64,000 bases of DNA from Streptosporangium sp. NBC_01756 (GTDB lineage: Bacteria > Actinomycetota > Actinomycetes > Streptosporangiales > Streptosporangiaceae). The notes below the pieces were generated by a model. The model did not search any database. It saw nothing but the letters and a program-made list of their open reading frames with translations, and was not told the origin of the DNA. Location of the stretch: positions 6,014,001 through 6,078,000 of the forward strand of contig NZ_CP109130.1 in NCBI RefSeq assembly GCF_035917975.1. The letters run 5' to 3'. The position numbers and the translations under genes are program-made. Position 1 is the stretch's first letter, and the number at the start of each line of letters is the position of its first letter. This document shows, in pieces, positions 1 to 64,000 of this stretch.

Positions 1-1
1 C

Positions 2-94
2 ATGTCGGAGTTCACCGCCGGTCAGGCCGCCAGGATGCACGAGATGTGGGCGGTTTACCGCGGTTCGGAGCCGGACCTTACCCTTGACGGGTGA
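2..94 (+). CDS. C-terminal end of an M43-like zinc metalloprotease (partial)
   Basis: The first 93 bases keep one open frame (30 residues) that ends in TGA. The peptide begins MSEFTAGQAARMHEMWAVYR, which resembles the extreme C-terminus of secreted actinobacterial M43 (pappalysin-like) metalloproteases, where an EFT-x-GQ-x-RM-x-x-x-W motif follows the Met-turn. The catalytic HEXXH part lies outside the window, so activity cannot be judged. Its stop overlaps the GTG of the following MFS gene by four bases (GTGA), which suggests translational coupling. Family assignment rests on memory of a short motif only. Confidence 0.6.
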   Translation: MSEFTAGQAARMHEMWAVYRGSEPDLTLDG

Positions 95-1479
95 CAGCAC
101 CGAAGGCGACTGACGCTCCATACGCACCCCCCCGGATCTTCGGTCCCGCGTACCGTACGGCCAGCCTGGGAATCCTGCTCGTCGTCACGCTGATCGCCTT
201 CGAGGGCATGTCGGTCGGCGCGATCATGCCCGCGGTGTCCGACGACCTCGACGCGCTCGACCTGTACGGCATGAGCATCTCGGTCTTCCTCATCGCCGGT
301 CTGCTGGCCAACGTCGTCGCCGGGCTCTGGTCCGACCGGCGGGGCCATGCCCTGCCCTTCCTGCTCGGTGTGGGCCTGTTCGTGGCCGGCATGGTCGTGG
401 CGGGCGCGGCCGGGACGAAGGAGCTTTTCATCGTGGGCCGTGTCGTCCAGGGACTGGGCGGCGGCGCGGTCATCGTGGCGATCTACGTGATGATCGTGCG
501 GGTCTACGTCCCCGAGGCCCGGCCCAAGGTGTTCGCCGCCCTGTCCGCCGCCTGGGTGCTGCCCGCCCTGATCGGGCCCGGCGTGGGCGGGATCGTCGCC
601 CAGACGGCCGGCTGGCGCTGGGTCTTCTTCGGGATCGTGCCGCTGGTGATCCCGGCCATGCTGATGCTCCTGCCCGCGCTGCGCACCGATGAGGGCCCGG
701 CGCCTGCACCGCCGACCGGCCCCCGGTCCCGGCCGCTGGCGATGACCCTGGCGGCCACGGCCACGGCGGCGGGCGCCGGGACACTGCTGTACGGCGTGGA
801 CCGGCTGCACACCATCCCGCTCCCCGGGGCGATCGCCACCGCGGTGGGATTCGTCGCGCTGGCCGTGGGCCTGCCCAGGCTGCTGCCTCCCGGCGCGCTG
901 CGGTTCGGCCGGGGCCTGCCCACCACCGTCATGATGCGCGGCGTGCTCTCCTCCGCGTTCTTCGGGATCAACGCGTTCCTCCCGTTGCTCCTCACCAAGG
1001 TGTCCGGCCTGTCAGTCGCCCAGGCCGGTGTCGCGCTGACCACCGGGGCGCTGGGCTGGACCGTCGGCTCCTACCTGCAGAGCCGCCGCGAGTACGACCG
1101 GCCCCGGCTGGTACGGCTCGCCGCGGCCGCCGTCACCGCCGGCATCGTGCTGACCATGCTCGCGCTCGTCCCCGGTCTCACCGGCTGGGTCACCGTGCCC
1201 GCCTGGGTCGTCGCCGGATTCGGCATGGGCATCGGCACCCCCAGCATCAGTGTCACCACGATGCGCCAGTCACCCGACGCGGAACAGGGTGCCAACTCCG
1301 CGGCCCTCCAGGTCGTCGACACCCTGGGCAGCGCGCTCACGGTCGGCATCGGCGGTGTGTTGATCAACCTGATCGGCCACGACGACATCGCCACCGGCTA
1401 CGCCACGCTCGCCGTTCTCATGGTGGCCATCGGGCTGCTCGGGGTGGTCGTCGCCGGACGGATGCGGGACGTCTCCTGA
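91..1479 (+). CDS. MFS transporter, drug-efflux type
   Basis: A 462-residue integral membrane protein with about 12-14 hydrophobic segments. The first membrane segment is near residues 27-45. A cytoplasmic loop with SDRRGHALPF around residues 80-90 matches the MFS loop 2-3 motif (D-R-x-G-R), and VGRVVQGLGGG near 118 matches the motif C-like RxxQG region of drug/H+ antiporters. The GTG start overlaps the stop of the preceding metalloprotease gene, so the pair was probably co-transcribed. Substrate is not predictable. No regulator gene is adjacent. Proton-driven export is inferred from family membership. Confidence 0.85.
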   Translation: MTAPKATDAPYAPPRIFGPAYRTASLGILLVVTLIAFEGMSVGAIMPAVSDDLDALDLYGMSISVFLIAGLLANVVAGLWSDRRGHALPFLLGVGLFVAGMVVAGAAGTKELFIVGRVVQGLGGGAVIVAIYVMIVRVYVPEARPKVFAALSAAWVLPALIGPGVGGIVAQTAGWRWVFFGIVPLVIPAMLMLLPALRTDEGPAPAPPTGPRSRPLAMTLAATATAAGAGTLLYGVDRLHTIPLPGAIATAVGFVALAVGLPRLLPPGALRFGRGLPTTVMMRGVLSSAFFGINAFLPLLLTKVSGLSVAQAGVALTTGALGWTVGSYLQSRREYDRPRLVRLAAAAVTAGIVLTMLALVPGLTGWVTVPAWVVAGFGMGIGTPSISVTTMRQSPDAEQGANSAALQVVDTLGSALTVGIGGVLINLIGHDDIATGYATLAVLMVAIGLLGVVVAGRMRDVS

Positions 1480-1652
1480 CCTCTCGGGCCGTTCCCGACG
1501 CTCCGGGCGGGTCCGGTCCCCAGCCAGGCGGCGTGGCGAGGGGCCGTCTCCTTCGCAGAAGCCGAGGAGTCACAACGACGATCGCCTATAGCCGGACCGC
1601 GCCCCGGCGGGCATGGTAGGACGGTAGACCGTGACCACCGGGAGGAGGCGTC

Positions 1653-2447
1653 GTGGACGAACGTCCCCACCGGGCGTGGCCGCCGGAGGAGTCCGGCCGC
1701 AGGGGGCAGCATCGGGCGCGGGAACCGCGGGAGCGTGAGGGCGGCGAGGAGTTCGGGGCGTGGCCGCCGGAGGAGTCCGGCCGCAGGGGGCGGCGCCCGG
1801 CAGCGGAGGCACCGCAGGACGATCTTCCTCCGTCGGCCCGCCTGTACGGTGCACCGGCCGCCCCGCCCCGCCGCCGGGTCCGGGGCCGTCTGCGCCGCCG
1901 CCCGCTCGGAGTGGTGGCCCTGGTGGTCGCCGCCGGAGCCGTCGTCGCCGCAGGCGCCGTCCTGGCGCCCCGGGTGCTTCCGTCATCCACGGCCCCGCCC
2001 TCGTCGTCGGCCGGGGTGAGCGACCCGCTCGCGGGGGTGGGGTATCCGCTGCCCGCAGGGTGGCGGGCCGGTGCGGTCCCCCCGGTCACCGGGTTCACCT
2101 CGGTGGCGGGCACCGGGGGCGCGGCGACGGTGATGACCAGACCGGCGGAGCCGGTGAACGACGCGCGCGAGGCCGCGGTGGAACTCGCCGACCTGTACGC
2201 GCGCCTGCTGCTGCACGGTGACGAGGTCAAGGTCGTGGACGACCGGACGGTGACGGTGGGCGGGCGGAGCGGTTACAGCCGCTCCCTCCGGGCGGAGTAT
2301 CAGGACCTCGTCAACCGTCCCGGCTATCTCCGTGTGGTGTTTCTCACCGGCGCGGGCGGGCGGCCGGTCGTCATACTGGGCATGGCCCAGCCGGACGACC
2401 CCCGGCTCCGAGCCGAGATCGACGCCGTGATCACCGGAGTGCGCTAG
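1653..2447 (+). CDS. single-pass membrane protein with duplicated N-terminal motif, unknown function
   Basis: A 264-residue protein not recognised as a named family. The N-terminal 84 residues are cytoplasmic, charged and Arg/Glu/Pro rich. They carry the motif AWPPEESGRRG twice (residues 8-18 and 36-46), encoded by an exact 36-bp direct repeat. A single membrane segment spans about residues 85-105, followed by a Ser/Pro/Ala linker and a roughly 130-residue extracytoplasmic alpha/beta domain (starting near GVGYPLPAGWRAG) of the kind seen in actinobacterial secreted or membrane-anchored proteins. GTG start is chosen because GGGAGGAGG lies just upstream. It stands alone, with a 173-bp gap to the MFS gene. 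Confidence 0.7.
   Translation: MDERPHRAWPPEESGRRGQHRAREPREREGGEEFGAWPPEESGRRGRRPAAEAPQDDLPPSARLYGAPAAPPRRRVRGRLRRRPLGVVALVVAAGAVVAAGAVLAPRVLPSSTAPPSSSAGVSDPLAGVGYPLPAGWRAGAVPPVTGFTSVAGTGGAATVMTRPAEPVNDAREAAVELADLYARLLLHGDEVKVVDDRTVTVGGRSGYSRSLRAEYQDLVNRPGYLRVVFLTGAGGRPVVILGMAQPDDPRLRAEIDAVITGVR
1672..1791 (+). repeat. 36-bp exact direct repeat inside a coding region
   Basis: Two identical 36-base copies occupy 1672-1707 and 1756-1791, 84 bases apart (a multiple of three), so both are read in the same frame as AWPPEESGRRG. Exact identity at the DNA level implies a recent duplication or gene conversion. Confidence 0.9.
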
Positions 2448-2571
2448 GCAGGCCGGAGGCCGGTGCCGCCTCTCTGCCGGGCGCCTGTGACGGGGCGTCC
2501 GCCCGGCGGCCCGGGGCTCCGGACGGCCGGGCCGTACAAGGCCGGAGAATCTCTAGCATATGGAGGTGATC

Positions 2572-2637
2572 TTGGCGAGGATCTCGCCGGATCGGCACGT
2601 CTTGTCGGCGATGCCGATTACGCTGGGGACACTGTGA
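2572..2637 (+). CDS. putative 21-residue coupled leader ORF before the helicase
   Basis: A perfect 10-base anti-16S sequence GGAGGTGATC lies at 2562-2571 and has no start codon in the helicase frame downstream. It is spaced (GGAGG plus 5 nt) for a TTG at 2572 that opens a 21-codon frame (LARISPDRHVLSAMPITLGTL), with an in-frame ATG at 2560 as alternative. The TGA of this mini-ORF (2635-2637) overlaps the GTG of the helicase (2634) by four bases. The arrangement suggests that ribosomes load on the strong site, translate the leader and re-initiate on the helicase. Translation of the peptide is inferred, not demonstrated. Confidence 0.45.
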   Translation: MARISPDRHVLSAMPITLGTL

Positions 2638-4385
2638 GCACTTCCGCCGCATCCCACCTGTCACCCTCGTATCCGGACCGTGCCGCCTGGGGCACCGCGC
2701 CGAAGCTCCGCGCCTGGCAGCAGGAGGCGTTTGACCTGTACTCCAGGGGCGAGCCACGCGACTTCCTCGCGGTCGCGACGCCCGGCGCGGGCAAGACGAC
2801 CTTCGCGTTGCGCATCGCCAGCGACCTCCTGTCGCGGGGGATCATCCGGGCTGTGACGATCGTCACACCCACCGAGCACCTCAAGCAGCAGTGGGCCGAC
2901 GCCGCGTCCAAAGTCGGCATCGCCATCGATCCCGAGTTCAAGAACAGCCAGGGCACGACCTCGCCGAGTTATGTCGGAGTGGCCGTCACCTACGCCCAGA
3001 TCGCGATGCACCCGGCGCTGCACCGCGCCCGGACCGAGGCCCGCAAGACGCTCGTCATCTTCGACGAGATCCATCACGCGGGCGACGCCAAGTCCTGGGG
3101 CGACGGCGTGCGGGAGGCGTTCGAGCCCGCCGCCCGCCGCTTGGCGCTGACCGGCACGCCGTTCCGGTCCGACGTCAACCCCATCCCGTTCGTCGGCTAC
3201 GCCGAGGACGGGGACGGCGTCCGGCGCAGCGTCTCCGACTACTCCTACGGGTACGGCCCCGCGCTCGCCGACGGCGTCGTCCGGCCGGTCATCTTCCTCG
3301 CCTACTCCGGCGAGATGCGCTGGCGGACCCGCGCGGGCGACGAGATCGCCGCGACCCTCGGCACCCCGCTCACCAAGGACCAGCTCGGCCAGGCGTGGAA
3401 GGCCGCGCTCGACCCCAAGGGCGACTGGATCCGGCAGGTGCTCCGCGCGGCCGACCGGCGGCTGGCCGAGGTCCGCCGGGGGGTGCCCGACGCCGGTGCC
3501 CTGGTCATCGCCACCGACCACGAGACGGCGCGCGCCTACGCCAAGCACATCCGGACGATCACCGGTGAGGGCGCCACGGTCGTGCTCTCCGACGATCCGG
3601 AGGCGTCAAAGAAGATCAAGCAGTTCTCCGCGTCCCAGGACCGCTGGCTGGTCGCGGTGCGCATGGTCTCCGAGGGCGTCGACATCCCCCGTCTGGCCGT
3701 CGGGGTGTACGCCACGAGCATCTCGACCCCGTTGTTCTTCGCCCAGGCCGTCGGCCGTTTCGTCCGGGCGCGCAAGCGCGGCGAGATCGCCTCGGTGTTC
3801 CTGCCCTCGGTGCCCACCCTGATGGGGCTGGCCGGGGAGATGGAGGCCGAGCGCGACCACGTGCTCGACCGCAACCTGCCCGAGGAGGGGCTCGACGACT
3901 TCCTCCTCGACGACGCCCAGCGCAGGAAGGACAACCCCGACGTCCTGGGCGACGAGCTGCCCTTCGAGACGCTGGAGGCGGTCGCCACCTTCGACCGGGT
4001 GCTCTTCGACGGCGGCGAGTTCGGCACCGCCGCCGAAGCGGGCTCACCCGAGGAGGAAGACTTCCTGGGCCTTCCCGGCCTGCTGGAGCCCGACCAGGTG
4101 CGGACCCTGCTGAGCAAGCGCCAGTCCGACCAGCTGCGGGCCAAGCGCGACCGCCCCGAGCCCAAGGAGCCCCAGCTGGCTCCGCACGAGCTCATCGCCA
4201 ACCTCCGCAAGGAGCTCAACGGGCTGGTCGGCGCATGGAACCACCGCACCGGCCAGCCGCACGGCGTCATCCACGCCGAGCTCCGCCGCGCCTGCGGTGG
4301 GCCGGCCATCGCGCAGGCCACCGCCGAGCAGGTCCAGGAGCGGATCGACAAGATCCGCCAATGGGCCACCCAGCGGTCGCGTTAA
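2634..4385 (+). CDS. DEAD/DEAH-box (superfamily 2) helicase
   Basis: A 583-residue SF2 ATP-dependent helicase. Walker A is TPGAGKT (about 49-55, Lys54), the DEAH-box equivalent is DEIHH (144-148), motif III-like is TGTPFRS (173-179), and the C-terminal RecA domain has VSEGVDIP and QAVGRFVRARKRGE (motifs V/VI). The C-terminal third is acidic then basic and probably a coiled accessory region. A longer frame runs to 2463, but the family normally begins near ...YPDRAAWGTAPKLRAWQQ, and the GTG at 2634 overlaps the mini-ORF stop, so that start is preferred. It converges with pncA and their stop codons overlap in a palindromic GTTAAC. Nucleic-acid substrate is unknown. Confidence 0.85.
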   Translation: MSTSAASHLSPSYPDRAAWGTAPKLRAWQQEAFDLYSRGEPRDFLAVATPGAGKTTFALRIASDLLSRGIIRAVTIVTPTEHLKQQWADAASKVGIAIDPEFKNSQGTTSPSYVGVAVTYAQIAMHPALHRARTEARKTLVIFDEIHHAGDAKSWGDGVREAFEPAARRLALTGTPFRSDVNPIPFVGYAEDGDGVRRSVSDYSYGYGPALADGVVRPVIFLAYSGEMRWRTRAGDEIAATLGTPLTKDQLGQAWKAALDPKGDWIRQVLRAADRRLAEVRRGVPDAGALVIATDHETARAYAKHIRTITGEGATVVLSDDPEASKKIKQFSASQDRWLVAVRMVSEGVDIPRLAVGVYATSISTPLFFAQAVGRFVRARKRGEIASVFLPSVPTLMGLAGEMEAERDHVLDRNLPEEGLDDFLLDDAQRRKDNPDVLGDELPFETLEAVATFDRVLFDGGEFGTAAEAGSPEEEDFLGLPGLLEPDQVRTLLSKRQSDQLRAKRDRPEPKEPQLAPHELIANLRKELNGLVGAWNHRTGQPHGVIHAELRRACGGPAIAQATAEQVQERIDKIRQWATQRSR

Positions 4386-4963
4386 CCTCCCTGGCTGCGG
4401 ACCACCGGGTCGCCGCTGAGCTGGACTCCGGCGGCGTCGAGCTCGGCCAGCGCGGACTCCGTGGTGGACCTGGCCACCCCGGCGGTCAGGTTCAGCAGCA
4501 CCCGTACGGCCAGGCCGTTGCCGACCGCGTCCAGGGCGGTGGCGCGCACGCAGTGGTCGGTGGCGATGCCGACGACGTCCACCGCGCTCACCCGGCGCCG
4601 GGCGAGCCAGTCGGCGAGGCCCGTGCCGTCGGGGGCGCCGCCCTCGAAGCCGCTGTAGGCGGCGGCGTGGGCGCCCTTGCTGAACACCTCCTCGACGCGT
4701 CTGGTGTCGAAGGCGGGGTGGAAGTCGGCGCCCGGGGTGCCGGCCACGCAGTGGGCCGGCCAGGAGCTCACATAGTCGGGGTCGGCGGCGAAGTGCTCGC
4801 CGGGGTCCACGTGGAAGTCGCGGGTCGCCACGATGTGGTCGTAGCCGTGCGAGGCGGCGTGCCGGGAGATGGCCGCGGCGACCTCGGCGCCGCCGCCCAC
4901 CGGCAGGCTGCCGCCCTCGCAGAAGTCGTTCTGGACGTCGACGATGATTAGCGCGGTTGCCAT
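4382..4963 (-). CDS. pncA: nicotinamidase/pyrazinamidase (isochorismatase family)
   Basis: A 193-residue cytosolic amidase converting nicotinamide to nicotinate for NAD salvage. All PncA residues align at the positions known from the mycobacterial enzyme: catalytic Asp9 (IIVDVQNDF), Lys96 (FSKG) and Cys138 (TDHCVRA), and metal ligands Asp49, His51, His57 and His71. The gene starts 5 bp after the pncB stop, so pncB-pncA form one operon coding consecutive salvage steps. It ends with a four-base tail-to-tail overlap with the helicase gene. By family knowledge this enzyme also activates pyrazinamide. Confidence 0.95.
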   Translation of the reverse strand: MATALIIVDVQNDFCEGGSLPVGGGAEVAAAISRHAASHGYDHIVATRDFHVDPGEHFAADPDYVSSWPAHCVAGTPGADFHPAFDTRRVEEVFSKGAHAAAYSGFEGGAPDGTGLADWLARRRVSAVDVVGIATDHCVRATALDAVGNGLAVRVLLNLTAGVARSTTESALAELDAAGVQLSGDPVVRSQGG

Positions 4964-4968
4964 GGCAG

Positions 4969-6246
4969 TCAGTCAAACACGGTCGGAATGGCGGCGTAGC
5001 CCCGGGACAGCTGATGGGCCGTGGCCGGAAGTTCGGCGACGGCCTCGCGGTGCCGGTGGCGGGCCGCCGCCAGCTCCTCCCGGCCGACGATCTCACCGTC
5101 GCGGACCAGTTCGGTCTGGAGCGGGCGGGCGTCGACGGGCCGGTCGCCGGAGACGGTGACCAGCTCGGCGACCGCCTTCCCCGTGGGATCGAGCTGCCGG
5201 AACGCCTCCTTGCGGCCGCCCCGGCTGGGTTTGCCCACCGACCTCTTGGCCACCGGCTGCATGACCCCCTCGGCGTCCTCCCGCACCACGAGCTTGTAGA
5301 CCAGTGCGGCCGTCGGCACCCCGGAGCCGGTGACCAGCGAGGTGCCGACGCCGTAGGCATCCACGGGAGCCGACGACAGCGCCGCGATCGTGTACTCGTC
5401 CAGGTCGCTGGTGACGAGGATGCGGGTCTTCTCGGCGCCCAGCGCGTCGAGCTGCCCGCGGACGGCGTGGGCGACCTCCGACAGATCGCCGGAGTCGAGG
5501 CGGACGGCTCCCAGATCGGGGCCCGCCAGCTCCACGCCGGTCCGTACGGCCTCCGCCACGTCATAGGTGTCGACCAGCAGCGTGGTGCCGGTGCCGAGTG
5601 AGTTGATCTGGGCTTGGAAGGCCTGCTTCTCCGAATCGTGCAGCAGTGTGAACGCGTGGGCCGCGGTCCCGGCGGTCGGCACGCCGTACCGGTGGCCGGC
5701 CATCAGGTTGGAGGTGGAGGCGAACCCGCTCAGGTAGGCGGCCCGCGCGGCGGCCACGGCCGCCATCTCGTGGGTGCGCCGTGAGCCCATCTCGACGATC
5801 GGCCTGGACCCGGCGGCGCGGACCATGCGGGAGGCGGCGGTGGCGATCGCGCAGTCGTGGTTGAGGATCGACAGGATGACCGTCTCCAGCAGCACGGCCT
5901 CGGCGAAGGTGCTCTCCACCGTCAGGATGGGAGAGCCGGGGAAGTAGCACTCGCCCTCGCGGTAGCCGTACAGGTGGCCGGAGAACCGGTAGCCGGCGAG
6001 GAAGTCGACGGTGGGTGCGTCGACGATCCGGTTGTCGCGGAGGAACGCGAGGTCCTCCGCACCGAACCTGAAGTCCTCCAGCGCCTCCAGCACCCGGCCG
6101 ATCCCGGCGACCACGCCGTAGCGCCGCCCTCCCGGCAACTGGCGCGCGAACACCTCGAACACCGCACGCCGCGACGCCGCTCCGCTGCGCAGCGCCGCCT
6201 GTACCATCGTCAGCTCGTAGTGATCTGTCAGCAACGCCCTGCTCAT
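4969..6246 (-). CDS. pncB: nicotinate phosphoribosyltransferase
   Basis: A 425-residue enzyme joining nicotinate and PRPP to nicotinate mononucleotide. The start is ATG at 6246 (MSRALLTDHYELTMVQAA), the usual N-terminus of the family; the open frame extends 50 codons further upstream without family similarity. Visible motifs are LTDHYELTM (residues 6-14), GSRRTHEMAAV with the conserved histidine region mid-protein, and the PRPP-site-like VRLDSGDL and TSDLDEY. Length matches bacterial PncB. First gene of the pncB-pncA operon, divergent from clpS across a 55-bp gap that must carry both promoters. Confidence 0.95.
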   Translation of the reverse strand: MSRALLTDHYELTMVQAALRSGAASRRAVFEVFARQLPGGRRYGVVAGIGRVLEALEDFRFGAEDLAFLRDNRIVDAPTVDFLAGYRFSGHLYGYREGECYFPGSPILTVESTFAEAVLLETVILSILNHDCAIATAASRMVRAAGSRPIVEMGSRRTHEMAAVAAARAAYLSGFASTSNLMAGHRYGVPTAGTAAHAFTLLHDSEKQAFQAQINSLGTGTTLLVDTYDVAEAVRTGVELAGPDLGAVRLDSGDLSEVAHAVRGQLDALGAEKTRILVTSDLDEYTIAALSSAPVDAYGVGTSLVTGSGVPTAALVYKLVVREDAEGVMQPVAKRSVGKPSRGGRKEAFRQLDPTGKAVAELVTVSGDRPVDARPLQTELVRDGEIVGREELAAARHRHREAVAELPATAHQLSRGYAAIPTVFD

Positions 6247-6301
6247 GTTTGTCAACGACACGAGTCGAAGACTAGGCCAGCGGTAGGGCACACTGGTCTG
6301 T

Positions 6302-6589
6302 GTGGGTAGAACGGCTCCAATGGAGGTCGAGCGTCCGTCAACCGACGTCCGGCCTGATCTGCCATGGCTGACGATCGTCTGGAACGACCCGGTCAACCTG
6401 ATGTCCTACGTCACGTACGTCTTTCAGTCCGTCTTCGGTTACTCGAAGGAGAAGGCGGAGAAACTGATGCTCGACGTGCACCAGAAGGGCAGGGCGGTGG
6501 TGTCCAGCGGCACCCGTGAGGAGATGGAGCGCGACGCGCAGATCATGCACTCCTACGGGCTCTGGGCCACCGTGCAACGGGATTCGTGA
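6302..6589 (+). CDS. clpS: ATP-dependent Clp protease adaptor ClpS
   Basis: A 95-residue ClpS (89 if the ATG at 6320 is used). It has the N-end-rule pocket segment [15 protein letters not shown], followed by [22 protein letters not shown] and the C-terminal GLWATVQ strand. ClpS delivers N-degron substrates to ClpAP or ClpCP. It heads the conserved actinobacterial order clpS, DUF2017, mec, cysO, cysM (Rv1331-Rv1336 in M. tuberculosis). The 5-prime flank is very short, and the GTG at 6302 may be near the transcription start. Confidence 0.95.
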
Positions 6590-6670
6590 GCGGCGGATCC
6601 GGCGGGGTTCCTGCCGCGGTGCCGCCCGGCCGGGTTCCGCGGGAAACGAGCGAGGAGTGGTGAGCGAGCG

Positions 6671-7195
6671 GTGAGTTCAGGGTTCAAGCGGGGGCGCAAG
6701 GGCAGTGTGATCACTGTCTTCGACGCCGCCGAGGTCTCGATCCTGCGTTCGCTGGTCTCCCAGATCCTCGGCCTGATCGAGCCGGGGGAGACCGGGAGCG
6801 ATCCGCTGGAGCGCGCGCTCGGCATCGGCCCGTCCGAGCAGTCCGCCGATCCGGTGCTGGCCCGGCTGTTCCCCTCGGCCTACGAGGACGCCGAGCAGTC
6901 CGCCGAGTTCCGCCGCTACACCGAGGCGACGTTGCGCGACGGCAAGCGGGCCGACGCGCAGACCATGCTCGACAGCGCCGAGCCGGGACGGGTCGAGCTC
7001 ACCCCTGAGCAGGCACAGGCGTGGATGCGCGCACTGAACGACGTACGGCTCGCGCTCGGCACCCGGCTTGAGGTGACCGAGGAGGTCCACGACGAGATCG
7101 CCGAGATGGCCGAGAACGATCCGCGCTATCCGGCCTACGTCACCTACGACTGGCTGACCTACCTGCAGGACACCCTGGTCCGTGCCCTTTGGTAA
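6671..7195 (+). CDS. DUF2017 protein (ClpS-associated)
   Basis: A 174-residue, mostly helical soluble protein of the DUF2017 family, found next to clpS in most actinobacteria (Rv1332 equivalent). Recognisable features are the N-terminal SVITVFDAAEVSILRSLVSQ and the C-terminal LALGTRLEVTEEV...YDWLTYLQDTLVRAL, which is typical of the family. The GTG start at 6671 has GAGGAG about 13 nt upstream. Ten bases separate it from mec. Biochemical function is unknown; a link to Clp proteolysis is inferred from conserved linkage only. Confidence 0.85.
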   Translation: MSSGFKRGRKGSVITVFDAAEVSILRSLVSQILGLIEPGETGSDPLERALGIGPSEQSADPVLARLFPSAYEDAEQSAEFRRYTEATLRDGKRADAQTMLDSAEPGRVELTPEQAQAWMRALNDVRLALGTRLEVTEEVHDEIAEMAENDPRYPAYVTYDWLTYLQDTLVRALW

Positions 7196-7204
7196 CTTCC
7201 TGAC

Positions 7205-7621
7205 ATGCTCACGATCTCCCGGGAACTGGTTGACAAGATCATCGCGCACGCCCGGGCCGACCACCCGGACGAGGCCTGCGGCGTGATCGCCGGGCCGTTC
7301 GGCTCCGACTCCCCTGAGCGGTTCGTCGCGATGGAGAACGCCGAGCGGTCGCCCACCTTCTACCGCTTCGACTCGCTGGAGCAGCTGCGGGTCTGGCGCG
7401 AAATGGACGACCGCGACGAGGAGCCGGTGGTCATCTACCACTCCCACACCGCGACCGAGGCCTACCCCTCGCGCACCGACATCTCCTACGCCTCCGAGCC
7501 CGGCGCCCACTACGTGCTGGTCTCCACCCGCGAGGAGCTGGGCGAGGAGGCGGAGTTCCGCTCCTACCGGATCGTCGACGGTGTGGTGAAGGAGGAAGAG
7601 GTCACGATCACCTCGGGGTGA
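7205..7621 (+). CDS. mec: JAMM/Mov34 metalloprotease, CysO-cysteine hydrolase type
   Basis: A 138-residue zinc metalloprotease. The JAMM signature is complete: Glu23 in DEACG, and His79-x-His81-x7-Ser89-x2-Asp92 in YHSHTATEAYPSRTD. In M. tuberculosis the orthologue Mec releases cysteine from the CysO-cysteine adduct made by CysM. Position two genes after clpS and before cysO/cysM supports the same role. A second possible role is trimming of the C-terminal Ser-Arg from the CysO precursor (see findings). It is followed by a 287-bp gap that holds a candidate leader ORF. Confidence 0.9.
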   Translation: MLTISRELVDKIIAHARADHPDEACGVIAGPFGSDSPERFVAMENAERSPTFYRFDSLEQLRVWREMDDRDEEPVVIYHSHTATEAYPSRTDISYASEPGAHYVLVSTREELGEEAEFRSYRIVDGVVKEEEVTITSG

Positions 7622-7647
7622 CCGGCCCCCCGAGGGCCGATCCGGCC

Positions 7648-7676
7648 GTGAGGGGGATCGTCTCTTTGGGTAAGCT
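7648..7676 (+). promoter_or_regulatory. candidate sigma-A promoter for a leaderless cysO-cysM transcript
   Basis: GTGAGG (7648-7653) and TAAGCT (7671-7676) are separated by 17 bp and match the actinobacterial TTGACA / TANNNT pattern at several positions. The expected start point, 7-8 nt after the -10, falls on the ATG at 7684, so the message would be leaderless. Inference from pattern only. Confidence 0.4.
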
Positions 7677-7683
7677 CATGACC

Positions 7684-7821
7684 ATGTCGACCGTTGACCC
7701 GAGCCTGGAGGACGCCGTGCTGTCACATACCGGCGTACGGGCCCGGCACGCGGGGCTCGTGGCCGTGCAGAGCTTCCTGTTCGCCCACACCCCCTCTGTC
7801 GTCGTCTACGACTGTCGCTGA
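7684..7821 (+). CDS. putative leader peptide ending in a cysteine codon
   Basis: A 45-residue frame inside the mec-cysO gap, with an in-frame ATG two codons earlier at 7678. Its last codons read VVVYDCR, so a Cys codon lies two codons before the stop, and cysO begins 87 bp further on. Short leaderless ORFs with Cys codons are known as cysteine-responsive attenuators before sulfur genes in mycobacteria, and short actinobacterial leader peptides with a terminal Cys precede other sulfur operons. Only one Cys codon is present, and the body (DPSLEDAVLSHTGVRARHAG) is not a known family. The call depends on position, promoter spacing and the terminal Cys. Confidence 0.4.
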   Translation: MSTVDPSLEDAVLSHTGVRARHAGLVAVQSFLFAHTPSVVVYDCR

Positions 7822-7908
7822 CCGGCAGTTCCGGAATCCCCCTGCGCCCGCCGGTGTTCTGATCCGGTGGGCGGCACTCCCATGACGACACAAGGAGATT
7901 GACCCGCA

Positions 7909-9187
<1,279 letters not shown>

Positions 9188-9214
9188 GAGCTCAGTTCCC
9201 TCTCCCACCCGAAA

Positions 9215-9254
9215 GGGGGGCGGGCGTCCCACCGGGACGCCCGCCCCCCTTTTT
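9215..9254 (+). terminator. intrinsic terminator, 16-bp perfect stem plus T5
   Basis: Arms 9215-9230 and 9234-9249 pair perfectly over 16 bp around a 3-nt ACC loop, followed by TTTTT (9250-9254). On the minus strand the hairpin is followed by TTTC. It lies between cysM and the convergent DUF3352 gene and probably serves both. Confidence 0.9.
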
Positions 9255-9296
9255 CCCCTCCTGCCCGTCGGACGTCTCCGCCCGGCGGGACGGGAC

Positions 9297-11129
9297 TCAG
9301 TCGAACAGGACCCGCAGGGAGAACGAGGCGTCGCCGCCCGACTGCGTGCCGCTGATGCCGACGGCACGCAGCTGCTGGAGGTTGGTCCTGGCCTCGCCCT
9401 GCATGCTCTGCAGGTAGAGCTTCTCGATCTTGTTGAGATCGACGTAGGCGGCGGCGGTCGCGTTGCCGGCGTCGGGGATCGCGATCTGGAAGCTCTCGTC
9501 GTCGGCCAGGGTGCCGTCCTTGGCGAGCTCGGCGGCGTACTCCTGGGAGTTGGCCAGCACCAGGGTGCCGTCACCGGGCACCTTGGCGATCGGCGGGAGG
9601 CCGCCGCCGGTGCCGTCTCCGGCGAGGAGCTTCTCGATCTTGCCGACGACCTCCTGCGCCTTGGCGGGATCGGTGACGATCCGGGCGCCGATCTTGGGCT
9701 GGTCGCCGTCGAGGCCGGTCCCGTCCACCGCCACGGTGAGGTTCTTGCCGAGCAGCGTCACCAGGTCGGCGGGGAGCGCCAGGCCGGCCTGCTGCTGGGC
9801 CTGGTCGGCGAACTGCTGCAGGCCGCCGCCGGCGGTCTGGTCGGCCGACTTCAGGATCTGGGCCCACTGCTTGCTGACCACGTCACCGAGGCCGGAGAAC
9901 GAGACCGCGCCGGCGGTGGAGGCCGGAAGCTTGCCGATCCCGGTGACCTCGGGCTCGCCCATGCCCTCCAGGGCCTGTGCGCCGCGGCTGATGCCGGCCA
10001 GTTCGACGTAGCCCTCGTCGAAGCGGAGCGCGCCGGCTACCCGGAGGTTCTTGAGCTGCGCGAGGGCGGCGGGATCCTGGGTGGCCACCTGGGGGGTGAG
10101 CTGGGCGACCTTGCCCGCGTCCATCCAGAAGGAGAGCACGCCGGTCTCGCCGAGGTCGTTCAGATCGTCGGAGAAGGTGGGGAGATCGGTCAGCGGCGCC
10201 GCCTGGGCGGCCTGGTCGACCTCCGCCTGGGTCGCGGCGATCAGCGCGTAGTCCTCGCGGAAGGCGATGCCGTACTTGTCGCCGTCCGCGATCTTGGCGA
10301 TGCCGGCCTTCGCCTTCTCCGCGTCGGTCACCTGGATGGCCCCCACGAACCCGGGCTCCTCGCTGCCGTTGGCGGGCGGGAGCACGGCCACGCCGATCCG
10401 GCTGCCGAGCCACGGCTCGACGTCGGCGGCGTAGTTGATCTTGGCGTCGGCGTTCTTGTTCAGCAGGTCGAACAGGGCCGTACGCGGGTCTTCGCCGCGG
10501 AAGGAGTCCTTGGTGGCCGTGAACTTCCGGGCGATGCTGAACAGGGCCAGCTTCTGGTTGGCGGCCGGGTCGAGGTCGAGACGTACGTACCCGATGGCGC
10601 TGCCGGGCAGCACGTCGTGGGGCTGGGTGCCGCCGCCGCTGAGCATGCTGACCGCGTAGGCGCCGCCGCCGCCGACGAGGGCCACGACCAGGGCCGCGAT
10701 CACCGCGATCAGCCAGCCCTTGCCGCCCTTGCGGGCGGGCGGGGCCGGCGGCTGCCCGGCGCCGAGGAAGTCCGGGCCCTGCTGCTGCCAGCCGGGCTGC
10801 TGGCCGTAGGGCTGCTGCTGACCGTAGGCCTGCTGCTGACCGTAGGGCTGCTGCTGGTAGGTGGGCTGATGGCCGTACCCCTGTTGCGGCTGACCCTGCT
10901 GACCGTAGGGCTGCTGGCCGTAGGGCTGTTGCGGCTGGCTCTGCTGACCGTATCCCTGCTGCGGCTGGCCCTGCTGGTATCCCCCGGGCGGCTGCTGCGG
11001 GTAACCGCCCTGCTGAGGATTGCCCTGGGGGTATGACGGGCCGTTCTGCGGCCGGTAGGCGATCGTGCGGTCTGGCTCCTGATCCGGTGGGGGTGACTGG
11101 CCGGGGGGATTATTGGCAGACATGCTCAC
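9297..11129 (-). CDS. DUF3352-type membrane-anchored protein with Gln/Tyr-rich N-terminus
   Basis: About 610 residues. Residues 30-117 are low complexity, built from QQPYGQ-like units. One membrane segment spans about 139-160 (after KGGKG), and the remaining 450 residues are predicted outside the membrane (TQPHDVLPGSAIGYVRLDLDPAANQK onward), as in the actinobacterial DUF3352 family. Function unknown. The start may be GTG 11129 or ATG 11123 (MSANNPPGQS). The promoter region is unusually AT-rich, and the right end of an IS605-type element lies about 70 bp upstream. The gene occupies the spot where mycobacteria have a rhomboid protease gene between cysM and murI. Confidence 0.8.
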   Translation of the reverse strand: MSMSANNPPGQSPPPDQEPDRTIAYRPQNGPSYPQGNPQQGGYPQQPPGGYQQGQPQQGYGQQSQPQQPYGQQPYGQQGQPQQGYGHQPTYQQQPYGQQQAYGQQQPYGQQPGWQQQGPDFLGAGQPPAPPARKGGKGWLIAVIAALVVALVGGGGAYAVSMLSGGGTQPHDVLPGSAIGYVRLDLDPAANQKLALFSIARKFTATKDSFRGEDPRTALFDLLNKNADAKINYAADVEPWLGSRIGVAVLPPANGSEEPGFVGAIQVTDAEKAKAGIAKIADGDKYGIAFREDYALIAATQAEVDQAAQAAPLTDLPTFSDDLNDLGETGVLSFWMDAGKVAQLTPQVATQDPAALAQLKNLRVAGALRFDEGYVELAGISRGAQALEGMGEPEVTGIGKLPASTAGAVSFSGLGDVVSKQWAQILKSADQTAGGGLQQFADQAQQQAGLALPADLVTLLGKNLTVAVDGTGLDGDQPKIGARIVTDPAKAQEVVGKIEKLLAGDGTGGGLPPIAKVPGDGTLVLANSQEYAAELAKDGTLADDESFQIAIPDAGNATAAAYVDLNKIEKLYLQSMQGEARTNLQQLRAVGISGTQSGGDASFSLRVLFD

Positions 11130-11198
11130 TCACAATGTGGATTTATGGAATAAAAATAATTTAGTGCACATCGCTAGCAGGCGGCTTGCAGTCAGCTT

Positions 11199-11251
11199 CT
11201 CGGCCCTGAAGGGTCGAGCTTGCAGCTCCTCGCCGTGCATGGGGTGCACGG
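11199..11251 (-). ncRNA. candidate omega-RNA scaffold / right-end hairpins of the IS605 element
   Basis: Directly after the tnpB stop (read on the minus strand) come a perfect 7-bp hairpin with a 5-nt loop (11233-11251) and an 8-bp hairpin with one wobble pair and a TGAA loop (11199-11218). In characterised IS200/605 elements the right end next to tnpB is transcribed as the guide (omega) RNA, with the guide taken from sequence just outside the element. The structure is seen; the RNA role is inferred. Confidence 0.45.
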
Positions 11252-11252
11252 A

Positions 11253-12410
11253 TCAGGCCGCGTCGTCGGCAGCGTGACTCACTGCCCAGCTCGCGGCACC
11301 GCGCGCGGCGATGTTACGGGCTGCGTTCACATCGGCGTGCTCAGCGAAGCCGCACGACGTGCAGGAGAAGGTGGCCTGGTCGGGCCGGTTCTTCTTGTCG
11401 ATGTGGCCGCATGCCGAACACCCCTGAGAGGTGTAACGGGGGTCCACATGAACCACCGGCAGCCCGGCGCGGGTCGCCTTGTAGGCGATATATGCGCCGA
11501 GCTGCCGGAAGCTCCAGGAATGCAGCGTGACCCGCTGGGGCATGCGGAGCCGTACCCTCTCGCGGATGCCGCCCAGGTCTTCCAGGGCGATGCCGCGACA
11601 GGTGCGTTGGGCCTCGGTCACGATCTGCTTGGAGATGCGGTGGTTGGTGTCGGCGGCGAAGCGTGCTTCCCGGCCGGAGAGCCTGCGCAGGAGCCGTTTG
11701 GCGGATGTGGTGCCCTTGGCCTGGAGGCGACTGCGCAGGCGGCGGTTGCGGTGGCGGACCTGGTTTAAGTGTTTGCCCGCGTGGACGGTGCCGTCGTTGG
11801 TGGTGGCGATGTTGGCGATGCCGAGGTCGACGCCGAGAAAAGCGTCCGGCTCGATCAGTTCGGGCTCGGGAATGTCGCAGGTGGCGTACAGGTACCACTG
11901 GTCGCCCCGGTACACCAGGTCGCTTTCGCCCCGGCGGTGCTCGGTGAGCGTCTTCAACTGCTGCGGGGAGCACGAGAAGGGGATACGGCCGGAGCGTCCA
12001 CGCACGGTCCAGATCGAGACGGTGCGGGCGTCCGTCTGCCAGGACAGGCATCGGTCGTCGAACGGCTGGGCGGCGTCCTTGCGGAACCGGATCGGCTTGG
12101 CCTCGACGATCGTGCGTCGCTTCGATCCTTCGCGGCCGTAGTTCCCGGCCTTCAGGTTCGCCGTCAGCGTCGCGTAGGCCCCGGCCGTCTTGCGGGCGGC
12201 ATGGATCGCGGGCTGAGCAGACAGGCCCATCTCCTTCAGCTCCCCGTACACCAGGCGCTGTAGCGAGGTCTTGTCTTTTATCCCGGTGTCGAACGCGCGG
12301 CGGGAGGCGTGATTGGCGGCGTGGTTGCAGGCGCGAAGCGTCTCCCGGAGGGCTGTCTCGGTGGGCGCGTCCGGGAGCAGTTTCACCTGCACCACGATCT
12401 TCATTCCCAT
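11253..12410 (-). CDS. tnpB: TnpB, RNA-guided nuclease of an IS605-type element
   Basis: 385 residues from ATG 12410 (383 from ATG 12404; a 394-residue frame from 12437 would overlap tnpA). The RuvC-type catalytic residues are present: Asp in GVDLGIA, Glu in ALEDLGGI and Asp in EHADVNAARN. The zinc ribbon has CSACGH and CTSCGF. Length matches the usual 380-430 residues. TnpB proteins are omega-RNA-guided DNA nucleases that help retain the element. No frameshift or missing catalytic residue is visible. Confidence 0.92.
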   Translation of the reverse strand: MGMKIVVQVKLLPDAPTETALRETLRACNHAANHASRRAFDTGIKDKTSLQRLVYGELKEMGLSAQPAIHAARKTAGAYATLTANLKAGNYGREGSKRRTIVEAKPIRFRKDAAQPFDDRCLSWQTDARTVSIWTVRGRSGRIPFSCSPQQLKTLTEHRRGESDLVYRGDQWYLYATCDIPEPELIEPDAFLGVDLGIANIATTNDGTVHAGKHLNQVRHRNRRLRSRLQAKGTTSAKRLLRRLSGREARFAADTNHRISKQIVTEAQRTCRGIALEDLGGIRERVRLRMPQRVTLHSWSFRQLGAYIAYKATRAGLPVVHVDPRYTSQGCSACGHIDKKNRPDQATFSCTSCGFAEHADVNAARNIAARGAASWAVSHAADDAA

Positions 12411-12427
12411 ATTGTAGCTTCTTATCC

Positions 12428-12928
12428 ATGTCACCACGGTGGGAACCAGATCCGCTGGTAAGGCGCGGTCGTAGCGTCGTCTACGACCTTCACGTACATC
12501 TTGTCTTTGTCACGAAGTATCGGCGTGATGTCCTCACCGACGCCATGCTCACCCGCTGCGAGGACGTCATGCGTGAGGTGTGCGCCCAGCTCGGCGCGAC
12601 CTTGCGGGAGTTCAACGGCGAGGACGACCACGTGCACCTACTCGTGCACTACTCGCCCAAGCTGCCCATCACGACCTTGGTCAACCGACTCAAAGGCGTC
12701 TCCGCGCACTACCTGCGCAAGGAGTTCACCGGCCGGATCAACCGGCACATCATGCATGGCCACCTGTGGTCGCCCTCGTATTTCGCCGGATCTTGCGGCG
12801 GCGCACCGCTTCAGATCATCCGCGAGTACATCGAGAACCAAAAACGCCCGGACTGGCGTCCGGGCGCAGGCAGGGAAGCCATTCCTCCCGGCCCTGGGGG
12901 GCCGGGATTCCTGGCTAGACCTCGTTGA
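12428..12928 (+). CDS. tnpA: IS200/IS605 TnpA, Y1 HUH single-strand transposase
   Basis: A 166-residue Y1 transposase. The HUH metal motif is DHVHLLV and the catalytic tyrosine is in IIREYIENQ. TnpA excises and inserts the element as single-stranded DNA at hairpin-flanked ends. The C-terminal tail (after NQKRPDWRPG) is longer than usual and is encoded across subterminal hairpins, probably because the ORF runs into the element's left end. Divergent from tnpB with 17 bp between the preferred start codons. Confidence 0.92.
   Translation: MSPRWEPDPLVRRGRSVVYDLHVHLVFVTKYRRDVLTDAMLTRCEDVMREVCAQLGATLREFNGEDDHVHLLVHYSPKLPITTLVNRLKGVSAHYLRKEFTGRINRHIMHGHLWSPSYFAGSCGGAPLQIIREYIENQKRPDWRPGAGREAIPPGPGGPGFLARPR
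12845..12906. repeat. subterminal hairpins at the tnpA end of the IS605 element
   Basis: A perfect 9-bp hairpin (12845-12853 with 12858-12866, loop TGGC) and a perfect 8-bp hairpin (12887-12894 with 12899-12906, loop TGGG). Such imperfectly palindromic ends are bound by TnpA dimers. The outermost cleavage site cannot be placed from sequence alone. Confidence 0.6.
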
Positions 12929-13116
12929 ACTAACTGGTCGATTGCTCGGTCCAAGTGTGATCACCGCTGTTCCGGCCGCCCTGCCCGCCTGCCGTTCCGA
13001 GACTTCCGCGAGCGTCATGCGGGGGAAAGGCGCTCCCAGGCGGGGCCGGGCCGATGAGGCGCCGACCGCGCGGACTGGGTAAAGTGAGCGCTCTAGAATA
13101 AGGTTCGGGAGTGTGG

Positions 13117-13908
13117 ATGACGAAGTTCGACGAGGCGACGCAGGCCATCCGGGTGGACGAGACCACCTATGACGTGTGCCTGGACCCCGGATACTCGATC
13201 GGCGGGCCGCTCAACGGCGGCTACCTGATGGCGGTGCTCCTGCGCGCGGTGGTGGACGCCTCCCCGCACGGGCATCCGGTGACCACCAGCGCCCAGTTCC
13301 TGCGTGCGCCCCGGCCGGGCCCCGCCCGGGTGCGGCTGGAGCAGATCAAGGCCGGCCGCACCGCCGCGATGACCCGCGCGACCCTGGTCCAGGACGACAC
13401 GTCCTTCATTGAGACCCTTGTCACGACGGCGACCCTGACCGACGCCTCCCCCGACTGGACGGACGGCCCCTCGACGGTCATGCCGCCCGTCGAGCAGTGC
13501 GTCAGGCTGCCCGACCCCAGGCCGGAGTCGGGCATGACGCTCAACGCGCAGATGGAGATGGCGTTCGACCCGCCCACCATCGGCTGGCTCGACGGCAACC
13601 CCACCGGCCGCCCCGAGGCCCGCGCCTACTTCCGGATGGCCGAACCGCAGGATCCCGACCCCTACGTGCTCGCGCTGGCCGTGGACGCCCTCCCCCCGGT
13701 GGTCTTCTCCGCCGGAGCCCGGGGCTGGGCCCCGACCGTCGATCTCACCTGGCACCTGCGCGCCCTGCCCGCCCCCGGCTGGCTCACCTTGCTCGGCAGC
13801 GGCCGGATGATCAGCGACGGCTGGTTCGACGAGGAGGTCGAGGTCTGGGACGGAGCCGGCCGGCTGGTCGCCCAGTCCCGCCAACTCGCCCGGGTGGGCC
13901 GAGGCTGA
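13117..13908 (+). CDS. acyl-CoA thioesterase family protein (TesB-like double hotdog)
   Basis: A 263-residue cytosolic protein with two hotdog-like halves. The N-terminal half has GGPLNGGYLMAVLLRA, the usual thioesterase helix with upstream GPxxGG, and TTSAQFLRAPRPGPARVRLE. The C-terminal half has GWAPTVDLTWHLRALPAPGWL, typical of the TesB/4HBT_3 group. Start ATG 13117 is preferred over GTG 13111 because GGGAG lies 8 nt upstream. A possible -10 (TAGAAT) lies at 13094-13099. Substrate unknown; hydrolysis of acyl-CoA is inferred from family. The gene interrupts the conserved cysM to murI linkage. Confidence 0.75.
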   Translation: MTKFDEATQAIRVDETTYDVCLDPGYSIGGPLNGGYLMAVLLRAVVDASPHGHPVTTSAQFLRAPRPGPARVRLEQIKAGRTAAMTRATLVQDDTSFIETLVTTATLTDASPDWTDGPSTVMPPVEQCVRLPDPRPESGMTLNAQMEMAFDPPTIGWLDGNPTGRPEARAYFRMAEPQDPDPYVLALAVDALPPVVFSAGARGWAPTVDLTWHLRALPAPGWLTLLGSGRMISDGWFDEEVEVWDGAGRLVAQSRQLARVGRG

Positions 13909-13976
13909 GCCACGAATCAGCGTTGTGAGGATTCTTACCGTGAGCATCCGCCCCGGGTCGCCTAACCTTGGGAAGC

Positions 13977-14798
13977 GTGTCGCAAGCGAATATCGGAATC
14001 TTTGACAGCGGTGTAGGCGGCCTCACGGTGGCCAGGGCGATCATCGACCAGCTGCCCAGCGAGTCGATCTTCTACGTGGCCGACACGGCACGCCAGCCGT
14101 ACGGTCCCAAGTCCATCGCGCAGGTCCGCGCCTATGCGCTGGAGGTGATGGACCACCTCGTCGAGCACGATGTCAAGTTGCTGGTGATCGCGTGCAACAG
14201 CGCCAGCGCGGCGGTGCTGCGGGACGCGCGCGAACGCTACGACGTGCCCGTCGTCGAGGTGATCCAGCCGGCGACGCGCCGGGCGGTGCGGGCCACCCGC
14301 AACGGCAGGGTCGGGGTCATCGGGACCAGGGCCACGATCGAGTCGATGGCCTACCACGACGCGTTCGCCGCCGCCCCCGACGTCCTGCTGACCGGGGTGG
14401 CGGCACCCCGGCTGGTGGAGTTCGTGGAGCGCGGGGAGACGACGAGCGAGGAGCTCATCGAGGTCATCCGTGAGTATCTGCGGCCGGTGCTGGCGGACGG
14501 GTGCGACACGCTGATCCTGGGATGCACGCACTACCCGCTGCTCACCGCCCCCATCTCCTACGTCGCGGGAGACGGGGTCACGCTGGTCTCCAGCGCCGAC
14601 GAGACGGCCAAGGACGTCTACCGCATCCTGCACGACCGGGGATTGGCGGCCGAGGGCGGCACTCCCCGGCACCGGTTCGCCGCCACCGGCGACACCATCC
14701 TGTTCGAACGGCTCGGGCAGCGCTTCCTGGGACCGGAGATCCAGGCGGTCGAGCTCGCGCCGGTGGGGGACGTCTCCGGTAACGGACACCACTCGTGA
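13977..14798 (+). CDS. murI: glutamate racemase
   Basis: A 273-residue cofactor-independent racemase that makes D-glutamate for peptidoglycan. The two catalytic cysteines are Cys73 (ACNSAS) and Cys183 (GCTHYP), with Asp10 and Ser11 (FDSGVGG) and His185. GTG 13977 is preferred as start (GGGAAG just upstream), with a TTG three codons earlier possible. First gene of the conserved murI, metallo-beta-lactamase, rph, rdgB run (Rv1338-Rv1341 order). Confidence 0.95.
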
Positions 14799-14862
14799 GA
14801 AGCGCGGCAACCGGCACCGAGCGGTGGCGTGACAGGGCAGAACGCGAAGAAGAGGGGTCGCC

Positions 14863-15615
14863 ATGAAATTGACGGTTATCGGATGCTCTGGGAGCTTCCC
14901 CGGCCCGGACAGCCCCTCCTCCTGCTATCTGCTGGAGGCCGAGGGGTTCCGCATGCTGCTGGACTTCGGTACCGGCGCCCTGGGGGCACTCCAGCGGCAC
15001 ATCGGCCTCTACGACGTGGACGCGATCTGCCTGTCGCACCTGCACGCCGACCACTGCCTCGACATGTGCTCCTACCACGTGGTGCGCACCTACTCCCCGC
15101 AGGGCCCGTTCCTCCGGGTGCCGGTGCACGCCCCCGCCGACGCCCCCCGCCGCCTGGCCGCCGCCTACGGCATGCCCGACGAGCCGGGGCTGGAGACGGC
15201 CTTCGACTTCATCGGGCTGAAGCCGGGCGTCTTCGAGGTGGGCCCCTTCGAGGTCACCGCCGCACCGGTGAACCACCCGGTCGAGGCCTACGGGTTCCGG
15301 GTTTCGTACGGCGGGCGCTCGGTGGCCTACTCCGGCGACACCGGCGAGTCCACCGAACTGGTCAAGCTCGCCTCGGGGGCGGATGTGTTCCTGTGCGAGG
15401 CGTCCTTCCTGGAGCGGCCCGGCCTGCCCGCCAATCTGCACCTGACCGGCCGCCAGGCCGCCGAGCACGCGGCCAGGGCGGACGTGGGCACCCTGGTGCT
15501 GACCCACCTCGTGCCCTGGTACGACCAGGAGCGTGTTCTGCACGAGGCTTCCCTCGGCGGCTTCGGCGGACGGACCGAACTCGCGCGGAGCGGGGCCCTA
15601 TATGACCTAGGGTGA
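14863..15615 (+). CDS. metallo-beta-lactamase fold hydrolase (Rv1339-type, putative cyclic-nucleotide phosphodiesterase)
   Basis: A 250-residue MBL-fold protein with the metal motif His59-x-His61-x-Asp63-His64 (SHLHADHC), a second histidine in [12 protein letters not shown], and GDTG. Its mycobacterial counterpart Rv1339, in the same gene order, has been reported as an atypical class II cAMP phosphodiesterase, so a similar role is plausible. SD GAGGGG precedes the ATG. Stop overlaps a GTG just before rph, consistent with a translationally coupled operon. Confidence 0.85.
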
Positions 15616-15620
15616 GGTTC

Positions 15621-16337
15621 ATGGCCCGTGCAGATGGACGTTCTCCCGATCAGCTCCGCCCCGTGACGATCACCCGCGGCTGGCTCGCGCACGCCGAGGG
15701 CTCGGTGCTCGTCGAGTTCGGCGGCACCAAGGTGCTCTGCGCCGCCTCCGTGCAGGACAGCGTGCCCCGCTGGCGCCGGGGGAGCGGCCAGGGCTGGATC
15801 ACCGCCGAATACGCCATGCTGCCCCGCGCCACCAACACCCGTAACGACCGCGAGTCGGTGCGCGGCAAGATCGGCGGCCGGACCCACGAGATCTCCCGCC
15901 TGATCGGCCGGTCCCTGCGGGCCTGCGTCGACTACAAGACCCTGGGTGAAAACTCGATCGTCATCGACTGCGACGTGCTCCAGGCCGACGGCGGCACCCG
16001 CACGGCCGCCATCACCGGCGCCTACGTCGCGCTGGCCGACGCGGTGGCGTGGATGCGCGAGCGGAAGATGTGCAAGGGCGACCCCCTGATCGACTCGGTC
16101 GCGGCCGTGTCGGTCGGCGTCGTCGGATCCACCCCGCTGCTGGACCTCTGCTACACCGAGGACGTCGCCGCCGAGACGGACATGAACGTGGTGATGACCG
16201 GCGCCGGCGAGTTCGTCGAGGTCCAGGGCACGGCCGAGGGCAAGCCGTTCAACCGGGGCGCCCTCGACGAGCTGCTCGACCTGGGGGTCGCCGGGTGCGC
16301 CGAGCTCACCCGGCTGCAGCGGGAGACGCTGGCATGA
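15621..16337 (+). CDS. rph: ribonuclease PH
   Basis: A 238-residue phosphorolytic 3-prime exoribonuclease maturing tRNA ends. It carries [13 protein letters not shown] at the N-terminus, [33 protein letters not shown] (phosphate and RNA contacts) and [23 protein letters not shown] 15621 gives the usual MxRxDGR N-terminus; a GTG at 15612 overlapping the upstream stop is possible. The stop overlaps the rdgB ATG by four bases. Confidence 0.95.
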
Positions 16338-16948
16338 GCACGATTTCGGACCGGCTGGTTCTGGCCACCCGCAACGCCGGAAAGATCGTCGAGCTCCGCC
16401 GCATCCTGGCCGACGCCTCGGTGCCGGTGGAGATCATCGGCCTGGAGGAGTTCCCCGAGATCGGCGACGTCGCCGAGACCGGCCTGACCTTCGCCGAGAA
16501 CGCCCTGCTCAAGGCCCATGCCGTCGCCCAGGCAGCGGGCCTGCCCGCGATCGCCGACGACTCGGGCGTCTGCGTCGACGCGCTGAACGGCATGCCGGGC
16601 ATCTTCTCGGCCCGCTGGTCCGGCAGGCACGGCGACGACGTGGCCAACCTGAACCTGCTGCTCGCGCAGGTGTCCGACGTGCCGCCGGAGCACCGGGGAG
16701 CCCATTTCGCGTGTGCCGCGGCACTGGCCCTGCCATCGGGTGAGGAGCGGGTGGCCGAGGGTGTGCTGCCCGGCCTGATCGTCGACGCCCCGCGCGGGAC
16801 CAACGGCTTCGGCTATGACCCGATCTTCGTGCCCGAGGGGGAGAGCCGGACCATCGCCGAGCTGTCGGCCGCGGAGAAGAACGCCATCAGCCACCGGGGC
16901 CGCGCCTTCCGCGCGCTGGCTCCCGTCCTCGCCGAGGTGATCTCCTAA
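16334..16948 (+). CDS. rdgB: XTP/dITP diphosphatase (non-canonical purine NTPase)
   Basis: A 204-residue HAM1/RdgB pyrophosphatase that removes deaminated purine nucleotides from the pool. Family motifs: [16 protein letters not shown] at the N-terminus, [46 protein letters not shown] and [14 protein letters not shown] overlaps the rph stop (ATGA). Ends the conserved block. Its last codons are duplicated downstream in a 40-bp tandem repeat. Confidence 0.95.
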
Positions 16949-17013
16949 CAGGCCGTTCCCGGACGGCCGGTAAGAAGTGATCTCCTAGCGGGCCGTTCCG
17001 GACGGCCGGTAAC
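16937..17013 (+). repeat. 40-bp tandem duplication of the rdgB 3-prime end carrying two hairpins
   Basis: The segment starting GTGATCTCCTA at 16937 is repeated from 16977 with few changes. Each copy carries a 6-bp GGCCGT/ACGGCC hairpin (16951-16968 and 16991-17007). There is no T-tract, but tandem U-less hairpins are commonly taken as actinobacterial terminators, so this probably ends the murI-rdgB operon. Confidence 0.8.
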
Positions 17014-17059
17014 CGGTGCGTGAGATCCCGCTCTCCTCCGGCGGGCGTACCGTCGGAGG

Positions 17060-18703
17060 ATGAAGAGCAACAGGCGCGCGCCCCGGTGGGCGGCGACGCT
17101 GATCGGCCTGGTGTCCGGTGCGGTGGCGGTCGGGGTGTCCCTGCTGGTCGCGGGGCTGGTGAAGGCCTCGGCCTTCCCGGTCGTCGCGGTCGGCAACGCC
17201 GCCGTCGACCTCACCCCGGCCGCGCTGAAGGATTTCGCGATCCGCACCTTCGGCGAGAACGACAAGACCGTCCTGCTGACGGGCATCGTCCTGGTGCTCG
17301 CCGCGACAGCCGCGGCCATCGGCCCGCCGGCCGTCCGCGACCTCCGGTACGGCCTGGCGGTCCTGGCCGTTTTCGGTGTCGTCGGCATCGCGGCCGTGCT
17401 GACCCGGCCCGGCGCGGAGGCCGTGGACGTCGTGCCCACGGTGGCCGGCGTCGCCGCCGCCATGTTCGCCCTGCGCCACCTCATCAGGCGCGCCCTCGTT
17501 CCGGTGAGCGGTCCCCCCGAGCCCGAGACGGCGGCCGAGCCGCCCGGCGAGATTTCGGCCGCCGGGGCCAGGGAGCGGGGGCCGTACGAGAGGCCGGTCC
17601 CGCCGGTCATGCGGGCGGGCGGCGACCGCTACGCGCTCGACCGGCGTGGCCTGCTGGTCGGAACGGCCGGCGGCATCGTCCTGGCGGGAGTGGCCGGGGT
17701 GATCGGACGGACACTGTCAGGGCGGGCACAGGTGTCCGCGGCCCGGGTCGACCTGCGGCTGCCCCGCCCCGCCACCCCGGCCGCGCCGCTCCCCGCCGGC
17801 GTCGACCTGAGGATCAGGGGGTTGTCGCCGTTCGTCACCCCCAACAGCGACTTCTACCGGGTGGACACCGCCCTGGTGGTGCCGCAGGTCGATCCGCGGA
17901 GCTGGACCCTGAAGATCCACGGCATGGTGGACAGACCCGTCGAGCTGACCTTCGCCGACCTGATGAAACGTCCCCTGCAGGAGGCCGACATCACCCTGTG
18001 CTGCGTCTCCAACGAGGTCGGCGGCCCCTACATCGGCAACGCCCGATGGCTGGGCACCAGTCTGGCCGCGGTCCTGCGTGACGCGGGTGTGCAGAAGGGG
18101 GCCGACATGCTGCTCAGCACCTCCGCCGACGGCTGGACCGCCGGCACCCCGGTCGACGTCGTCCTCGACGGGCGCGACGCGCTGCTGGCCTTCGGAATGA
18201 ACGGCGAGGCGCTCCCCGTCGACCACGGCTTCCCGGCCCGCCAGGTCGTCCCCGGTCTCTACGGATACGTCTCGGCCACCAAGTGGGTGACGGAGATCAA
18301 GGTCACCCGGTTCGACGAGGACGAGGCCTACTGGACGCCCAGGGGATGGTCGCCCAGGGGACCGATCAAGACGGAGTCGCGCATCGACCTGCCGAGGGAC
18401 GGTGCCCGCCTGTCGCCGGGCCGTACCGTGATCGCGGGTGTCGCCTGGGCGCAGCACAAGGGAGTGGACGCCGTCGAGGTACGGATCGACCGGGGGCAGT
18501 GGCGTCAGGCGCGCCTGGCCGAGGCGCCGACCGCCGACACCTGGCGCCAGTGGGTGATCGACGACTGGGACGCCACCCCGGGCGGCCACACCATCGAGGT
18601 GCGGGCCACCGACGCCACCGGCTACACCCAGACCGCCGACCGTGCCGGGGTGGTCCCCGACGGGGCCACCGGCTGGCACAGCGTCGGCGTCCAGGTCGGC
18701 TGA
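17060..18703 (+). CDS. membrane-anchored molybdopterin oxidoreductase (sulfite-oxidase-like)
   Basis: 547 residues. Four membrane segments (about 12-34, 70-90, 98-115, 122-140), a cytoplasmic linker, then a fifth segment (about 198-216) that exports the catalytic part. The extracytoplasmic region contains the oxidoreductase molybdopterin-binding domain (WTLKIHGMV...LCCVSNEVGG, with Cys314/315 as Mo ligand candidates, and YIGNARWLGTSLAAVL) and a C-terminal Mo-co dimerisation-type domain (VAWAQHKGVDAVEVRIDRGQW). Membrane-embedded sulfite-oxidase homologues of this build are common in actinobacteria; electron acceptor and substrate are unknown. Single gene unit. Confidence 0.88.
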   Translation: MKSNRRAPRWAATLIGLVSGAVAVGVSLLVAGLVKASAFPVVAVGNAAVDLTPAALKDFAIRTFGENDKTVLLTGIVLVLAATAAAIGPPAVRDLRYGLAVLAVFGVVGIAAVLTRPGAEAVDVVPTVAGVAAAMFALRHLIRRALVPVSGPPEPETAAEPPGEISAAGARERGPYERPVPPVMRAGGDRYALDRRGLLVGTAGGIVLAGVAGVIGRTLSGRAQVSAARVDLRLPRPATPAAPLPAGVDLRIRGLSPFVTPNSDFYRVDTALVVPQVDPRSWTLKIHGMVDRPVELTFADLMKRPLQEADITLCCVSNEVGGPYIGNARWLGTSLAAVLRDAGVQKGADMLLSTSADGWTAGTPVDVVLDGRDALLAFGMNGEALPVDHGFPARQVVPGLYGYVSATKWVTEIKVTRFDEDEAYWTPRGWSPRGPIKTESRIDLPRDGARLSPGRTVIAGVAWAQHKGVDAVEVRIDRGQWRQARLAEAPTADTWRQWVIDDWDATPGGHTIEVRATDATGYTQTADRAGVVPDGATGWHSVGVQVG

Positions 18704-18762
18704 GCCCTCCCGGCCGGCTCGGACGGCACCGGGCGCCAACGTCGCGGCCGGGTGACGGGTCG

Positions 18763-19329
18763 CTAGCTCGCGCTCCGCATCGCGGACATCGCCGCGGTGA
18801 GCTGCCCGAGCTCGTCCAGCATCCCGGTCGCCGACGCGGACAGACCCTCGTCGACGGTGAGCCGGCCGTCCGCGTCGAGTTGCCTGCGGGTGAAGACGGT
18901 CACCGCCTCACCTGCGGGGACCATGCGCAGGGTGGTCACCACCTGCTTCATCATCTGGACGGCGCGCAGGCCGCCGGACATCCCGCCGTAGCTGACGAAG
19001 CCGACCGGCTTGTAGCGCCACTCGTAGTACAGGAAGTCGATGGCGTTCTTCAGCGGCGCGCTGAAGGCGTAGTTGTACTCCGGCATGACGAAGACGAACG
19101 CGTCCGCCTCGCCGATCGTGGCGCTCCACTCCTTGGAGTGCTGATGGACGTAGTTCCCGGTGGACGCGTGCTCGGGCTCGTCCAGAAAGGGCAGGCCGAC
19201 CTCGGCCAGATCGATGATCTCCACGTCGAACCCGCCGTGTTCCGCGGCGTGTCCGGCGAACCAGTCCCCGATGCCGCGGCCGATCCGGCCCGGACGGGTG
19301 CTGGCGACGATGACTTTCAACAACGGCAT
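18763..19329 (-). CDS. NADPH-dependent FMN reductase family protein
   Basis: A 188-residue flavodoxin-fold protein. FMN-phosphate loop is ASTRPGRIGRGIGDWF (residues 9-24). FVMPEYNYAFSAPLKNAIDFLY is the family signature, followed by FVSYGGMSGGLRA. Such enzymes reduce quinones, azo compounds or nitro-aromatics with NAD(P)H. Divergent from a MarR regulator with two palindromic operators in the 84-bp gap, so expression is probably de-repressed by a ligand of that regulator. Confidence 0.9.
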   Translation of the reverse strand: MPLLKVIVASTRPGRIGRGIGDWFAGHAAEHGGFDVEIIDLAEVGLPFLDEPEHASTGNYVHQHSKEWSATIGEADAFVFVMPEYNYAFSAPLKNAIDFLYYEWRYKPVGFVSYGGMSGGLRAVQMMKQVVTTLRMVPAGEAVTVFTRRQLDADGRLTVDEGLSASATGMLDELGQLTAAMSAMRSAS

Positions 19330-19348
19330 GGTGGGCTCCCCGCAAATG

Positions 19349-19394
19349 GTTTACGTGTAAACACAGCGTGCCCAGATTTTGGTTACATGTCAAC
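19349..19394. promoter_or_regulatory. paired MarR-type operators in a divergent promoter
   Basis: Operator 1 is GTTTAC-GT-GTAAAC (19349-19362). Operator 2 is GGTTAC-AT-GTCAAC (19381-19394). Centres are 32 bp apart, about three helical turns, placing both on one face of the DNA between the FMN reductase and marR start codons. Confidence 0.7.
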
Positions 19395-19413
19395 TAAAGG
19401 CTAGAGTGCTCCC

Positions 19414-19890
19414 ATGACCGACCCGCGATGGCTCGACGAGCGTGAGTTCCGGGCGTGGCTCGGCTACCGCCGGATGCGCCTGCTGCTCGACGCCCAGATC
19501 ACCCGTGACCTGGGACATGATTCGGGCCTGTCCGACCCCGACTACGACGTCCTGTCCGCGCTGTCGGACGCCTTGGACCGCCGCTGGCGGCTGAACGAGC
19601 TCGCCGCGCGCATGCTGTGGTCGAAGAGCCGTCTGTCCCGGCACATCAGCCGGATGGAGGAACGCGGCCTGGTCACCCGCGAGGAGTGCGCCACCGACGC
19701 CCGCGGTGCGGACATCGTGCTCACCGACGGAGGGCTGCGTGCCATCGAGGCCGCCGCCCCCCGGCATGTCGAGTCTGTCCGGCGCCACCTGATCGATCTG
19801 CTCACCGAAGAGCAGATCGCCACCCTCGGTGACATCGCGGACACCGTCCTCGCGCATCTCGCCGAAACCCGGGGCGACACCGGCCCCTGA
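19414..19890 (+). CDS. MarR-family transcriptional regulator
   Basis: 158 residues with a winged helix: WRLNELAARMLWSKSRLSRHISRMEERGLVTREECATDARGADIVLTDGG (about 53-103) contains the recognition helix and the Asp-Arg-type wing. Helical dimerisation arms flank it. Divergent from the FMN reductase, with palindromes between. The expected role is autorepression and repression of the reductase, released by a small phenolic or quinone-like ligand (family knowledge; ligand unknown). Confidence 0.88.
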   Translation: MTDPRWLDEREFRAWLGYRRMRLLLDAQITRDLGHDSGLSDPDYDVLSALSDALDRRWRLNELAARMLWSKSRLSRHISRMEERGLVTREECATDARGADIVLTDGGLRAIEAAAPRHVESVRRHLIDLLTEEQIATLGDIADTVLAHLAETRGDTGP

Positions 19891-19969
19891 TTTGGTCAAC
19901 TCGGCAGTACGGCACGCAGCGCCGCCCTAACCTCGGGCGGGTGCGGGGCGGATGGGCGAGGGGGACCGG

Positions 19970-20716
19970 ATGACTCAGGTGTTTCTGCCCGCGGGGGGCT
20001 ACAACCCGGTCGTGACCGCGGACGGGCAGCGGTGGCGCGACTTCGAACTGGAGTTTCTGGAGCCCGTCGTGCCGGTGCCACGGGAGGTCGACCGGGGGCA
20101 GTGGAGACCGCCCTGGCTGGAGCAGTGCAGGCCGTACGGCGTGGCCGGTGGTCTGGCCAGGCCCGATCCGCAGACCCAGGACGACATCCTGCGCGCCGTA
20201 CCGGTGACGGAGCAGGGGACGCCGCGGCGGTTCCCCGACCCGCGGGGCATGTGGATCAGGCTGATCAACGGGGCCGGTGCCGCGGAGGACCCGTTCCGTG
20301 CGACCAACGCGGTGGACTGCGCGCTGGCGGTGCTCTCCACCTGGTACGGCGCGCCGATGGTGGCCGCGCCCCGGCGTCCGGAGTACGACCGGGTCGGCAA
20401 GCCGCTGCTCACCGGTGAGGCCGGAGGGGTGATCAGGGCCGAGCGGTGGCTGAACCAGCGCTTCCAGTATGTGGGGCAGGGACGTCACGCCTACGTCCCG
20501 ATCGGCCATGCGCTCCTGGCCGGGGGGCACGGTGCCGCCTCGATCATCGTCAACCGCTGGCCGGGCGGGGGCAGTCACGCCTGGAACGCGGTCAACTCCG
20601 GCGGCGAGGTGATCTGGATCGACGCGCAGCGGGGACACATGGCCGTCGGCCCGCCGTACGAATCGGTGACCGGCGTCTTCTGCGTGGTGATCGACGGGGA
20701 GGGGCGGCGGCTGTGA
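19970..20716 (+). CDS. papain-fold glutamine-deamidase-type toxin domain protein
   Basis: 248 residues (254 if ATG 19952). The C-terminal 150 residues match the Tox-PL / papain-fold deamidase pattern: Cys117 in TNAVDCALAVLSTWYG, His203 in GGGSHAWNAVNSGG and Asp218 in VIWIDAQRG make a Cys-His-Asp triad. Such domains deamidate glutamine in target proteins and usually form the C-terminus of polymorphic toxins. Here there is no signal peptide, LXG, WXG or repeat delivery region, so export is unexplained. ATG 19970 is preferred because GAGGGGGA lies 5-6 nt upstream. The stop overlaps the next gene's GTG, a toxin-immunity arrangement. Confidence 0.7.
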   Translation: MTQVFLPAGGYNPVVTADGQRWRDFELEFLEPVVPVPREVDRGQWRPPWLEQCRPYGVAGGLARPDPQTQDDILRAVPVTEQGTPRRFPDPRGMWIRLINGAGAAEDPFRATNAVDCALAVLSTWYGAPMVAAPRRPEYDRVGKPLLTGEAGGVIRAERWLNQRFQYVGQGRHAYVPIGHALLAGGHGAASIIVNRWPGGGSHAWNAVNSGGEVIWIDAQRGHMAVGPPYESVTGVFCVVIDGEGRRL

Positions 20717-20982
20717 ATCCCGACCAGGCCAGGGCGGTCGCCGAGGAGTATTTCAACGGCGCCCGGAACCCCGACTCCGCAACCGAGATCAGGATATATG
20801 CCTTCAAAGAGGGCTATGTGGCCTGGTCGAAGGAGTCCGAACCCGACGACCCCGGCATGCTGCCCGACACCGTCGGCGGCGGCTGCGTGGTGATCGACGC
20901 GACCACCGGCGAGGTCGTCATCCGCCCCCTGCTCAACCCCGAGACCGTGGCCGAACAGTGGCCGGGGCACCGTCCCCGATAG
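20713..20982 (+). CDS. putative immunity protein (Imm35/YrhB-like)
   Basis: 89 residues, GTG start overlapping the toxin-domain stop by four bases. The pattern A-x-x-x-AEEYF at the N-terminus, a central GYVAW strand and GGGCVVIDATTGEVVIRPLLNPETVAEQW at the C-terminus resembles YrhB/Imm35 proteins, which are frequent partners of papain-fold toxins. Neutralisation of the upstream protein by binding its active site is inferred from this pairing. A convergent ABC permease gene follows after a 256-bp repeat-bearing gap. Confidence 0.55.
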   Translation: MNPDQARAVAEEYFNGARNPDSATEIRIYAFKEGYVAWSKESEPDDPGMLPDTVGGGCVVIDATTGEVVIRPLLNPETVAEQWPGHRPR

Positions 20983-21092
20983 CCCCGCCCTTCCCGGAAG
21001 CGGAACCGTCGGGGACGGCGGACTCGCCCGTGCGGTTGGTACCGCGTGCACCAGATGATCTTACCCGCAGGCGCGCGGGGACATGACCGGCT

Positions 21093-21215
21093 GCGGTCTG
21101 CGTGCTCCCGGCCACGGGGAAGGAGAGCGGGCCGCGGTCCGCGTGCTCCCGGCCATCGGGAAGGAGGGCGGGCTGACGGTCTGCGTGCTCCCGGTGCCGG
21201 ACCGGAGGGCGGGCT
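21093..21215. repeat. 41-bp tandem repeat, three imperfect copies
   Basis: Units at 21093, 21134 and 21175 share the core TGCGTGCTCCCGG followed by a GGAGGGCGGGC-like end, and a partial fourth unit follows. The period is not a multiple of three, and the block lies between convergent genes, so it is non-coding. Confidence 0.85.
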
Positions 21216-21238
21216 GACGGCCACCGGGAAGGCCCCGG

Positions 21239-23752
21239 TCAGCCGGCGGCGAGAGCCCCCACGATGGAGGCCCGTGCCGCCCCGCGGGCCGGCAGCACGG
21301 CGGCCAGCACTCCCGCCAGGCCCGACAGCGCCACGAACGCCAGGATCTGCAGGACCGGAAGCTGGAACACGACATCCCCCGTCATCGTCCGCGCCGCGGC
21401 CCAGCCGAACGCGACCCCGAGCACCACGCCGACCAGCGCCCCGACGAGCCCCAGGATCAGTGCCTCCACCGAGAGCATCCGCCGCAGCTGAGGCCGGGTC
21501 AGGCCGAGTGCCCGCAGCAGCGCCGACTCCCGGGTCCGTTCGTGGACCGACAGCGACAGCGTGTTGGCGATGCCCAGCAACGAGATGAGCACCGCCAGGC
21601 CCAGCAGGCCAGTGATGATCATCAGCATCATGTCGAGCGCTTCGTCGAACTCGCCCCGGACCTCCGTCGAACTGGCCACCTTCGCCGTCGGGTACGGCTG
21701 CGCCGCCGCCTCGACCACCGTGCGCGCCTGCCCGGGGTCGACACCGTCCCTGGCGTTGATCATCACGAGGCTGTCGTCGACCGTGCCGAAGTACCGCCTG
21801 AAGTCCTGCTCCGGCACGGTCACCCCGGGCAGGCTCGTGTTCTGCGAGTCGAAGGTGGACACCACCGTGAGATCCACCGTGCCGGCCCTGGTCGTCCGTA
21901 TCGGCAGCCGGTCCCCGACCTTGATCCCCAATTGCTTGACGACATGGTCGGCGACGACGGCCGTCCCGGGCCGCAGGAGATCGATCGAGCCGGTGTGAAG
22001 CTCCGGCCTGAAGTCCGGAGCCGCGGTGAACGTCCCGACCTCGTACTTCCCGTCCTCGCCACCCTCGACGGCGGTCTCGCGGAACGCGACGACCGAGGTC
22101 AGCTCCGGCCGGGTCCGCAGGTCTTCGGCCAGCGCCCGGGGCAGACCGGAGGTACGGTCCTGGGCCTGCACCATGTAGTCGACGGGGAACTGCTCGTCGA
22201 GCTTCTGGGTGTAGGTCGCCCGGATGGTGCCGGTGAGGACGGCGAGCATCGTCATCAACGTGACGCCCACGGTCAGGGCCACGGTGGTCGTGGCCGACCG
22301 CTTCGGATTGCGCCCCGAGTTGTCCACGGCGAGCCTGCCGGGCACGCCGAAGACCCTGGCGGGCAGCCAGCCCGCGAAGGCGCCGAGCGGCTTGACGATC
22401 ACCGGGCCGAGAGCCAGCACCGCGAGGAAGACGAGAGATCCGCCGGCCACGACCATCATGAGCGCCGGCTGGCCGCTCTCCATGCGCAGCGCGGCCACTG
22501 TGGCACCCACCCCCGCCACCAGGAACAGCACCGCGAAGACCACCCGGACCAGGCCCGCCCTGAACGTGCGCTCCTCCACCTGGGTGCGCAGCGCCGCGAT
22601 CGGCGCCACCCGCGTCGCCGACCTGGCCGGCAGCAGCGCCGCTCCCACCGTGACGACGAGACCGACGAGCAGGCCGAGAACCACCGTACGCGGCTCCAGC
22701 GCGGCCGTCGCGGAGGGCAGCGGCGCCCCGGTCGCTCTCAGTACGGCCAGCGCCCCCGCGCCCAGGCCGTAGCCCAGCAGCAGGCCCAGCACCGACGAGA
22801 CCAGACCGACCACGGCGGACTCCAGCACGATGGAGCCGAACACCTGCCCCCGCGTCGCGCCGATGCAGCGCAGCAGCGCCATCTCCCGGGTCCGCTGGGC
22901 GATGAGGATGTTGAAGGTGTTGTAGATGACCAGCGCGGCCACGAACATCGCCACCAGGCCGAACAACAGCAGACCGATCTTGATCATCTCGGTGTCGGCG
23001 CCGTTCCGCTCGGCCATGTCCTCGGCGAACCGCTCACCGGTCATGACCTGATAATCCGGTCCCACCGCGGCGGCGACCGCACCGCGCACCCTCTCCTGCG
23101 CCACGCCTTCGGCCGCCGCGACGTCGACCTCCCGGAAGCCCTTCTCCCCGGTCATCGCCTGAGCCGTGCCGGTGGTGTAACCCACCGCTCCGAAGAAGCC
23201 GAGCTCCTGGTCCAGACCCACGTCGAACAGGCCCACCAGGGTGAACTCGTGCCTGGTGTTCTCAGAGTCCAGCACCATGATGGTGTCACCCACCGCGAAA
23301 CCGCGCGTCTTCGCGGTGTTCTCGTCGAGCACCGCCTGTGTCGCCGACCGGGGAGCCGCGCCACTGGTGATCGTCGTGCGGTTCAGCGGCCCCTCGGCGA
23401 CGGAGACTCCGGCCGTGGGACGGTCACCGGCGGCCTTGCCGTCCTTACCGATCAGGGCGGACGTGCCCCGCACGAGCCCCTGCGCGTCGGCGACGCCGTC
23501 GGCGTCGCGGATCCGCTCCAGCACCGCACCGGAGATGCGCGGCACCGTGGCCGCCGCGCCGCCCGATCCCGGCGTCACGGCGGCGTCGATGCGGTCGGCC
23601 GCCGCAGTGAATTTCTGGGTGAAACCGGCGTCGATGGTGTCGGTGAGCACGAACGTGCCCGCGATGAACCCCACCCCCAGCGCGATCGCCAGCGAGGTGA
23701 GCAGCAGACGCAACCTGTGTGCCCGCAGCCCGGCCAGGGTCGCCCTCAGCAC
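21239..23752 (-). CDS. MacB/FtsX-type ABC transporter permease, duplicated FtsX domains
   Basis: 837 residues. An N-terminal membrane anchor (about 15-38) is followed by a large extracytoplasmic MacB core, three membrane segments with the first FtsX domain (about 255-400, containing [29 protein letters not shown]), a second anchor and core, and a C-terminal FtsX domain ([24 protein letters not shown]). Length and the double-FtsX plan match actinobacterial lipoprotein or peptide exporters. It follows the ATPase gene by one base. Two-component genes lie upstream in the same direction. Confidence 0.92.
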
Positions 23753-23753
23753 C

Positions 23754-24524
23754 TCAGGCCTCCAGCTTCATCAGCGTGTCCAGCACGTTCTGCGGCGTCG
23801 GCCCGGCCAGTTCGCTGACCAGTGACCCGTCACGCAGGAAGACCACCCGGTCGGCGTAGGAGGCCGCCACCGGGTCGTGGGTGACCATCACGATCGTCTG
23901 ACCGAGATCGTGCACCGACGTCCGGAGGAACGACAGCACCTCGGCCCCGCTCCGCGAGTCCAGGTTTCCGGTCGGCTCGTCGGCGAAGATGACCTGCGGC
24001 TTGCTGATCAGAGCACGTGCCACCGCGACCCGCTGCTGCTGGCCGCCCGACAGCTCGGTCGGCCGGTGGCCGAGCCGGTCGCGCAGACCCACGGTCTCCA
24101 CCACGCGGTCGAACAGATCGGTGTCCGCCTGCCGTCCGGCGATCTCCAGCGGCAGCCGGATGTTCTGCTCGGCGGTCAACGTCGGCAACAGGTTGAACGC
24201 CTGGAAGATGAATCCGATCCGCTCCCGGCGCAGCAGAGTGAGCTTCTTGTCGCCCAGCTTGGTCAGCTCCACGTCACCGATGTGCACCTGCCCGCCGCTG
24301 ACCGTGTCCAGCCCGGCCAGGCAGTGCATCAGCGTGGACTTGCCGGACCCCGAGGGCCCCATGATCGCGGTGAAGGCACCCGTCGCGAAGGAGACGTCCA
24401 CCCCCCGGAGAGCGTGGACGGCCGCACCACCCTCGCCGTACACCTTCGACAGGCCCCTGGCCACCACGGCGGCCGTCCCATCGTCCCGCGCGCTCCGCAC
24501 GCCGAACCCTCCGGCAACAGTCAC
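23754..24524 (-). CDS. ABC transporter ATP-binding protein (LolD/MacB type)
   Basis: A 256-residue ATPase partner of the FtsX-type permease. Walker [11 protein letters not shown]-loop in [14 protein letters not shown], signature [15 protein letters not shown], Walker [13 protein letters not shown] and switch VTHD are all present. GTG 24524 is chosen because GAGGAGGG lies 6 nt upstream; the frame is open for 23 more codons. Probable substrates of such MacB-like systems are antimicrobial peptides, antibiotics or lipoproteins. Confidence 0.93.
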
Positions 24525-24669
24525 GTCAACCCTCCTCGGCAAAGTCCACACCATGACGAGGTAAACGCTATTGCCGGAGAATCCGCAGGTCATCGGCCTC
24601 CAGGACGGGCCTCGCCTCAGCCGGAGGGCGTTCCCGCAGCGGACGCCGCCACCTCCGGGGTAGACCCGT

Positions 24670-24687
24670 CTCGGCCATTCGGCCGAG
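24670..24687 (-). terminator. short hairpin after the response regulator gene
   Basis: CTCGGCC (24670-24676) pairs with GGCCGAG (24681-24687) around ATTC, 20 bp beyond the response-regulator stop and before the ABC operon. There is no T-tract. Could be a U-less terminator. Confidence 0.35.
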
Positions 24688-24706
24688 GCGGAGCCACCCG
24701 ACGCGG

Positions 24707-25381
24707 CTAACCCCCCGAATGACCCGAATGCGGAGTCACCAGACCCGACTCATAGGCGTACACCACCACCTGGGCCCGATCACGCAGGCCCAGCTTCGCC
24801 AGCACCCGGCCCAGATGGGTCTTGACCGTCGCCTCCGCCAGGTCCAGCCGACCGGCGATCTCCATGTTCGACAGGCCGCGCGCCACCAGCACCAGAACCT
24901 CCCGCTCCCGCGCCGTCAACCCGCCCGCCGCGGCCGGCTCCACCATCCCGGCGGACGGCAGATGTACGGCGAAACGCTCCAGCAGCCGCCGCGTCGTGCT
25001 CGGCGCCACCACCGCGTCCCCACTGTGCACCGAATGGATCGCACTGACCAGGTCGGACGGCGGCACGTCCTTCAGCAGAAACCCCGAAGCCCCCGCCTTC
25101 AACGCCGCGAACGCGTAGTCGTCCAGATCGAACGTGGTCAGGATCAGCACCCGCGGTCTGTCGTCCGCCGCGCAGATCAGCCGGGTCGCCTCCACCCCGT
25201 CCATCACCGGCATCCGCACATCCATCAACACGACGTCGACCTCGACCGACCGCACCGCCTCGACCGCCGCGGCCCCGTCGCCCGCCTCCGCCACGACCTC
25301 GATATCCGGCTGGGCGCCGAGAACCATGCGGAACCCCGTCCGCAACAACACCTGGTCGTCCACCAGCATGACCCGGATCAC
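24707..25381 (-). CDS. NarL/FixJ-type response regulator
   Basis: A 224-residue regulator. The receiver domain has the acidic pair in VDDQ (8-9), phospho-Asp54 in VLMDVRMP, and a Lys in LLKDVPPSDL. The C-terminal LuxR-type HTH is GLTAREREVLVLVARGLSNMEIAGRLDLAEATVKTHLGRVLAKLGLRDR. GTG 25381 gives the usual VIRVMLVDDQ start; the frame is open further upstream across the kinase 3-prime end. It lies 43 bp after the kinase and 182 bp before the ABC exporter genes, all in one direction, so the exporter is a likely target. Confidence 0.93.
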   Translation of the reverse strand: MIRVMLVDDQVLLRTGFRMVLGAQPDIEVVAEAGDGAAAVEAVRSVEVDVVLMDVRMPVMDGVEATRLICAADDRPRVLILTTFDLDDYAFAALKAGASGFLLKDVPPSDLVSAIHSVHSGDAVVAPSTTRRLLERFAVHLPSAGMVEPAAAGGLTAREREVLVLVARGLSNMEIAGRLDLAEATVKTHLGRVLAKLGLRDRAQVVVYAYESGLVTPHSGHSGG

Positions 25382-25424
25382 CGCCCGTTCACCGGTCCCC
25401 GCCGGCGACCCCGGCCCCGTCCCC

Positions 25425-26630
25425 TCACGCGGCCCGGCTCCGCCCGGACTCGCCCACCGGCAACCGCGCCACCACCCGGAACCCCCCACCCGGCTGCGGC
25501 CCGGCCTCCACACTCCCGCCGAACAGAGCGGTGCGCTCCCGCATCCCCACCAGGCCGTGCCCACCCGGACGCCACGGCGCCGCCGCACCCCGGCCGTCGT
25601 CGGTCACCCGCAGAACCAGCTCACGCCCGCCGTACTCCATCTCCACCACGGCACCGGCGCCCGGACCGCCGTGCTTGAGCGAATTGGTCAACGCCTCCTG
25701 AACGATTCGGTACACCGTCAGCTGCTCGCCCTCCGGAAGCTCCTGCGGAGCCCCCACAACCCGGAGATCGACCGGCAATCCCGACGAGCGCACCTGCGCC
25801 ACCAGCTCGTCCAGCTGCGCCAGACCCGGCTGCGGGGCATACCCGTCCACCGCCACCGCTCCATCGGCCTCCGTCCGCAGCACCCCGACCATCCTGCGCA
25901 TCTCCGCCAGCGCCTGCCGGCCCGTCGCGGAGATCGCCTGCATCGCCCGGCGAGCCTCCTCCGGAGCGCCGTCGATCGCGTAACCCGCCCCATCCGCCTG
26001 AACGATCATCACACTCACGTTGTGCGCCACCACATCATGCAGCTCACGGGCGATCCGGGCCCGTTCCGCCGCCGCAGCCAGCTGCGCCCGCTGGTCCCGA
26101 TCCCGCTCGGCCCGTTCGGCCCGCTCCTCCAGACCCTCCAGGTAACGGCGCCGGGTGTTGGCGTAGATCCCCGTGATCCACACCGCCACGACGAACACCG
26201 AAGCACTCGCGAAACTCGCCGGATCCGGATCCCTGGTGATCTGACCGAAGGAGAGCGCCAGCCCCAGCTCCGTCACCAGACCCGCCGCGATCGCCCAGCG
26301 CATCGAACACAGTGACGCCACCGCGTACATCGCGATGATCACCGCCATGTTGAACGGCGTCGACTCCACACCCGCCGCCCACTGGCAGAAACTCACCGAC
26401 GACACGACCGCGAACACCGTCAACGGCCGGCTGCGCCGCCAGAACAGCGGGACGACCAGCACCGTGCCCAGCGCCAGGTGACCCCAGAGGGTGAGGCCGC
26501 CCTGATAGGCGCCCTGCTGCAGGAGAGGCATGGCCACCGTGCCCAGGCAGGCCAGCACGAACGGCGCCAGCCACAGGGCGTCCACGACGCCGGGATGGCG
26601 CCTGCTCCAGGCGCGCAGACTACCGAACAC
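25425..26630 (-). CDS. sensor histidine kinase (HisKA_3 family)
   Basis: A 401-residue kinase. Five or so membrane segments in residues 15-155, a short coiled linker (LEGLEERAERAERDRDQ), the HisKA_3 dimerisation domain with phospho-His198 in ARELHDVVAHNVSVM, and the ATPase domain with VQEALTNSLKHGG (N box), DDGRG (G1) and GHGLVGMRER (G2). No large external sensor domain, as in intramembrane-sensing kinases that detect envelope stress. Cognate partner is the adjacent NarL-type regulator. Confidence 0.93.
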   Translation of the reverse strand: MFGSLRAWSRRHPGVVDALWLAPFVLACLGTVAMPLLQQGAYQGGLTLWGHLALGTVLVVPLFWRRSRPLTVFAVVSSVSFCQWAAGVESTPFNMAVIIAMYAVASLCSMRWAIAAGLVTELGLALSFGQITRDPDPASFASASVFVVAVWITGIYANTRRRYLEGLEERAERAERDRDQRAQLAAAAERARIARELHDVVAHNVSVMIVQADGAGYAIDGAPEEARRAMQAISATGRQALAEMRRMVGVLRTEADGAVAVDGYAPQPGLAQLDELVAQVRSSGLPVDLRVVGAPQELPEGEQLTVYRIVQEALTNSLKHGGPGAGAVVEMEYGGRELVLRVTDDGRGAAAPWRPGGHGLVGMRERTALFGGSVEAGPQPGGGFRVVARLPVGESGRSRAA

Positions 26631-27221
26631 ACCACCACGATACGTATCCGCAGATCACTGCCCTTCCCCCTCAAGGGGGAGCCCCGCCTACGACTCAGGT
26701 CGCACATTGACTGTCGCTTACGCCCCCTTTACCACCTCTTGGGCACCATGGTCGTTGGGAGCACCCTCCGGGGTGAGTAAAGGGAGAATGTTTGTGATGG
26801 CGGATCACAACCAGGCCGGGTCGCGCGGCGAAAAGGATGCGCCGCGCGACCCGGACAACTGGGCCACCGCCACCGACCGATCTCCGGACCGGCACGGCGC
26901 CGGCCGCCTGGACCGGCGGCACGCCGCCTCACCGCACTCCAGCCCCGAGAACCCCGTCGCGACCGCACGGCGGATGGGCACCCACCGGGTTTAACCAGTG
27001 GCGCACCATCTCGCCCTCCTGCTCCGCCACACCGGCTGAGACGCGGGGAGCCTCCGGCAGAGCCGGAGACAGGTGCGGAGAACCCGATTCGGACAGGGGC
27101 CCACAGGCGGGGAACCCCGCGGATCCTGCCGTCGATGAGCGCTGTGTGGCTGCGCGCCTGTCCGAGGTGGGCTTCGGGCCCGATGACTGCCAGTGCCGGG
27201 GTGGCCACTGGTCCTTGTCTG
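26631..27221. other. 591-bp intergenic region with one hairpin and one doubtful small ORF
   Basis: Lies between the divergent kinase promoter and a tRNA gene. It contains a 13-bp perfect hairpin (26818-26830 with 26840-26852) and a 65-66 codon polar ORF at 26795-26994 whose composition (MADHNQAGSRGEK..., no hydrophobic core) gives no recognised family. TTGACT at 26707 could be a -35 box. Complementary CCCTTTAC (about 26724) and GTAAAGGG (about 26777) could form a leader structure. No other gene is visible. Confidence 0.4.
26795..26994 (+). CDS. doubtful small ORF, hydrophilic
   Basis: GTG 26795 or ATG 26798, with GGGAG about 6-9 nt upstream, begins a frame of about 65 codons rich in Asp, Arg, His and Ala. 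It spans the 13-bp hairpin noted for this gap. No family recognised. The SD argues for translation, while composition and lack of a partner argue against it. Confidence 0.25.
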
Positions 27222-27295
27222 TGGGGCCGGCGGGATTCGAACCCGCACTGTCATGATCCTAAGTCATGCGTCTCCTGCCGTTGGACTACGGCCCC
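27222..27295 (-). tRNA. class I tRNA with anticodon UAG (reads CUA; nominally Leu)
   Basis: A 74-nt cloverleaf. The acceptor stem GGGGCCG/CGGCCCC is perfect, the discriminator is A, and CCA is not encoded. D stem GTC/GAC, anticodon stem CATGA/TCATG with loop CTTAGGA (anticodon TAG), 5-nt variable loop ACAGT, T arm GCGGG-TTCGAAT-CCCGC. Bacterial tRNA-Leu normally has a long class II variable arm, which this tRNA lacks, so its amino-acid identity is uncertain. It lies 53 bp downstream of bcp, in the same orientation. Confidence 0.8.
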
Positions 27296-27348
27296 GTCCA
27301 CTTGGCTGGCGCCATCCTAGTTCAGGTGGAGGCGCCAGCCGTACCGCA

Positions 27349-27813
27349 TTAATCGAGGCCGAGTTCGCGGCGGAGGCGGGCCACGTGGCCGGTGGCCTTC
27401 ACGTTGTAGAGGGCCTTCTCGATTTTGCCGTCGGCGTCGATGACGAAGGTGGAGCGGATGACGCCGAGCGAGGTCTTGCCGTACATCGTCTTCTCACCGT
27501 AGACGCCGTAGGCCTTGTGGACCTCCAGGTCGGGGTCGGATAGAAGGGGGAAGGTCAGGGCGTCGCGTTCGGTGAACTTGGCGAGCTTGGCCGGGGTGTC
27601 CTTCGACACGCCGAGAACGGCGACGCCGGCGGAGGTCAGGGAGGCGAGGCTGTCGCGGAAGTCGCAGGCCTGCTTGGTGCAGCCGGGGGTCATCGCGGCG
27701 GGGTAGAAGTAGAGGATGACCCGCTTGCCGCGGTAGGTGTCCAGGGACACGGTGGTGCCGTCGGCGGCGGGAAGCGTGACGTCCGGGGCGGCGTCGCCTG
27801 GCTCGAGTTTCAA
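27349..27813 (-). CDS. bcp: thioredoxin-dependent thiol peroxidase (Bcp/PrxQ)
   Basis: A 154-residue peroxiredoxin that reduces hydroperoxides at the expense of thioredoxin. The peroxidatic Cys45 and resolving Cys50 occur in PAAMTPGCTKQACDFRD, the CX4C pattern of the alpha-type Bcp group. YFYP before and DTPAKLAKF after are family typical. The start is TTG 27813 because AAGGAG lies 5-6 nt upstream and the product begins MKLEPGDAAPDV; the open frame upstream is antisense to DUF3618. Cytosolic. Confidence 0.93.
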   Translation of the reverse strand: MKLEPGDAAPDVTLPAADGTTVSLDTYRGKRVILYFYPAAMTPGCTKQACDFRDSLASLTSAGVAVLGVSKDTPAKLAKFTERDALTFPLLSDPDLEVHKAYGVYGEKTMYGKTSLGVIRSTFVIDADGKIEKALYNVKATGHVARLRRELGLD

Positions 27814-27925
27814 TGGTGCTCCTTCGAGGAATCGTTCCCGGGTCAACTTACCGGCCTGCCGGAAGTGCCGTCGGAAGGTCCGACCTGACAGACTGATCGA
27901 TGTCAAGGGCGATGAGGGGAGAGTC

Positions 27926-28264
27926 ATGGCGGATACCGATCCCGCGGAGTTGGAGCGGCGGATCGAGCGGACCCGCGCGGAGTTGGCCCAAACGGTCGAC
28001 GCCATCGCCGACCGGGTGAGCCCGAAGAACGTCGCGAGGCGGACCGTCGCGAAGGCGGAGTCCAACGCGAAGCAGTTCCTGCTCTCGGTGGGAGACAGGG
28101 TGGGGGACGCGGTGGGGGTTGCGCCGCGTCCGGTGACGGTGGGGGATGAGCCCGAGGATCTGTGGGCGGAGGAGCGACGGGATCTGGCGCCGGTCCTGAT
28201 CGGTCTGGGTACGGTGCTGGCGGTCAGTGCGGTGATCATGCTCTGGCGGCGCCGGAGCCGGTGA
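27926..28264 (+). CDS. DUF3618 membrane protein
   Basis: 112 residues. The N-terminus PAELERRIERTRAELAQTVDAIADRVSPKNVARR is the DUF3618 signature (a heptad-like helix), a middle linker follows, and one C-terminal membrane segment (about 90-107, LIGLGTVLAVSAVIMLW) ends in Arg/Lys, so the protein is tail-anchored. GGGGAGAG precedes the ATG. Divergent from bcp, as seen in several actinobacteria. Function unknown, possibly linked to phage-shock-like envelope proteins. Confidence 0.85.
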   Translation: MADTDPAELERRIERTRAELAQTVDAIADRVSPKNVARRTVAKAESNAKQFLLSVGDRVGDAVGVAPRPVTVGDEPEDLWAEERRDLAPVLIGLGTVLAVSAVIMLWRRRSR

Positions 28265-28358
28265 TCCGGTGCCGGTGTCCGCACCGGGTCGGAGGCGGTG
28301 GCCGGTGGCGTCCCTTCGCACCGGGGCCGAGGGTGTCCGCCGGTCGGACGGCCGGAGG

Positions 28359-29552
28359 TCAGAGGAAGGTCTGGCCTTCGCCGCGGTAGGTGGGGACCTC
28401 GTCGGTGATCTCGTCGCCGTCGATGAGGTGGAGGCGGGCGAAGCGTTCGCACAGTTCGCCGGCTTTGGCGTGCCGGAACCAGACCCGGTCGCCGACGCGG
28501 AGGTCCTCGGCCGCCTGGCCGAGGAGGGGGGTCTGGACCTCGCCGGCGCCTTCGTCGGGATCGTAGCGGAGCCCGCAGGGCAGGTAGGGCTGGGGGAGAC
28601 GGTCGGGGCCGGGGGCGCCGGAGGCGTGGTAGCCGCCGCCGAGTACGGTGACGACCCCGGGGGCGGGGCGGCGGACGACGGGGAGTGCGAAGAGGGCGGC
28701 GGGGCGGCCGGTGAAGTCGCGGTAGAAGTCGAAGAGGCGGGGATGGAAGAAGCCCGATCCGGCGGCTATCTCGGTGACGGCTTTTTCGCGGGTGGTCTTC
28801 TCGATGCTGCCGGTGCCGCCGCCGTTGACGAATTCCAGGTCGGTGATCTGGGCGACGGCTCGGACGATGGTGCCTCTGCGCATGATGAGTTCGCGCCGTG
28901 ACCGGGTCTGCATCCAGCGGATGGCCTGGGTGAGGGCGGGTTTGCCCGGGGGGTTGTCGCCGACGCCGGCGATCTGGGCCTCGTAGGACATGAGGCCGAC
29001 GAGGCGGAAACCGGGGCGTTTGGCGACGTCGGCGGCGAGGTCGGTGGCCTGGTCGGTCTCCCGGATGGGGGAGCGGCGGACGCCTGCTCGGAATCGGCCG
29101 CCGAGGGCGAGGTATCCGGCGTCGATATCAATACATATCCGGATCTCGTGGCGGTCGCGGACGTCGGCGACGGCCGATTCGATGAAGTCCAGATGGTCGG
29201 CCCGGTCCACCATCACGGTGATCTCCTGCGCGGCGCGGGTGTCGGCGGCGAGGGTGGCCAGCGCCGCGCGGTCCGCGGTGGGGTAGGCGACGAGCACGTC
29301 CCGCAGCCCGGTGGAGACGAGCCAGAGGGCCTCGGGCAGGGTGAAGGCCATGACTCCGGTGAAGCCGTCCATGGCGAGGATGCGTTCCAGGACGGGGCGG
29401 GAGCGGATCGACTTGCTGGCGACCCTGATCGGCTTGCCGGCGGCCCGGCGGGCCATGGCGGAGGCGTTCGCGCGCAGGGCCGCCAGGTCGAGCACGGCGA
29501 AGGGTGGGTCGAGGTGTGCGGTGGCCCTGTCGTAGCGCAGGCGGTCATCCAT
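28359..29552 (-). CDS. fold-type III PLP enzyme (alanine racemase N-domain / D-threonine aldolase-like)
   Basis: 397 residues. The PLP-binding lysine is Lys47 in IRVASKSIRSRPVLERIL near the N-terminus, as in D-threonine aldolase and D-serine dehydratase-like proteins. Further signals are EIRICIDIDAGY, LEFVNGGGTGS and a C-terminal beta-domain (LGQAAEDLRVGDRVWFRHAKAGELCERFARLHLIDGDE) where such enzymes bind a divalent metal. Start ATG 29552 gives MDDRLRYDRAT; 104 upstream open codons lack similarity. Substrate not predictable: D-amino-acid cleavage or deamination is the family theme. Monocistronic. Confidence 0.82.
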   Translation of the reverse strand: MDDRLRYDRATAHLDPPFAVLDLAALRANASAMARRAAGKPIRVASKSIRSRPVLERILAMDGFTGVMAFTLPEALWLVSTGLRDVLVAYPTADRAALATLAADTRAAQEITVMVDRADHLDFIESAVADVRDRHEIRICIDIDAGYLALGGRFRAGVRRSPIRETDQATDLAADVAKRPGFRLVGLMSYEAQIAGVGDNPPGKPALTQAIRWMQTRSRRELIMRRGTIVRAVAQITDLEFVNGGGTGSIEKTTREKAVTEIAAGSGFFHPRLFDFYRDFTGRPAALFALPVVRRPAPGVVTVLGGGYHASGAPGPDRLPQPYLPCGLRYDPDEGAGEVQTPLLGQAAEDLRVGDRVWFRHAKAGELCERFARLHLIDGDEITDEVPTYRGEGQTFL

Positions 29553-29703
29553 GACGGCAGGATAACCCCGCCGGACCGAATGTGAGTTTGGTTCATATTG
29601 ATGCCCGGGCGGTAAATTCTCCTGCCAGGACGGTCCCAAGATCGTGCAAGTGGCAGGTCGGGGCCCGTGCGAGATGCCTGAGCCGCGTAGACCTGACCGG
29701 GTG

Positions 29704-30321
29704 ATGAGCACTCTGCAGGACATCATGACGAGCACGGGCGGTACGGCGGGCGGGGAGAACCTGCAGGCGATCCGCCGCCGGTCGCTGCGGTTGCTGAGGC
29801 CGGGCAGGACCCCGGCCGGTGTGGTGGTCGCCCTGACGGCGTCGCTGGCGCTGGCCGCCGCCACCGGGACGGTGGCGGGTCTGGTGACGGGTTCGTCGTT
29901 CGGGCGGATGCCCTACCGGCAGTTCGCCGCCTGGGTCGGCGAGGCGACCTGGTCCGACTCCGGTCCGCTCACCGTGGCGCTGGCCGCGACGGTGGCCGGG
30001 GCCGTGATGCTCGCGCTCGCGGCGCTGCCGGGGAGGACCCGCCTGGTGCCGCTGGAGTCCGCCGATCCGCGACTGGTGATGGGCATGACCAGATCCGGGC
30101 TCCGCCGTACGCTGCGGGCGGCGGCCCGTTCAGTCGAGGACGTGGACAGGGTGCGGGTCCGCCTGGGGTGGCGGAACGTCGAGATCACTGTGATCAGCGA
30201 TACGGACCGGACCGGCGTCCTGCTGCGGCAGGTCGGTGCGGCGGTGGGTGATCGGATGGCGAGTCTGGGCGCGCTGAGCGAGAGCGAGGTCGTGGTACGG
30301 CTGCGCAGGCGGGGGATCTGA
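29704..30321 (+). CDS. DUF6286-type membrane protein of the Asp23/Gls24 envelope-stress group
   Basis: 205 residues from ATG 29704 (an alternative start codon lies 20 codons upstream). Two membrane segments (about 40-60 and 88-108), then a cytoplasmic domain with LRRTLRAAARSVEDVDRVRVRLGWRNVEITVISDTDRTGVLLRQV, the alpha/beta arrangement of Asp23-related domains. The stop overlaps the ATG of the AmaP-like gene by one base, so the two are coupled. In other actinobacteria these genes follow an asp23/gls24 gene, which is not present here. Confidence 0.7.
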   Translation: MSTLQDIMTSTGGTAGGENLQAIRRRSLRLLRPGRTPAGVVVALTASLALAAATGTVAGLVTGSSFGRMPYRQFAAWVGEATWSDSGPLTVALAATVAGAVMLALAALPGRTRLVPLESADPRLVMGMTRSGLRRTLRAAARSVEDVDRVRVRLGWRNVEITVISDTDRTGVLLRQVGAAVGDRMASLGALSESEVVVRLRRRGI

Positions 30322-30818
30322 TGAAGGCGTATCTGGGCAACCGGATCGGTCTGGCCGTCACCGGAGCGGTGCTGGCCGGGGCGGGACTCTACGGTTTCCT
30401 CCGGGGGAGAGGAAAGATCCACCAGCCGCGTGCGGACCGGATCCTGGACAAGGGGCTCCCCGGCCATCTGGTGGAGCATCCCTGGATGGGCTGGCTGGCC
30501 GCGCTGCTACTCATGGCGCTGACGCTGGTGGCGATCCGGTGGCTGATGGGCGCCCTGGGATGGGGGCGGTGGGGCAGCAGGACCGGGAGCGGGACGGCGA
30601 TGCTGGGGGTCGCGCTTAAAGAAGTCGAAGACCTCCGGCGCATCCAGGTCAGGTCGGTCGGGGGCACCCGGCTGCGGATCGGGGTCACCTGCGGGCCAGA
30701 GACGGACGTCGCCAAACTCGTGGCGCGGCTGAACAAGGACGCCGTCGGCAAAGTTCGCAGGACGGTCGGTGACGACGGGCTCGGTGCGGTGGTGCGCCTG
30801 CACGTCCGGCGGCGGTGA
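30321..30818 (+). CDS. amaP: AmaP-like alkaline-shock membrane anchor protein
   Basis: 165 residues. Two membrane segments (about 8-24 and 53-73) as a hairpin, then a small cytoplasmic domain ([50 protein letters not shown]). The plan matches AmaP, which tethers Asp23 to the membrane in Firmicutes and has actinobacterial relatives. Coupled to the DUF6286 gene. The last 312 bp are antisense to the C-terminal part of the convergent glycosyltransferase-like ORF, an unusually long overlap. Confidence 0.7.
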
Positions 30819-32396
30819 CCGCCACGGGCCGGCCGCCCGGATGCCCGGCGGCTCCGGCCACGGCCGGTCGTCCGTCCGCGCCGGCCGCCACAGGTCGTCC
30901 GCCCAGGCGTCCGGCGGCGGTGGCCAGGGCCGGTCGTCCGTCTGCGCGTCCGGCTGGTCGTCCGTCCGCGCGCCGGCCGGGGCGGTCGGTGTCCGCCTGC
31001 CGAAGGCCAGCCCCGCGGCCAGGCAGAGCAGCGGCAGGGCGGGCACCACGTAGCGGTGGTCGAAGGCCGCGATGAAGGGGGGCAGGACCAGCAGCACGGT
31101 TCCGGTGGCCCACGGCATCAGCGCGGTGCCGCCGAGCCGCCGCCGGCGGATCAGGACACCGGCGAGGCCGACCAGCAGGATCGCGGCGACGAGCGGGCCG
31201 CGCAGGGAGCCGTACGCCTGGTAGGCGCGCAGCCAGCCGGCGTAGGGCTCGACGAGGGAGGGCGCGCCGGAGAAGCCCTGGTAGGCCACCGTCAGCTCTT
31301 CGGCCGTCTTCCCCCGGGAGGCGGTCCCCTTGGCGAAGGGCTTGGCCGTCTCGGGGAAGACGTAGGCGCTCTGCGGGCCGGGGGTGGGGTAGACCCGGCG
31401 TTCCCAGTCGAAGATGTGGGCCACGTCGGACAGGCCTGCCCGCAGGAAGTCCAGGGGCTGGGCCTTGATGGCCTGGACGGCGAAGTCGCCGGCGAGCCTG
31501 TCGCGTTCGGCCCAGCTACCCTTGATCTTGTTGAGCGGTGACGCGCCGTCCCAGATGTAGACCGGTGGCGGTTTGCGCTCGCTCACCGGCTCGGTGGGGC
31601 AGAGCGCCGCCTCCGGTCCGGGGGGCTTGATCGTCGCGCAGTCGGCGAAGGTCACCGTACGGGCCCACAGGAAGGCGTTTCCCCGGGTCAGTCCGTAGCT
31701 GCCGTACTCGGACTCGAACCAGACGGCGTAGGCGCCCAGGCCGATCGCGGCGGCCAGCGTGGTGGCGACGACGGCCCTCCATCCGGCACGGCCGATCACC
31801 AGGCAGACCAGCACCACGGCGATCAACGGCAGCCCGATCGTCCGGGTGGCGGTCGCGGCGGCCAGCAGAAGCCCGGCCAGGAGGGCGGCCCAGACCGGTG
31901 GCCGCCGCCGCCACAGCAGCAGCGTGACCGCGGCGACCGCCAGGAACTCCATCAGCAGGTCGGCCATGACGAGGTGTTCGAGCTGGATCTGGTGGACGTC
32001 CAGCAGCGCCGGCAGCGCGGCGAGCGTCGCGCCCCATCCCGGCAGGCCGCCCAGGCGGCGGAGCAGGAGGTAGACGCAGGCGGCCACGGCCAGGCCGAGC
32101 AGATGCTGGATGACGGCCACGGCCTGGATGCTCGAAAGCGGCTGCAGCGCCCACAGGAACAGCGAGTAGCCGGAGGGGCGCGACTCCATGGGGCGCGGGT
32201 CGAGGCCCCCGCCGAGATAGACGAAGGAGTCGGCCCAGAACCACAGGGCCGGCCGGTAGCCGAGCACGGCCAGGGCCCGCAGCCCGCCTCCGGCCACCAG
32301 GGCGGCCAGGAAGAGCCAGTGGGCGCGGAGGAAACGGAGGAGGCGGTTCGCCGGGCGCGCTCCCGGTGAGTCCGCCGGGCGTGCTCCCGCTGACAC
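30507..32396 (-). CDS. multi-spanning membrane protein, PMT/ArnT-like glycosyltransferase type
   Basis: 629 residues from GTG 32396 (GGGAGG 5 nt upstream; ATG 32435 also possible). About ten membrane segments in residues 20-480. The first external loop [33 protein letters not shown] matches the D-x-x-Y...RxPGY pattern of lipid-linked-sugar glycosyltransferases (GT-C fold). After residue about 490 comes a 140-residue Pro/Asp/Arg-rich tail with TDDRPWP-type repeats, read antisense through the AmaP gene. The tail looks like read-through of a lost stop rather than a domain. Transfer of a polyprenyl-phosphate sugar to a periplasmic acceptor is inferred. Confidence 0.75.
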
Positions 32397-32526
32397 CGCA
32401 ACCTCCCAAGCCTCCGCGACAAGGTCACCCAGCATAGGTGCGGGGCAGGGTGATCCTGTACGGGATGGGGAAGTTCATGCCGATTGATCTGTTTGTCCAC
32501 GGGGCGACTGCGGCCAGTCGCCCCGC

Positions 32527-33903
32527 TCAGCACTCGATGACGTTGACGGCCAGGCCGCCCCGGCTCGTCTCCTTGTACTTGTCCAGCATGTCCCGGCCGG
32601 TGTCGCGCATCGTCTTGATCGCCTTGTCCAGGGCCACGAAGTGCCGGCCGTCGCCGCGCAGCGCGATCCGGGCGGCGGTGATGGCCTTGATCGCGCCCAC
32701 CGCGTTCCGCTCGATGCACGGGATCTGCACCAGGCCGCCGATCGGATCGCAGGTCAGGCCCAGGTTGTGCTCGATGCCGATCTCGGCGGCGTTCTCCACC
32801 TGTTCCGGGGTGCCGCCCAGGACCTCGGTGAGACCGGCGGCGGCCATCGAGCAGGCCGAGCCGACCTCGCCCTGGCAGCCGACCTCGGCGCCGGAGATGG
32901 AGGCGTTCTCCTTGAACAGCACGCCGATCGCCCCGGCGGTGAGCAGGAAGCGGATCACGCCCTCGTCGTCGGACGTGGGGGTGAAGCGGTTGTAGTAGGT
33001 CAGCACCGCCGGGATGATGCCTGCGGCGCCGTTGGTGGGGGCGGTGACGATCCGGCCGCCGGCGGCGTTCTCCTCGTTCACCGCGAGGGCGTACAGCGTG
33101 ACCCAGTCCATGGTCTGCAGCGGGTCCTTCTCCGGGGACTCGCTCTGCAGCCGCCGGTGGAGCTGGTGGGCCCGGCGCCTGACCTTCAGCCCGCCGGGCA
33201 GCACGCCTTCCTTGGCGGTGCCGCGCCGGACGCACTCGGCCATGACGTGCCACAGGCTCAGCAACCGGTCGCGGATCTCCCGCTCCGAACGGCCGAAGGC
33301 CTTCTCGTTCTCCAGCATCAGCCCGGAGATCGACAGGCCGGTCTCCGCACACTGGGCGAGCAGTTCGGCGGCGGTGGTGAAGGGGTGGGGCAGGACGGTG
33401 TCGTCGGCCTTGATCCGGTCGGCGCCGGTGGCGTTCTCGTCCACGACGAAGCCGCCGCCCACCGAGTAGTAGATCTTCTCCCGGATCGGTTCGCCGGCCT
33501 CGGAGAAGGCGGTGAAGCGCATGCCGTTGGGGTGGTGCGGCAGCGAGATCTTGCGCTCGAAGACGAGATGCTCGCCGACCACGAAAGGTATCTCGCGGGA
33601 GCCGTACAGGGAGATCGTCCCGGATGCGCGCATGGCGGCCAGCCGCTCGTCGACGGTGTCGACGTCGACGACCTCGGGCTTCTCACCGGACAGTCCGAGC
33701 AGTACGGCCTTGTCGCTGCCGTGGCCCTTGCCGGTCAGCCCGAGCGAGCCGTACAGGATCACTTCGACCCGGGCGGTCTTCTCCAGGAGCCCGTCCTGGT
33801 CCAGGCCCCGGGCGAACTTGTGTGCGGCGGCCATCGGTCCGCCGGTGTGCGAGCTGGACGGGCCGATTCCGATTTTGAAGAGATCGAAGACGCTGATCGC
33901 CAT
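32527..33903 (-). CDS. sdaA: L-serine ammonia-lyase, single-chain iron-sulfur type
   Basis: 458 residues, fused beta and alpha domains. The N-terminus [27 protein letters not shown] is the family hallmark. The 4Fe-4S cysteines fall in [14 protein letters not shown] and [16 protein letters not shown]. Converts L-serine to pyruvate and ammonia. ATG 33903 gives the canonical start; a GTG seven codons upstream is possible. It lies 79 bp after gcvH and is probably in the riboswitch-controlled gcvT-gcvH-sdaA unit, disposing of serine made from glycine. glyA, often between gcvH and sdaA in related genomes, is absent here. Confidence 0.95.
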
Positions 33904-33982
33904 CTGTCTGGTCCCTGCTTTCACATCGCCGTGATCGTGCGTGCCCGGTGGCGCGCACGATCACGACATGAGAGAAGAATTT

Positions 33983-34372
33983 TCAGGATTCGCCGGAAGT
34001 GAGCGCCGTGTACTCCTCGGCGGACAGCAGGTCGTCGGCGTTGCCCTCCAGGCGGATGCGGAACAGCCAGCCCTCGCCGTAGGAGTCGCTGTTGACCAGG
34101 GACGGGTCGTCCACGACGGCCTGGTTGACCTCGACCACCTCGCCGCTCACCGGGGCGAAGATGTCGCTCACCGACTTGGTCGACTCGACCTCGCCGATCG
34201 CGTCGCCGGTGCCGATCGTCGCACCGACCTCGGGGACCTGCACATAGACCACGTCACCCAGCGCTTCGGCGGCGTAGGCGGTGATGCCCACCGTGAGGGT
34301 CAGGCCGTCGTCGACACCCGCGACCCACTCGTGCTCCTTGGTGTACTGCAGGTCCTCGGGAATGCTGCTCAC
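33983..34372 (-). CDS. gcvH: glycine cleavage system H protein
   Basis: 129 residues. The lipoyl-accepting lysine is Lys66 in EVESTKSVSDIF, flanked by the usual GDVVYVQVPEVG and PVSGEVVEVN. H protein shuttles the methylamine intermediate between P and T proteins. ATG overlaps the gcvT stop by four bases. gcvP is not in the window. Confidence 0.97.
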   Translation of the reverse strand: MSSIPEDLQYTKEHEWVAGVDDGLTLTVGITAYAAEALGDVVYVQVPEVGATIGTGDAIGEVESTKSVSDIFAPVSGEVVEVNQAVVDDPSLVNSDSYGEGWLFRIRLEGNADDLLSAEEYTALTSGES

Positions 34373-35460
34373 TTTTTCCTCCTGTAGAAAGGCAGGTCGA
34401 CGATGTCGACCGGTTCATGATTACCCCGGATGTCCACCGCCAGACCGGCGGACAGGCCGTTGTCCACGTAGGCCATGGCGATGGGCCTGCCCAGTGACGC
34501 CGAGGGCGCTCCGCTGGTGACCACGCCGACGACGGCGCCGTCACCGGCGACGACCACCGGGTATCCGTGGCGGGGCACCCTGCGGCCGGTCGCGACCAGT
34601 CCGACCAGACGGCGGGCCGGCGGGACGTCCTTGAGTGGTTCCAGGGCGGCCCGGCCGACGAAGTCACCCGGTTTGTCAAACCTCACCACACGGCCGAGCC
34701 CCGCGTCGAACGGGGTGAGATCGGCTGACAGTTCGTTTCCGTAGAGCGGCATACCGGCTTCCAGCCGGAGGGTGTCGCGCGCGGACAGCCCGGCGGGCCG
34801 CAGCCCGTACGGCTCGCCGGCCTTGGTGAGCGCGGCCCAGAGCGGCTCGGCGTCGTCGGCCGCGACGAACAGCTCGAAGCCGTCCTCTCCGGTGTACCCG
34901 GTGCGGGCGACGAGGGCGTCGCGGCCGGCGACGACGGCGGGCAGACCGGCGTAGTACTTGAGCCCGTCGAGGTCGGCGTCGGTCAGCTCGCCCAGGATGG
35001 CGCGGGAGTGCGGGCCCTGGACCGCGACCAGCGCGTACTGCTCGGAGCGGTCCTCCACCACGGCGTCGAAGGCCGTGGCGCGCCCGGTGAGCTCGGCGGC
35101 GACCCGGGGGTAGTTGGAGGCGTTGGCGACGACCATGAACTCGTCGTCGGCCAGGCGGTAGACGATCAGGTCGTCCAGCACGCCGCCCGCCGGGTCGACG
35201 ATCATCGTGTAGCGGGCGCGGCCAGGCTCCAGGGCGGATATGTAGCCGACCAGGGCGTAGTCCAGGGCCTCGCCGGCCTGGGGGCCGGTCACGAAGATCT
35301 CCCCCATGTGGGACAGGTCGAACAGGCCCGCCGCCTGGCGGACCGCGTTGTGCTCGGTGGACTCGCTACCGTAGCGGAGCGGCATCAGCCAGCCCGCGAA
35401 GTCGGTCAGCGTCGCACCGAGGGCCTCGTGGACGCCGCGCAGCGGCGTAGGTCGGGACAT
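34369..35460 (-). CDS. gcvT: aminomethyltransferase (glycine cleavage T protein)
   Basis: 363 residues, folate-dependent. MSRPTPLRGVHEALGATLTDFAGWLMPLRYGS is the typical N-terminus; GEIFVTGP, ALVAVQGP, RTGYTGEDGFELF and the GFV-equivalent C-terminal barrel (GLVATGRRVPRHGYPV) are present. First gene after a tandem glycine riboswitch, so the operon is expected to be induced by glycine. Confidence 0.96.
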   Translation of the reverse strand: MSRPTPLRGVHEALGATLTDFAGWLMPLRYGSESTEHNAVRQAAGLFDLSHMGEIFVTGPQAGEALDYALVGYISALEPGRARYTMIVDPAGGVLDDLIVYRLADDEFMVVANASNYPRVAAELTGRATAFDAVVEDRSEQYALVAVQGPHSRAILGELTDADLDGLKYYAGLPAVVAGRDALVARTGYTGEDGFELFVAADDAEPLWAALTKAGEPYGLRPAGLSARDTLRLEAGMPLYGNELSADLTPFDAGLGRVVRFDKPGDFVGRAALEPLKDVPPARRLVGLVATGRRVPRHGYPVVVAGDGAVVGVVTSGAPSASLGRPIAMAYVDNGLSAGLAVDIRGNHEPVDIVDLPFYRRKK

Positions 35461-35499
35461 GTTCGCACCTCAGGCAGGGGACAGATGAGAGCATCCTCC

Positions 35500-35682
35500 C
35501 CCTCTGTCATCGATGCCTGAGAGCTTCGCCCGTTTTTTGCCGGACTTTCACCTTCGGCGAGGCCACCGGGCCTGCTTTCCAGAGAGCACCTACCCGCACG
35601 GTCCTTTGCCTTGAGAGGTTTGCGGGGAGGGCTTGCTCCTTCAGGGGTCCTGGCCTGGATGTCAGGACGCTCTCCCGCACGG
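35500..35682 (-). promoter_or_regulatory. tandem glycine riboswitch
   Basis: On the minus strand, two gcvT-type aptamers lie end to end. Aptamer 1 begins near GCGGGAGAGC and contains CCTGAAGGAGCAAGC and AAACCTCTCAAGGCA. Aptamer 2 contains the variant TCTGGAAAGCAGG, CCGAAGGTGAAAGTC and AGCTCTCAGGCATCGATGACAGAGG. It lies 40 bp upstream of gcvT. The 3-prime GACAGA can pair with TCTGTC farther down, across a GGGAGGA stretch, which may form the expression platform. Confidence 0.93.
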
Positions 35683-35777
35683 GATTCATCGGTGTCGCGA
35701 CCAGCCTAACCGTCCGCACCGGCCGAGCGAAATCCTCGGAGCGATGTGTTTCTCCGCGCCGCGGACGGCCGTACAGG

Positions 35778-36473
35778 TCAGGGACGGGTCTGCCGTACGA
35801 GTTCCTCGAACAGCAGGCTCTCGTCGTCGGCCTCGGGGTGCCACTGGACGGCGACGGCGAACGGGTGGTCCGCCAGCTCCACCGCCTCCACCGTGCCGTC
35901 CTCGGCGTGGGCGGTCGCGGTCAGGCCCGACCCCAGCCGGTCGGCGGCCTGGTGGTGGTAATGGGCCACGTCCACGCTCTCGGAACCGAGGATCTTGGCG
36001 AGCCGGCTGCCGGGGACCGGCCGCACCGGCATCCGGCCGAACCGCCCGGGGGCCGGGGCGTGCCCGCCGTGGCCGACCACGTCGGGCAGGTGCTGGCGCA
36101 GGCTGCCGCCGAGGGCGACGTTGAGGACCTGCAGCCCCCGGCAGACCCCCAGGAACGGGATGCCCCGCTCCAGGGCCACCCGCGCCAGCCCGGTCTCCGC
36201 GTCGTCGCGGAACGTCCGGACATGGCTGGTCCGCTCGTGCGGGGCCGCGCCGTACCGGGCCGGATCGACGTCGCCGCCGCCGGCCAGGATCAGCCCGTCC
36301 AGCCGTCCGGCCAGCGCGGCGGGGTCGCCCGCCGGGGGCAGGATCACCGGCTGCCCGCCCGCGCGGACCACATGGTCGACATAGGTGTACGGCAGGAGCG
36401 CGGCGGTCATCTCCCAGACGGTGAACTTCGCGGGCTCGACGTAGCAGGTGATGCCGATGACGGGACGGGACAT
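35778..36473 (-). CDS. puuD: class I glutamine amidotransferase, gamma-glutamyl-GABA hydrolase type
   Basis: 231 residues. The triad is Cys111 (FLGVCRGLQVLN), His212 and Glu214 (VQWHPEAD), with DPARYG and GGSLRQHL typical of the PuuD/peptidase C26 branch that cleaves gamma-glutamyl-gamma-aminobutyrate or related gamma-glutamylated amines. A start at ATG 36473 gives MSRPVIGITCYVE. The cooperating ligase (glutamine-synthetase-like), aldehyde dehydrogenase and SDR genes lie 5-8 kb away on the same strand, apparently displaced by efflux-pump genes. A 16-bp perfect hairpin sits 17 bp upstream of the start. Confidence 0.82.
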   Translation of the reverse strand: MSRPVIGITCYVEPAKFTVWEMTAALLPYTYVDHVVRAGGQPVILPPAGDPAALAGRLDGLILAGGGDVDPARYGAAPHERTSHVRTFRDDAETGLARVALERGIPFLGVCRGLQVLNVALGGSLRQHLPDVVGHGGHAPAPGRFGRMPVRPVPGSRLAKILGSESVDVAHYHHQAADRLGSGLTATAHAEDGTVEAVELADHPFAVAVQWHPEADDESLLFEELVRQTRP

Positions 36474-36490
36474 GATCTCTTTCTCGCAGG

Positions 36491-36527
36491 GTGCCGGGAC
36501 GCGGGCCACCTGCCCGCGTCCCGGCAC
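36491..36527 (-). terminator. 16-bp perfect hairpin upstream of the amidotransferase gene
   Basis: Arms 36491-36506 and 36512-36527 pair without mismatch around a 5-nt loop. It lies between the MFS gene stop (36657) and the amidotransferase ATG (36473). No T-tract on either strand, so it is a U-less terminator for the pump gene or a 5-prime leader structure of the amidotransferase. Confidence 0.6.
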
Positions 36528-36656
36528 GCTATCGATGCCAAGGCATGGCGCGGGCAACGGGAGGCCCTGCCTATGGCAGTCCAGGGTCTTCGTGCCGTGG
36601 CCCGCTCCGATCGGCTGGATCACCGAGAACGGCAACGCCGCCGCCGCAGTCGGCGA

Positions 36657-38117
36657 TCAGCGGGTCGCGAGGATCTCCTCGTCCTGTGGCGCGGCGGTGG
36701 AACGGGGTCGCAGGTTGAGGACGACGAGTAGCCCGGCGACCATTCCGGCCGCGGTCAGCAGTACGACGAGGAATTCGCCGTCTGCGGTGGCGGCGCGCAG
36801 CGCCTGGCCGGTCTTGCCCTCGGTACCGATGTCGGCGATCACCGTGAAGATCGCCAGGCCGATGGCGTTGCCGATGTTGAGGGTGGTGGAGGTGACGCCG
36901 TTGGCGATGCCTTGCTCATGGGCCGCGGTGCCGGTGGCGGAGGCGATCCACATGGCGGTCCAGACGATGCCCTGTCCCACCCCGGAGACGATGAGTCCGG
37001 GCACCAGCAGGCCGTAGCCGGCGCCTGCGTCGAAGCCGAAGGCGAGCCCGGCCGTGCCGACCACGCCGACGACGAAGCCGATCAGCAGCGTGCCGCGGTT
37101 GCCGATCCGGGTGGCGAGGCGCTCGCCGAGCTGGGTGCCGGTGGCGATGGCGAGGGAGGGGATGAGGAAGGCGAGCCCGGTCTGCAGGGCGCTGTAGCCG
37201 TGCACGCTCTGCATCAGGACGGTGAGGAAGTAGGGCAGGACGCCGAAGGTCGCCATATAGATGAAGGTGACCGTCATGCCGACGGTCAGGCTGCGGTTGC
37301 GGAACAGCCGGAACGGCATCAGCGGATCGGCGCTGCGAGCCTCGACGACCACGAAGAGCGCCAGCAGCGCCGCGGCCAGCACGAAGGCACCGACCACCAA
37401 CGGGTTGCCCCAGCCCAGTTCGGGCCCCTCGACAAGGGCGAAGACCAGCAGAGTGGCACCACCGGTGACGCTGAGCGCACCCGGAAAGTCGAACTTGCGG
37501 CGCGGGCCCTGGGCGGAGTCGCGGGGGACGACGTACAGGGCGGCCAGCGCGACGAGCCCGGCGAGAGGGACGTTGACGTAGAAGACGGCGGGCCAGCCGA
37601 AGTTCTCGGTGAGCACGCCGCCGAGCAGCGCGCCGAGGGTCAGGCCGCTGGCTCCGGCGCCGCCCCAGACCGCGAGCGCCCGGTTGCGCTGGGGGCCCTC
37701 GGCGAAAAGGGTGTTGATCAGTGAGAGGGTGGCCGGCAGCAGCAGGGCTCCGCCGATGCCCTGGATGGCGCGGGCGGCGATGATGACGCCGGGGCTGCCC
37801 GCCAGTCCGCCCGCCAGCGAGGAGACGGCGTAGAGGGTAAGGGCGAGCACGAAGATCCGGCGGCGGCCCAGCAGATCTGCCGCACGCCCGCCGAACAGCA
37901 GGAAACCGCCCGCGAAGACGACGTACGCGCTGACCACCAACTGCTGGGTCTGGCCCGGGAAACCCAGGTCCGAGCCGATCTCGGGAAGCGCGACGAACAC
38001 GATGTTGAGGTCGAGCGAGTAGATCAGCTGCGCCAGGGCCAGCAGTGCCAGGATCCAGCCCGGCCGCCGCTTGGCGCTGCCCGAGGTCTCCCCCTGCAGC
38101 GTGAATGAAGTGGACAT
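36657..38117 (-). CDS. MFS drug efflux transporter, DHA2 (14-TM) type
   Basis: 486 residues with about 14 membrane segments. Motifs: YSLDLNIVFVALPEIGSDL (motif D1 of DHA2), GRAADLLGRRRIFV (motif A), ARAIQGIGGALLLPA (motif B) and GALLGGVLTENFGWPAVFYVNVP (motif C). Exports hydrophobic cations or antibiotics in exchange for protons (family knowledge). Divergent from an ArsR-family regulator 273 bp away; the gap has an 8-bp repeat run and a TGTACG/CGTACA palindrome, so that regulator probably controls it. Confidence 0.92.
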   Translation of the reverse strand: MSTSFTLQGETSGSAKRRPGWILALLALAQLIYSLDLNIVFVALPEIGSDLGFPGQTQQLVVSAYVVFAGGFLLFGGRAADLLGRRRIFVLALTLYAVSSLAGGLAGSPGVIIAARAIQGIGGALLLPATLSLINTLFAEGPQRNRALAVWGGAGASGLTLGALLGGVLTENFGWPAVFYVNVPLAGLVALAALYVVPRDSAQGPRRKFDFPGALSVTGGATLLVFALVEGPELGWGNPLVVGAFVLAAALLALFVVVEARSADPLMPFRLFRNRSLTVGMTVTFIYMATFGVLPYFLTVLMQSVHGYSALQTGLAFLIPSLAIATGTQLGERLATRIGNRGTLLIGFVVGVVGTAGLAFGFDAGAGYGLLVPGLIVSGVGQGIVWTAMWIASATGTAAHEQGIANGVTSTTLNIGNAIGLAIFTVIADIGTEGKTGQALRAATADGEFLVVLLTAAGMVAGLLVVLNLRPRSTAAPQDEEILATR

Positions 38118-38150
38118 GTGAGTGCGCCCTTCTCGGGTCTGGTTCTCGGG

Positions 38151-38190
38151 CTCAGGGGCTCAGGGGCTCAGGGGCTCAGGGGCTCAGGGG
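38151..38190. repeat. five exact copies of an 8-bp repeat
   Basis: CTCAGGGG is repeated five times head to tail without interruption, just 33 bp upstream of the MFS start codon. Repeat number may vary by slippage and could alter promoter-to-gene spacing. Confidence 0.95.
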
Positions 38191-38220
38191 CGGACGGGGG
38201 TGGGCCCGTCCGATCGAATT

Positions 38221-38240
38221 TGTACGTATATTTGCGTACA
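38221..38240. promoter_or_regulatory. candidate operator TGTACG-N8-CGTACA
   Basis: A perfect 6-bp-arm palindrome with an AT-rich spacer (TATATTTG) in an otherwise GC-rich divergent region between the MFS gene and the ArsR-type regulator. The spacer could include a -10 element. Confidence 0.55.
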
Positions 38241-38390
38241 GTAGGACTGTTGGCAAGTCCGCCCCTTGGGGAAGGTCGGCTGGAACGGACCACGCAGCAG
38301 GGAGTTCATGCACGTCAGGGGCACCGTCGGAGGTGAGTCGAGGAGGCCGGCCCAAACGCGATGGTTCGACGGTCGCGGTACAGTCGGAGC

Positions 38391-38777
38391 ATGGGCTTCC
38401 GCCATCCAGACCGTGATCAGATTCGGATCGAAGACGTCCTGTCGGCGCTGGGGAGTCCCTTGCGACTGGCCGTCGTCCGGGTGCTCGACGCCGGCGGGGA
38501 GCACAACTGCAGCAGCGTCCTGAGCGTCCTGGGCGTGACGTCGAAGTCGACCATGACCCACCATTGGCGGGTGCTACGGGACAGCGGCGTCATCTGGCAG
38601 CACCCCTCCGGCCGGGAGAATCTCCTCACGCTGCGCCGCGAGGACCTCGACACGCGCTATCCCGGGCTGCTCGAGGCCATCCTGACCGGTGCCCTCGGCG
38701 ACGAGGCCGCACAGGCCGTCAGCGCTCAGACCGTCAGCGCTCAGACCGTCAGCGCTCAGGCCCGTTCCGGCGGCTGA
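38391..38777 (+). CDS. ArsR-family winged-helix regulator
   Basis: 128 residues. IEDVLSALGSPLRLAVVRVLDAGGEHNCSSVLSVLGVTSKSTMTHHWRVLRDSGVIWQHPSGRENLLTLRREDL is an ArsR winged helix with recognition helix KSTMTHHWRVLR. No metal-binding cysteine cluster is obvious. The C-terminal tail contains VSAQT three times, encoded by a 15-bp DNA repeat (about 38716-38760), and is probably disordered. ATG 38391 has GGAG immediately upstream. Divergent from the DHA2 pump, so a repressor role is likely. Confidence 0.82.
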   Translation: MGFRHPDRDQIRIEDVLSALGSPLRLAVVRVLDAGGEHNCSSVLSVLGVTSKSTMTHHWRVLRDSGVIWQHPSGRENLLTLRREDLDTRYPGLLEAILTGALGDEAAQAVSAQTVSAQTVSAQARSGG

Positions 38778-38968
38778 AAGGCGGCCCTCCGGCGCCCGCC
38801 CGCCGTCCTTGCTGCATGGGGGCGCCGGCGAACACCGTGCTGGCTCCGGACCGCCGACGCCGTCCGCGACGACCTCGAAGCCCGCTTCGCCGGCGAGCAC
38901 GTCACGTTGCCTGGTCCGCTGAACACCGGACTCGGCCAGCCGCGCGGGACCTTGACGACCAATGATCG

Positions 38969-39589
38969 CTAGGCGGAGGACGCGAGCGCGGCGGGGATCT
39001 CGGCGAAGGTCTCCTCGACCAGTTTCGTCAAGGCGTCGCGTCCGCCGTGGCCGCCTTGGGCCGTCCAGCGCAGGGAAGCCGTGCGCCAGGCGGCCACGAA
39101 GATCTCCACGATCAGGCGGAGGCGCACCTCGTCGATGTCGGTATCGGAACGGTTGCCCACCGCCTCGACCAGGGCTCTGGTGGTGTCCTGGCAGTAGCCC
39201 AGGCTGTGTGCCTGCAGGGCGGGGACGGCTTCCGACAACGCGCGGGTGGCCAGGAAGCGGCGATCCCAGTCGAGGTCCATGGCACCCAGGGTGGCGTCCA
39301 GTGCCACGCGGAGGGCCTCCAGCAGTGGGCCGTTCAGTTCCTGGGTGACCACGCTGTCCAAATAGGCCGACCACAGGTCGCTGTCAGCGGCGAGCGCGAC
39401 GTCCTCCTTGGAGGGGTAGTTGCGGAAGAAGGTGCGCTTGGACACCTCCACGGCATCGCACAGATCGTCCAGCGTGGTGGCGTCGTATCCACGTTCGGTG
39501 AACAGGCGGAGCGCGGACTCGGCCAGGGCCCGGCGAGTGCGCAGCTTCTTGCGTTCGCGTAGCGGCAGGTCACGCAGGTCATCGCTCAC
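38969..39589 (-). CDS. TetR-family regulator
   Basis: 206 residues. The N-terminal HTH is RTRRALAESALRLFTERGYDATTLDDLCDAVEVSKRTFFRNYPSKEDVALA (about 18-68). The C-terminal ligand-binding domain is alpha-helical with the family helix LRLIVEIFVAAWRTASLRW. GTG start. Divergent from a second DHA2 pump with a 13-bp palindrome in the 116-bp gap, the standard repressor-pump pairing. Ligand unknown. Confidence 0.92.
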   Translation of the reverse strand: MSDDLRDLPLRERKKLRTRRALAESALRLFTERGYDATTLDDLCDAVEVSKRTFFRNYPSKEDVALAADSDLWSAYLDSVVTQELNGPLLEALRVALDATLGAMDLDWDRRFLATRALSEAVPALQAHSLGYCQDTTRALVEAVGNRSDTDIDEVRLRLIVEIFVAAWRTASLRWTAQGGHGGRDALTKLVEETFAEIPAALASSA

Positions 39590-39634
39590 ACCGTGAGGCT
39601 ACCACTCGAAGGCTGTTGCGCTTTGACAGCTAAC

Positions 39635-39647
39635 GCCACTTAGTGGC
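39635..39647. promoter_or_regulatory. TetR operator candidate downstream of a -35 box
   Basis: GCCACT-T-AGTGGC is a perfect 13-bp palindrome. It sits just after TTGACA (39623-39628), a consensus -35 for the pump gene, so binding would block that promoter and possibly the divergent tetR promoter. Confidence 0.65.
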
Positions 39648-39705
39648 ACTGTCTCCTTGGTGGCCGATTGTGGCTGTCGAACCTCCCCTGAAGGAGTCTG
39701 AACTC

Positions 39706-41208
39706 GTGACAACCGCCCCCACCGGACGCTCCCGTCCGGCGATCACTCTGGCGGTGGTGCTGCTGGCCTTCGTCACCGTGCCGATGTCCATCTCCGGAGC
39801 AGCCGTCGCGTTGCCCGGCATCGGCGCGGACCTGCACACCGCGGGCGCGCCCCTGCAATGGGTCATGAACGCCTACAACCTGACGTTCGCCTCGTTCATG
39901 CTGGTCGCCGGGTCCATGGCCGACCTGGTGGGTCGCCGCCGAACCTTCGCGGCCGGCGCGGGGCTGTTCGCCATCGGCTCGCTGGCCGCAGTGGCCGCCC
40001 CCGGCATCGTCCTGCTGGACATCGCCCGTGCCCTGTCGGGCATCGGCGCGGCCGGGGTGTTCGCCAGCGGCGGCGCGATCCTGGCCACCACCTTCGACGG
40101 CGCCGCTCGCACCCGGGCCTTCGCGGCCCTCGGCAGTGCCGCGGGGCTCGGCCTGGCAACCGGGCCCACCCTGTCGGGCTGGCTGGTCAGCACACTGGGC
40201 TGGCGCGCCACCTTCGGGCTGCACGCGGTCGTGGTGGCGGTGGCGCTGGCCGGCGTCGGATTTGTCGCCGAGTCGCGCGCCCAGCAGCGCCCCCGGCTGG
40301 ATGTGACCGGTGCGGTGGTGTTCGTCGCCGGGCTGGGCGCGCTGGTCCTGGGTGCGGTCCAGGGCCCGGACCTGGGCTGGTCGAGCCCTGGTGTGCTGGC
40401 GCTGCTGGTCGCCGGGGTCGGGTTGCTGGTGGTCTTCCTCGTCGTGCAGTCGCGCTCCGCCGCCCCGCTACTGGACCTGTCGCTGGTGAGGAACCGCCGG
40501 TTCCTGGCGCTGTGCATGGTGCCGGTGGTGACGACCTTCGGCTTCGTGACGCTGCTGACCTATCTGCCCACCTATCTGATGGGCGCGGGCGGCTTGTCCG
40601 CCCAGCGGGCCGGGACGGTGCTGCTGCTGATGACCGGACCGGTACTGCTGGCCCCGCCGCTGGCCGGGGGGCTGGTCAACCGGGGCGTGTCGGCCCGCGC
40701 ACTGATCACGGCGGCGCTGGCGATGTTCGCCGCCGGGAACGCGTGGCTCACCGTGATCGGCCCCTCCACCCCCACCGCCGTCATCGCCGGACCGCTGCTG
40801 CTGATCGGCCTGGGCGCCGGGCTGTCGTTCGGCGTGGGTGACGGAATGGCGATGAGCCTCGTCGAACCCGAGCGCGCCGGAATGGCCACCGGGTTCCTCA
40901 ACACCATGCGCATCGGCAGCGAGGCCATCGTCATCGCCGTGTTCGGCGCGGTCCTGGTCAGCCTGATCGGCACCCGCGTCGGCTCCGCCGAACTGGCCGC
41001 CAAGGTCGCCGCGGGAGACCTGTCCCACGGCGATCCCGCTGTGCTGGCCGCCGGATTCACCCACGCCTTGCACCTCGCGTTGTACGGAACGGCCGCCGTG
41101 TGCGCGGTCGGCACGGTGGCCATCACTGCCGCACTGGCACAGCCGCGCCGAGGCATCACCGCAACCCCCGCCCCCGACGATGCCCCGCTGCCCACCGAGG
41201 TCGCCTGA
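39706..41208 (+). CDS. MFS drug efflux transporter, DHA2 (14-TM) type
   Basis: 500 residues from GTG 39706 (AAGGAG 13 nt upstream; the frame is open further). About 14 membrane segments. SISGAAVALPGIGADLHTAGAPLQWVMNAYNLTFASFMLVAGSMADLVGRRRTF covers motifs D1 and A; DIARALSGIGAAGVFASG is motif B; ATGPTLSGWLVSTLGWRATF is motif C. Similar in plan to the pump at 36.7-38.1 kb but not a recent duplicate. Under the adjacent TetR regulator. Substrates unknown. Confidence 0.92.
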   Translation: MTTAPTGRSRPAITLAVVLLAFVTVPMSISGAAVALPGIGADLHTAGAPLQWVMNAYNLTFASFMLVAGSMADLVGRRRTFAAGAGLFAIGSLAAVAAPGIVLLDIARALSGIGAAGVFASGGAILATTFDGAARTRAFAALGSAAGLGLATGPTLSGWLVSTLGWRATFGLHAVVVAVALAGVGFVAESRAQQRPRLDVTGAVVFVAGLGALVLGAVQGPDLGWSSPGVLALLVAGVGLLVVFLVVQSRSAAPLLDLSLVRNRRFLALCMVPVVTTFGFVTLLTYLPTYLMGAGGLSAQRAGTVLLLMTGPVLLAPPLAGGLVNRGVSARALITAALAMFAAGNAWLTVIGPSTPTAVIAGPLLLIGLGAGLSFGVGDGMAMSLVEPERAGMATGFLNTMRIGSEAIVIAVFGAVLVSLIGTRVGSAELAAKVAAGDLSHGDPAVLAAGFTHALHLALYGTAAVCAVGTVAITAALAQPRRGITATPAPDDAPLPTEVA

Positions 41209-41393
41209 CCAGGCATGGCAAGAGGTTCGGGAATCCCGCCGGGTCGTCTTGACGCGCTTTCACCGGAGGGTGATCCTCCGGGCCCGCTTTCGTGCTGTCC
41301 TTCCGTCAGGATCCGGTGCCCGCCGCGCCGGACCCTGCGCACCGGCCGCACGCGCGGCAGGCGGGAATCCCCGCCTTCGGAGCGGAGCGGATG

Positions 41394-42158
41394 TCAGAGC
41401 GGCGTGACGTAGGCGCCCGAGATGCCGCCGTCCACCAGGAACTCCGATCCGGTGATGAAGCTCGCGTCGTCCGACGCCAGGAACGCCACTGCGGCGGCGA
41501 TCTCGGAGGCCTCGGCGAACCGGCCGAGGGGGATGTGCACCAGGCGGCGCTGCGCCCGCTCGGGGTCCTTGGCGAACAGCTCCCGCAGCAGCGGTGTGTT
41601 GACCGGTCCCGGGCACAGGGCGTTGACCCGGATGCCCTCGCGGGCGAACTGGACGCCGAGCTCGCGGGACATGGCCAGCACTCCTCCCTTGGAGGCGGTG
41701 TAGGAGATCTGGCTGGTGGCCGAGCCCATCACGGCCACGAAGGACGCGGTGTTGATGATCGACCCCTTGCCCCTGCGCCGCATGTGCGGGATGGCGTACT
41801 TGCAGCACAGGTAGACCGAGGTGAGGTTGACCTCCTGGACCCTGCGCCAGGCGTCGAGGCCGGTCTCCAGGATCGAGTCGTCTTCCGGCGGGGAGATGCC
41901 CGCGTTGTTGAACGCGATGTCCACGCCGCCGTAGGTGTCGGACGCGGTCTGGAACATCCGGACGACGTCGTCCTCGCTGGTGACGTCGGCCCTGACGAAG
42001 AGGCCGCCGACCTCGGCCGCCGCCGCCGGGCCGGTCGTCTCGTCCAGGTCCACGCACACGACGTGGGCGCCTTCCTGGGCGAACCGGCGTGCGGTGGCCA
42101 GACCGATCCCGCTCCCCGCGCCGGTGACGACGGCGACCCGGTCCTGCAAACGCTGCAT
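41394..42158 (-). CDS. short-chain dehydrogenase/reductase
   Basis: 254 residues, classical SDR. TGAGSGIG cofactor motif (near residue 13), NNAGI, catalytic Ser region NTASFVA, YTASK (Tyr/Lys) and PGPVNTPL. Acidic Asp after strand 2 (CVDLDE) suggests NAD(H) preference. GGAGGA lies 9 nt before ATG 42158, 5 bp past the aldehyde dehydrogenase stop, so it is the third gene of the GS-like, ALDH, SDR operon. It probably oxidises an alcohol or hydroxy intermediate of the same pathway. Confidence 0.88.
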   Translation of the reverse strand: MQRLQDRVAVVTGAGSGIGLATARRFAQEGAHVVCVDLDETTGPAAAAEVGGLFVRADVTSEDDVVRMFQTASDTYGGVDIAFNNAGISPPEDDSILETGLDAWRRVQEVNLTSVYLCCKYAIPHMRRRGKGSIINTASFVAVMGSATSQISYTASKGGVLAMSRELGVQFAREGIRVNALCPGPVNTPLLRELFAKDPERAQRRLVHIPLGRFAEASEIAAAVAFLASDDASFITGSEFLVDGGISGAYVTPL

Positions 42159-42163
42159 GGCTG

Positions 42164-43513
42164 TCAATCCTCCGAAATGAAGACGTTCTTGGTCTCGGTG
42201 AACGCGGACAGGGCGTCCGGACCCAGCTCCCGGCCGAGCCCGGACTGCTTGAAGCCGCCGAACGGAGTCCAGTAGCGGACGCTCGAATGGGAGTTGACGC
42301 TGAGGTTGCCCGCCTCGATGCCCCTGGCCACCCGGAGCGCGCGGCCGACGTCCCGGGTCCAGATGGAGCCGCTGAGGCCGTACCGGGTGTCGTTGGCGAG
42401 CCGTACGGCGTGCGCCTCGTCGTCGAACGGCACGACCGCCACCACCGGGCCGAAGATCTCCTCGGTGAACGCCGGGTCGGTCACCTCGGGGGTGAGGACC
42501 GTGGGCGGGAACCAGAAGCCCGGCCCCTGCGGGCAGGTCCCCCGCAGGTGGACCGGGCCGGTGACGAAGGAGGCCACCCGGTCGCGGTGCGCGGCGCTGA
42601 TCAGTGGGCCCATCTCGGTGCTCTCCTCACGCGGGTCGCCGACCCTGACCTTCAGCACCGCCGCGGCGAGCCGTTCCAGGAAGTCGTCGTACACCGATCG
42701 CTCGACCAGGATTCGGGAGCGCGCGCAGCAGTCCTGGCCCGCGTTGTCGAACACCGCGTACGGCGCGGTCGCGGCGGCCTTCTCCAGGTCGGCGTCCGCG
42801 AAGACCACGTTGGCGTTCTTGCCGCCCAGCTCCAGGGTGATCCGCTTGACCTGCGCGGCGCATCTGGCCGCGATCTCCTTGCCGACCTCGGTGGAGCCGG
42901 TGAACACGATCTTCGCCACGTCCGGGTGCTCGACCAGCCGGACCCCCGCCACCTCGCCCGTCCCGGGCAGGACCTGGAGGACCCCCTCCGGGAGGCCCGC
43001 CTCCAGGGCCAGCTCGGCCAGGCGCAGGGCGGTCAGCGGCGTCCACTCGGCGGGCTTGACGATCACGGTGTTGCCCGCAGCCAGGGCAGGGGCCACCCCC
43101 CAGGTCATGACGACCATCGGGAAGTTCCACGGCACGATCACACCGACGACGCCCAACGGCTCCTGGAAGGTGACGTCCAGTCCGCCGGCGACCGGGATCT
43201 GCCTGCCGTGGTCGCGTTCGGGCGCCCCGGCGTAGAAGTTCAGCACGTCACGGACGTTGCCCGCCTCCCAGCGGGCGTTGCCGACCGGGTGCCCGGCGCC
43301 TGCGACCTCCAGCTGGGCCAGCTCCTCGGCGTGCCGCTCCACCAGCGAGGCGAAGGCACGCAGCAGCCGGGCGCGGTCACCCGGGCCGACGGTGCGCCAG
43401 GTGGCGAAGGCACGCCTGGCACGCTCCACCGCCCGGTCCACCTCGGCGGGGTCCGCCGCCTCGACCTCGGTGAGCACGTCCTCGGTGGCCGGATTGATGA
43501 TCTTCACGTTCAC
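42164..43513 (-). CDS. aldehyde dehydrogenase (gamma-glutamyl-aminoaldehyde type suggested)
   Basis: 449 residues, NAD(P)-dependent. PWNFPMVV, FTGSTEVGKEIA, general base Glu228 (LELGGKN), catalytic Cys262 (NAGQDCC, where the normal GQxC Cys is followed by a second Cys), and EEIFGPVV are present. GTG 43513 overlaps the ligase-gene stop by four bases. In the Puu-type pathway this enzyme oxidises gamma-glutamyl-aminobutyraldehyde, consistent with the upstream glutamine-synthetase-like gene and a PuuD-like hydrolase nearby. The substrate is inferred from context. Confidence 0.9.
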   Translation of the reverse strand: MNVKIINPATEDVLTEVEAADPAEVDRAVERARRAFATWRTVGPGDRARLLRAFASLVERHAEELAQLEVAGAGHPVGNARWEAGNVRDVLNFYAGAPERDHGRQIPVAGGLDVTFQEPLGVVGVIVPWNFPMVVMTWGVAPALAAGNTVIVKPAEWTPLTALRLAELALEAGLPEGVLQVLPGTGEVAGVRLVEHPDVAKIVFTGSTEVGKEIAARCAAQVKRITLELGGKNANVVFADADLEKAAATAPYAVFDNAGQDCCARSRILVERSVYDDFLERLAAAVLKVRVGDPREESTEMGPLISAAHRDRVASFVTGPVHLRGTCPQGPGFWFPPTVLTPEVTDPAFTEEIFGPVVAVVPFDDEAHAVRLANDTRYGLSGSIWTRDVGRALRVARGIEAGNLSVNSHSSVRYWTPFGGFKQSGLGRELGPDALSAFTETKNVFISED

Positions 43514-44853
43514 ATCCGTTCGAATCCCCGGAACAGCTCCCAGTCGGTGACCGCCGCGTCGAAGGCGGCCAGCTCGACCCGGGCGTTGTTCGCGTAGTGC
43601 GTCACGACGTCCTCGCCGAAGGCGGTGCGGGCGATCTCGGAGCCCTCCCACAGCTCCAGGGCCTCCCGGAGGCTGCGCGGCACGGTCTCCGCGTCCGAGA
43701 CGTAGGCGTTCCCGGCGAACGGCTCCGCGAGGGAAAGTCCGTTCTCGATGCCGTACAGCCCGGCCGCGACCAGCGCCGAGACGGCCAGGTAGGGGTTGAC
43801 GTCGCCGCCGGGCACCCGGTTCTCGATCCGCAGCGACGGTCCGTGCCCGACCAGCCGCAGCGCGCAGGTCCGGTTGTCCACGCCCCACCTGACTGCGGTG
43901 GGGGCGAAGCTGCCCGCCACGTACCGCTTGTAGGAGTTGATGTTCGGGGCGTAGAGCAGCGTGAGCTCGCGCAGGCAGGCGAGCTGCCCGGCGATGAAGC
44001 ACCGTCCGGTCTCCGACAGCCCGTGCGGGCCGTCTCCGGCCATGACGGGCTCTCCGCCTGAGTCCCGCAGCGAGATGTGGATGTGGCAGGAGTTGCCCTC
44101 GCGCTGGTTCGGCTTGGCCATGAAGGTGATCGACATGCCCTCCTGGGCGGCGATCTCCTTGGCGCCGTTCTTGTAGACGACGTGGTTGTCGCAGCTGGTC
44201 AGCGCGGTGGCGTAGCGGAAGGCGATCTCGTGCTGACCGAGGTTGCACTCGCCCTTGGCCGACTCCACGTACATCCCGGCGCCCTCCATGCCGAGCCTGA
44301 TCCGGCGCAGCAGCGGCTCGACCCTGGCGGTGCCGAGGAGGGAGTAGTCGACGTTGTAGAGATTGGCCGGGGTCAGGTCGCGGTAGCCGCGCCGCCAGGC
44401 CTCCTCATAGGTGTCGTTGTGGACGACGAACTCCAGCTCGGTCCCGACGAACGCGTCCCAGCCCCGCCCGCCCAGCCGGTCGAGCTGCCGCCGCAGGATC
44501 TGCCGCGGCGAGGCGGTCACGTCCGAGTCGTCCTCCCACACCAGGTCGGCCATGAGCAGGGCCGTACCCTCCTGCCACGGCACCCGGCGTAGGGTGGACA
44601 GGTCGGGTCTCATCACGAAGTCGCCGTATCCGCGCTCCCATGACGACATCGCGTAGCCGTCCACCGTGTTCATGTCCACGTCCACGGCGAGCAGGTAGTT
44701 GCAGCCCTCGGAGGAGTGCCGCAGCACCTCCTCCAGGAAGTAGCGCGCGGACAGCCGTTTCCCCTGCAGGCGACCCTGCATGTCGACGACCGCCAGCAGC
44801 ACGGTGTCGATCCGTCCCGCACGCACCTCGTCGTGAAGCTCGCCGACGTCCAC
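43510..44853 (-). CDS. glutamine synthetase-like gamma-glutamyl-amine ligase (PuuA/GlnA4 type)
   Basis: 447 residues, GS fold. N-terminal beta-grasp DTVLLAVVDMQGRLQGKRL, metal/ATP residues in FVGTELEFVVHND and ECNLGQHEIAFRY, SITFMAKPNQREGNSCHIHISL, and RIENRVPGGDVNPYLAVSAL. The lack of the adenylylation-loop tyrosine and the short length place it with PuuA/GlnA3/GlnA4-like ligases that gamma-glutamylate polyamines or ethanolamine rather than ammonia. First gene of an operon with ALDH and SDR, divergent from a FadR-type regulator. Which amine is used cannot be read from sequence. Confidence 0.85.
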   Translation of the reverse strand: MDVGELHDEVRAGRIDTVLLAVVDMQGRLQGKRLSARYFLEEVLRHSSEGCNYLLAVDVDMNTVDGYAMSSWERGYGDFVMRPDLSTLRRVPWQEGTALLMADLVWEDDSDVTASPRQILRRQLDRLGGRGWDAFVGTELEFVVHNDTYEEAWRRGYRDLTPANLYNVDYSLLGTARVEPLLRRIRLGMEGAGMYVESAKGECNLGQHEIAFRYATALTSCDNHVVYKNGAKEIAAQEGMSITFMAKPNQREGNSCHIHISLRDSGGEPVMAGDGPHGLSETGRCFIAGQLACLRELTLLYAPNINSYKRYVAGSFAPTAVRWGVDNRTCALRLVGHGPSLRIENRVPGGDVNPYLAVSALVAAGLYGIENGLSLAEPFAGNAYVSDAETVPRSLREALELWEGSEIARTAFGEDVVTHYANNARVELAAFDAAVTDWELFRGFERM

Positions 44854-44926
44854 GCAGCCCTCCTTGCCGGAGCCTTATTGGGCTAATGTCAGACCATTGA
44901 GTTCCACCGGGGATCTCTTGTCAAGA

Positions 44927-45658
44927 GTGGGGACGAGATTGGACGAGTCGCGGCGGCTGGCGACCGTGCTGCGGCCGGTACGTGCGGGAAACGCGTTCGA
45001 GGAGACCGTGGAACGGCTGCTCCAGGCGATCAAACTCGGTGTGGTGACCGAGAAGCTGCCGCCGGAGCGGGAGCTCGCGGTGCGGCTCGGGATCAGCAGG
45101 GTCACCCTCCGCGAGGCCATCCGCGCCCTGCAGGAGGCGGGCTATCTCACCGTACGGCGCGGCAGGTACGGCGGCGCGTTTGTCATCTACTCCCCGCCGC
45201 GTCCCCGCCGGGGAGACCTGCGCAGGGCCGTGACCGACATGGGGACCGACGACCTGGCCGACGCGCTCACCTTCCGGATGGCCGTGGAGTGCGGTGCCGC
45301 CCAGGTGCTGGCCACCGCGGGGCTGGACGAGGCGGGGCGCGCCACGCTGCTCCTGCGGCTGCGCGAGGTCAACGAGGCCGGGCCCGACGACTACCGTCGC
45401 CTCGACACGGCCTTCCACCTGGCCGTCGCCGAGCTGACCGGTTCCCCGCTGCTCGCCGCGACCTGTGCCGACGCCAGGCTCCGGGTCACCGACCTGCTCA
45501 ACGCGATCCCGGTGCTCCAGCGCAACATCGAACACGCCGCCACCCAGCACGAGGCGATCGTAGCCGCGGTCCTGGCCCAGGACCCCGACGCCGCGCGGCG
45601 CGCGGTCGCCGAGCATCTTGAGGGCACCGCAGCGTTGCTGAGAGGGTTTCTCGCATAA
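44927..45658 (+). CDS. FadR/GntR-family regulator (FCD domain)
   Basis: 243 residues from GTG 44927 (the frame is open to 44864). The N-terminal GntR winged helix KLPPERELAVRLGISRVTLREAIRALQEAGYLTVRRGRYGGAFV is followed by an FCD ligand domain with the metal/ligand-type residues in FRMAVECGAAQ, LDTAFHLAVAEL and QHEAIVAAVL. Divergent from the GS-like operon. A GTCAGAC palindrome (44888-44894) in the gap is a candidate operator. Likely senses a pathway intermediate such as a gamma-glutamyl amine. Confidence 0.88.
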   Translation: MGTRLDESRRLATVLRPVRAGNAFEETVERLLQAIKLGVVTEKLPPERELAVRLGISRVTLREAIRALQEAGYLTVRRGRYGGAFVIYSPPRPRRGDLRRAVTDMGTDDLADALTFRMAVECGAAQVLATAGLDEAGRATLLLRLREVNEAGPDDYRRLDTAFHLAVAELTGSPLLAATCADARLRVTDLLNAIPVLQRNIEHAATQHEAIVAAVLAQDPDAARRAVAEHLEGTAALLRGFLA

Positions 45659-45670
45659 TCTGGTGAAACA

Positions 45671-46450
45671 GTGGGGGATCTGTTCAGGCAACGAATCGTG
45701 GACGCAGGACGGCTTCCGCTGTTCTGCTTCTTCGTCGCGCTGATCGTCGCCTTCGTGTTCACCCGGATCAACGTCCGGCTCATCCGCGCCAAGATCGGCT
45801 GGTTCGGCAACGTCAGCGTCGGCGAGATGCACATCCACCACGTGGTGTTCGGCGTGGTGCTGACCATGCTCGGCGGGGTGTCGGGCCTGATCGTCTCCGG
45901 CATCTCGCAGAGCTGGTACGCCGTGACGGCGGGCATCTTCGGCATCGGCGCCGCCCTGATCCTGGACGAGTTCGCGCTGATCCTGCACCTGCGCGACGTC
46001 TACTGGGAGGAGGAGGGCCGCACGTCGGTCGACGCCGTCTTCATCGCGGTCGCGATCACCGGCCTACTCCTGCTCGGTCTGCGCCCGCTCGGCTGGGAGG
46101 GCTCCTACGGCACTCTGCCGGGCACCTGGCTCGCGACCGGGATCATCGTGGTCAACCTCGTGCTCGCGGTGGTCACGCTGCTCAAGGGCAAGATCTGGAC
46201 CGGTCTGGCCGGTCTGTTCGTCCCCCTCCTGCTGATCCCCGGCGCCCTGCGGCTGGCGCGGCCGGGGTCGCCCTGGGCCCACTGGTTCATGGCGTCCGGT
46301 GCCCGCCGCCCCCGGCCCCGGAAGATGGCCACGGCCGAACGCCGGGAGGAGCGCTGGCGCCGCCCGGTGATCCGCGCCAAGATCGCGTTCCAGGAGTTCG
46401 TCTCGGGCCGCCACGACCTCCCCTCCACCCGGCGCAGGATCCGCCGCTGA
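45671..46450 (+). CDS. integral membrane protein with a histidine-rich motif, unknown function
   Basis: 259 residues, about six membrane segments in residues 14-195, and a strongly basic C-terminal tail (RRPRPRKMATAERREERWRRPVIRAK) facing the cytoplasm. The conserved-looking segment GEMHIHHVVFGVVLTML (residues about 51-67), with three histidines in a row of five, and ILDEFALILHLRDVYWEEEGR suggest a metal- or haem-dependent site, but I do not recognise a named family. Begins 13 bp after the regulator stop, so it may be co-transcribed with it. Confidence 0.7.
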   Translation: MGDLFRQRIVDAGRLPLFCFFVALIVAFVFTRINVRLIRAKIGWFGNVSVGEMHIHHVVFGVVLTMLGGVSGLIVSGISQSWYAVTAGIFGIGAALILDEFALILHLRDVYWEEEGRTSVDAVFIAVAITGLLLLGLRPLGWEGSYGTLPGTWLATGIIVVNLVLAVVTLLKGKIWTGLAGLFVPLLLIPGALRLARPGSPWAHWFMASGARRPRPRKMATAERREERWRRPVIRAKIAFQEFVSGRHDLPSTRRRIRR

Positions 46451-46472
46451 GCGGACGGGCATACTGGGAGGC

Positions 46473-46619
46473 GTGAGTGCTCTTCCATCCCGCTGGGACG
46501 GTGTCGAGCGACGGGTCCCGACTCCCTGGCGGATACGACGACGTCCCCGACCCCGACCCCGACCCCGACTGACGGAAGACCGGAAAGAGACGCCGACTAT
46601 GCCATTAGTGGTGGCATAG
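46473..46619 (+). CDS. doubtful leaderless 48-codon ORF with Pro-Arg run
   Basis: GTG 46473 lies 7 nt after a -10-like CATACT, and GGGAGG directly precedes it. The peptide is VSALPSRWDGVERRVPTPWR followed by a run of Pro-Arg pairs from a CCCCGA hexanucleotide repeat. It ends inside the antitoxin operator. Could be the truncated start of a lost gene. Confidence 0.25.
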   Translation: MSALPSRWDGVERRVPTPWRIRRRPRPRPRPRLTEDRKETPTMPLVVA

Positions 46620-46621
46620 TC
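46595..46621. promoter_or_regulatory. antitoxin operator: 10-bp perfect inverted repeat
   Basis: GACTATGCCA (46595-46604) and TGGCATAGTC (46612-46621) are exact inverted copies with a 7-nt spacer, ending 5 bp before the antitoxin ATG. Typical size and position for autoregulation by a ribbon-helix-helix antitoxin dimer pair. Confidence 0.75.
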
Positions 46622-46626
46622 GGGGC

Positions 46627-46917
46627 ATGGCCATACCTCAGCCCGCAGATCCAACGATCAAGAAGTCGGTGACTCTGCGCCGATCTGTGGCTGAGGAGGT
46701 CGAGACCCGGACAGGCCCTCGCGGGTTCTCCCACTTCGTTGATCAGACGGTCGAGTACGGACTCGCGCTGCTGAAAGCCCAGGAGATCGTGGAGTACCAC
46801 GAGAGCAGGGTCGCTCCTCTGACCGAAGCGGATCTGGAAGAAGCCAGGCGCGCGTGGCACGGCGAGCAAAGGGCGCGAAGACAACCTCCAGTGACGCGTC
46901 ACATATACCCAAGCTGA
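46627..46917 (+). CDS. orphan RHH-like antitoxin
   Basis: 96 residues. An N-terminal KKSVTLRRSVAEEVETRTG-like strand and helix are followed by GFSHFVDQTVEYGLALLKAQEIVEYHESRVAPLTEADLEEARRAWHGE, a pattern I know from VapB-like antitoxins that are normally followed, with overlapping codons, by a PIN-domain toxin. Here no toxin ORF follows within 317 bp. A 27-bp palindrome directly upstream supports autoregulation. It may be a solitary antitoxin guarding against a toxin elsewhere or a remnant of a TA pair. Confidence 0.65.
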   Translation: MAIPQPADPTIKKSVTLRRSVAEEVETRTGPRGFSHFVDQTVEYGLALLKAQEIVEYHESRVAPLTEADLEEARRAWHGEQRARRQPPVTRHIYPS

Positions 46918-47234
46918 TCGCGGCCGCCAAGCTCAGGCGCGCCTCTCCGCTGGGATGGGTTCCCATCTAGCCTTGTCGTATTCGGCCTCGTGTCGTACGG
47001 AAACCCCTACGCGGCCCATCTCGTTCGTGTTCATTCGGGATCTCGGGCGGGCGCCCTCTCATCCGCTCGTCCACGGGCTGGTCAAGGGCCTCCGCGCGTG
47101 CTCGTCGCCAGATCGGACGGCTGAGATCAAGCCTGTGATGCGGCTGGGGCAAGAGGGAGCGGAAAAATCCTGGGACGCATATTCGGGGATCCGCCGGGCA
47201 GTCGACGGTCCTGCCTGCCGAAGGAGTGTGGATC
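46918..47234. other. 317-bp intergenic region without recognisable gene
   Basis: Lower GC than its surroundings. No ORF with a recognisable family, no tRNA, no clear hairpin. Expected position of a toxin partner for the antitoxin upstream; possibly decayed sequence. Confidence 0.5.
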
Positions 47235-47435
47235 GTGGGTCTCATCGAGAAGCTCAATCTGCGTGAGGTGAAGGCCAGGGCCAAGCGGAAGCTGGGCAAC
47301 CGGACCGGCAACCGCCGGCTGGTGGCTGAGAGCCGGACCGAGGAGGCCGAGGCGAAGCTGCTCAAGACCCAGGACGAGATCCTGGACACCGTGGCGGAGA
47401 TGCGCAGGGAGTACGGGGTCAAGCGGCGCGGCTGA
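47235..47435 (+). CDS. small CsbD-like protein
   Basis: 66 residues, highly charged and probably helical or disordered. KARAKRKLGNRTGNRRLVAESRTEEAEAKLLK follows the CsbD pattern (K-x-K-x-x-G-x-x-TGN-x-x-L-x-AEG-x-x-E-x-x-x-G-K), though the conserved GK near the end is changed. GTG 47235 is chosen with AAGGAG 8 nt upstream. CsbD proteins are stress-induced; role unknown. Stands alone. Confidence 0.55.
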   Translation: MGLIEKLNLREVKARAKRKLGNRTGNRRLVAESRTEEAEAKLLKTQDEILDTVAEMRREYGVKRRG

Positions 47436-47591
47436 TCCGCGGGCCGCCGCACCGGGTGCCGGCGTTCCGTCCGTCAGGAACGGCTCCGGACGACGGCACC
47501 CCGGTGGTCACATCCGGTCGCGCCCGGCCCGGTGGTTCCGGGGCGAAAAGAACCGGCGGATTCGCTCCCGATTCGCCGCCGGATCGACCGG

Positions 47592-48455
47592 TCAGGCGGT
47601 TGCCAGCCGGAGGAGGAACGCGGTCTCGGCGTCGTGCGGACCGTGGCTGAGACGGGGGACCGCGAGGAGGATCGCGATGGCCCGGCACCAGAGCATCAGG
47701 CGCCCGTGATCCACATCGAGTTGGGCGATGTTCTCCCGGAGTCGGTCGAGGTCGTCGGCGGGGAGGACCCAGTCGACGGCGTCGAAGGTGGGGTCGCCGA
47801 CACTGGGCCGGGGGTCGATGACCACCGGTCCTCGGGGCCCGCCGTCGAGGACGTTGCCGGGGTGCAAGTCGCCGTGGACCAGGCCGACCGGGCCGTCCTC
47901 CGCCAGGGCGAGCGCGGCGGCCAGCGAACGGTCGAGCACGTCATCTTCAAGGGTGCCCGGCTGCAGGCGCCTGCGGGTCAACTCGAAGAGGAACGCGACC
48001 CGCTCGCGCAGCGGGGGCAGGCTGTCAGGAACCTCGGTGACTCGAAGCGACTTCAGCAGCCCGGAGACCTCCTGCGGAGAGGGCCTCCCGCCGGGGCGGT
48101 CGGCCGTCGTGCCGGGCTCCACGGCATCCAGGAGCAGCGCTCCGGCCGCCACGTCCGCCGCGACCAGGTCGACGACCTGCGGGGTGTCCGCCCAGGCGTT
48201 CAGGGCGAGAGCCTCGGCCGCGCAGATCGCCGGCTCCGGGGTGAGTTTCAGGAAGGCTCCGCCGCCGTCCGCCCGCCGTACCCGGAAGACCCGTGAGGTG
48301 CCGCCCCGGGAGACGGCCTCGACGATCTCCAGGTCCCACCGTACGGCCAGCCGCTCGGCGAGGGCGGGCAGCGCGGTCAGCCAGGGGCGGACCTCGGGAC
48401 CGAAACGGTTGACCAGACGGGCTTCGGCGACGGGATCAACGCGGAGATCGAGCAT
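47592..48455 (-). CDS. aminoglycoside phosphotransferase family protein, APH(6)-like
   Basis: 287 residues. Kinase-like fold with nucleotide-loop region SRGGTSRVFRV, invariant lysine in AFLKLTPEPA, catalytic loop LVHGDLHPGNVLDG and metal-binding VVIDPRPSVGDPTFDAVDWV, the last being the signature of the streptomycin 6-kinase branch. ATG 48455 has GGGAG 8 nt upstream; an upstream in-frame TTG overlaps a hairpin. Whether it gives streptomycin resistance or acts on a cellular metabolite is open. Confidence 0.85.
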   Translation of the reverse strand: MLDLRVDPVAEARLVNRFGPEVRPWLTALPALAERLAVRWDLEIVEAVSRGGTSRVFRVRRADGGGAFLKLTPEPAICAAEALALNAWADTPQVVDLVAADVAAGALLLDAVEPGTTADRPGGRPSPQEVSGLLKSLRVTEVPDSLPPLRERVAFLFELTRRRLQPGTLEDDVLDRSLAAALALAEDGPVGLVHGDLHPGNVLDGGPRGPVVIDPRPSVGDPTFDAVDWVLPADDLDRLRENIAQLDVDHGRLMLWCRAIAILLAVPRLSHGPHDAETAFLLRLATA

Positions 48456-48503
48456 GAGGGATTCTCCCACGAACGCAGGTGGGAGCAGCAGGGCCGCCGA
48501 GCT

Positions 48504-48527
48504 GCACGTCAACTTCGGTTGACGTGC
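48504..48527. promoter_or_regulatory. perfect 10-bp hairpin with TTCG loop
   Basis: GCACGTCAAC (48504-48513) and GTTGACGTGC (48518-48527) flank TTCG and are followed by GTTTTCC on the plus strand. It sits in the divergent gap between the phosphotransferase and the ABC exporter. It may be an operator or a plus-strand terminator blocking antisense transcription. Confidence 0.6.
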
Positions 48528-48662
48528 GTTTTCCTGTCAACCGATGGTGGCCTCATCGGCTTCCGGCGGCGGAACCGGGCCGGGTGCTCGGGGCGAGTAA
48601 AAGGGCGGTAGATAGATAGGACGGCGACCGGGGGCCGGTCACGCCGTTCAGAGGAGTGGAAA

Positions 48663-50390
48663 TTGGCCGAGACCGCCTCCTGGCGACTCCTGTTCGCCTC
48701 CGTCCTCCCGCACCGGCGGGCACTGTTCCTCGGCGGGGCGCTCAGCCTCGTCGGCTCGCTGGCCGGGCTGGCCATGCCGCTGCTGGCCAAGACGGTCATC
48801 GACGCCTTCGGCGAGCAGCGCTCCCTGGTCGGGCCGGTGCTCGGCCTGACGGCTGCCGTGCTGATGGGGGCCGGGGTCGGCGCGCTCGGCAGATACGTGC
48901 TGGAACGCATGGGAGAGGGCGTCGTGTTCGCCGCCCGGCGCAGCCTGGTGGACCGGATGCTGCGGTTGAGAGTGTCGGAGGTGGACCGGCTCAAGCCGGG
49001 CGACCTGCTGTCGCGGGTGACCTCCGACACCACCCTGCTCCGGGCGGTGTTCACCGACGGCGTCGTCGAGATGGTCAGTTCGGCGTTCATGCTCGTGGGC
49101 GCCGTGGTGATGATGGCGCTCATGGACTGGCTGCTGCTGCTCATCACGCTGGTGGTCCTGGTCGTGGTCGGTTCGCTCGTGGGCCTGGTCATGCCGCGCA
49201 TCCGCCGGGCCTCGACGCAGGCGCAGATCGCGGTGGGTGAGATGGGAGCGGTGCTCGACCGGGTGCTGCAGGCCTTCCGCACCGTCAAGGCCAGCGGCGC
49301 CGAGGACCGCGAGATCGCCACGGTGGCCGAAGCGGCCCGCGAGGCGCGGGACAGGGGCATCGCGGTCGCCTGGTGGACCTCCATCGCGGGCATCTCGGCA
49401 TGGGTGTCCGCGCAGCTCGCCTTCGTCGCGGTCCTGGGCGTGGGCGGCGCACGGGTCGCCTCCGGCGCGCTGACGGTCTCCTCGCTGATCGCCTTCCTGC
49501 TCTACCTGTTCTACCTGGTCGCCCCGATCGGCCAGCTGATCCAGGGCGTCACCCAGATACAGAACGGCCTGGCGGCGGTGAAGCGGATCCGCGAGATCGA
49601 GGAGCTCCCGGCCGAGGAGGCCGAGAAGGCGGCCGGCATGGTCGGTGCGGCTCCCGCGGGGGTGAGCTTCGAGGGTGTCGCGTTCCGCTACGGCGACGAC
49701 CGGCCGGTGGTCCACCACGACGTCTCCTTCACGGTCCCGGCGGGCGGCATGACCGCGCTCGTCGGTCCGTCGGGGGCGGGCAAGTCCACGGTGTTCGCCC
49801 TGCTCGAACGGTTCTACGAGCAGCAGGCCGGGACGATCACGGTCGACGGCCGTGACATCAGGCAGTGGCCGCTGGGCGAGCTGCGCGCCTCCCTCGGCTA
49901 CGTCGAGCAGGACGCGCCGGTGCTGGACGGCTCGCTCCGGGAGAACCTCGTCTTCGCCGCGCCGGGTGTGGGCGAGCCCGACATCCGCAGGGTGCTCGCG
50001 CTGACCCGGCTGGAGGATCTAGTCGCCCGGCTCCCCGAAGGGCTGGAGACCAAGGTCGGCCATCGCGGGATCATGCTCTCCGGCGGAGAGCGCCAGCGGG
50101 TCGCCATCGCGCGCGCCCTGCTGCGGCGGCCCCGGCTGCTCCTGCTCGACGAGGCCACCTCCCAGCTCGACGCGGTCAACGAACTGAGACTCCGCGAGGT
50201 GATCGCCGAGGTGGCCAGGGAGACGACCGTGCTGGTGATCGCCCATCGCCTGTCCACGGTGACCAGCGCCGACCGGATCGTGGTGATGGAGGCGGGCCGG
50301 GTACGGGCCGTGGGCACCCACGGTGAGCTGCTCGACGCCGACGACCTCTACCGCGAGCTCGCCGCCACCCAGTTCCTGTTGCGGACGTAG
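48663..50390 (+). CDS. ABC exporter half-transporter (fused membrane and ATPase domains)
   Basis: 575 residues. Six membrane segments in residues 15-295 (type IV exporter fold), then ATPase: Walker A VGPSGAGKST (near 370), Q-loop YVEQDAPVLDGSLRENL, signature LSGGERQRVAIARAL, Walker B LLLLDEATSQLD and H-loop IAHRLSTV. TTG 48663 is chosen because GAGGAG lies about 7 nt upstream. Works as a dimer; multidrug or lipid export is the family theme. No partner half-transporter is adjacent, so a homodimer is likely. Confidence 0.93.
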   Translation: MAETASWRLLFASVLPHRRALFLGGALSLVGSLAGLAMPLLAKTVIDAFGEQRSLVGPVLGLTAAVLMGAGVGALGRYVLERMGEGVVFAARRSLVDRMLRLRVSEVDRLKPGDLLSRVTSDTTLLRAVFTDGVVEMVSSAFMLVGAVVMMALMDWLLLLITLVVLVVVGSLVGLVMPRIRRASTQAQIAVGEMGAVLDRVLQAFRTVKASGAEDREIATVAEAAREARDRGIAVAWWTSIAGISAWVSAQLAFVAVLGVGGARVASGALTVSSLIAFLLYLFYLVAPIGQLIQGVTQIQNGLAAVKRIREIEELPAEEAEKAAGMVGAAPAGVSFEGVAFRYGDDRPVVHHDVSFTVPAGGMTALVGPSGAGKSTVFALLERFYEQQAGTITVDGRDIRQWPLGELRASLGYVEQDAPVLDGSLRENLVFAAPGVGEPDIRRVLALTRLEDLVARLPEGLETKVGHRGIMLSGGERQRVAIARALLRRPRLLLLDEATSQLDAVNELRLREVIAEVARETTVLVIAHRLSTVTSADRIVVMEAGRVRAVGTHGELLDADDLYRELAATQFLLRT

Positions 50391-50618
50391 ATCCGAGTTA
50401 GCGGCCGGTGCCCCCGCACGCAAATTCCCGTGGAGCGTAACGGGATAGTTCGGTCACCGGCCCCGCCGACTGGTTGGCCGCCCAGGAAAGCGGGAATCCG
50501 GCCTGTGCGAAGCCTCTCCTTCGTCTGGGGGTGCCAGTCGGGCACTCGCCGTGTCCGGTCTCCGGTCCAGTCCGTGCGGGACGGGGCCAGGGTGAGGGCT
50601 GGACCGGCAATCGGAAAA

Positions 50619-50651
50619 AGGGCATCCCGGATGTGCTGTCCGGGATGCCCT
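50619..50651. terminator. bidirectional terminator, 13-bp perfect stem
   Basis: Arms 50619-50631 and 50639-50651 pair perfectly around a 7-nt loop. On the minus strand the stem is followed by TTTTCCG-like bases, on the plus strand by CTTCC. It lies 229 bp after the ABC exporter and just before the hut promoter, insulating hutU. Confidence 0.8.
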
Positions 50652-50662
50652 CTTCCTCCGGG

Positions 50663-50706
50663 TTGACCGGTAGCCTCCGGGTGACAAATATGAATGCGTT
50701 CATTCA
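50663..50706 (+). promoter_or_regulatory. hutU promoter with operator TGAATG-N4-CATTCA
   Basis: TTGACC (50663-50668), a 17-bp spacer and AAATAT (50686-50691) form a plausible promoter. The perfect palindrome TGAATG-CGTT-CATTCA (50691-50706) overlaps the -10 edge and expected start point, the position of a repressor site. The same palindrome occurs before the second hut unit at 54238. Confidence 0.7.
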
Positions 50707-50728
50707 GTTTTGATGGGGAGGTTCGGTC

Positions 50729-52384
50729 ATGACCGGCAGCCGGATCGTGCGCGCACCACGCGGCACCACGCTCACCGCCAAGGGGTGGCCGCAGGAGGCG
50801 GCACTCCGCATGATCCAGAACAATCTGGACCCCGAGGTGGCCGAGCATCCTGAGCAGCTCGTCGTCTACGGCGGTTCGGGCAAGGCCGCCCGTGACTGGC
50901 GTTCCTTCGACGCGATCACCCGCACCCTGACCACACTGGAAGGCGACGAGACGCTGCTGGTGCAGTCCGGCCGCCCTGTCGGAGTGTTCCGCACGCACGA
51001 GTGGGCCCCCCGGGTCCTCATCGCCAACTCCAACCTCGTGCCCGACTGGGCCAACTGGGAGGAGTTCCGCCGCCTGGAGGCCGCGGGCCTGACCATGTAC
51101 GGGCAGATGACCGCCGGTTCCTGGATCTACATCGGCACCCAGGGCATCCTCCAGGGGACCTACGAGACCTTCGCGGCCGTCGCCGCCAAACGGTTCGGCG
51201 GCACGCTGGCCGGGACGATCACTCTCACCGCCGGGCTCGGCGGTATGGGCGGCGCCCAGCCGCTCGCCGTGACCATGAACGACGGGGTGGCGATCTGCGT
51301 CGACTGCGACCCCCGGTCCATCGAACGGCGGATCGAGCACCACTACCTGGACGTGCGGGCCGACAGCCTCGACGAGGCGCTGCGCCTGGCCTACCAGGCC
51401 CGGGACCAGCGCAGGCCGCTGAGCATCGGGGTCGAGGCCAACGCGGCCGAGGCCGTGCCCGAGCTGCTCCGCCGGGGCGCGGAGATCGACATCGTCACCG
51501 ACCAGACCTCCGCGCACGACCCGCTGATGTACCTGCCGACCGGCGTGGCCTTCGAGGACATGGCCGCCGAGCGGGAGAAGGACCCGGTCGGCTTCACCCG
51601 GAAGGCGCGCGAGGCCATGGCCAGGCATGTCGAGGCCATGGTCGGGTTCCAGGACGCGGGCGCCGAGGTCTTCGACTACGGAAACTCCATCCGGGGCGAG
51701 GCGCAGCTCGCCGGCTACACCCGAGCCTTCGACTTCCCCGGCTTCGTGCCCGCCTACATCCGGCCGCTGTTCTGCGAGGGCAGGGGACCGTTCCGCTGGG
51801 CGGCGCTGTCCGGGTCCGCCCGCGACATCGCCAAGACCGACCAGGCCATCCTTGAGCTGTTCCCGGACAACGAGCCGCTGGCCCGCTGGATCCGGATGGC
51901 CCAGGAGCGGGTCCATTTCCAGGGCCTGCCCGCGCGGATCTGCTGGCTCGGGTACGGCGAGCGCCATCTGGCCGGTGAGCGGTTCAACGACATGGTGGCC
52001 TCCGGCGAGATCGAGGCCCCCCTGGTGATCGGCCGGGACCACCTCGACTGCGGCTCGGTCGCCTCGCCGTACCGGGAGACCGAGGGCATGGCCGACGGCT
52101 CCGACGCGATCGCCGACTGGCCGCTGCTGAACGCCATGCTCAACGTGGCCTCCGGCGCCGCCTGGGTCTCCATCCACCACGGCGGCGGCGTCGGCATCGG
52201 CCGCTCCATCCACGCCGGCCAGGTCACCGTCGCCGACGGGACCAGGCTCGGTGGCGAGAAGCTGACCAGGGTCCTCACCAACGACCCCGGTACGGGAGTG
52301 ATCCGCCACGTCGACGCCGGCTACGACGAGGCCGTCACGGTCGCGGAGGAGCGCGGCGTCCGCGTCCCGATGCGCGAGTCCTGA
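50729..52384 (+). CDS. hutU: urocanate hydratase
   Basis: 551 residues, NAD-dependent enzyme turning urocanate into imidazolonepropionate, step two of histidine degradation. The N-terminus [28 protein letters not shown], the NAD loop [20 protein letters not shown] and the active-site region [15 protein letters not shown] are diagnostic; length is normal. ATG preceded by GGGGAGG. Followed by an RpiR-type regulator gene. hutH (histidase) is not in the window. Confidence 0.97.
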
Positions 52385-52517
52385 AGGGCGTGCGTGTCCC
52401 TCCCACCCGGTGCGTGAGCCGACTCACCCGGTGCGTGAGCCGGCCGGCCGGACCGCGCACCGGGTGGGGTGGGCGGGGGCGGGAATGCCCGCGGATGATC
52501 GAACGGTTGGAGGGGAC

Positions 52518-53354
52518 GTGGGTGACATACTCGATCAGCTTCTCGGGGATCGCCGGCTGTCGCCTGTGCAGCGGAGGATCGCGCGCTACCTCGACGACCA
52601 TCTGGCCGAGGCCATCTTCCTGTCCAGCGTGGAGCTTGCCGACCGGGCCGGGGTGAGCCAGCCGTCGGTGACCAGGTTCGCGACGGTGCTCGGGTTCGCG
52701 GGCTATCCCGAGCTGCGGCAGGCGTTGCGGCCCTTCGTGCTGGGCGAGCGGAACCCGTCACGGGCCAACGACCTGCAGACCGCGATCGATGGGGAGATCG
52801 AGAACCTGAGGAACGTCCGGGACCGGCTGGCCGACCCGTCGTCCGTCACCGAGCTGGCCACCCGGCTGGCCGGGTGCGAGCCGCTGCCGGTGCTCGGGCT
52901 GCGGGTCTCCAGCGGGCTGGCCACCACGTTCGCCTACTTCGCCCGCCGGATCCACCCCGACGTCCGCCTGCTGACCCACGGCGGCTCGGAGTTGGCCGAC
53001 GGCCTGCACGCGGCGCGGCGGGCGGGGGCGGCCTGGCTGGTCGCGGTGATCCTGCCCCGCTACCCGGCCGAGGCGGTGGCGGCCCTGGAGAGCGCCCGCG
53101 AGCTGGGCCTGCGGACAGCGGTGATCACCGACCGGCCGGACGTGCCGTTCGAGGCCGACGTGATCCTGGACGCCCCGGTCGGTGAGCGGCTGGTGTTCGA
53201 CTCGCACGCGGCGCCGCTCGCCCTGGCCATGGTGCTGGTGGAGGCCATGGCGGACGCGGCGCCGCTGCGGACGCAGGCCCGGCTGGAGGAGTACGAACGG
53301 ATGACCGACCGGGCCGGGGTCTTCGTCGACCAGCCGGGCCGGCTCCGAACCTGA
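52518..53354 (+). CDS. RpiR-family regulator (HTH plus SIS domain), putative hut repressor
   Basis: 278 residues. The N-terminal HTH_6 (LSPVQRRIARYLDDHLAEAIFLSSVELADRAGVSQPSVTRFATVLGFAGYPELRQALR) is followed by a SIS-type sugar-phosphate-like binding domain (about 115-250, GLRVSSGLATTFAYFARRI). GTG 52518 has GGAGGGG a few bases upstream; the frame is open to 52410. Located between hutU and the M20/hutF/hutI genes whose promoters share a palindrome, so it is the obvious candidate for binding TGAATG-N4-CATTCA. Ligand might be urocanate or a downstream intermediate (inference). Confidence 0.88.
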   Translation: MGDILDQLLGDRRLSPVQRRIARYLDDHLAEAIFLSSVELADRAGVSQPSVTRFATVLGFAGYPELRQALRPFVLGERNPSRANDLQTAIDGEIENLRNVRDRLADPSSVTELATRLAGCEPLPVLGLRVSSGLATTFAYFARRIHPDVRLLTHGGSELADGLHAARRAGAAWLVAVILPRYPAEAVAALESARELGLRTAVITDRPDVPFEADVILDAPVGERLVFDSHAAPLALAMVLVEAMADAAPLRTQARLEEYERMTDRAGVFVDQPGRLRT

Positions 53355-53356
53355 CC

Positions 53357-53428
53357 GGGTCTCCCCGGACCGGCACGCCTGTTTCCCATCGAGGGTCTCC
53401 TCGGACCGGCACGCCTGTTCCCATCAAG
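53357..53428. repeat. 36-bp tandem repeat, two imperfect copies
   Basis: Copies start at 53357 and 53393 and share CGGACCGGCACGCCTGTT with a few differences around it. Non-coding, between the regulator and the SDR gene. A GACCGGCCAGGTG duplicate follows near 53460-53505. Confidence 0.75.
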
Positions 53429-53530
53429 GATTTCCCCGGTCGACGCTCGGGTGAGGCCACTGACCGGCCAGGTGCCTCAGCGAGCGGACCGGCCAGGTGG
53501 GAGCGAGGGCGCCGGAGTAGGGTGAACCGT

Positions 53531-54217
53531 ATGTCCGAACGCCCGACCGCACTGGTCACCGGAGCCTCCCGAGGGGTCGGCGCCGCCATCGCGCACGCCC
53601 TCGCCCCCACCCACGACCTGCTGCTCGGCGGGCGGGACACCGAGGCGCTGGCCAAGGTCTGCGCCGGGCTGCCGGACGCGCGGCCCTGGCCGGTGGAGCT
53701 CACCGCCGTCACCGAGGCCGATGTCGCCGGAATCGACCGGCTCGACGTGCTGGTGCACAGCGCCGGGGTGGTGACCCTGGGGCGGATCGCCGAGACCCCC
53801 GCCGAGGTCTGGCGGCGGACGATGGAGGTCAACGTGGTCGCGGTGGCCGAGCTGACCCGGCTGCTGCTGCCCGCGCTGCGCGCGGTCCACGGCCAGGTGG
53901 CGCTGGTCAACTCGGGGGCGGGACAGCGGGCCAACCCGGCCTGGGGATCCTACGCGGCCAGCAAGTTCGCGCTGCGCGCCTTCGCCGACGCGCTCCGGCT
54001 GGAGGAGCCCGACCTCCGGGTGACCACGGTCTACCCGGGACGGGTGGACACCGACATGCAGCGCAGTGTGCGGGAGCAGGAGAGCGGGACCTACGAGCCG
54101 GAGAGATACCTGGCGCCGGAGTCGGTGGCCAGGGCGGTGGTCGCGGCCGTGACGGCCTCTCCCGACGCCCATGTCACCGACATCACCGTCCGCCCGACGG
54201 CTGGACCCGTGCGCTGA
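53531..54217 (+). CDS. short-chain dehydrogenase/reductase
   Basis: 228 residues, classical SDR: TGASRGVG cofactor loop at residues 10-17, VHSAGV, VNSGAG with the catalytic Ser, and YAASK (Tyr/Lys). The short length and CxxDMQ-type end (RVDTDMQRSV) resemble small NADP-dependent SDRs of the YbbO/SDR-a type. ATG 53531 with AGGGTGA upstream. It sits inside the hut cluster but lacks an obvious role in histidine degradation, so it may be a passenger. Confidence 0.85.
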   Translation: MSERPTALVTGASRGVGAAIAHALAPTHDLLLGGRDTEALAKVCAGLPDARPWPVELTAVTEADVAGIDRLDVLVHSAGVVTLGRIAETPAEVWRRTMEVNVVAVAELTRLLLPALRAVHGQVALVNSGAGQRANPAWGSYAASKFALRAFADALRLEEPDLRVTTVYPGRVDTDMQRSVREQESGTYEPERYLAPESVARAVVAAVTASPDAHVTDITVRPTAGPVR

Positions 54218-54230
54218 GGGCGGCGTCGGC

Positions 54231-54259
54231 TCGCCAATGAATGACTCCATTCAGATAAT
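54231..54259 (+). promoter_or_regulatory. leaderless promoter and operator of the second hut unit
   Basis: TCGCCA (54231-54236), 17 bp, GATAAT (54254-54259), and the ATG of the next gene 7 nt downstream give a typical leaderless actinobacterial promoter. The spacer contains TGAATG-ACTC-CATTCA (54238-54253), identical in both arms to the hutU operator. Confidence 0.7.
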
Positions 54260-54265
54260 GGAGGG

Positions 54266-55441
54266 ATGTTCGACGAGATGTGGGGTGCCATCGCGCACCT
54301 CGGACGTGACGCCCGGACCCGGGGCTACCTGCGCGACGCGTGGTCGCCCGCCGATCTGGAGCTACGGCAGTGGTTCCGGCAGGAGGCCGCACGGCGGAGC
54401 CTCGACCTGAGAGAAGACCGCAACGGGAACCTGTGGGCCTGGTGGGGTGACCCGTCGGGCCGGCCGGGGGTCGTCACGGGCAGCCACCTCGACTCGGTAC
54501 GCCACGGCGGCGCCTTCGACGGTCCCCTCGGCGTCGTGTCCGCCTTCGCCGCCCTCGACACGCTGCGGGCCAGGGGCTTCGAGCCCGGCCGCCCGCTGGG
54601 AGTCGCCTGTTTCACCGACGAGGAGGGGGCCAGGTTCGGGGTCCCCTGCATGGGCTCCCGGCTGCTCACCGGCGCACTCGACGCCGACCGGGCGCGTGGC
54701 CTGACCGACGACGACGGCGACTCGATGGCCGAGGTGCTGCGCCGGTCCGGACGCGATCCGGGCGGGCTGGGCCGCGACGACGAGACGCTCGGCCACGTCG
54801 GCGTCTTCGTGGAGCTCCACGTCGAGCAGGGCCAGGAACTGGTCCACCGGGACGCGCCCGTCGGCGTGGCCGCCGCCATCTGGCCACACGGCCGCTGGCG
54901 CTTCGACTTCCACGGCCAGGCCAACCACGCGGGCACCACCCGGCTGGAGGACCGCGACGACCCGATGCTGCCCTTCGCCCGGACCGTGCTGCACGCACGC
55001 CAGGCCGCCCAGCGGCAGGGGGTGGTGGCCACCTTCGGCAGGGTCCGCGTGTCGCCCAACAACGCCAACGCCATCCCGGGGCTGGTCAGCGCCTGGCTGG
55101 ACGCCCGAGGCGGTGACGAGGACGCGGTCCGCGACCTGGTCTTCGAGCTGACGGACTTCTCCGGGGCCGAGGTCAGCGCCGAGTCGTGGACCCCCGTCGT
55201 CGACTTCGACGAGGCTCTGCGGGAGCGGATCGTCTCGGTCCTGGGGGGCGTGCCCGTTCTGCCGACCGGGGCCGGCCACGACGCCGGGATCCTGGCTTCC
55301 GCGGGTGTGCCCAGCGCGATGGTGTTCGTTCGCAATCCAACGGGAATCTCACACTCCCCGGACGAACACGCCGAGGCGGCCGACTGCCACGCGGGCGTCG
55401 CCGCCCTCGCGACCACCCTGGAGGAGCTGTGCCGGAGCTGA
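54266..55441 (+). CDS. M20-family amidohydrolase (allantoate/N-carbamoyl amino acid hydrolase-like), hut-linked
   Basis: 391 residues, zinc-dependent. GSHLDSVRHGGAFDGPLGV (metal His and Asp), TDEEGARFG (catalytic Glu), HVEQGQ, and the dimerisation lid with HGQANHAGTT are all present. Located immediately before hutF, its stop overlaps the hutF start by 13 bases. In hut clusters with HutF the product is N-formylglutamate, normally split by HutG. No HutG is seen here, so this M20 enzyme is a candidate deformylase replacement (inference). Its message is probably leaderless. Confidence 0.88.
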   Translation: MFDEMWGAIAHLGRDARTRGYLRDAWSPADLELRQWFRQEAARRSLDLREDRNGNLWAWWGDPSGRPGVVTGSHLDSVRHGGAFDGPLGVVSAFAALDTLRARGFEPGRPLGVACFTDEEGARFGVPCMGSRLLTGALDADRARGLTDDDGDSMAEVLRRSGRDPGGLGRDDETLGHVGVFVELHVEQGQELVHRDAPVGVAAAIWPHGRWRFDFHGQANHAGTTRLEDRDDPMLPFARTVLHARQAAQRQGVVATFGRVRVSPNNANAIPGLVSAWLDARGGDEDAVRDLVFELTDFSGAEVSAESWTPVVDFDEALRERIVSVLGGVPVLPTGAGHDAGILASAGVPSAMVFVRNPTGISHSPDEHAEAADCHAGVAALATTLEELCRS

Positions 55442-56787
55442 ACTACTGGTGTGAGCTGGCCTGGCTACCGCCCGGCGAGGTCGTCGCGGGGGTGCTCGTC
55501 CGGGTCGAGGGCTCCCGGATCGCGGAGATCACTCCCGGTATGGCCGACCCGCCCGCGGGAGCCGTCCGGCTCGACGGGCTGACCGTCCCCGGCCTGGCGA
55601 ACGCGCACTCCCACGCCTTCCACCGGGCCATGCGGGGGGTGACGCAGCGGGAGAAGGGCAGCTTCTGGACCTGGCGCGAGCAGATGTACGGCGTGGCCGC
55701 GACGCTGAACCCCGACTCCTACCTCAAGCTGGCCAGGGCCACGTTCGCCGAGATGGCGCTGGCCGGGATCACCGCCGTCGGGGAGTTCCACTATCTGCAC
55801 CACGGGCCGGGCGGCACGCCGTACGACGACCCGAACGTCATGGGCCACGCGCTCGTCCAGGCCGCGCGGGACGCCGGTCTGCGCATAGCCCTGCTGGACG
55901 CCTGCTATCTGAGCGGCGGGTTCGGCGCCCCGCTGGCCGGCACCCAGCTCCGCTTCGGCGACGGCGACGCCGACAGGTGGGCCGTACGGGTCGAGGCCCT
56001 CGCCGACGTCTACCGGAAGGCCGAAGACGTGGAGGTCGGGGTGGCCGTCCATTCGGTCCGCGCGGTCCCCTGCGAGCAGATGCCGACCGTCAGCAGGTTC
56101 TCCCACCAGCACGCGTTCCCGATGCACGTCCACGTGTCGGAGCAGCGCGCGGAGAACGCCGCCTGCGTGGAGATGTACGCCGCCGGCCCGGTCCGGGTGC
56201 TGGCCGAGCACGACGTGCTCGGCCCCCGCTCCACGGCGGTGCACGCGACGCACGTGTCCGACTCCGACATCGCGCTGCTCGGCCAGTCGGGCACCCACGT
56301 CTGCATGTGCCCGACGACCGAACGCGACCTGGCCGACGGCATCGGCCCGGCCAGGGCGCTGTCCGAGGCGGGCTCGCCGATCACCCTCGGTTCGGACAGC
56401 CACGCGGTCGTCGACCTGTTCGAGGAGGCCCGCGCGGTCGAGCTGGACGAGCGGCTGGCCACCGAGCAGCGCGGACACTGGACGGCCGCCGAGCTGCTCC
56501 AGGCCGCGACCGCCGCCGGGCACGCCTCTCTGGGCTTCCCCGACGCGGGCATGCTCGTGCCGGGCGCGTGGGCGGACCTGGTGTCCGTGCGACTGGATTC
56601 GGTCCGTACGGCGGGCGCGTCCGCCGGTGGCGCCCCGGAGATGGTGGTCTTCGCCGCGACGGCCGCGGATGTGCACTCGGTGGTGTCGGGCGGCAACCGG
56701 GTCGTGGTGGATGGCCGGCACGCGCTCGGGAACGTCGGTGCGCTGCTCGGCGAGGCGATCGCCGAGGCGCGGGGAGAGAAGGAGTGA
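55429..56787 (+). CDS. hutF: formimidoylglutamate deiminase
   Basis: 452 residues, amidohydrolase superfamily. Zinc motif [13 protein letters not shown] (about 58-70), [15 protein letters not shown] and [15 protein letters not shown] agree with HutF, which deiminates N-formimidoyl-glutamate to N-formylglutamate. GTG 55429 with GGAGG 4 nt upstream gives [16 protein letters not shown]. Coupled by overlap to the M20 gene. The stop is inside the first copy of a 33-bp-offset duplication that carries the hutI start region. Confidence 0.92.
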
Positions 56788-56832
56788 GCGGCCGGTGAGG
56801 GGCCGGGAGATGAGGAGTGAGCGGCCGGTGAG
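56781..56832 (+). repeat. 19-bp direct repeat duplicating the hutI start context
   Basis: The 19-base string at 56781-56799 recurs at 56814-56832, offset 33 bp. Each copy has GGAG followed about 10 nt later by GTG, and both GTGs (56795 and 56828) are in the hutI frame. Confidence 0.85.
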
Positions 56833-57976
56833 TGTGCTCTTTGATCGGATCGGACTGCTCTACACCGGGGATCCGGAGCGGGAGGAGATCGAGAACGCCG
56901 CCCTGGTGATCGAGGACGGCCGGGTCGCATGGGCCGGAGCCGCAGGCGAGGACCCCGGCGCCGACGAGCGCGTGGACGTAGGCGGGCGCTGTGTGATCCC
57001 CGGCTTCGTCGACAGCCACGCCCATCTGGTCTTCGCCGGCGACCGCACGGCCGAGTTCGCCGCCCGCATGTCGGGGGAGCCCTACACGGCCGGGGGCATC
57101 CGCACCACGGTCGCCGCGACCCGTGCGGCCCCCGGCGACCTCCTGGCGAGCAGGACGGCCGCCCTGGTCACCGAGATGCTCGCCCAGGGAACCACCACCG
57201 TCGAGATCAAGAGCGGCTACGGCCTGACGGTCGAGGACGAGCGCCGCTCCCTGGAGATCGCCCGGCGGTTCACCGCGGAGACGACCTATCTGGGCGCTCA
57301 CATCGTGCCACCCGGCGTGTCATCAGCCGACGACTACGTCCGTACGGTCACCGGGGAGATGCTCACGGCCTGCGCGCCGTACGCCAGGTGGGTCGACGTG
57401 TTCTGCGAGCGCGGCGCGTTCGACGCCGACCAGAGCAGGGAGATCCTGCTCGCCGGGGTGAAGGCCGGGCTGCTGCCGCGGATCCACGCCAACCAGCTCG
57501 GCAACGGTCCGGGCGCGCAGATCGCCGCCGAGGTGGGCGCCGCCTCGGCCGACCACTGCACCCACCTGACCGCCGAGGACGTCCTCGCGCTGTCCTCGGC
57601 CGGGGTGGTGGCCACCCTGCTGCCCGGCGCGGAGTTCTCCACTCGCTCGCCGTACCCGGACGCGCGCCGTCTGCTGGACGCGGGGGTGACCGTCGCACTG
57701 GCCACCGACTGCAATCCCGGCTCGTCCTTCACCTCCTCCATGCCGTTCTGCCTGGCGTTGGCGGTCCGCGAGATGCGGATGACGCCGCTGGAGGCGGTCA
57801 GGGCCGCCACCTACGGCGGAGCCAGGGCACTGCGCCGCGACGACGTCGGAACAGTGCGAGCGGGAGCCCGCGGTGACCTGGTGGTGCTGGACGCCCCCTC
57901 CTACGTCCACCTCGCCTACCGCCCCGGCGTGCCCCTGGTGGCTCAGGTCTGGCGGGAGGGCCGTCGCCTGGTTTGA
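56828..57976 (+). CDS. hutI: imidazolonepropionase
   Basis: 382 residues from GTG 56828 (393 from GTG 56795). Amidohydrolase opening the imidazolone ring to formimidoylglutamate, step three of histidine degradation. [44 protein letters not shown] and [15 protein letters not shown] are HutI hallmarks. Last gene of the hut cluster; a 213-bp gap with a sigma-R type promoter precedes the sigma-factor gene. Confidence 0.95.
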
Positions 57977-58076
57977 AGCCCCATCGGCCGGGCAGCCCGC
58001 TATGCCTGTGACGTCATGTTCGGAGACATCCCCCTTGGGGAGGAAATTCAAACCGTTCTCCGGGCGTACTTCTTTA

Positions 58077-58104
58077 GGGAATCTTTGCGCTGATCCGAGC
58101 GTTG
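58077..58104 (+). promoter_or_regulatory. sigma-R-type promoter before the sigma-factor gene
   Basis: GGGAAT (58077-58082), an 18-bp spacer and GTTG (58101-58104) match the SigR consensus GGGAAT-N18-GTT known from Streptomyces, where hrdD is a SigR target. It lies about 90 bp upstream of the ATG at 58190. Confidence 0.65.
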
Positions 58105-58189
58105 GTCAGGTAAGCGACATGTGGGTAGGCGCGGGGCATTGAACGAGCGTGCGGACATGTCATAAGCAGGCGGAGCGAGGTGCCATCGG

Positions 58190-59128
58190 ATGGCAAGGCC
58201 GACGGGGAATCGGACGCAGGATCAGCAGGTCACCGACAGGGACCTGCTGGGGACCTACCTGGCTGAGATCGGGCGGGTTCCCCTGCTCACCGCGGAGGAG
58301 GAGGTCGAGCTCGCCAAGCGGATCGAGGCCGGCCTCTTCGCGGAGCAATTGCTGGACGGCGGACTGGCGGAACCGCGGATCGCGGACGCCGCCGATGAGG
58401 AGCTTGAACGGCTGGCAGTTTCGGGGCAGCGGGCCAAAGACGAATTCATCCAGGCCAATCTACGTCTTGTGGTGGCGGTCGCGCGCAAATACTCCGGACG
58501 GGGAATGCCGTTGATCGATCTGGTCCAGGAGGGAAATCTGGGCCTGGTGCGGGCGGTCGAGAAATTCGATTACCGGCGGGGCTACAAGTTCTCCACATAC
58601 GCCACCTGGTGGATCCGGCAGTCCGTGGGCCGTGCGATCCACGAGCAGGCCCGGCCGGTCCGGCTGCCCACCCACGCGGGTGAGCAGATGACCCGGTTGA
58701 TGCGGGTCCGGCGCGACATGCTGGCCGAGTTCGACCAGGAGCCGACGGACGCCGATCTGGCCACGGTGCTGGAGTTGCCGATCGAGCGGGTCCGCGAGCT
58801 GCGCCGCTGGGCGTCCGACCCCGTCTCCCTCCAGCTCGGCGTGGGCGACGAGGACGAGACCGAGCTCGGCGACATGATCGCTGACGAGACCTGGGCCGAC
58901 CCGGAGCAGCAGGCCATGGACATCCTGGAGCGGGAGCGCCTGGAGCAGTGGCTGACGGGACTGGAAGGCCAGACCCGCGAGATGCTCCGCTGGCGTTACG
59001 GCCTGATGGACGGCCGCGAGCACACGCTGACCGAGGTCGGCGAGCGCTACGGCATCGGCCGCGACCGCGCCCGCCGCATCGAGCGCGACGCGCTGGCCCG
59101 GTTGCGGAAGATGGCCATGGCTGCCTGA
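58190..59128 (+). CDS. RNA polymerase sigma-70 factor, group 2 (HrdD-like)
   Basis: 312 residues, about the size of HrdD/HrdA and far shorter than the principal HrdB. Region 1.2 is DLLGTYLAEIGRVPLLTAEEEVELAKRIE (18-46), region 2 is FIQANLRLVVAVARKYSGRGMPLIDLVQEGNLGLVRAVEKFDYRRGYKFSTYATWWIRQ, region 3 has RPVRLPTHAGEQM, and region 4.2 is TEVGERYGIGRDRARRIERDALARLRK. Region 4.2 departs from the consensus GVTRERIRQIE, so -35 recognition may differ. A sigma-R-like promoter upstream links it to thiol-oxidative stress. Monocistronic, with a hairpin terminator. Confidence 0.92.
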   Translation: MARPTGNRTQDQQVTDRDLLGTYLAEIGRVPLLTAEEEVELAKRIEAGLFAEQLLDGGLAEPRIADAADEELERLAVSGQRAKDEFIQANLRLVVAVARKYSGRGMPLIDLVQEGNLGLVRAVEKFDYRRGYKFSTYATWWIRQSVGRAIHEQARPVRLPTHAGEQMTRLMRVRRDMLAEFDQEPTDADLATVLELPIERVRELRRWASDPVSLQLGVGDEDETELGDMIADETWADPEQQAMDILERERLEQWLTGLEGQTREMLRWRYGLMDGREHTLTEVGERYGIGRDRARRIERDALARLRKMAMAA

Positions 59129-59148
59129 CCTGCCGGCCTTGACACCTT

Positions 59149-59176
59149 CCGGCACGGCTCATCTGGGCCGTGCCGG
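59149..59176 (+). terminator. 10-bp hairpin terminator after the sigma-factor gene
   Basis: CCGGCACGGC (59149-59158) pairs with GCCGTGCCGG (59167-59176) around an 8-nt loop, 20 bp after the stop. Followed by AGCTGTTATG, so only a weak U stretch. Confidence 0.75.
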
Positions 59177-59453
59177 AGCTGTTATGCCTGTCTGTTCGGG
59201 TTGTTCGGGGCTGTGTGGGTTGCGCTGTTTTCAAGGCGTTTCCCGGGTGGATGGTCAGGTTTGTCGCTGCGGGTGTTCCTGGGGCGGTGGTTTTCGCGGT
59301 GCGTGCTGCGGGTGTTTCGGTTTTCGCCGTGCGCGCTGCGGTGGGTGGGTGTTCCGGCCGGCCGTCGCAGTCACCGTCTCGTTTTTCAGGCCTCCGGCCT
59401 GACGGGCGCGCTGGTCGCGGTTTTTTACAAGCCGGCCGGAACACCCACCCACC
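59177..59453. other. GT-rich structured intergenic region with a 23-bp perfect inverted repeat
   Basis: The plus strand is rich in G and T with few A. It has internal partial repeats built on GCGGGTGTT and GGTTTTCG. Arms 59340-59362 and 59431-59453 are exact 23-bp inverted copies separated by 68 bp, which contain a nested hairpin CAGGCC-TCC-GGCCTG and T5/T6 runs. It could be a compound terminator, a structured RNA or a 114-bp MITE-like element. No target duplication is evident. No convincing ORF. Confidence 0.6.
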
Positions 59454-59961
59454 TCCGCGCCAGGCTGTCTCGCCGTACGGCGTGCGGACCGTAGCCGCTT
59501 GCTTTCCGGCCGCCCATGGATCTCACTGACGCTGAAGCGATCCGTGCGGGGCCGTTGGGGGCCGGTCGCCGTTGCTGAAGCCTTGCTCTCCGACCAGTGC
59601 AGGGCCGGCCGCCGCGGAGACCGGCGGCCGTCCGTGTCGGCCCGGCGCTATAACGCAGGACCTCGGTGGCGGTCAGCCGTTCGGGCAGGGACAGGCCGTC
59701 CATCATGACGCCGAGCTGGGCGAGCGCGGCCTCCCGCGCGGTGCGCAGATCATGACCGGTGACCCTGACCGTGCCCGCGGTCGGCTCCCGAAACCCGCAC
59801 ATGGCCATCAACGCGGTGGACTTACCGGCGCCGTTGGGGCCCACGATGCCGTAGAACATCCCCGGCGGGATGCTCAGGCTGAGCCGGTCGACGGCGAGCA
59901 CGGCACCGAAGCGCTGAGTCAGGTCCGCCACTTCGATGGCGGGAACGCAGGGATCTTGCAA
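59425..59961 (-). pseudogene. truncated ABC transporter ATP-binding gene
   Basis: The first about 104 residues match an ABC-2 type ATPase: VADLTQRFGAVLAVDRLSLSIPPGMFYGIVGPNGAGKST (Walker A), MCGFREPTAGTVRVTGHDLR and LPERLTATEVLRY. Similarity stops abruptly near 59650. The remaining 74 codons are Arg/Gly/Ala-rich and unrelated, running into the 23-bp inverted repeat. Signature, Walker B and switch regions are missing, so the product cannot hydrolyse ATP. No permease gene remains. Confidence 0.8.
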
Positions 59962-59970
59962 CAGACTTCC

Positions 59971-60849
59971 TCACTCGGCCGTGTGCGTGAGGATCGCGTC
60001 GGCCAGCTCCTGGTGGGTCTCCAGCGGCAGCGTGTGCCCCATGCCCGCCACGATCATCAGCCGCGCCCCCGGGATCTGCTCGGCGATGATCGCGCCGTGA
60101 CCCGGTTTGACCGGCTCGTGGCTGCCCTCGATGACCAGCGTGGGCGCCTGCACCCGGTGCAGCGCGCCCACCGGCTCAAAGTCGGGGCTGGCCCCTGCGG
60201 CCAGCCGGTGGTTGGCCACCGCCGACAGGTCGCGGGCCCGGTCGTAGATGCGTTCCTGCAGCCGGCGTGCCGCGTCCTCGTCGAACGGCAGCCCGGTGCC
60301 GTGCAGCACGCGCTGCTCGGCGATCATGCTGTCGATCAGCGCACGGCGGTCCTGGGCGGGCGGGGCGGCCATCAGCGCGCGGAAGAATTCCACGAACTCC
60401 GGCTCCGGCTCCGGCAGGCTGCCCTCGGGCTGCGGCTGGCCCATCAGGGCCCGCAGGAGCACCTGGCCCTCGCCGCCGCCGAGCGGCGAGGAGGCGACGA
60501 CGGTCAGCGACCGCACCCGCTCCGGCGCCTCCACGGCGATGAGCTGGCCGAGCAGCCCGCCCGCCGAATGGCCCACCAGGTGGGCGCTGTCCAGGCCGTG
60601 GGCCTCCAGCACGCGGTAGACGTCGTTCTTGATGTCGTCCCAGGTGTACGGCTCGGCCGCGAAGTCGACGGTGCCCGACATGCCGGTGTCACGGTGGTCG
60701 TACCGGATCACCCGGCGGCCTCCGGCCGTCAGCCGGCCGACGAGCTCGTCCGGCCACAGGATGCCCTGCGACATCGAACCCATGATCAACAGGATCGGCG
60801 CGTCCGTCTCGGCGCCGAACTCTTCACTCCAGATGGTCACGTTTTGCAT
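59971..60849 (-). CDS. alpha/beta hydrolase
   Basis: 292 residues. Nucleophile elbow GHSAGG in AHLVGHSAGGLLGQLIA, oxyanion region LLIMGSMSQG, acid residue in PTLVIEGSHEPV and catalytic His in GMGHTLPLE. The N-terminal VTIWSEEFGAETDAPILLIMG and RYDHRDTGMSG resemble the RdmC/aclacinomycin methylesterase-like group. Three bases separate it from the LuxR-type regulator ORF on the same strand, so it may have been co-transcribed and controlled by that regulator. Substrate unknown. Confidence 0.88.
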   Translation of the reverse strand: MQNVTIWSEEFGAETDAPILLIMGSMSQGILWPDELVGRLTAGGRRVIRYDHRDTGMSGTVDFAAEPYTWDDIKNDVYRVLEAHGLDSAHLVGHSAGGLLGQLIAVEAPERVRSLTVVASSPLGGGEGQVLLRALMGQPQPEGSLPEPEPEFVEFFRALMAAPPAQDRRALIDSMIAEQRVLHGTGLPFDEDAARRLQERIYDRARDLSAVANHRLAAGASPDFEPVGALHRVQAPTLVIEGSHEPVKPGHGAIIAEQIPGARLMIVAGMGHTLPLETHQELADAILTHTAE

Positions 60850-60852
60850 GCC

Positions 60853-63548
60853 TCAAAGCATGTCGCCTCCGGCTACGGGCGCCTTCTGTAGAACTACTAG
60901 CCGCGCCAGATCCGTACGGGAGCCGATGCCCAGCTTCGGATAGATCTTGTACAGGTGGTACTCGACCGTACGCGGGCTCAGGAAGAGCTGGGCGGCGATC
61001 TGCTTGCTCGACAACCCGTCGGCGACCAGGCCCGCGATGCGCAGTTCCTGCGGGGTCAGCGCGTCGAGCACGCTGGGGGGCGGGGCGCTGCCGTTCTCGC
61101 CCGCCGCCCGCAGCTCCTCCTGCGCGCGCCGCGCCCACGGCCGGGCGCCGGCCTGCTCGAAAATCTCCCACGCCATCCGCAGATGCGCTCGCGCCTGGCC
61201 CGGCCGCTGCGCGCGGCGCAGACGCTCACCCAGCAGCAGGGCCGTCCTGGCCGCCTCGAACGGGTTGGTGTGCAGCCGCAGCGCCTCGCCGAAAGCCTCC
61301 TCAGCCGATTCGGCCAGGCCTCGGCAGCGGGCCAGCAGAGCGCGCGACTCGGACGTCGCGGCGTGCTCGGTCGATCGCTCGTAGGCCGAAAGCGCCGCGC
61401 GGGCACCGGCCTCGTCGCCCGCGCCCACTGCGGCCTCGACCCGGTCCGGCATGGTCCGCCACGCCACGGTCGGATGCCCCGCGCCCGGCCCCGCCACCGC
61501 GATCGCCCGGAAACGGTCGTGCGCCGACGCGTAGCGGCCCAGGCACAAATCGAGCATCGCCAGCGCGTACGCGGCCACCCCCGCGCGCAGTCCCACCCGG
61601 TGCGGCAGGGCGATGGCCAGCGCCTCGCGGGCCTGCCGTTCGCAGGGCTCCTCCTCGCCGCGCAGAGCCGCCAGCACCGCCAGATTGGCCAGGTGCGCGG
61701 CCACCGTGTTCTCGTACCCGGCCTCCCGCGCCAGCGCCAGGCCCTCCTCAGAAACGGCCTGGCTGCGCGCGAGCCGCCCGGCGAGGCGGTCGGCGGTCGC
61801 CACGAACTCCAGCACGACGGGCAGCTGCCCGGTCATCCCCGACACCCTGGCCACTCGCCCGGCCCGCTCGGCCATCTCGGTCGCCAGATCCGACTCGCCC
61901 AGAGCGCTGGCCGCGGCCGTCGCCCACAGGTAGCCCGCCGCATCCTCCAGCTCGCCGGCCCGCGCCAGTGCCCGCCGCAGCAGGCCCGGCCCGGCAGCGT
62001 CGCCGTTCAGAGTCAGCCCGATCCCGGCCACCGTGTCCCGCAAGAACCCCTCGGGGTGCGCCGCCGCCCGTCGGCCGAGCTCGACGATGGCCGCCGTGTC
62101 GCCGACGTACGAGGCCGCCTCCACGGCGTCGGCCAGCATGTCCAGGCTGTCGCCCGCCGCCAGGATCCGCACGGCCTCGGCGGCGTTGCCCGAGTTCAGC
62201 TCGAACCGGCCCCGGAGCTGGGCGATCTCCATCGCGAGCGTGATGTCCCTGCCGGCCCCTTCGCGTGCCTCGGCCAGCAGCGATTCCGCCTGTCCCGGCC
62301 GGCCGGCGAGCCAGGCCGCCACGGCGGCGTCCTTCAGCCGGACGGCGCGGGCGCGCGGCTCGGGGGTCAGCTCGGCGCCCTGGTCAGGGCGGTGGCGGCG
62401 GCGCCGTACCCGCCGCGGTCGCGAGCCCGCTCGGCGGCCTCCGCCAGCGCGACGGCGACCGGCTCGGCCTGGCCCAGGGCGGCTCCGGCCAGGTGCCAGG
62501 CCCTACGGTCGCCCGCGGTCAGCTCCGCCAGGACGGCGTGCACGTGGCGGACCTCGGCGGGGGCGGCCGCCTCGTGGATCGCGGATCGCATGAGCGGGTG
62601 ACGGAAGCGCACGCCTGTGCCCGACACCTCGGCCAGCCCGCTCTCCTCCAGCTCGGCGAAGGCCGCCGCCACCACCGACGCCGCCGCCCCCGAACCCGCC
62701 GCCGCCCCGGCCGCCAGCCGCTCGGCGGCATGCAGGACCACCTCGAGGTCGGTCTCGACGGCGGCGAGCAGGGCGACCAGCCGGGCGGGGGCCGACAAGC
62801 CGGTCACCCGGTCGCCGAAAAGCCGGGCGCCGCCGGGCAGCGGGTCAGGCAGCGGGTCGCGGTCGGCGAGTTGCGCGGGCGTCAGCCGGGCGGCGATCTC
62901 GTCCAGGGCCAGGGGGTTAGCCCCGGTCAGCGTGATGAGTTCCCGTCTCACCGGGGCGGCCAGCAGCCCGTGCCGGGACTCCAACAGCTCGGCCGCGGCG
63001 TCCTCGGGCAGGCCGCGCACGCCCACCGTTGACGGCACGCCCTTGACAGGAGCGTCGCCGCGGACGGCGAGCAACATCGCGATCCGTTCGGTACCCAGCC
63101 GCCTGGCGGCGAACAGCAGCGCGTCGGCCGAGGCCCGGTCGACCCATTGGAAGTCGTCGACCACGCAGATCAGGCCCTCCGGGCTGGCGGCCTCGACCAG
63201 CAACGACAGCACGCCGGCGCCCAGTAGGAAGCGGTCGCCCGCGCCGCCGGCGGCGTGCCCCAGGGCCGCTCGCACGGCGTCGCCCTGCGGCCCTGGTAGC
63301 GCGTCGATCAATCCGGCCACCGGCCACAGCAGCTGGTGCAGCGCCGCGAACGCCAGGTCGGACTCGGACTCGACGCCGCCGGTCCGCAGCACCCGCATCG
63401 CCTCGCCCCGCGCGGCCGCTGCGTCGAGCAGGGCGGTCTTGCCCGCGCCGGCCTCACCCCGGAGCGCCACCGCCCCGCCGCAGCCATGGCGGGCCTGTGC
63501 GATCACCTCGTCGAGCGCGCTGATTTCCACAGATCTTCCGTAAAGCAC
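60853..63548 (-). pseudogene. LAL-type LuxR-family regulator, split by a frameshift
   Basis: Two frames together encode about 898 residues, the normal LAL length. The first (63548-62367) has Walker A GEAGAGKTALL (31-41) and Walker B LICVVDDFQW and ends ...ALTRAPS-stop. The second frame continues seamlessly (AELTPEPRARAVRLKDAAVAAWLAG...) through TPR-like repeats to a C-terminal LuxR HTH (LTPQELRIAGLVADGLSSKQIAAQLFLSPRTVEYHLYKIYPKLGI). Loss of one G in AGGGCGCCGAG near 62375-62385 explains the break. It could be a real mutation or a sequencing error; each half is otherwise intact. Confidence 0.85.
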
Positions 63549-63657
63549 AGAAACCCACTGTAAAGGGGGCGGCCGGCTCGCCTTGAAGGCCGCCGCCCTC
63601 GCCCGCAGGGCGCAGCGCCCCCTGCTATGACCCGGTGCGAGGGCGAGCCGGGCCTCA

Positions 63658-63927
63658 TGCGGCGGGAAGCCAATCGGCAGGGCCCGCCACTTGATCCCGT
63701 TACCGGGTCACATAACCGATCGCGTCGAGCGCCGCGCGCAGGTCATGCACCATCGGCCGGCCGGTGGCGGCGACCCGCTCGGCCATCACCGCCCGCGCCT
63801 CGCCTTCCAGCACCGCCCATTCGGCAACGGTCAGATCCGACGGGTATGCCGGTTTGCGGCCGTGACATCGGCACCCCGGTGAGGCGCGATCGCCGGCGTT
63901 CACGGACGCGGGCGTGTAGCCAGACAA
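63658..63927 (-). pseudogene. IS5-family transposase N-terminal remnant
   Basis: YPSDLTVAEWAVLEGEARAV...GRPMVHDLRAALDAIGYVTR (stop at 63700) matches the N-terminal domain of IS5-type transposases. The next expected residues NGIKWRALPIGFPP appear in another frame right after, so a one-base indel broke the gene, and the catalytic DDE part is absent. Marks an old insertion beside the LAL gene. Confidence 0.75.
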
Positions 63928-64000
63928 TCACGGGCTCCTGGTCGCCGAGTTGCGCAGACAACACCTCAGCTACCAGCAGCCCGCTCCTGTCTGCGGGCGT

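What the first reader, a model, noticed from the sequence alone, without database searches (positions are those of the whole stretch)
50691..54253. Identical TGAATG-N4-CATTCA operators at both hut transcription units, with an RpiR-type regulator between them
The perfect palindrome occurs at 50691-50706 (hutU promoter, over the start point) and 54238-54253 (in the -35/-10 spacer of the leaderless M20-hutF-hutI promoter). I saw it nowhere else in the window. The only regulator in the cluster is the RpiR-family protein at 52518-53354. Together they define a probable hut regulon in which an RpiR protein, rather than the HutC/GntR type described in proteobacteria, represses histidine use.
Basis: partly seen in the sequence, partly recalled or inferred. 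Interest (0 to 1): 0.7.

Follow-up and report, generated by a model that had tools for sequence, protein, structure and literature searches.

The report
RpiR-type regulator of histidine breakdown
In this soil actinobacterium and its relatives, one identical DNA switch site sits in front of both blocks of histidine-breakdown genes, and the evidence points to a neighbouring regulator from a family usually known for sensing sugars, here put to work on histidine breakdown.

Summary
TGAATG-N4-CATTCA occurs at 50691-50706 and 54238-54253 and nowhere else in the 9.0 Mb genome (about 0.045 exact sites expected). In 43 distinct genomes with an ortholog of the RpiR gene (chosen by protein, not motif), the site precedes hutU in 37 of 37 loci that hold hutU (28 perfect, 9 with one G-to-A change) and M20 in 38 of 38 (all perfect), while flanks and spacer vary. 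In the five ortholog genomes without hutU and M20 there, one intact site remains. Twenty control hut loci without the ortholog have none with 0-1 mismatch. The exact palindrome also adjoins distant RpiR genes, and NanR, a solved RpiR protein, recognises a similar repeat. A second RpiR clade has a variant site, once per genome, at hutU in 10 of 10 Streptomyces tested. The mechanism (repressor released by urocanate or a near metabolite) is inferred; hutH lies outside the regulon. Ten literature searches found no RpiR hut regulator; those seen in print are GntR (HutC) and IclR (HutR). Binding, sign and ligand are untested.

The parts
50691..50706 (.). operator 1, TGAATGCGTTCATTCA, hutU promoter, 22 bp before the hutU start
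   Evidence: present in 37 of 37 hutU promoters of ortholog loci, 28 perfect
50663..50691 (+). possible hutU promoter: TTGACC (50663-50668) and AAATAT (50686-50691); an alternative -10, TAGCCT (50671-50676), is the better conserved element across genera
   Evidence: read from sequence; start point not mapped
50729..52384 (+). hutU, urocanate hydratase
   Evidence: TIGR01228 907 bits
52518..53354 (+). RpiR-family regulator (HTH_6 plus diverged SIS domain), proposed to bind both operators; lies directly downstream of hutU on the same strand
53531..54217 (+). short-chain dehydrogenase between the two units; not hut-specific (kept at loci that lost hutU and M20; not found at some hut loci such as L107, L109, L112, L184, L185)
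54238..54253 (.). operator 2, TGAATGACTCCATTCA, in the -35/-10 spacer of the M20-hutF-hutI promoter, 12 bp before the M20 start
   Evidence: perfect in 38 of 38 M20 promoters
54254..54259 (+). -10 box GATAAT abutting operator 2; 6 bp before the ATG, as in a leaderless transcript
   Evidence: start point not mapped
54266..55441 (+). M20-family amidohydrolase (NCBIfam PRK09290.1-4, named allantoate amidohydrolase); probably the formylglutamate-hydrolysing step here (inferred from its place with hutF)
55429..56787 (+). hutF, formimidoylglutamate deiminase (GTG start at 55429)
56810..57976 (+). hutI, imidazolonepropionase (ATG 56810 or GTG 56828)

Best explanation
The RpiR-family protein at 52518-53354 is the dedicated regulator of the urocanate-to-glutamate part of histidine breakdown. 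A dimer (or dimer of dimers) binds the 16-bp palindrome TGAATG-N4-CATTCA in the promoters of hutU (with rpiR behind it) and of M20-hutF-hutI. The sites lie over the hutU start region and inside the -35/-10 spacer of the M20 promoter, so binding most likely blocks RNA polymerase (repression). A pathway metabolite, most likely urocanate made by the unlinked and separately controlled hutH, binds the diverged SIS domain and releases the DNA. Shown by comparative sequence analysis: the sites, their restriction to hut, their conservation, and co-occurrence with the RpiR gene. Inferred: binding by RpiR, repression rather than activation, and the identity of the ligand.
For: Exact sites only at the two hut promoters in 9.0 Mb, 0.045 expected. 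Half-sites carry 1.93 (hutU) and 2.00 (M20) bits per position against 0.97 and 0.64 in the spacer and 0.31-0.75 in the flanks, over 37 and 38 genomes. Of 100 genomes (own included), 24 of 26 with an RpiR ortholog have an exact site, against 5 of 74 without, none of these five at a hut locus. Twenty control hut loci without the ortholog: best match within 300 bp of hutU has 4-6 mismatches. Where hutU and M20 left the locus (G005, G007, G013, L186, L187) the sites are degraded or gone, except one intact site before hutF in G005 and a one-mismatch site in each of G005 and L187. The exact palindrome also lies just upstream of an RpiR gene of about 34% identity in G055 and between the sister-clade RpiR gene and an ABC ATPase gene, near an aromatic amino acid lyase gene, in Actinophytocola L245. 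A 49%-identical RpiR divergent from hutU in G062 has TGAATGATTGCATTCC between the genes. NanR of Streptococcus pneumoniae, an RpiR protein, recognises TCTGAAAGTACTTTTAGA and like sequences. Only four genes with the RpiR HTH were found in the genome. The AlphaFold model (pLDDT 87.6, pTM 0.65) matches NanR, RccR, MurR and 3sho.
Against: No binding or expression data. The genomes share ancestry, so the counts are not independent trials. The RpiR ortholog persists at five loci without hutU and M20, so it may have another role there or everywhere. No site lies before rpiR itself in the window. hutH, the first step, has no site. Eight of 49 exact places in the 100 genomes lie outside hut loci, two of them one site shared by G014 and G010 beside probable ABC-transporter genes. 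G063, of the same genus as G062 and with the same divergent RpiR-hutU pair, has no site with 0-2 mismatches. Promoter position suggests but does not prove repression; S. pneumoniae NanR is an activator.
Confidence: 0.8

Rival explanations
1. RpiR binds the sites but activates: ligand-bound protein helps RNA polymerase start transcription, as proposed for S. pneumoniae NanR.
For: An RpiR activator exists (NanR, passages read). In Streptomyces the clade-B site overlaps the probable -35 box with an extra half-site downstream.
Against: The sites lie in the -35/-10 spacer (M20; -10 box abutting in 37 of 38 by eye) and over or after the start region (hutU), not upstream of -35.
Confidence: 0.1
2. 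Another, unlinked regulator binds the palindromes; RpiR is only a neighbour.
For: Binding is untested; RpiR persists at five loci without hutU and M20; G063 has RpiR beside hutU but no close site.
Against: The palindrome also adjoins distant RpiR genes (G055, L245, near-match in G062), and NanR recognises TGAAA-type arms. The IclR HutR has another operator.
Confidence: 0.08
3. The palindromes are not operators: chance, or core promoter or start-region sequence.
For: The hutU site abuts conserved promoter elements within Streptosporangium.
Against: About 0.045 exact sites expected against 2, both at hut; the two sites sit at different promoter positions; they persist across genera while flanks change.
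Confidence: 0.02

Closest known systems
HutC (GntR family) regulon, Proteobacteria
   Same: a dedicated repressor of hut genes in a local regulon
   Different: unrelated protein family; reconstructed HutC regulons include hutH (PMC5343134, passages read); the window protein is HTH_6 plus SIS
HutR (IclR family), Corynebacterium resistens
   Same: actinobacterial hut regulator encoded in the hut cluster
   Different: IclR family, operator GTCTGWWATWCCAGAC (PMC8222616, PMC3350403, passages read)
NanR (RpiR family), S. pneumoniae and V. vulnificus (4ivn, 9dqn)
   Same: HTH plus SIS architecture; recognition sequences such as TCTGAAACTACTTTCAAA have TGAA/TTCA arms like this operator
   Different: senses ManNAc-6-phosphate; arms are 2 bp closer; the 4ivn SSSGSTKE loop aligns with LPRYPAE here
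RccR and HexR (RpiR family), Pseudomonas
   Same: RpiR family; pseudo-palindromic operators; RccR structures match the model
   Different: sense KDPG; operators TGTAGT/ACTACA and TTGTN7-8ACAA (PMC5489143, passages)

Membership tests
RpiR transcription factors | N-terminal HTH_6 domain | tested here: met
   PF01418 50.1 bits, cut-off 28.3
RpiR transcription factors | C-terminal SIS fold | tested here: met
   model against SIS structure 3sho_A: target-length TM 0.85, rmsd 2.2. By sequence weak: PF01380 18.0 bits, below cut-off 25
RpiR transcription factors | phosphosugar-binding loop of the S-x-S-G-x-T type in the SIS domain | tested here: not met
   the 4ivn loop SSSGSTKE aligns with LPRYPAE. 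That this loop binds phosphosugar is recalled. The R-Y form is not unique: 3sho (VWRYLRDT) and the G055 protein (FRRYERDT) have it too. This bears on the ligand, not on membership, which rests on HTH plus SIS fold
HutC (GntR) hut repressors | match to TIGR02018 | tested here: not met
   no TIGR02018 row for the RpiR protein at E 0.001
HutR (IclR) | IclR domain and GTCTGWWATWCCAGAC operator | tested here: not met
   no IclR row for the window protein; operator differs
hut regulon | operators confined to hut genes | tested here: met
   2 of 2 exact sites in the genome are at hut promoters
hut regulon | includes hutH | tested here: not met
   three lyase loci of 4.2-4.5 kb, best match 4 mismatches each
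hut regulon | induction by histidine or urocanate | not testable with these tools
   needs expression data

The most novel reading that the evidence does not exclude
A broad actinobacterial branch of the RpiR family has given up phosphosugar sensing and become the histidine/urocanate regulator: its SIS ligand loops carry near-universal arginines (R129, R181) that could hold a carboxylate such as urocanate, and the branch controls hutU through TGAAT-type palindromes in Streptosporangiaceae and through its own variant (TGACTA-N4-TATTCA, once per genome, at hutU) in Streptomyces, and controls lyase and ABC-transporter genes in Actinophytocola.
Probability: 0.5. Interest if true: 0.65.

Novelty: new variant of a known kind. 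Interest (0 to 1): 0.52.

Why it matters
Histidine breakdown has described regulators in Proteobacteria (HutC) and Corynebacterium (HutR); ten searches of the held library showed me none for Streptosporangiaceae or Streptomyces. This names a regulator, its operator and its target genes for Streptosporangiaceae, points to a related regulator and site at hutU in Streptomyces, and suggests that a sugar-phosphate sensor fold was turned into an amino-acid-metabolite sensor. Each claim is directly testable with one protein and a 16-bp probe.

Tried and rejected
hutH as a regulon member: no site at any of three lyase loci. The FadR-type GntR at 44864 as a hut regulator: 30.8 bits to the HutC model against a cut-off of 220, and it lies beside what look by eye like glutamine-synthetase and aldehyde dehydrogenase genes; rejected. 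Relaxed constraint on RpiR after hut loss: L186 has 9 changes at 98 otherwise invariant columns (R129L, R181P, E185D, F227S, D228N among them) and L187 has 14 (four of them gaps), against a leave-one-out median of 0 in 37 hut-keeping orthologs; but the hut-keeping L185 has 13 and L109 has 6, and G005, G007, G013 have 0-2, so this is only suggestive (L108's 44 come from a truncated match and were left aside). Degenerate genome scan with 2 mismatches: too noisy, 61 against 24 in the control. The hairpin between hutU and rpiR: -78.8 kcal/mol, z -2.78, 2 of 200 shuffles as stable; perhaps a terminator, not pursued. Orphan exact places (8 of 49): two are one site shared by G014 and G010; one is at the G055 RpiR gene; the other five show no clear link. 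The 'lost phosphosugar loop' as a mark of this branch alone: weakened, since 3sho and the G055 protein have a similar R-Y loop; I lowered the novel case from 0.55 to 0.5 for that.

Literature: ten searches showed no RpiR hut regulator; the library holds only open-licence papers. Passages read: PMC5343134, PMC8222616, PMC3350403, PMC2000904, PMC4746261, PMC5489143, PMC12713135 (a preprint). All other papers were seen as search listings only.
Full report
OBSERVATION. They are the only hits in the window even with two mismatches and the only exact hits in the complete 9.0 Mb genome, where about 0.045 are expected. The genome belongs to Streptosporangium: same-genus genome G009 has a contig of the same length (40,587 bp) and an identical RpiR row to S. 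minutum M26.

ANATOMY. Order on the + strand: operator 1, hutU, rpiR, a short-chain dehydrogenase, operator 2, M20 amidohydrolase, hutF, hutI, then a sigma-70 family gene. Operator 2 directly abuts the -10 box (GATAAT here; ATAAT or TAnnnT in 37 of 38 loci by eye, 33 of 38 by the script's stricter rule, L185 the exception), which ends 6 bp before the start codon here, as in a leaderless message. Operator 1 ends 22 bp before hutU. If AAATAT is the -10, it covers the start point; if the better-conserved TAgcCT is, it lies just downstream. The rpiR gene follows hutU on the same strand, so it may be partly co-transcribed and autoregulated, though a strong hairpin lies between them.

CONSERVATION. 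I selected genomes by the RpiR protein, not the motif: own plus 25 relatives and 22 named loci (L167-L188), less 5 duplicates with identical RpiR (L167 and L099, L171 and L114, L174 and L107, L182 and L106, L188 and L111; one of each pair kept), giving 43 distinct genomes. In the 37 with hutU at the locus, all 37 have the site before hutU: 28 perfect, 9 with TGAATA in the left arm. In the 38 with M20 at the locus, all 38 sites are perfect. Information per half-site position is 1.93 bits (hutU) and 2.00 bits (M20), against 0.97 and 0.64 in the spacer and 0.31-0.75 in the flanks.

PRESENCE AND ABSENCE. Of 100 genomes (own included), 26 have the ortholog and 24 of these have an exact site; 74 lack it, 5 of these have an exact site somewhere, none at a hut locus. 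Twenty hut loci without the ortholog, picked by me from the family genomes with hutU, have no site with 0-1 mismatch in the 8-12 kb fetched (L144 and L145 have two-mismatch hits away from hutU), and 4-6 mismatches at best within 300 bp of hutU. Forty-one of 49 exact places in the 100 genomes lie at the hut locus (positions compared).

NATURAL EXPERIMENTS. In G005, G007 and G013 (one clade inside the genus) hutU, M20 and hutI have left the locus and a separate hutU-M20-hutF-hutI cluster sits beside a different RpiR (47-49% identity). At the old locus G005 keeps a perfect site before hutF and one with a single mismatch, G007 has a two-mismatch remnant, G013 none with 0-2 mismatches. Nonomuraea indica (L186) and Sphaerisporangium TRM90804 (L187) lack hutU, M20, hutF and hutI there; L186 has no site with 0-1 mismatch, L187 one with a single mismatch before rpiR. 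That RpiR persists in these five is against a purely hut role.

LINKING THE SITE TO RpiR. First, the exact palindrome also lies just upstream of an RpiR gene of about 34% identity, with a recognisable SIS domain and divergent from a BadF/BcrA-type ATPase gene, in G055. Second, in Actinophytocola, whose RpiR is sister to the Streptosporangiaceae clade (98/94 support), L245 has the exact site between rpiR and an ABC ATPase gene with an aromatic amino acid lyase gene downstream, and L200 a one-mismatch site between a lyase gene and a similar ABC gene (the L200 ABC gene by eye). Third, in G062 a 49%-identical RpiR is divergent from hutU with TGAATGATTGCATTCC between, and Actinocrinis L207 has two TGAATG half-sites upstream of hutU (best match 2 mismatches); against this, G063 with the same gene pair as G062 has no site with 0-2 mismatches. 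Fourth, NanR, an RpiR of S. pneumoniae, recognises TCTGAAAGTACTTTTAGA and like sequences (passages of PMC12713135). These are sequence arguments; binding has not been shown.

A SECOND CLADE. In Streptomyces, 58 of 61 genomes (G081 included) have a match of 70% identity or more to the G081 hut-side RpiR. Of 21 loci read (L117 and 20 that I fetched, mostly high-scoring), 17 have hutU within reach and all 17 carry TTGACTA-N4-TATTCA upstream of hutU; four (L294, L295, L297, L300) have no hutU in the stretch. Genome-wide, TGACTA-N4-TATTCA occurs exactly once in each of 10 of 10 Streptomyces genomes tested, by coordinates each time just upstream of hutU; it is absent from G005, G007, G013. Part of this conservation is the probable -35 box (TTGACT), so it is weaker evidence than in Streptosporangium. 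The 51-57% matches (L189-L246, 58 loci, mostly Streptomyces, some cut short by contig ends) are largely not hut-linked: only L207 has hutU in range.

LIGAND. The model has the RpiR fold (mean pLDDT 87.6, pTM 0.65; hits include NanR, RccR, 3sho, MurR), but Pfam SIS scores only 18.0 bits (cut-off 25). Where NanR 4ivn has SSSGSTKE the window protein has LPRYPAE, and R129, R181 and E185 are invariant in the 14-row alignment of this branch. R181 is less telling than R129: 3sho and the G055 protein also have an R-Y loop there. I read this as loss of the usual phosphosugar loop and a pocket that may take a carboxylate, with urocanate the best candidate because hutH, which makes it, lies outside the regulon. 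This is inference.

VERDICT. A hut regulon run by an RpiR-type protein is strongly supported by comparative genomics. Repression is likely from site position; ligand and binding need experiments. HutC and IclR-type HutR do a similar job with unrelated proteins.

Noticed in passing
L095, L097, L103 and L122, L123, L124 (G005, G007, G013): One Streptosporangium clade lacks hutU, M20 and hutI at the split hut locus and has a separate hutU-M20-hutF-hutI cluster with a different RpiR; rpiR, the dehydrogenase and hutF remain at the old locus.
   Followed up: partly
L117, L281-L300: Streptomyces hutU promoters carry TTGACTA-N4-TATTCA near a hut-side RpiR gene (17 of 17 loci with hutU); one copy per genome in 10 of 10 genomes tested.
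   Followed up: partly
L200 and L245 (Actinophytocola): RpiR, aromatic amino acid lyase genes and ABC-transporter genes lie together with this operator; possible histidine or urocanate uptake regulon.
   Followed up: partly
L301:4709-4724 and L302:4552-4567: The same exact site TGAATGATCGCATTCA in two related species beside what look by eye like ABC-transporter genes; possible extra target or another RpiR's site.
   Followed up: no
L128:2098-2113: Exact palindrome just upstream of an RpiR gene divergent from a BadF/BcrA-type ATPase gene in G055.
   Followed up: partly
window 52385-52517: Very stable GC-rich hairpin with direct repeats between hutU and rpiR (z -2.78); possible terminator or attenuator.
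   Followed up: partly
window 42164-45658: By eye, glutamine-synthetase-like and aldehyde dehydrogenase genes divergent from a FadR-type GntR regulator (the GntR); looks like a separate amine-catabolism unit.
   Followed up: no
L151 (G000:C1:762135-763637): The best hutH lies apart from the other hut genes, next to what looks by eye like an ArsR-type regulator gene and tRNA genes, so its control is separate and unknown.
   Followed up: no
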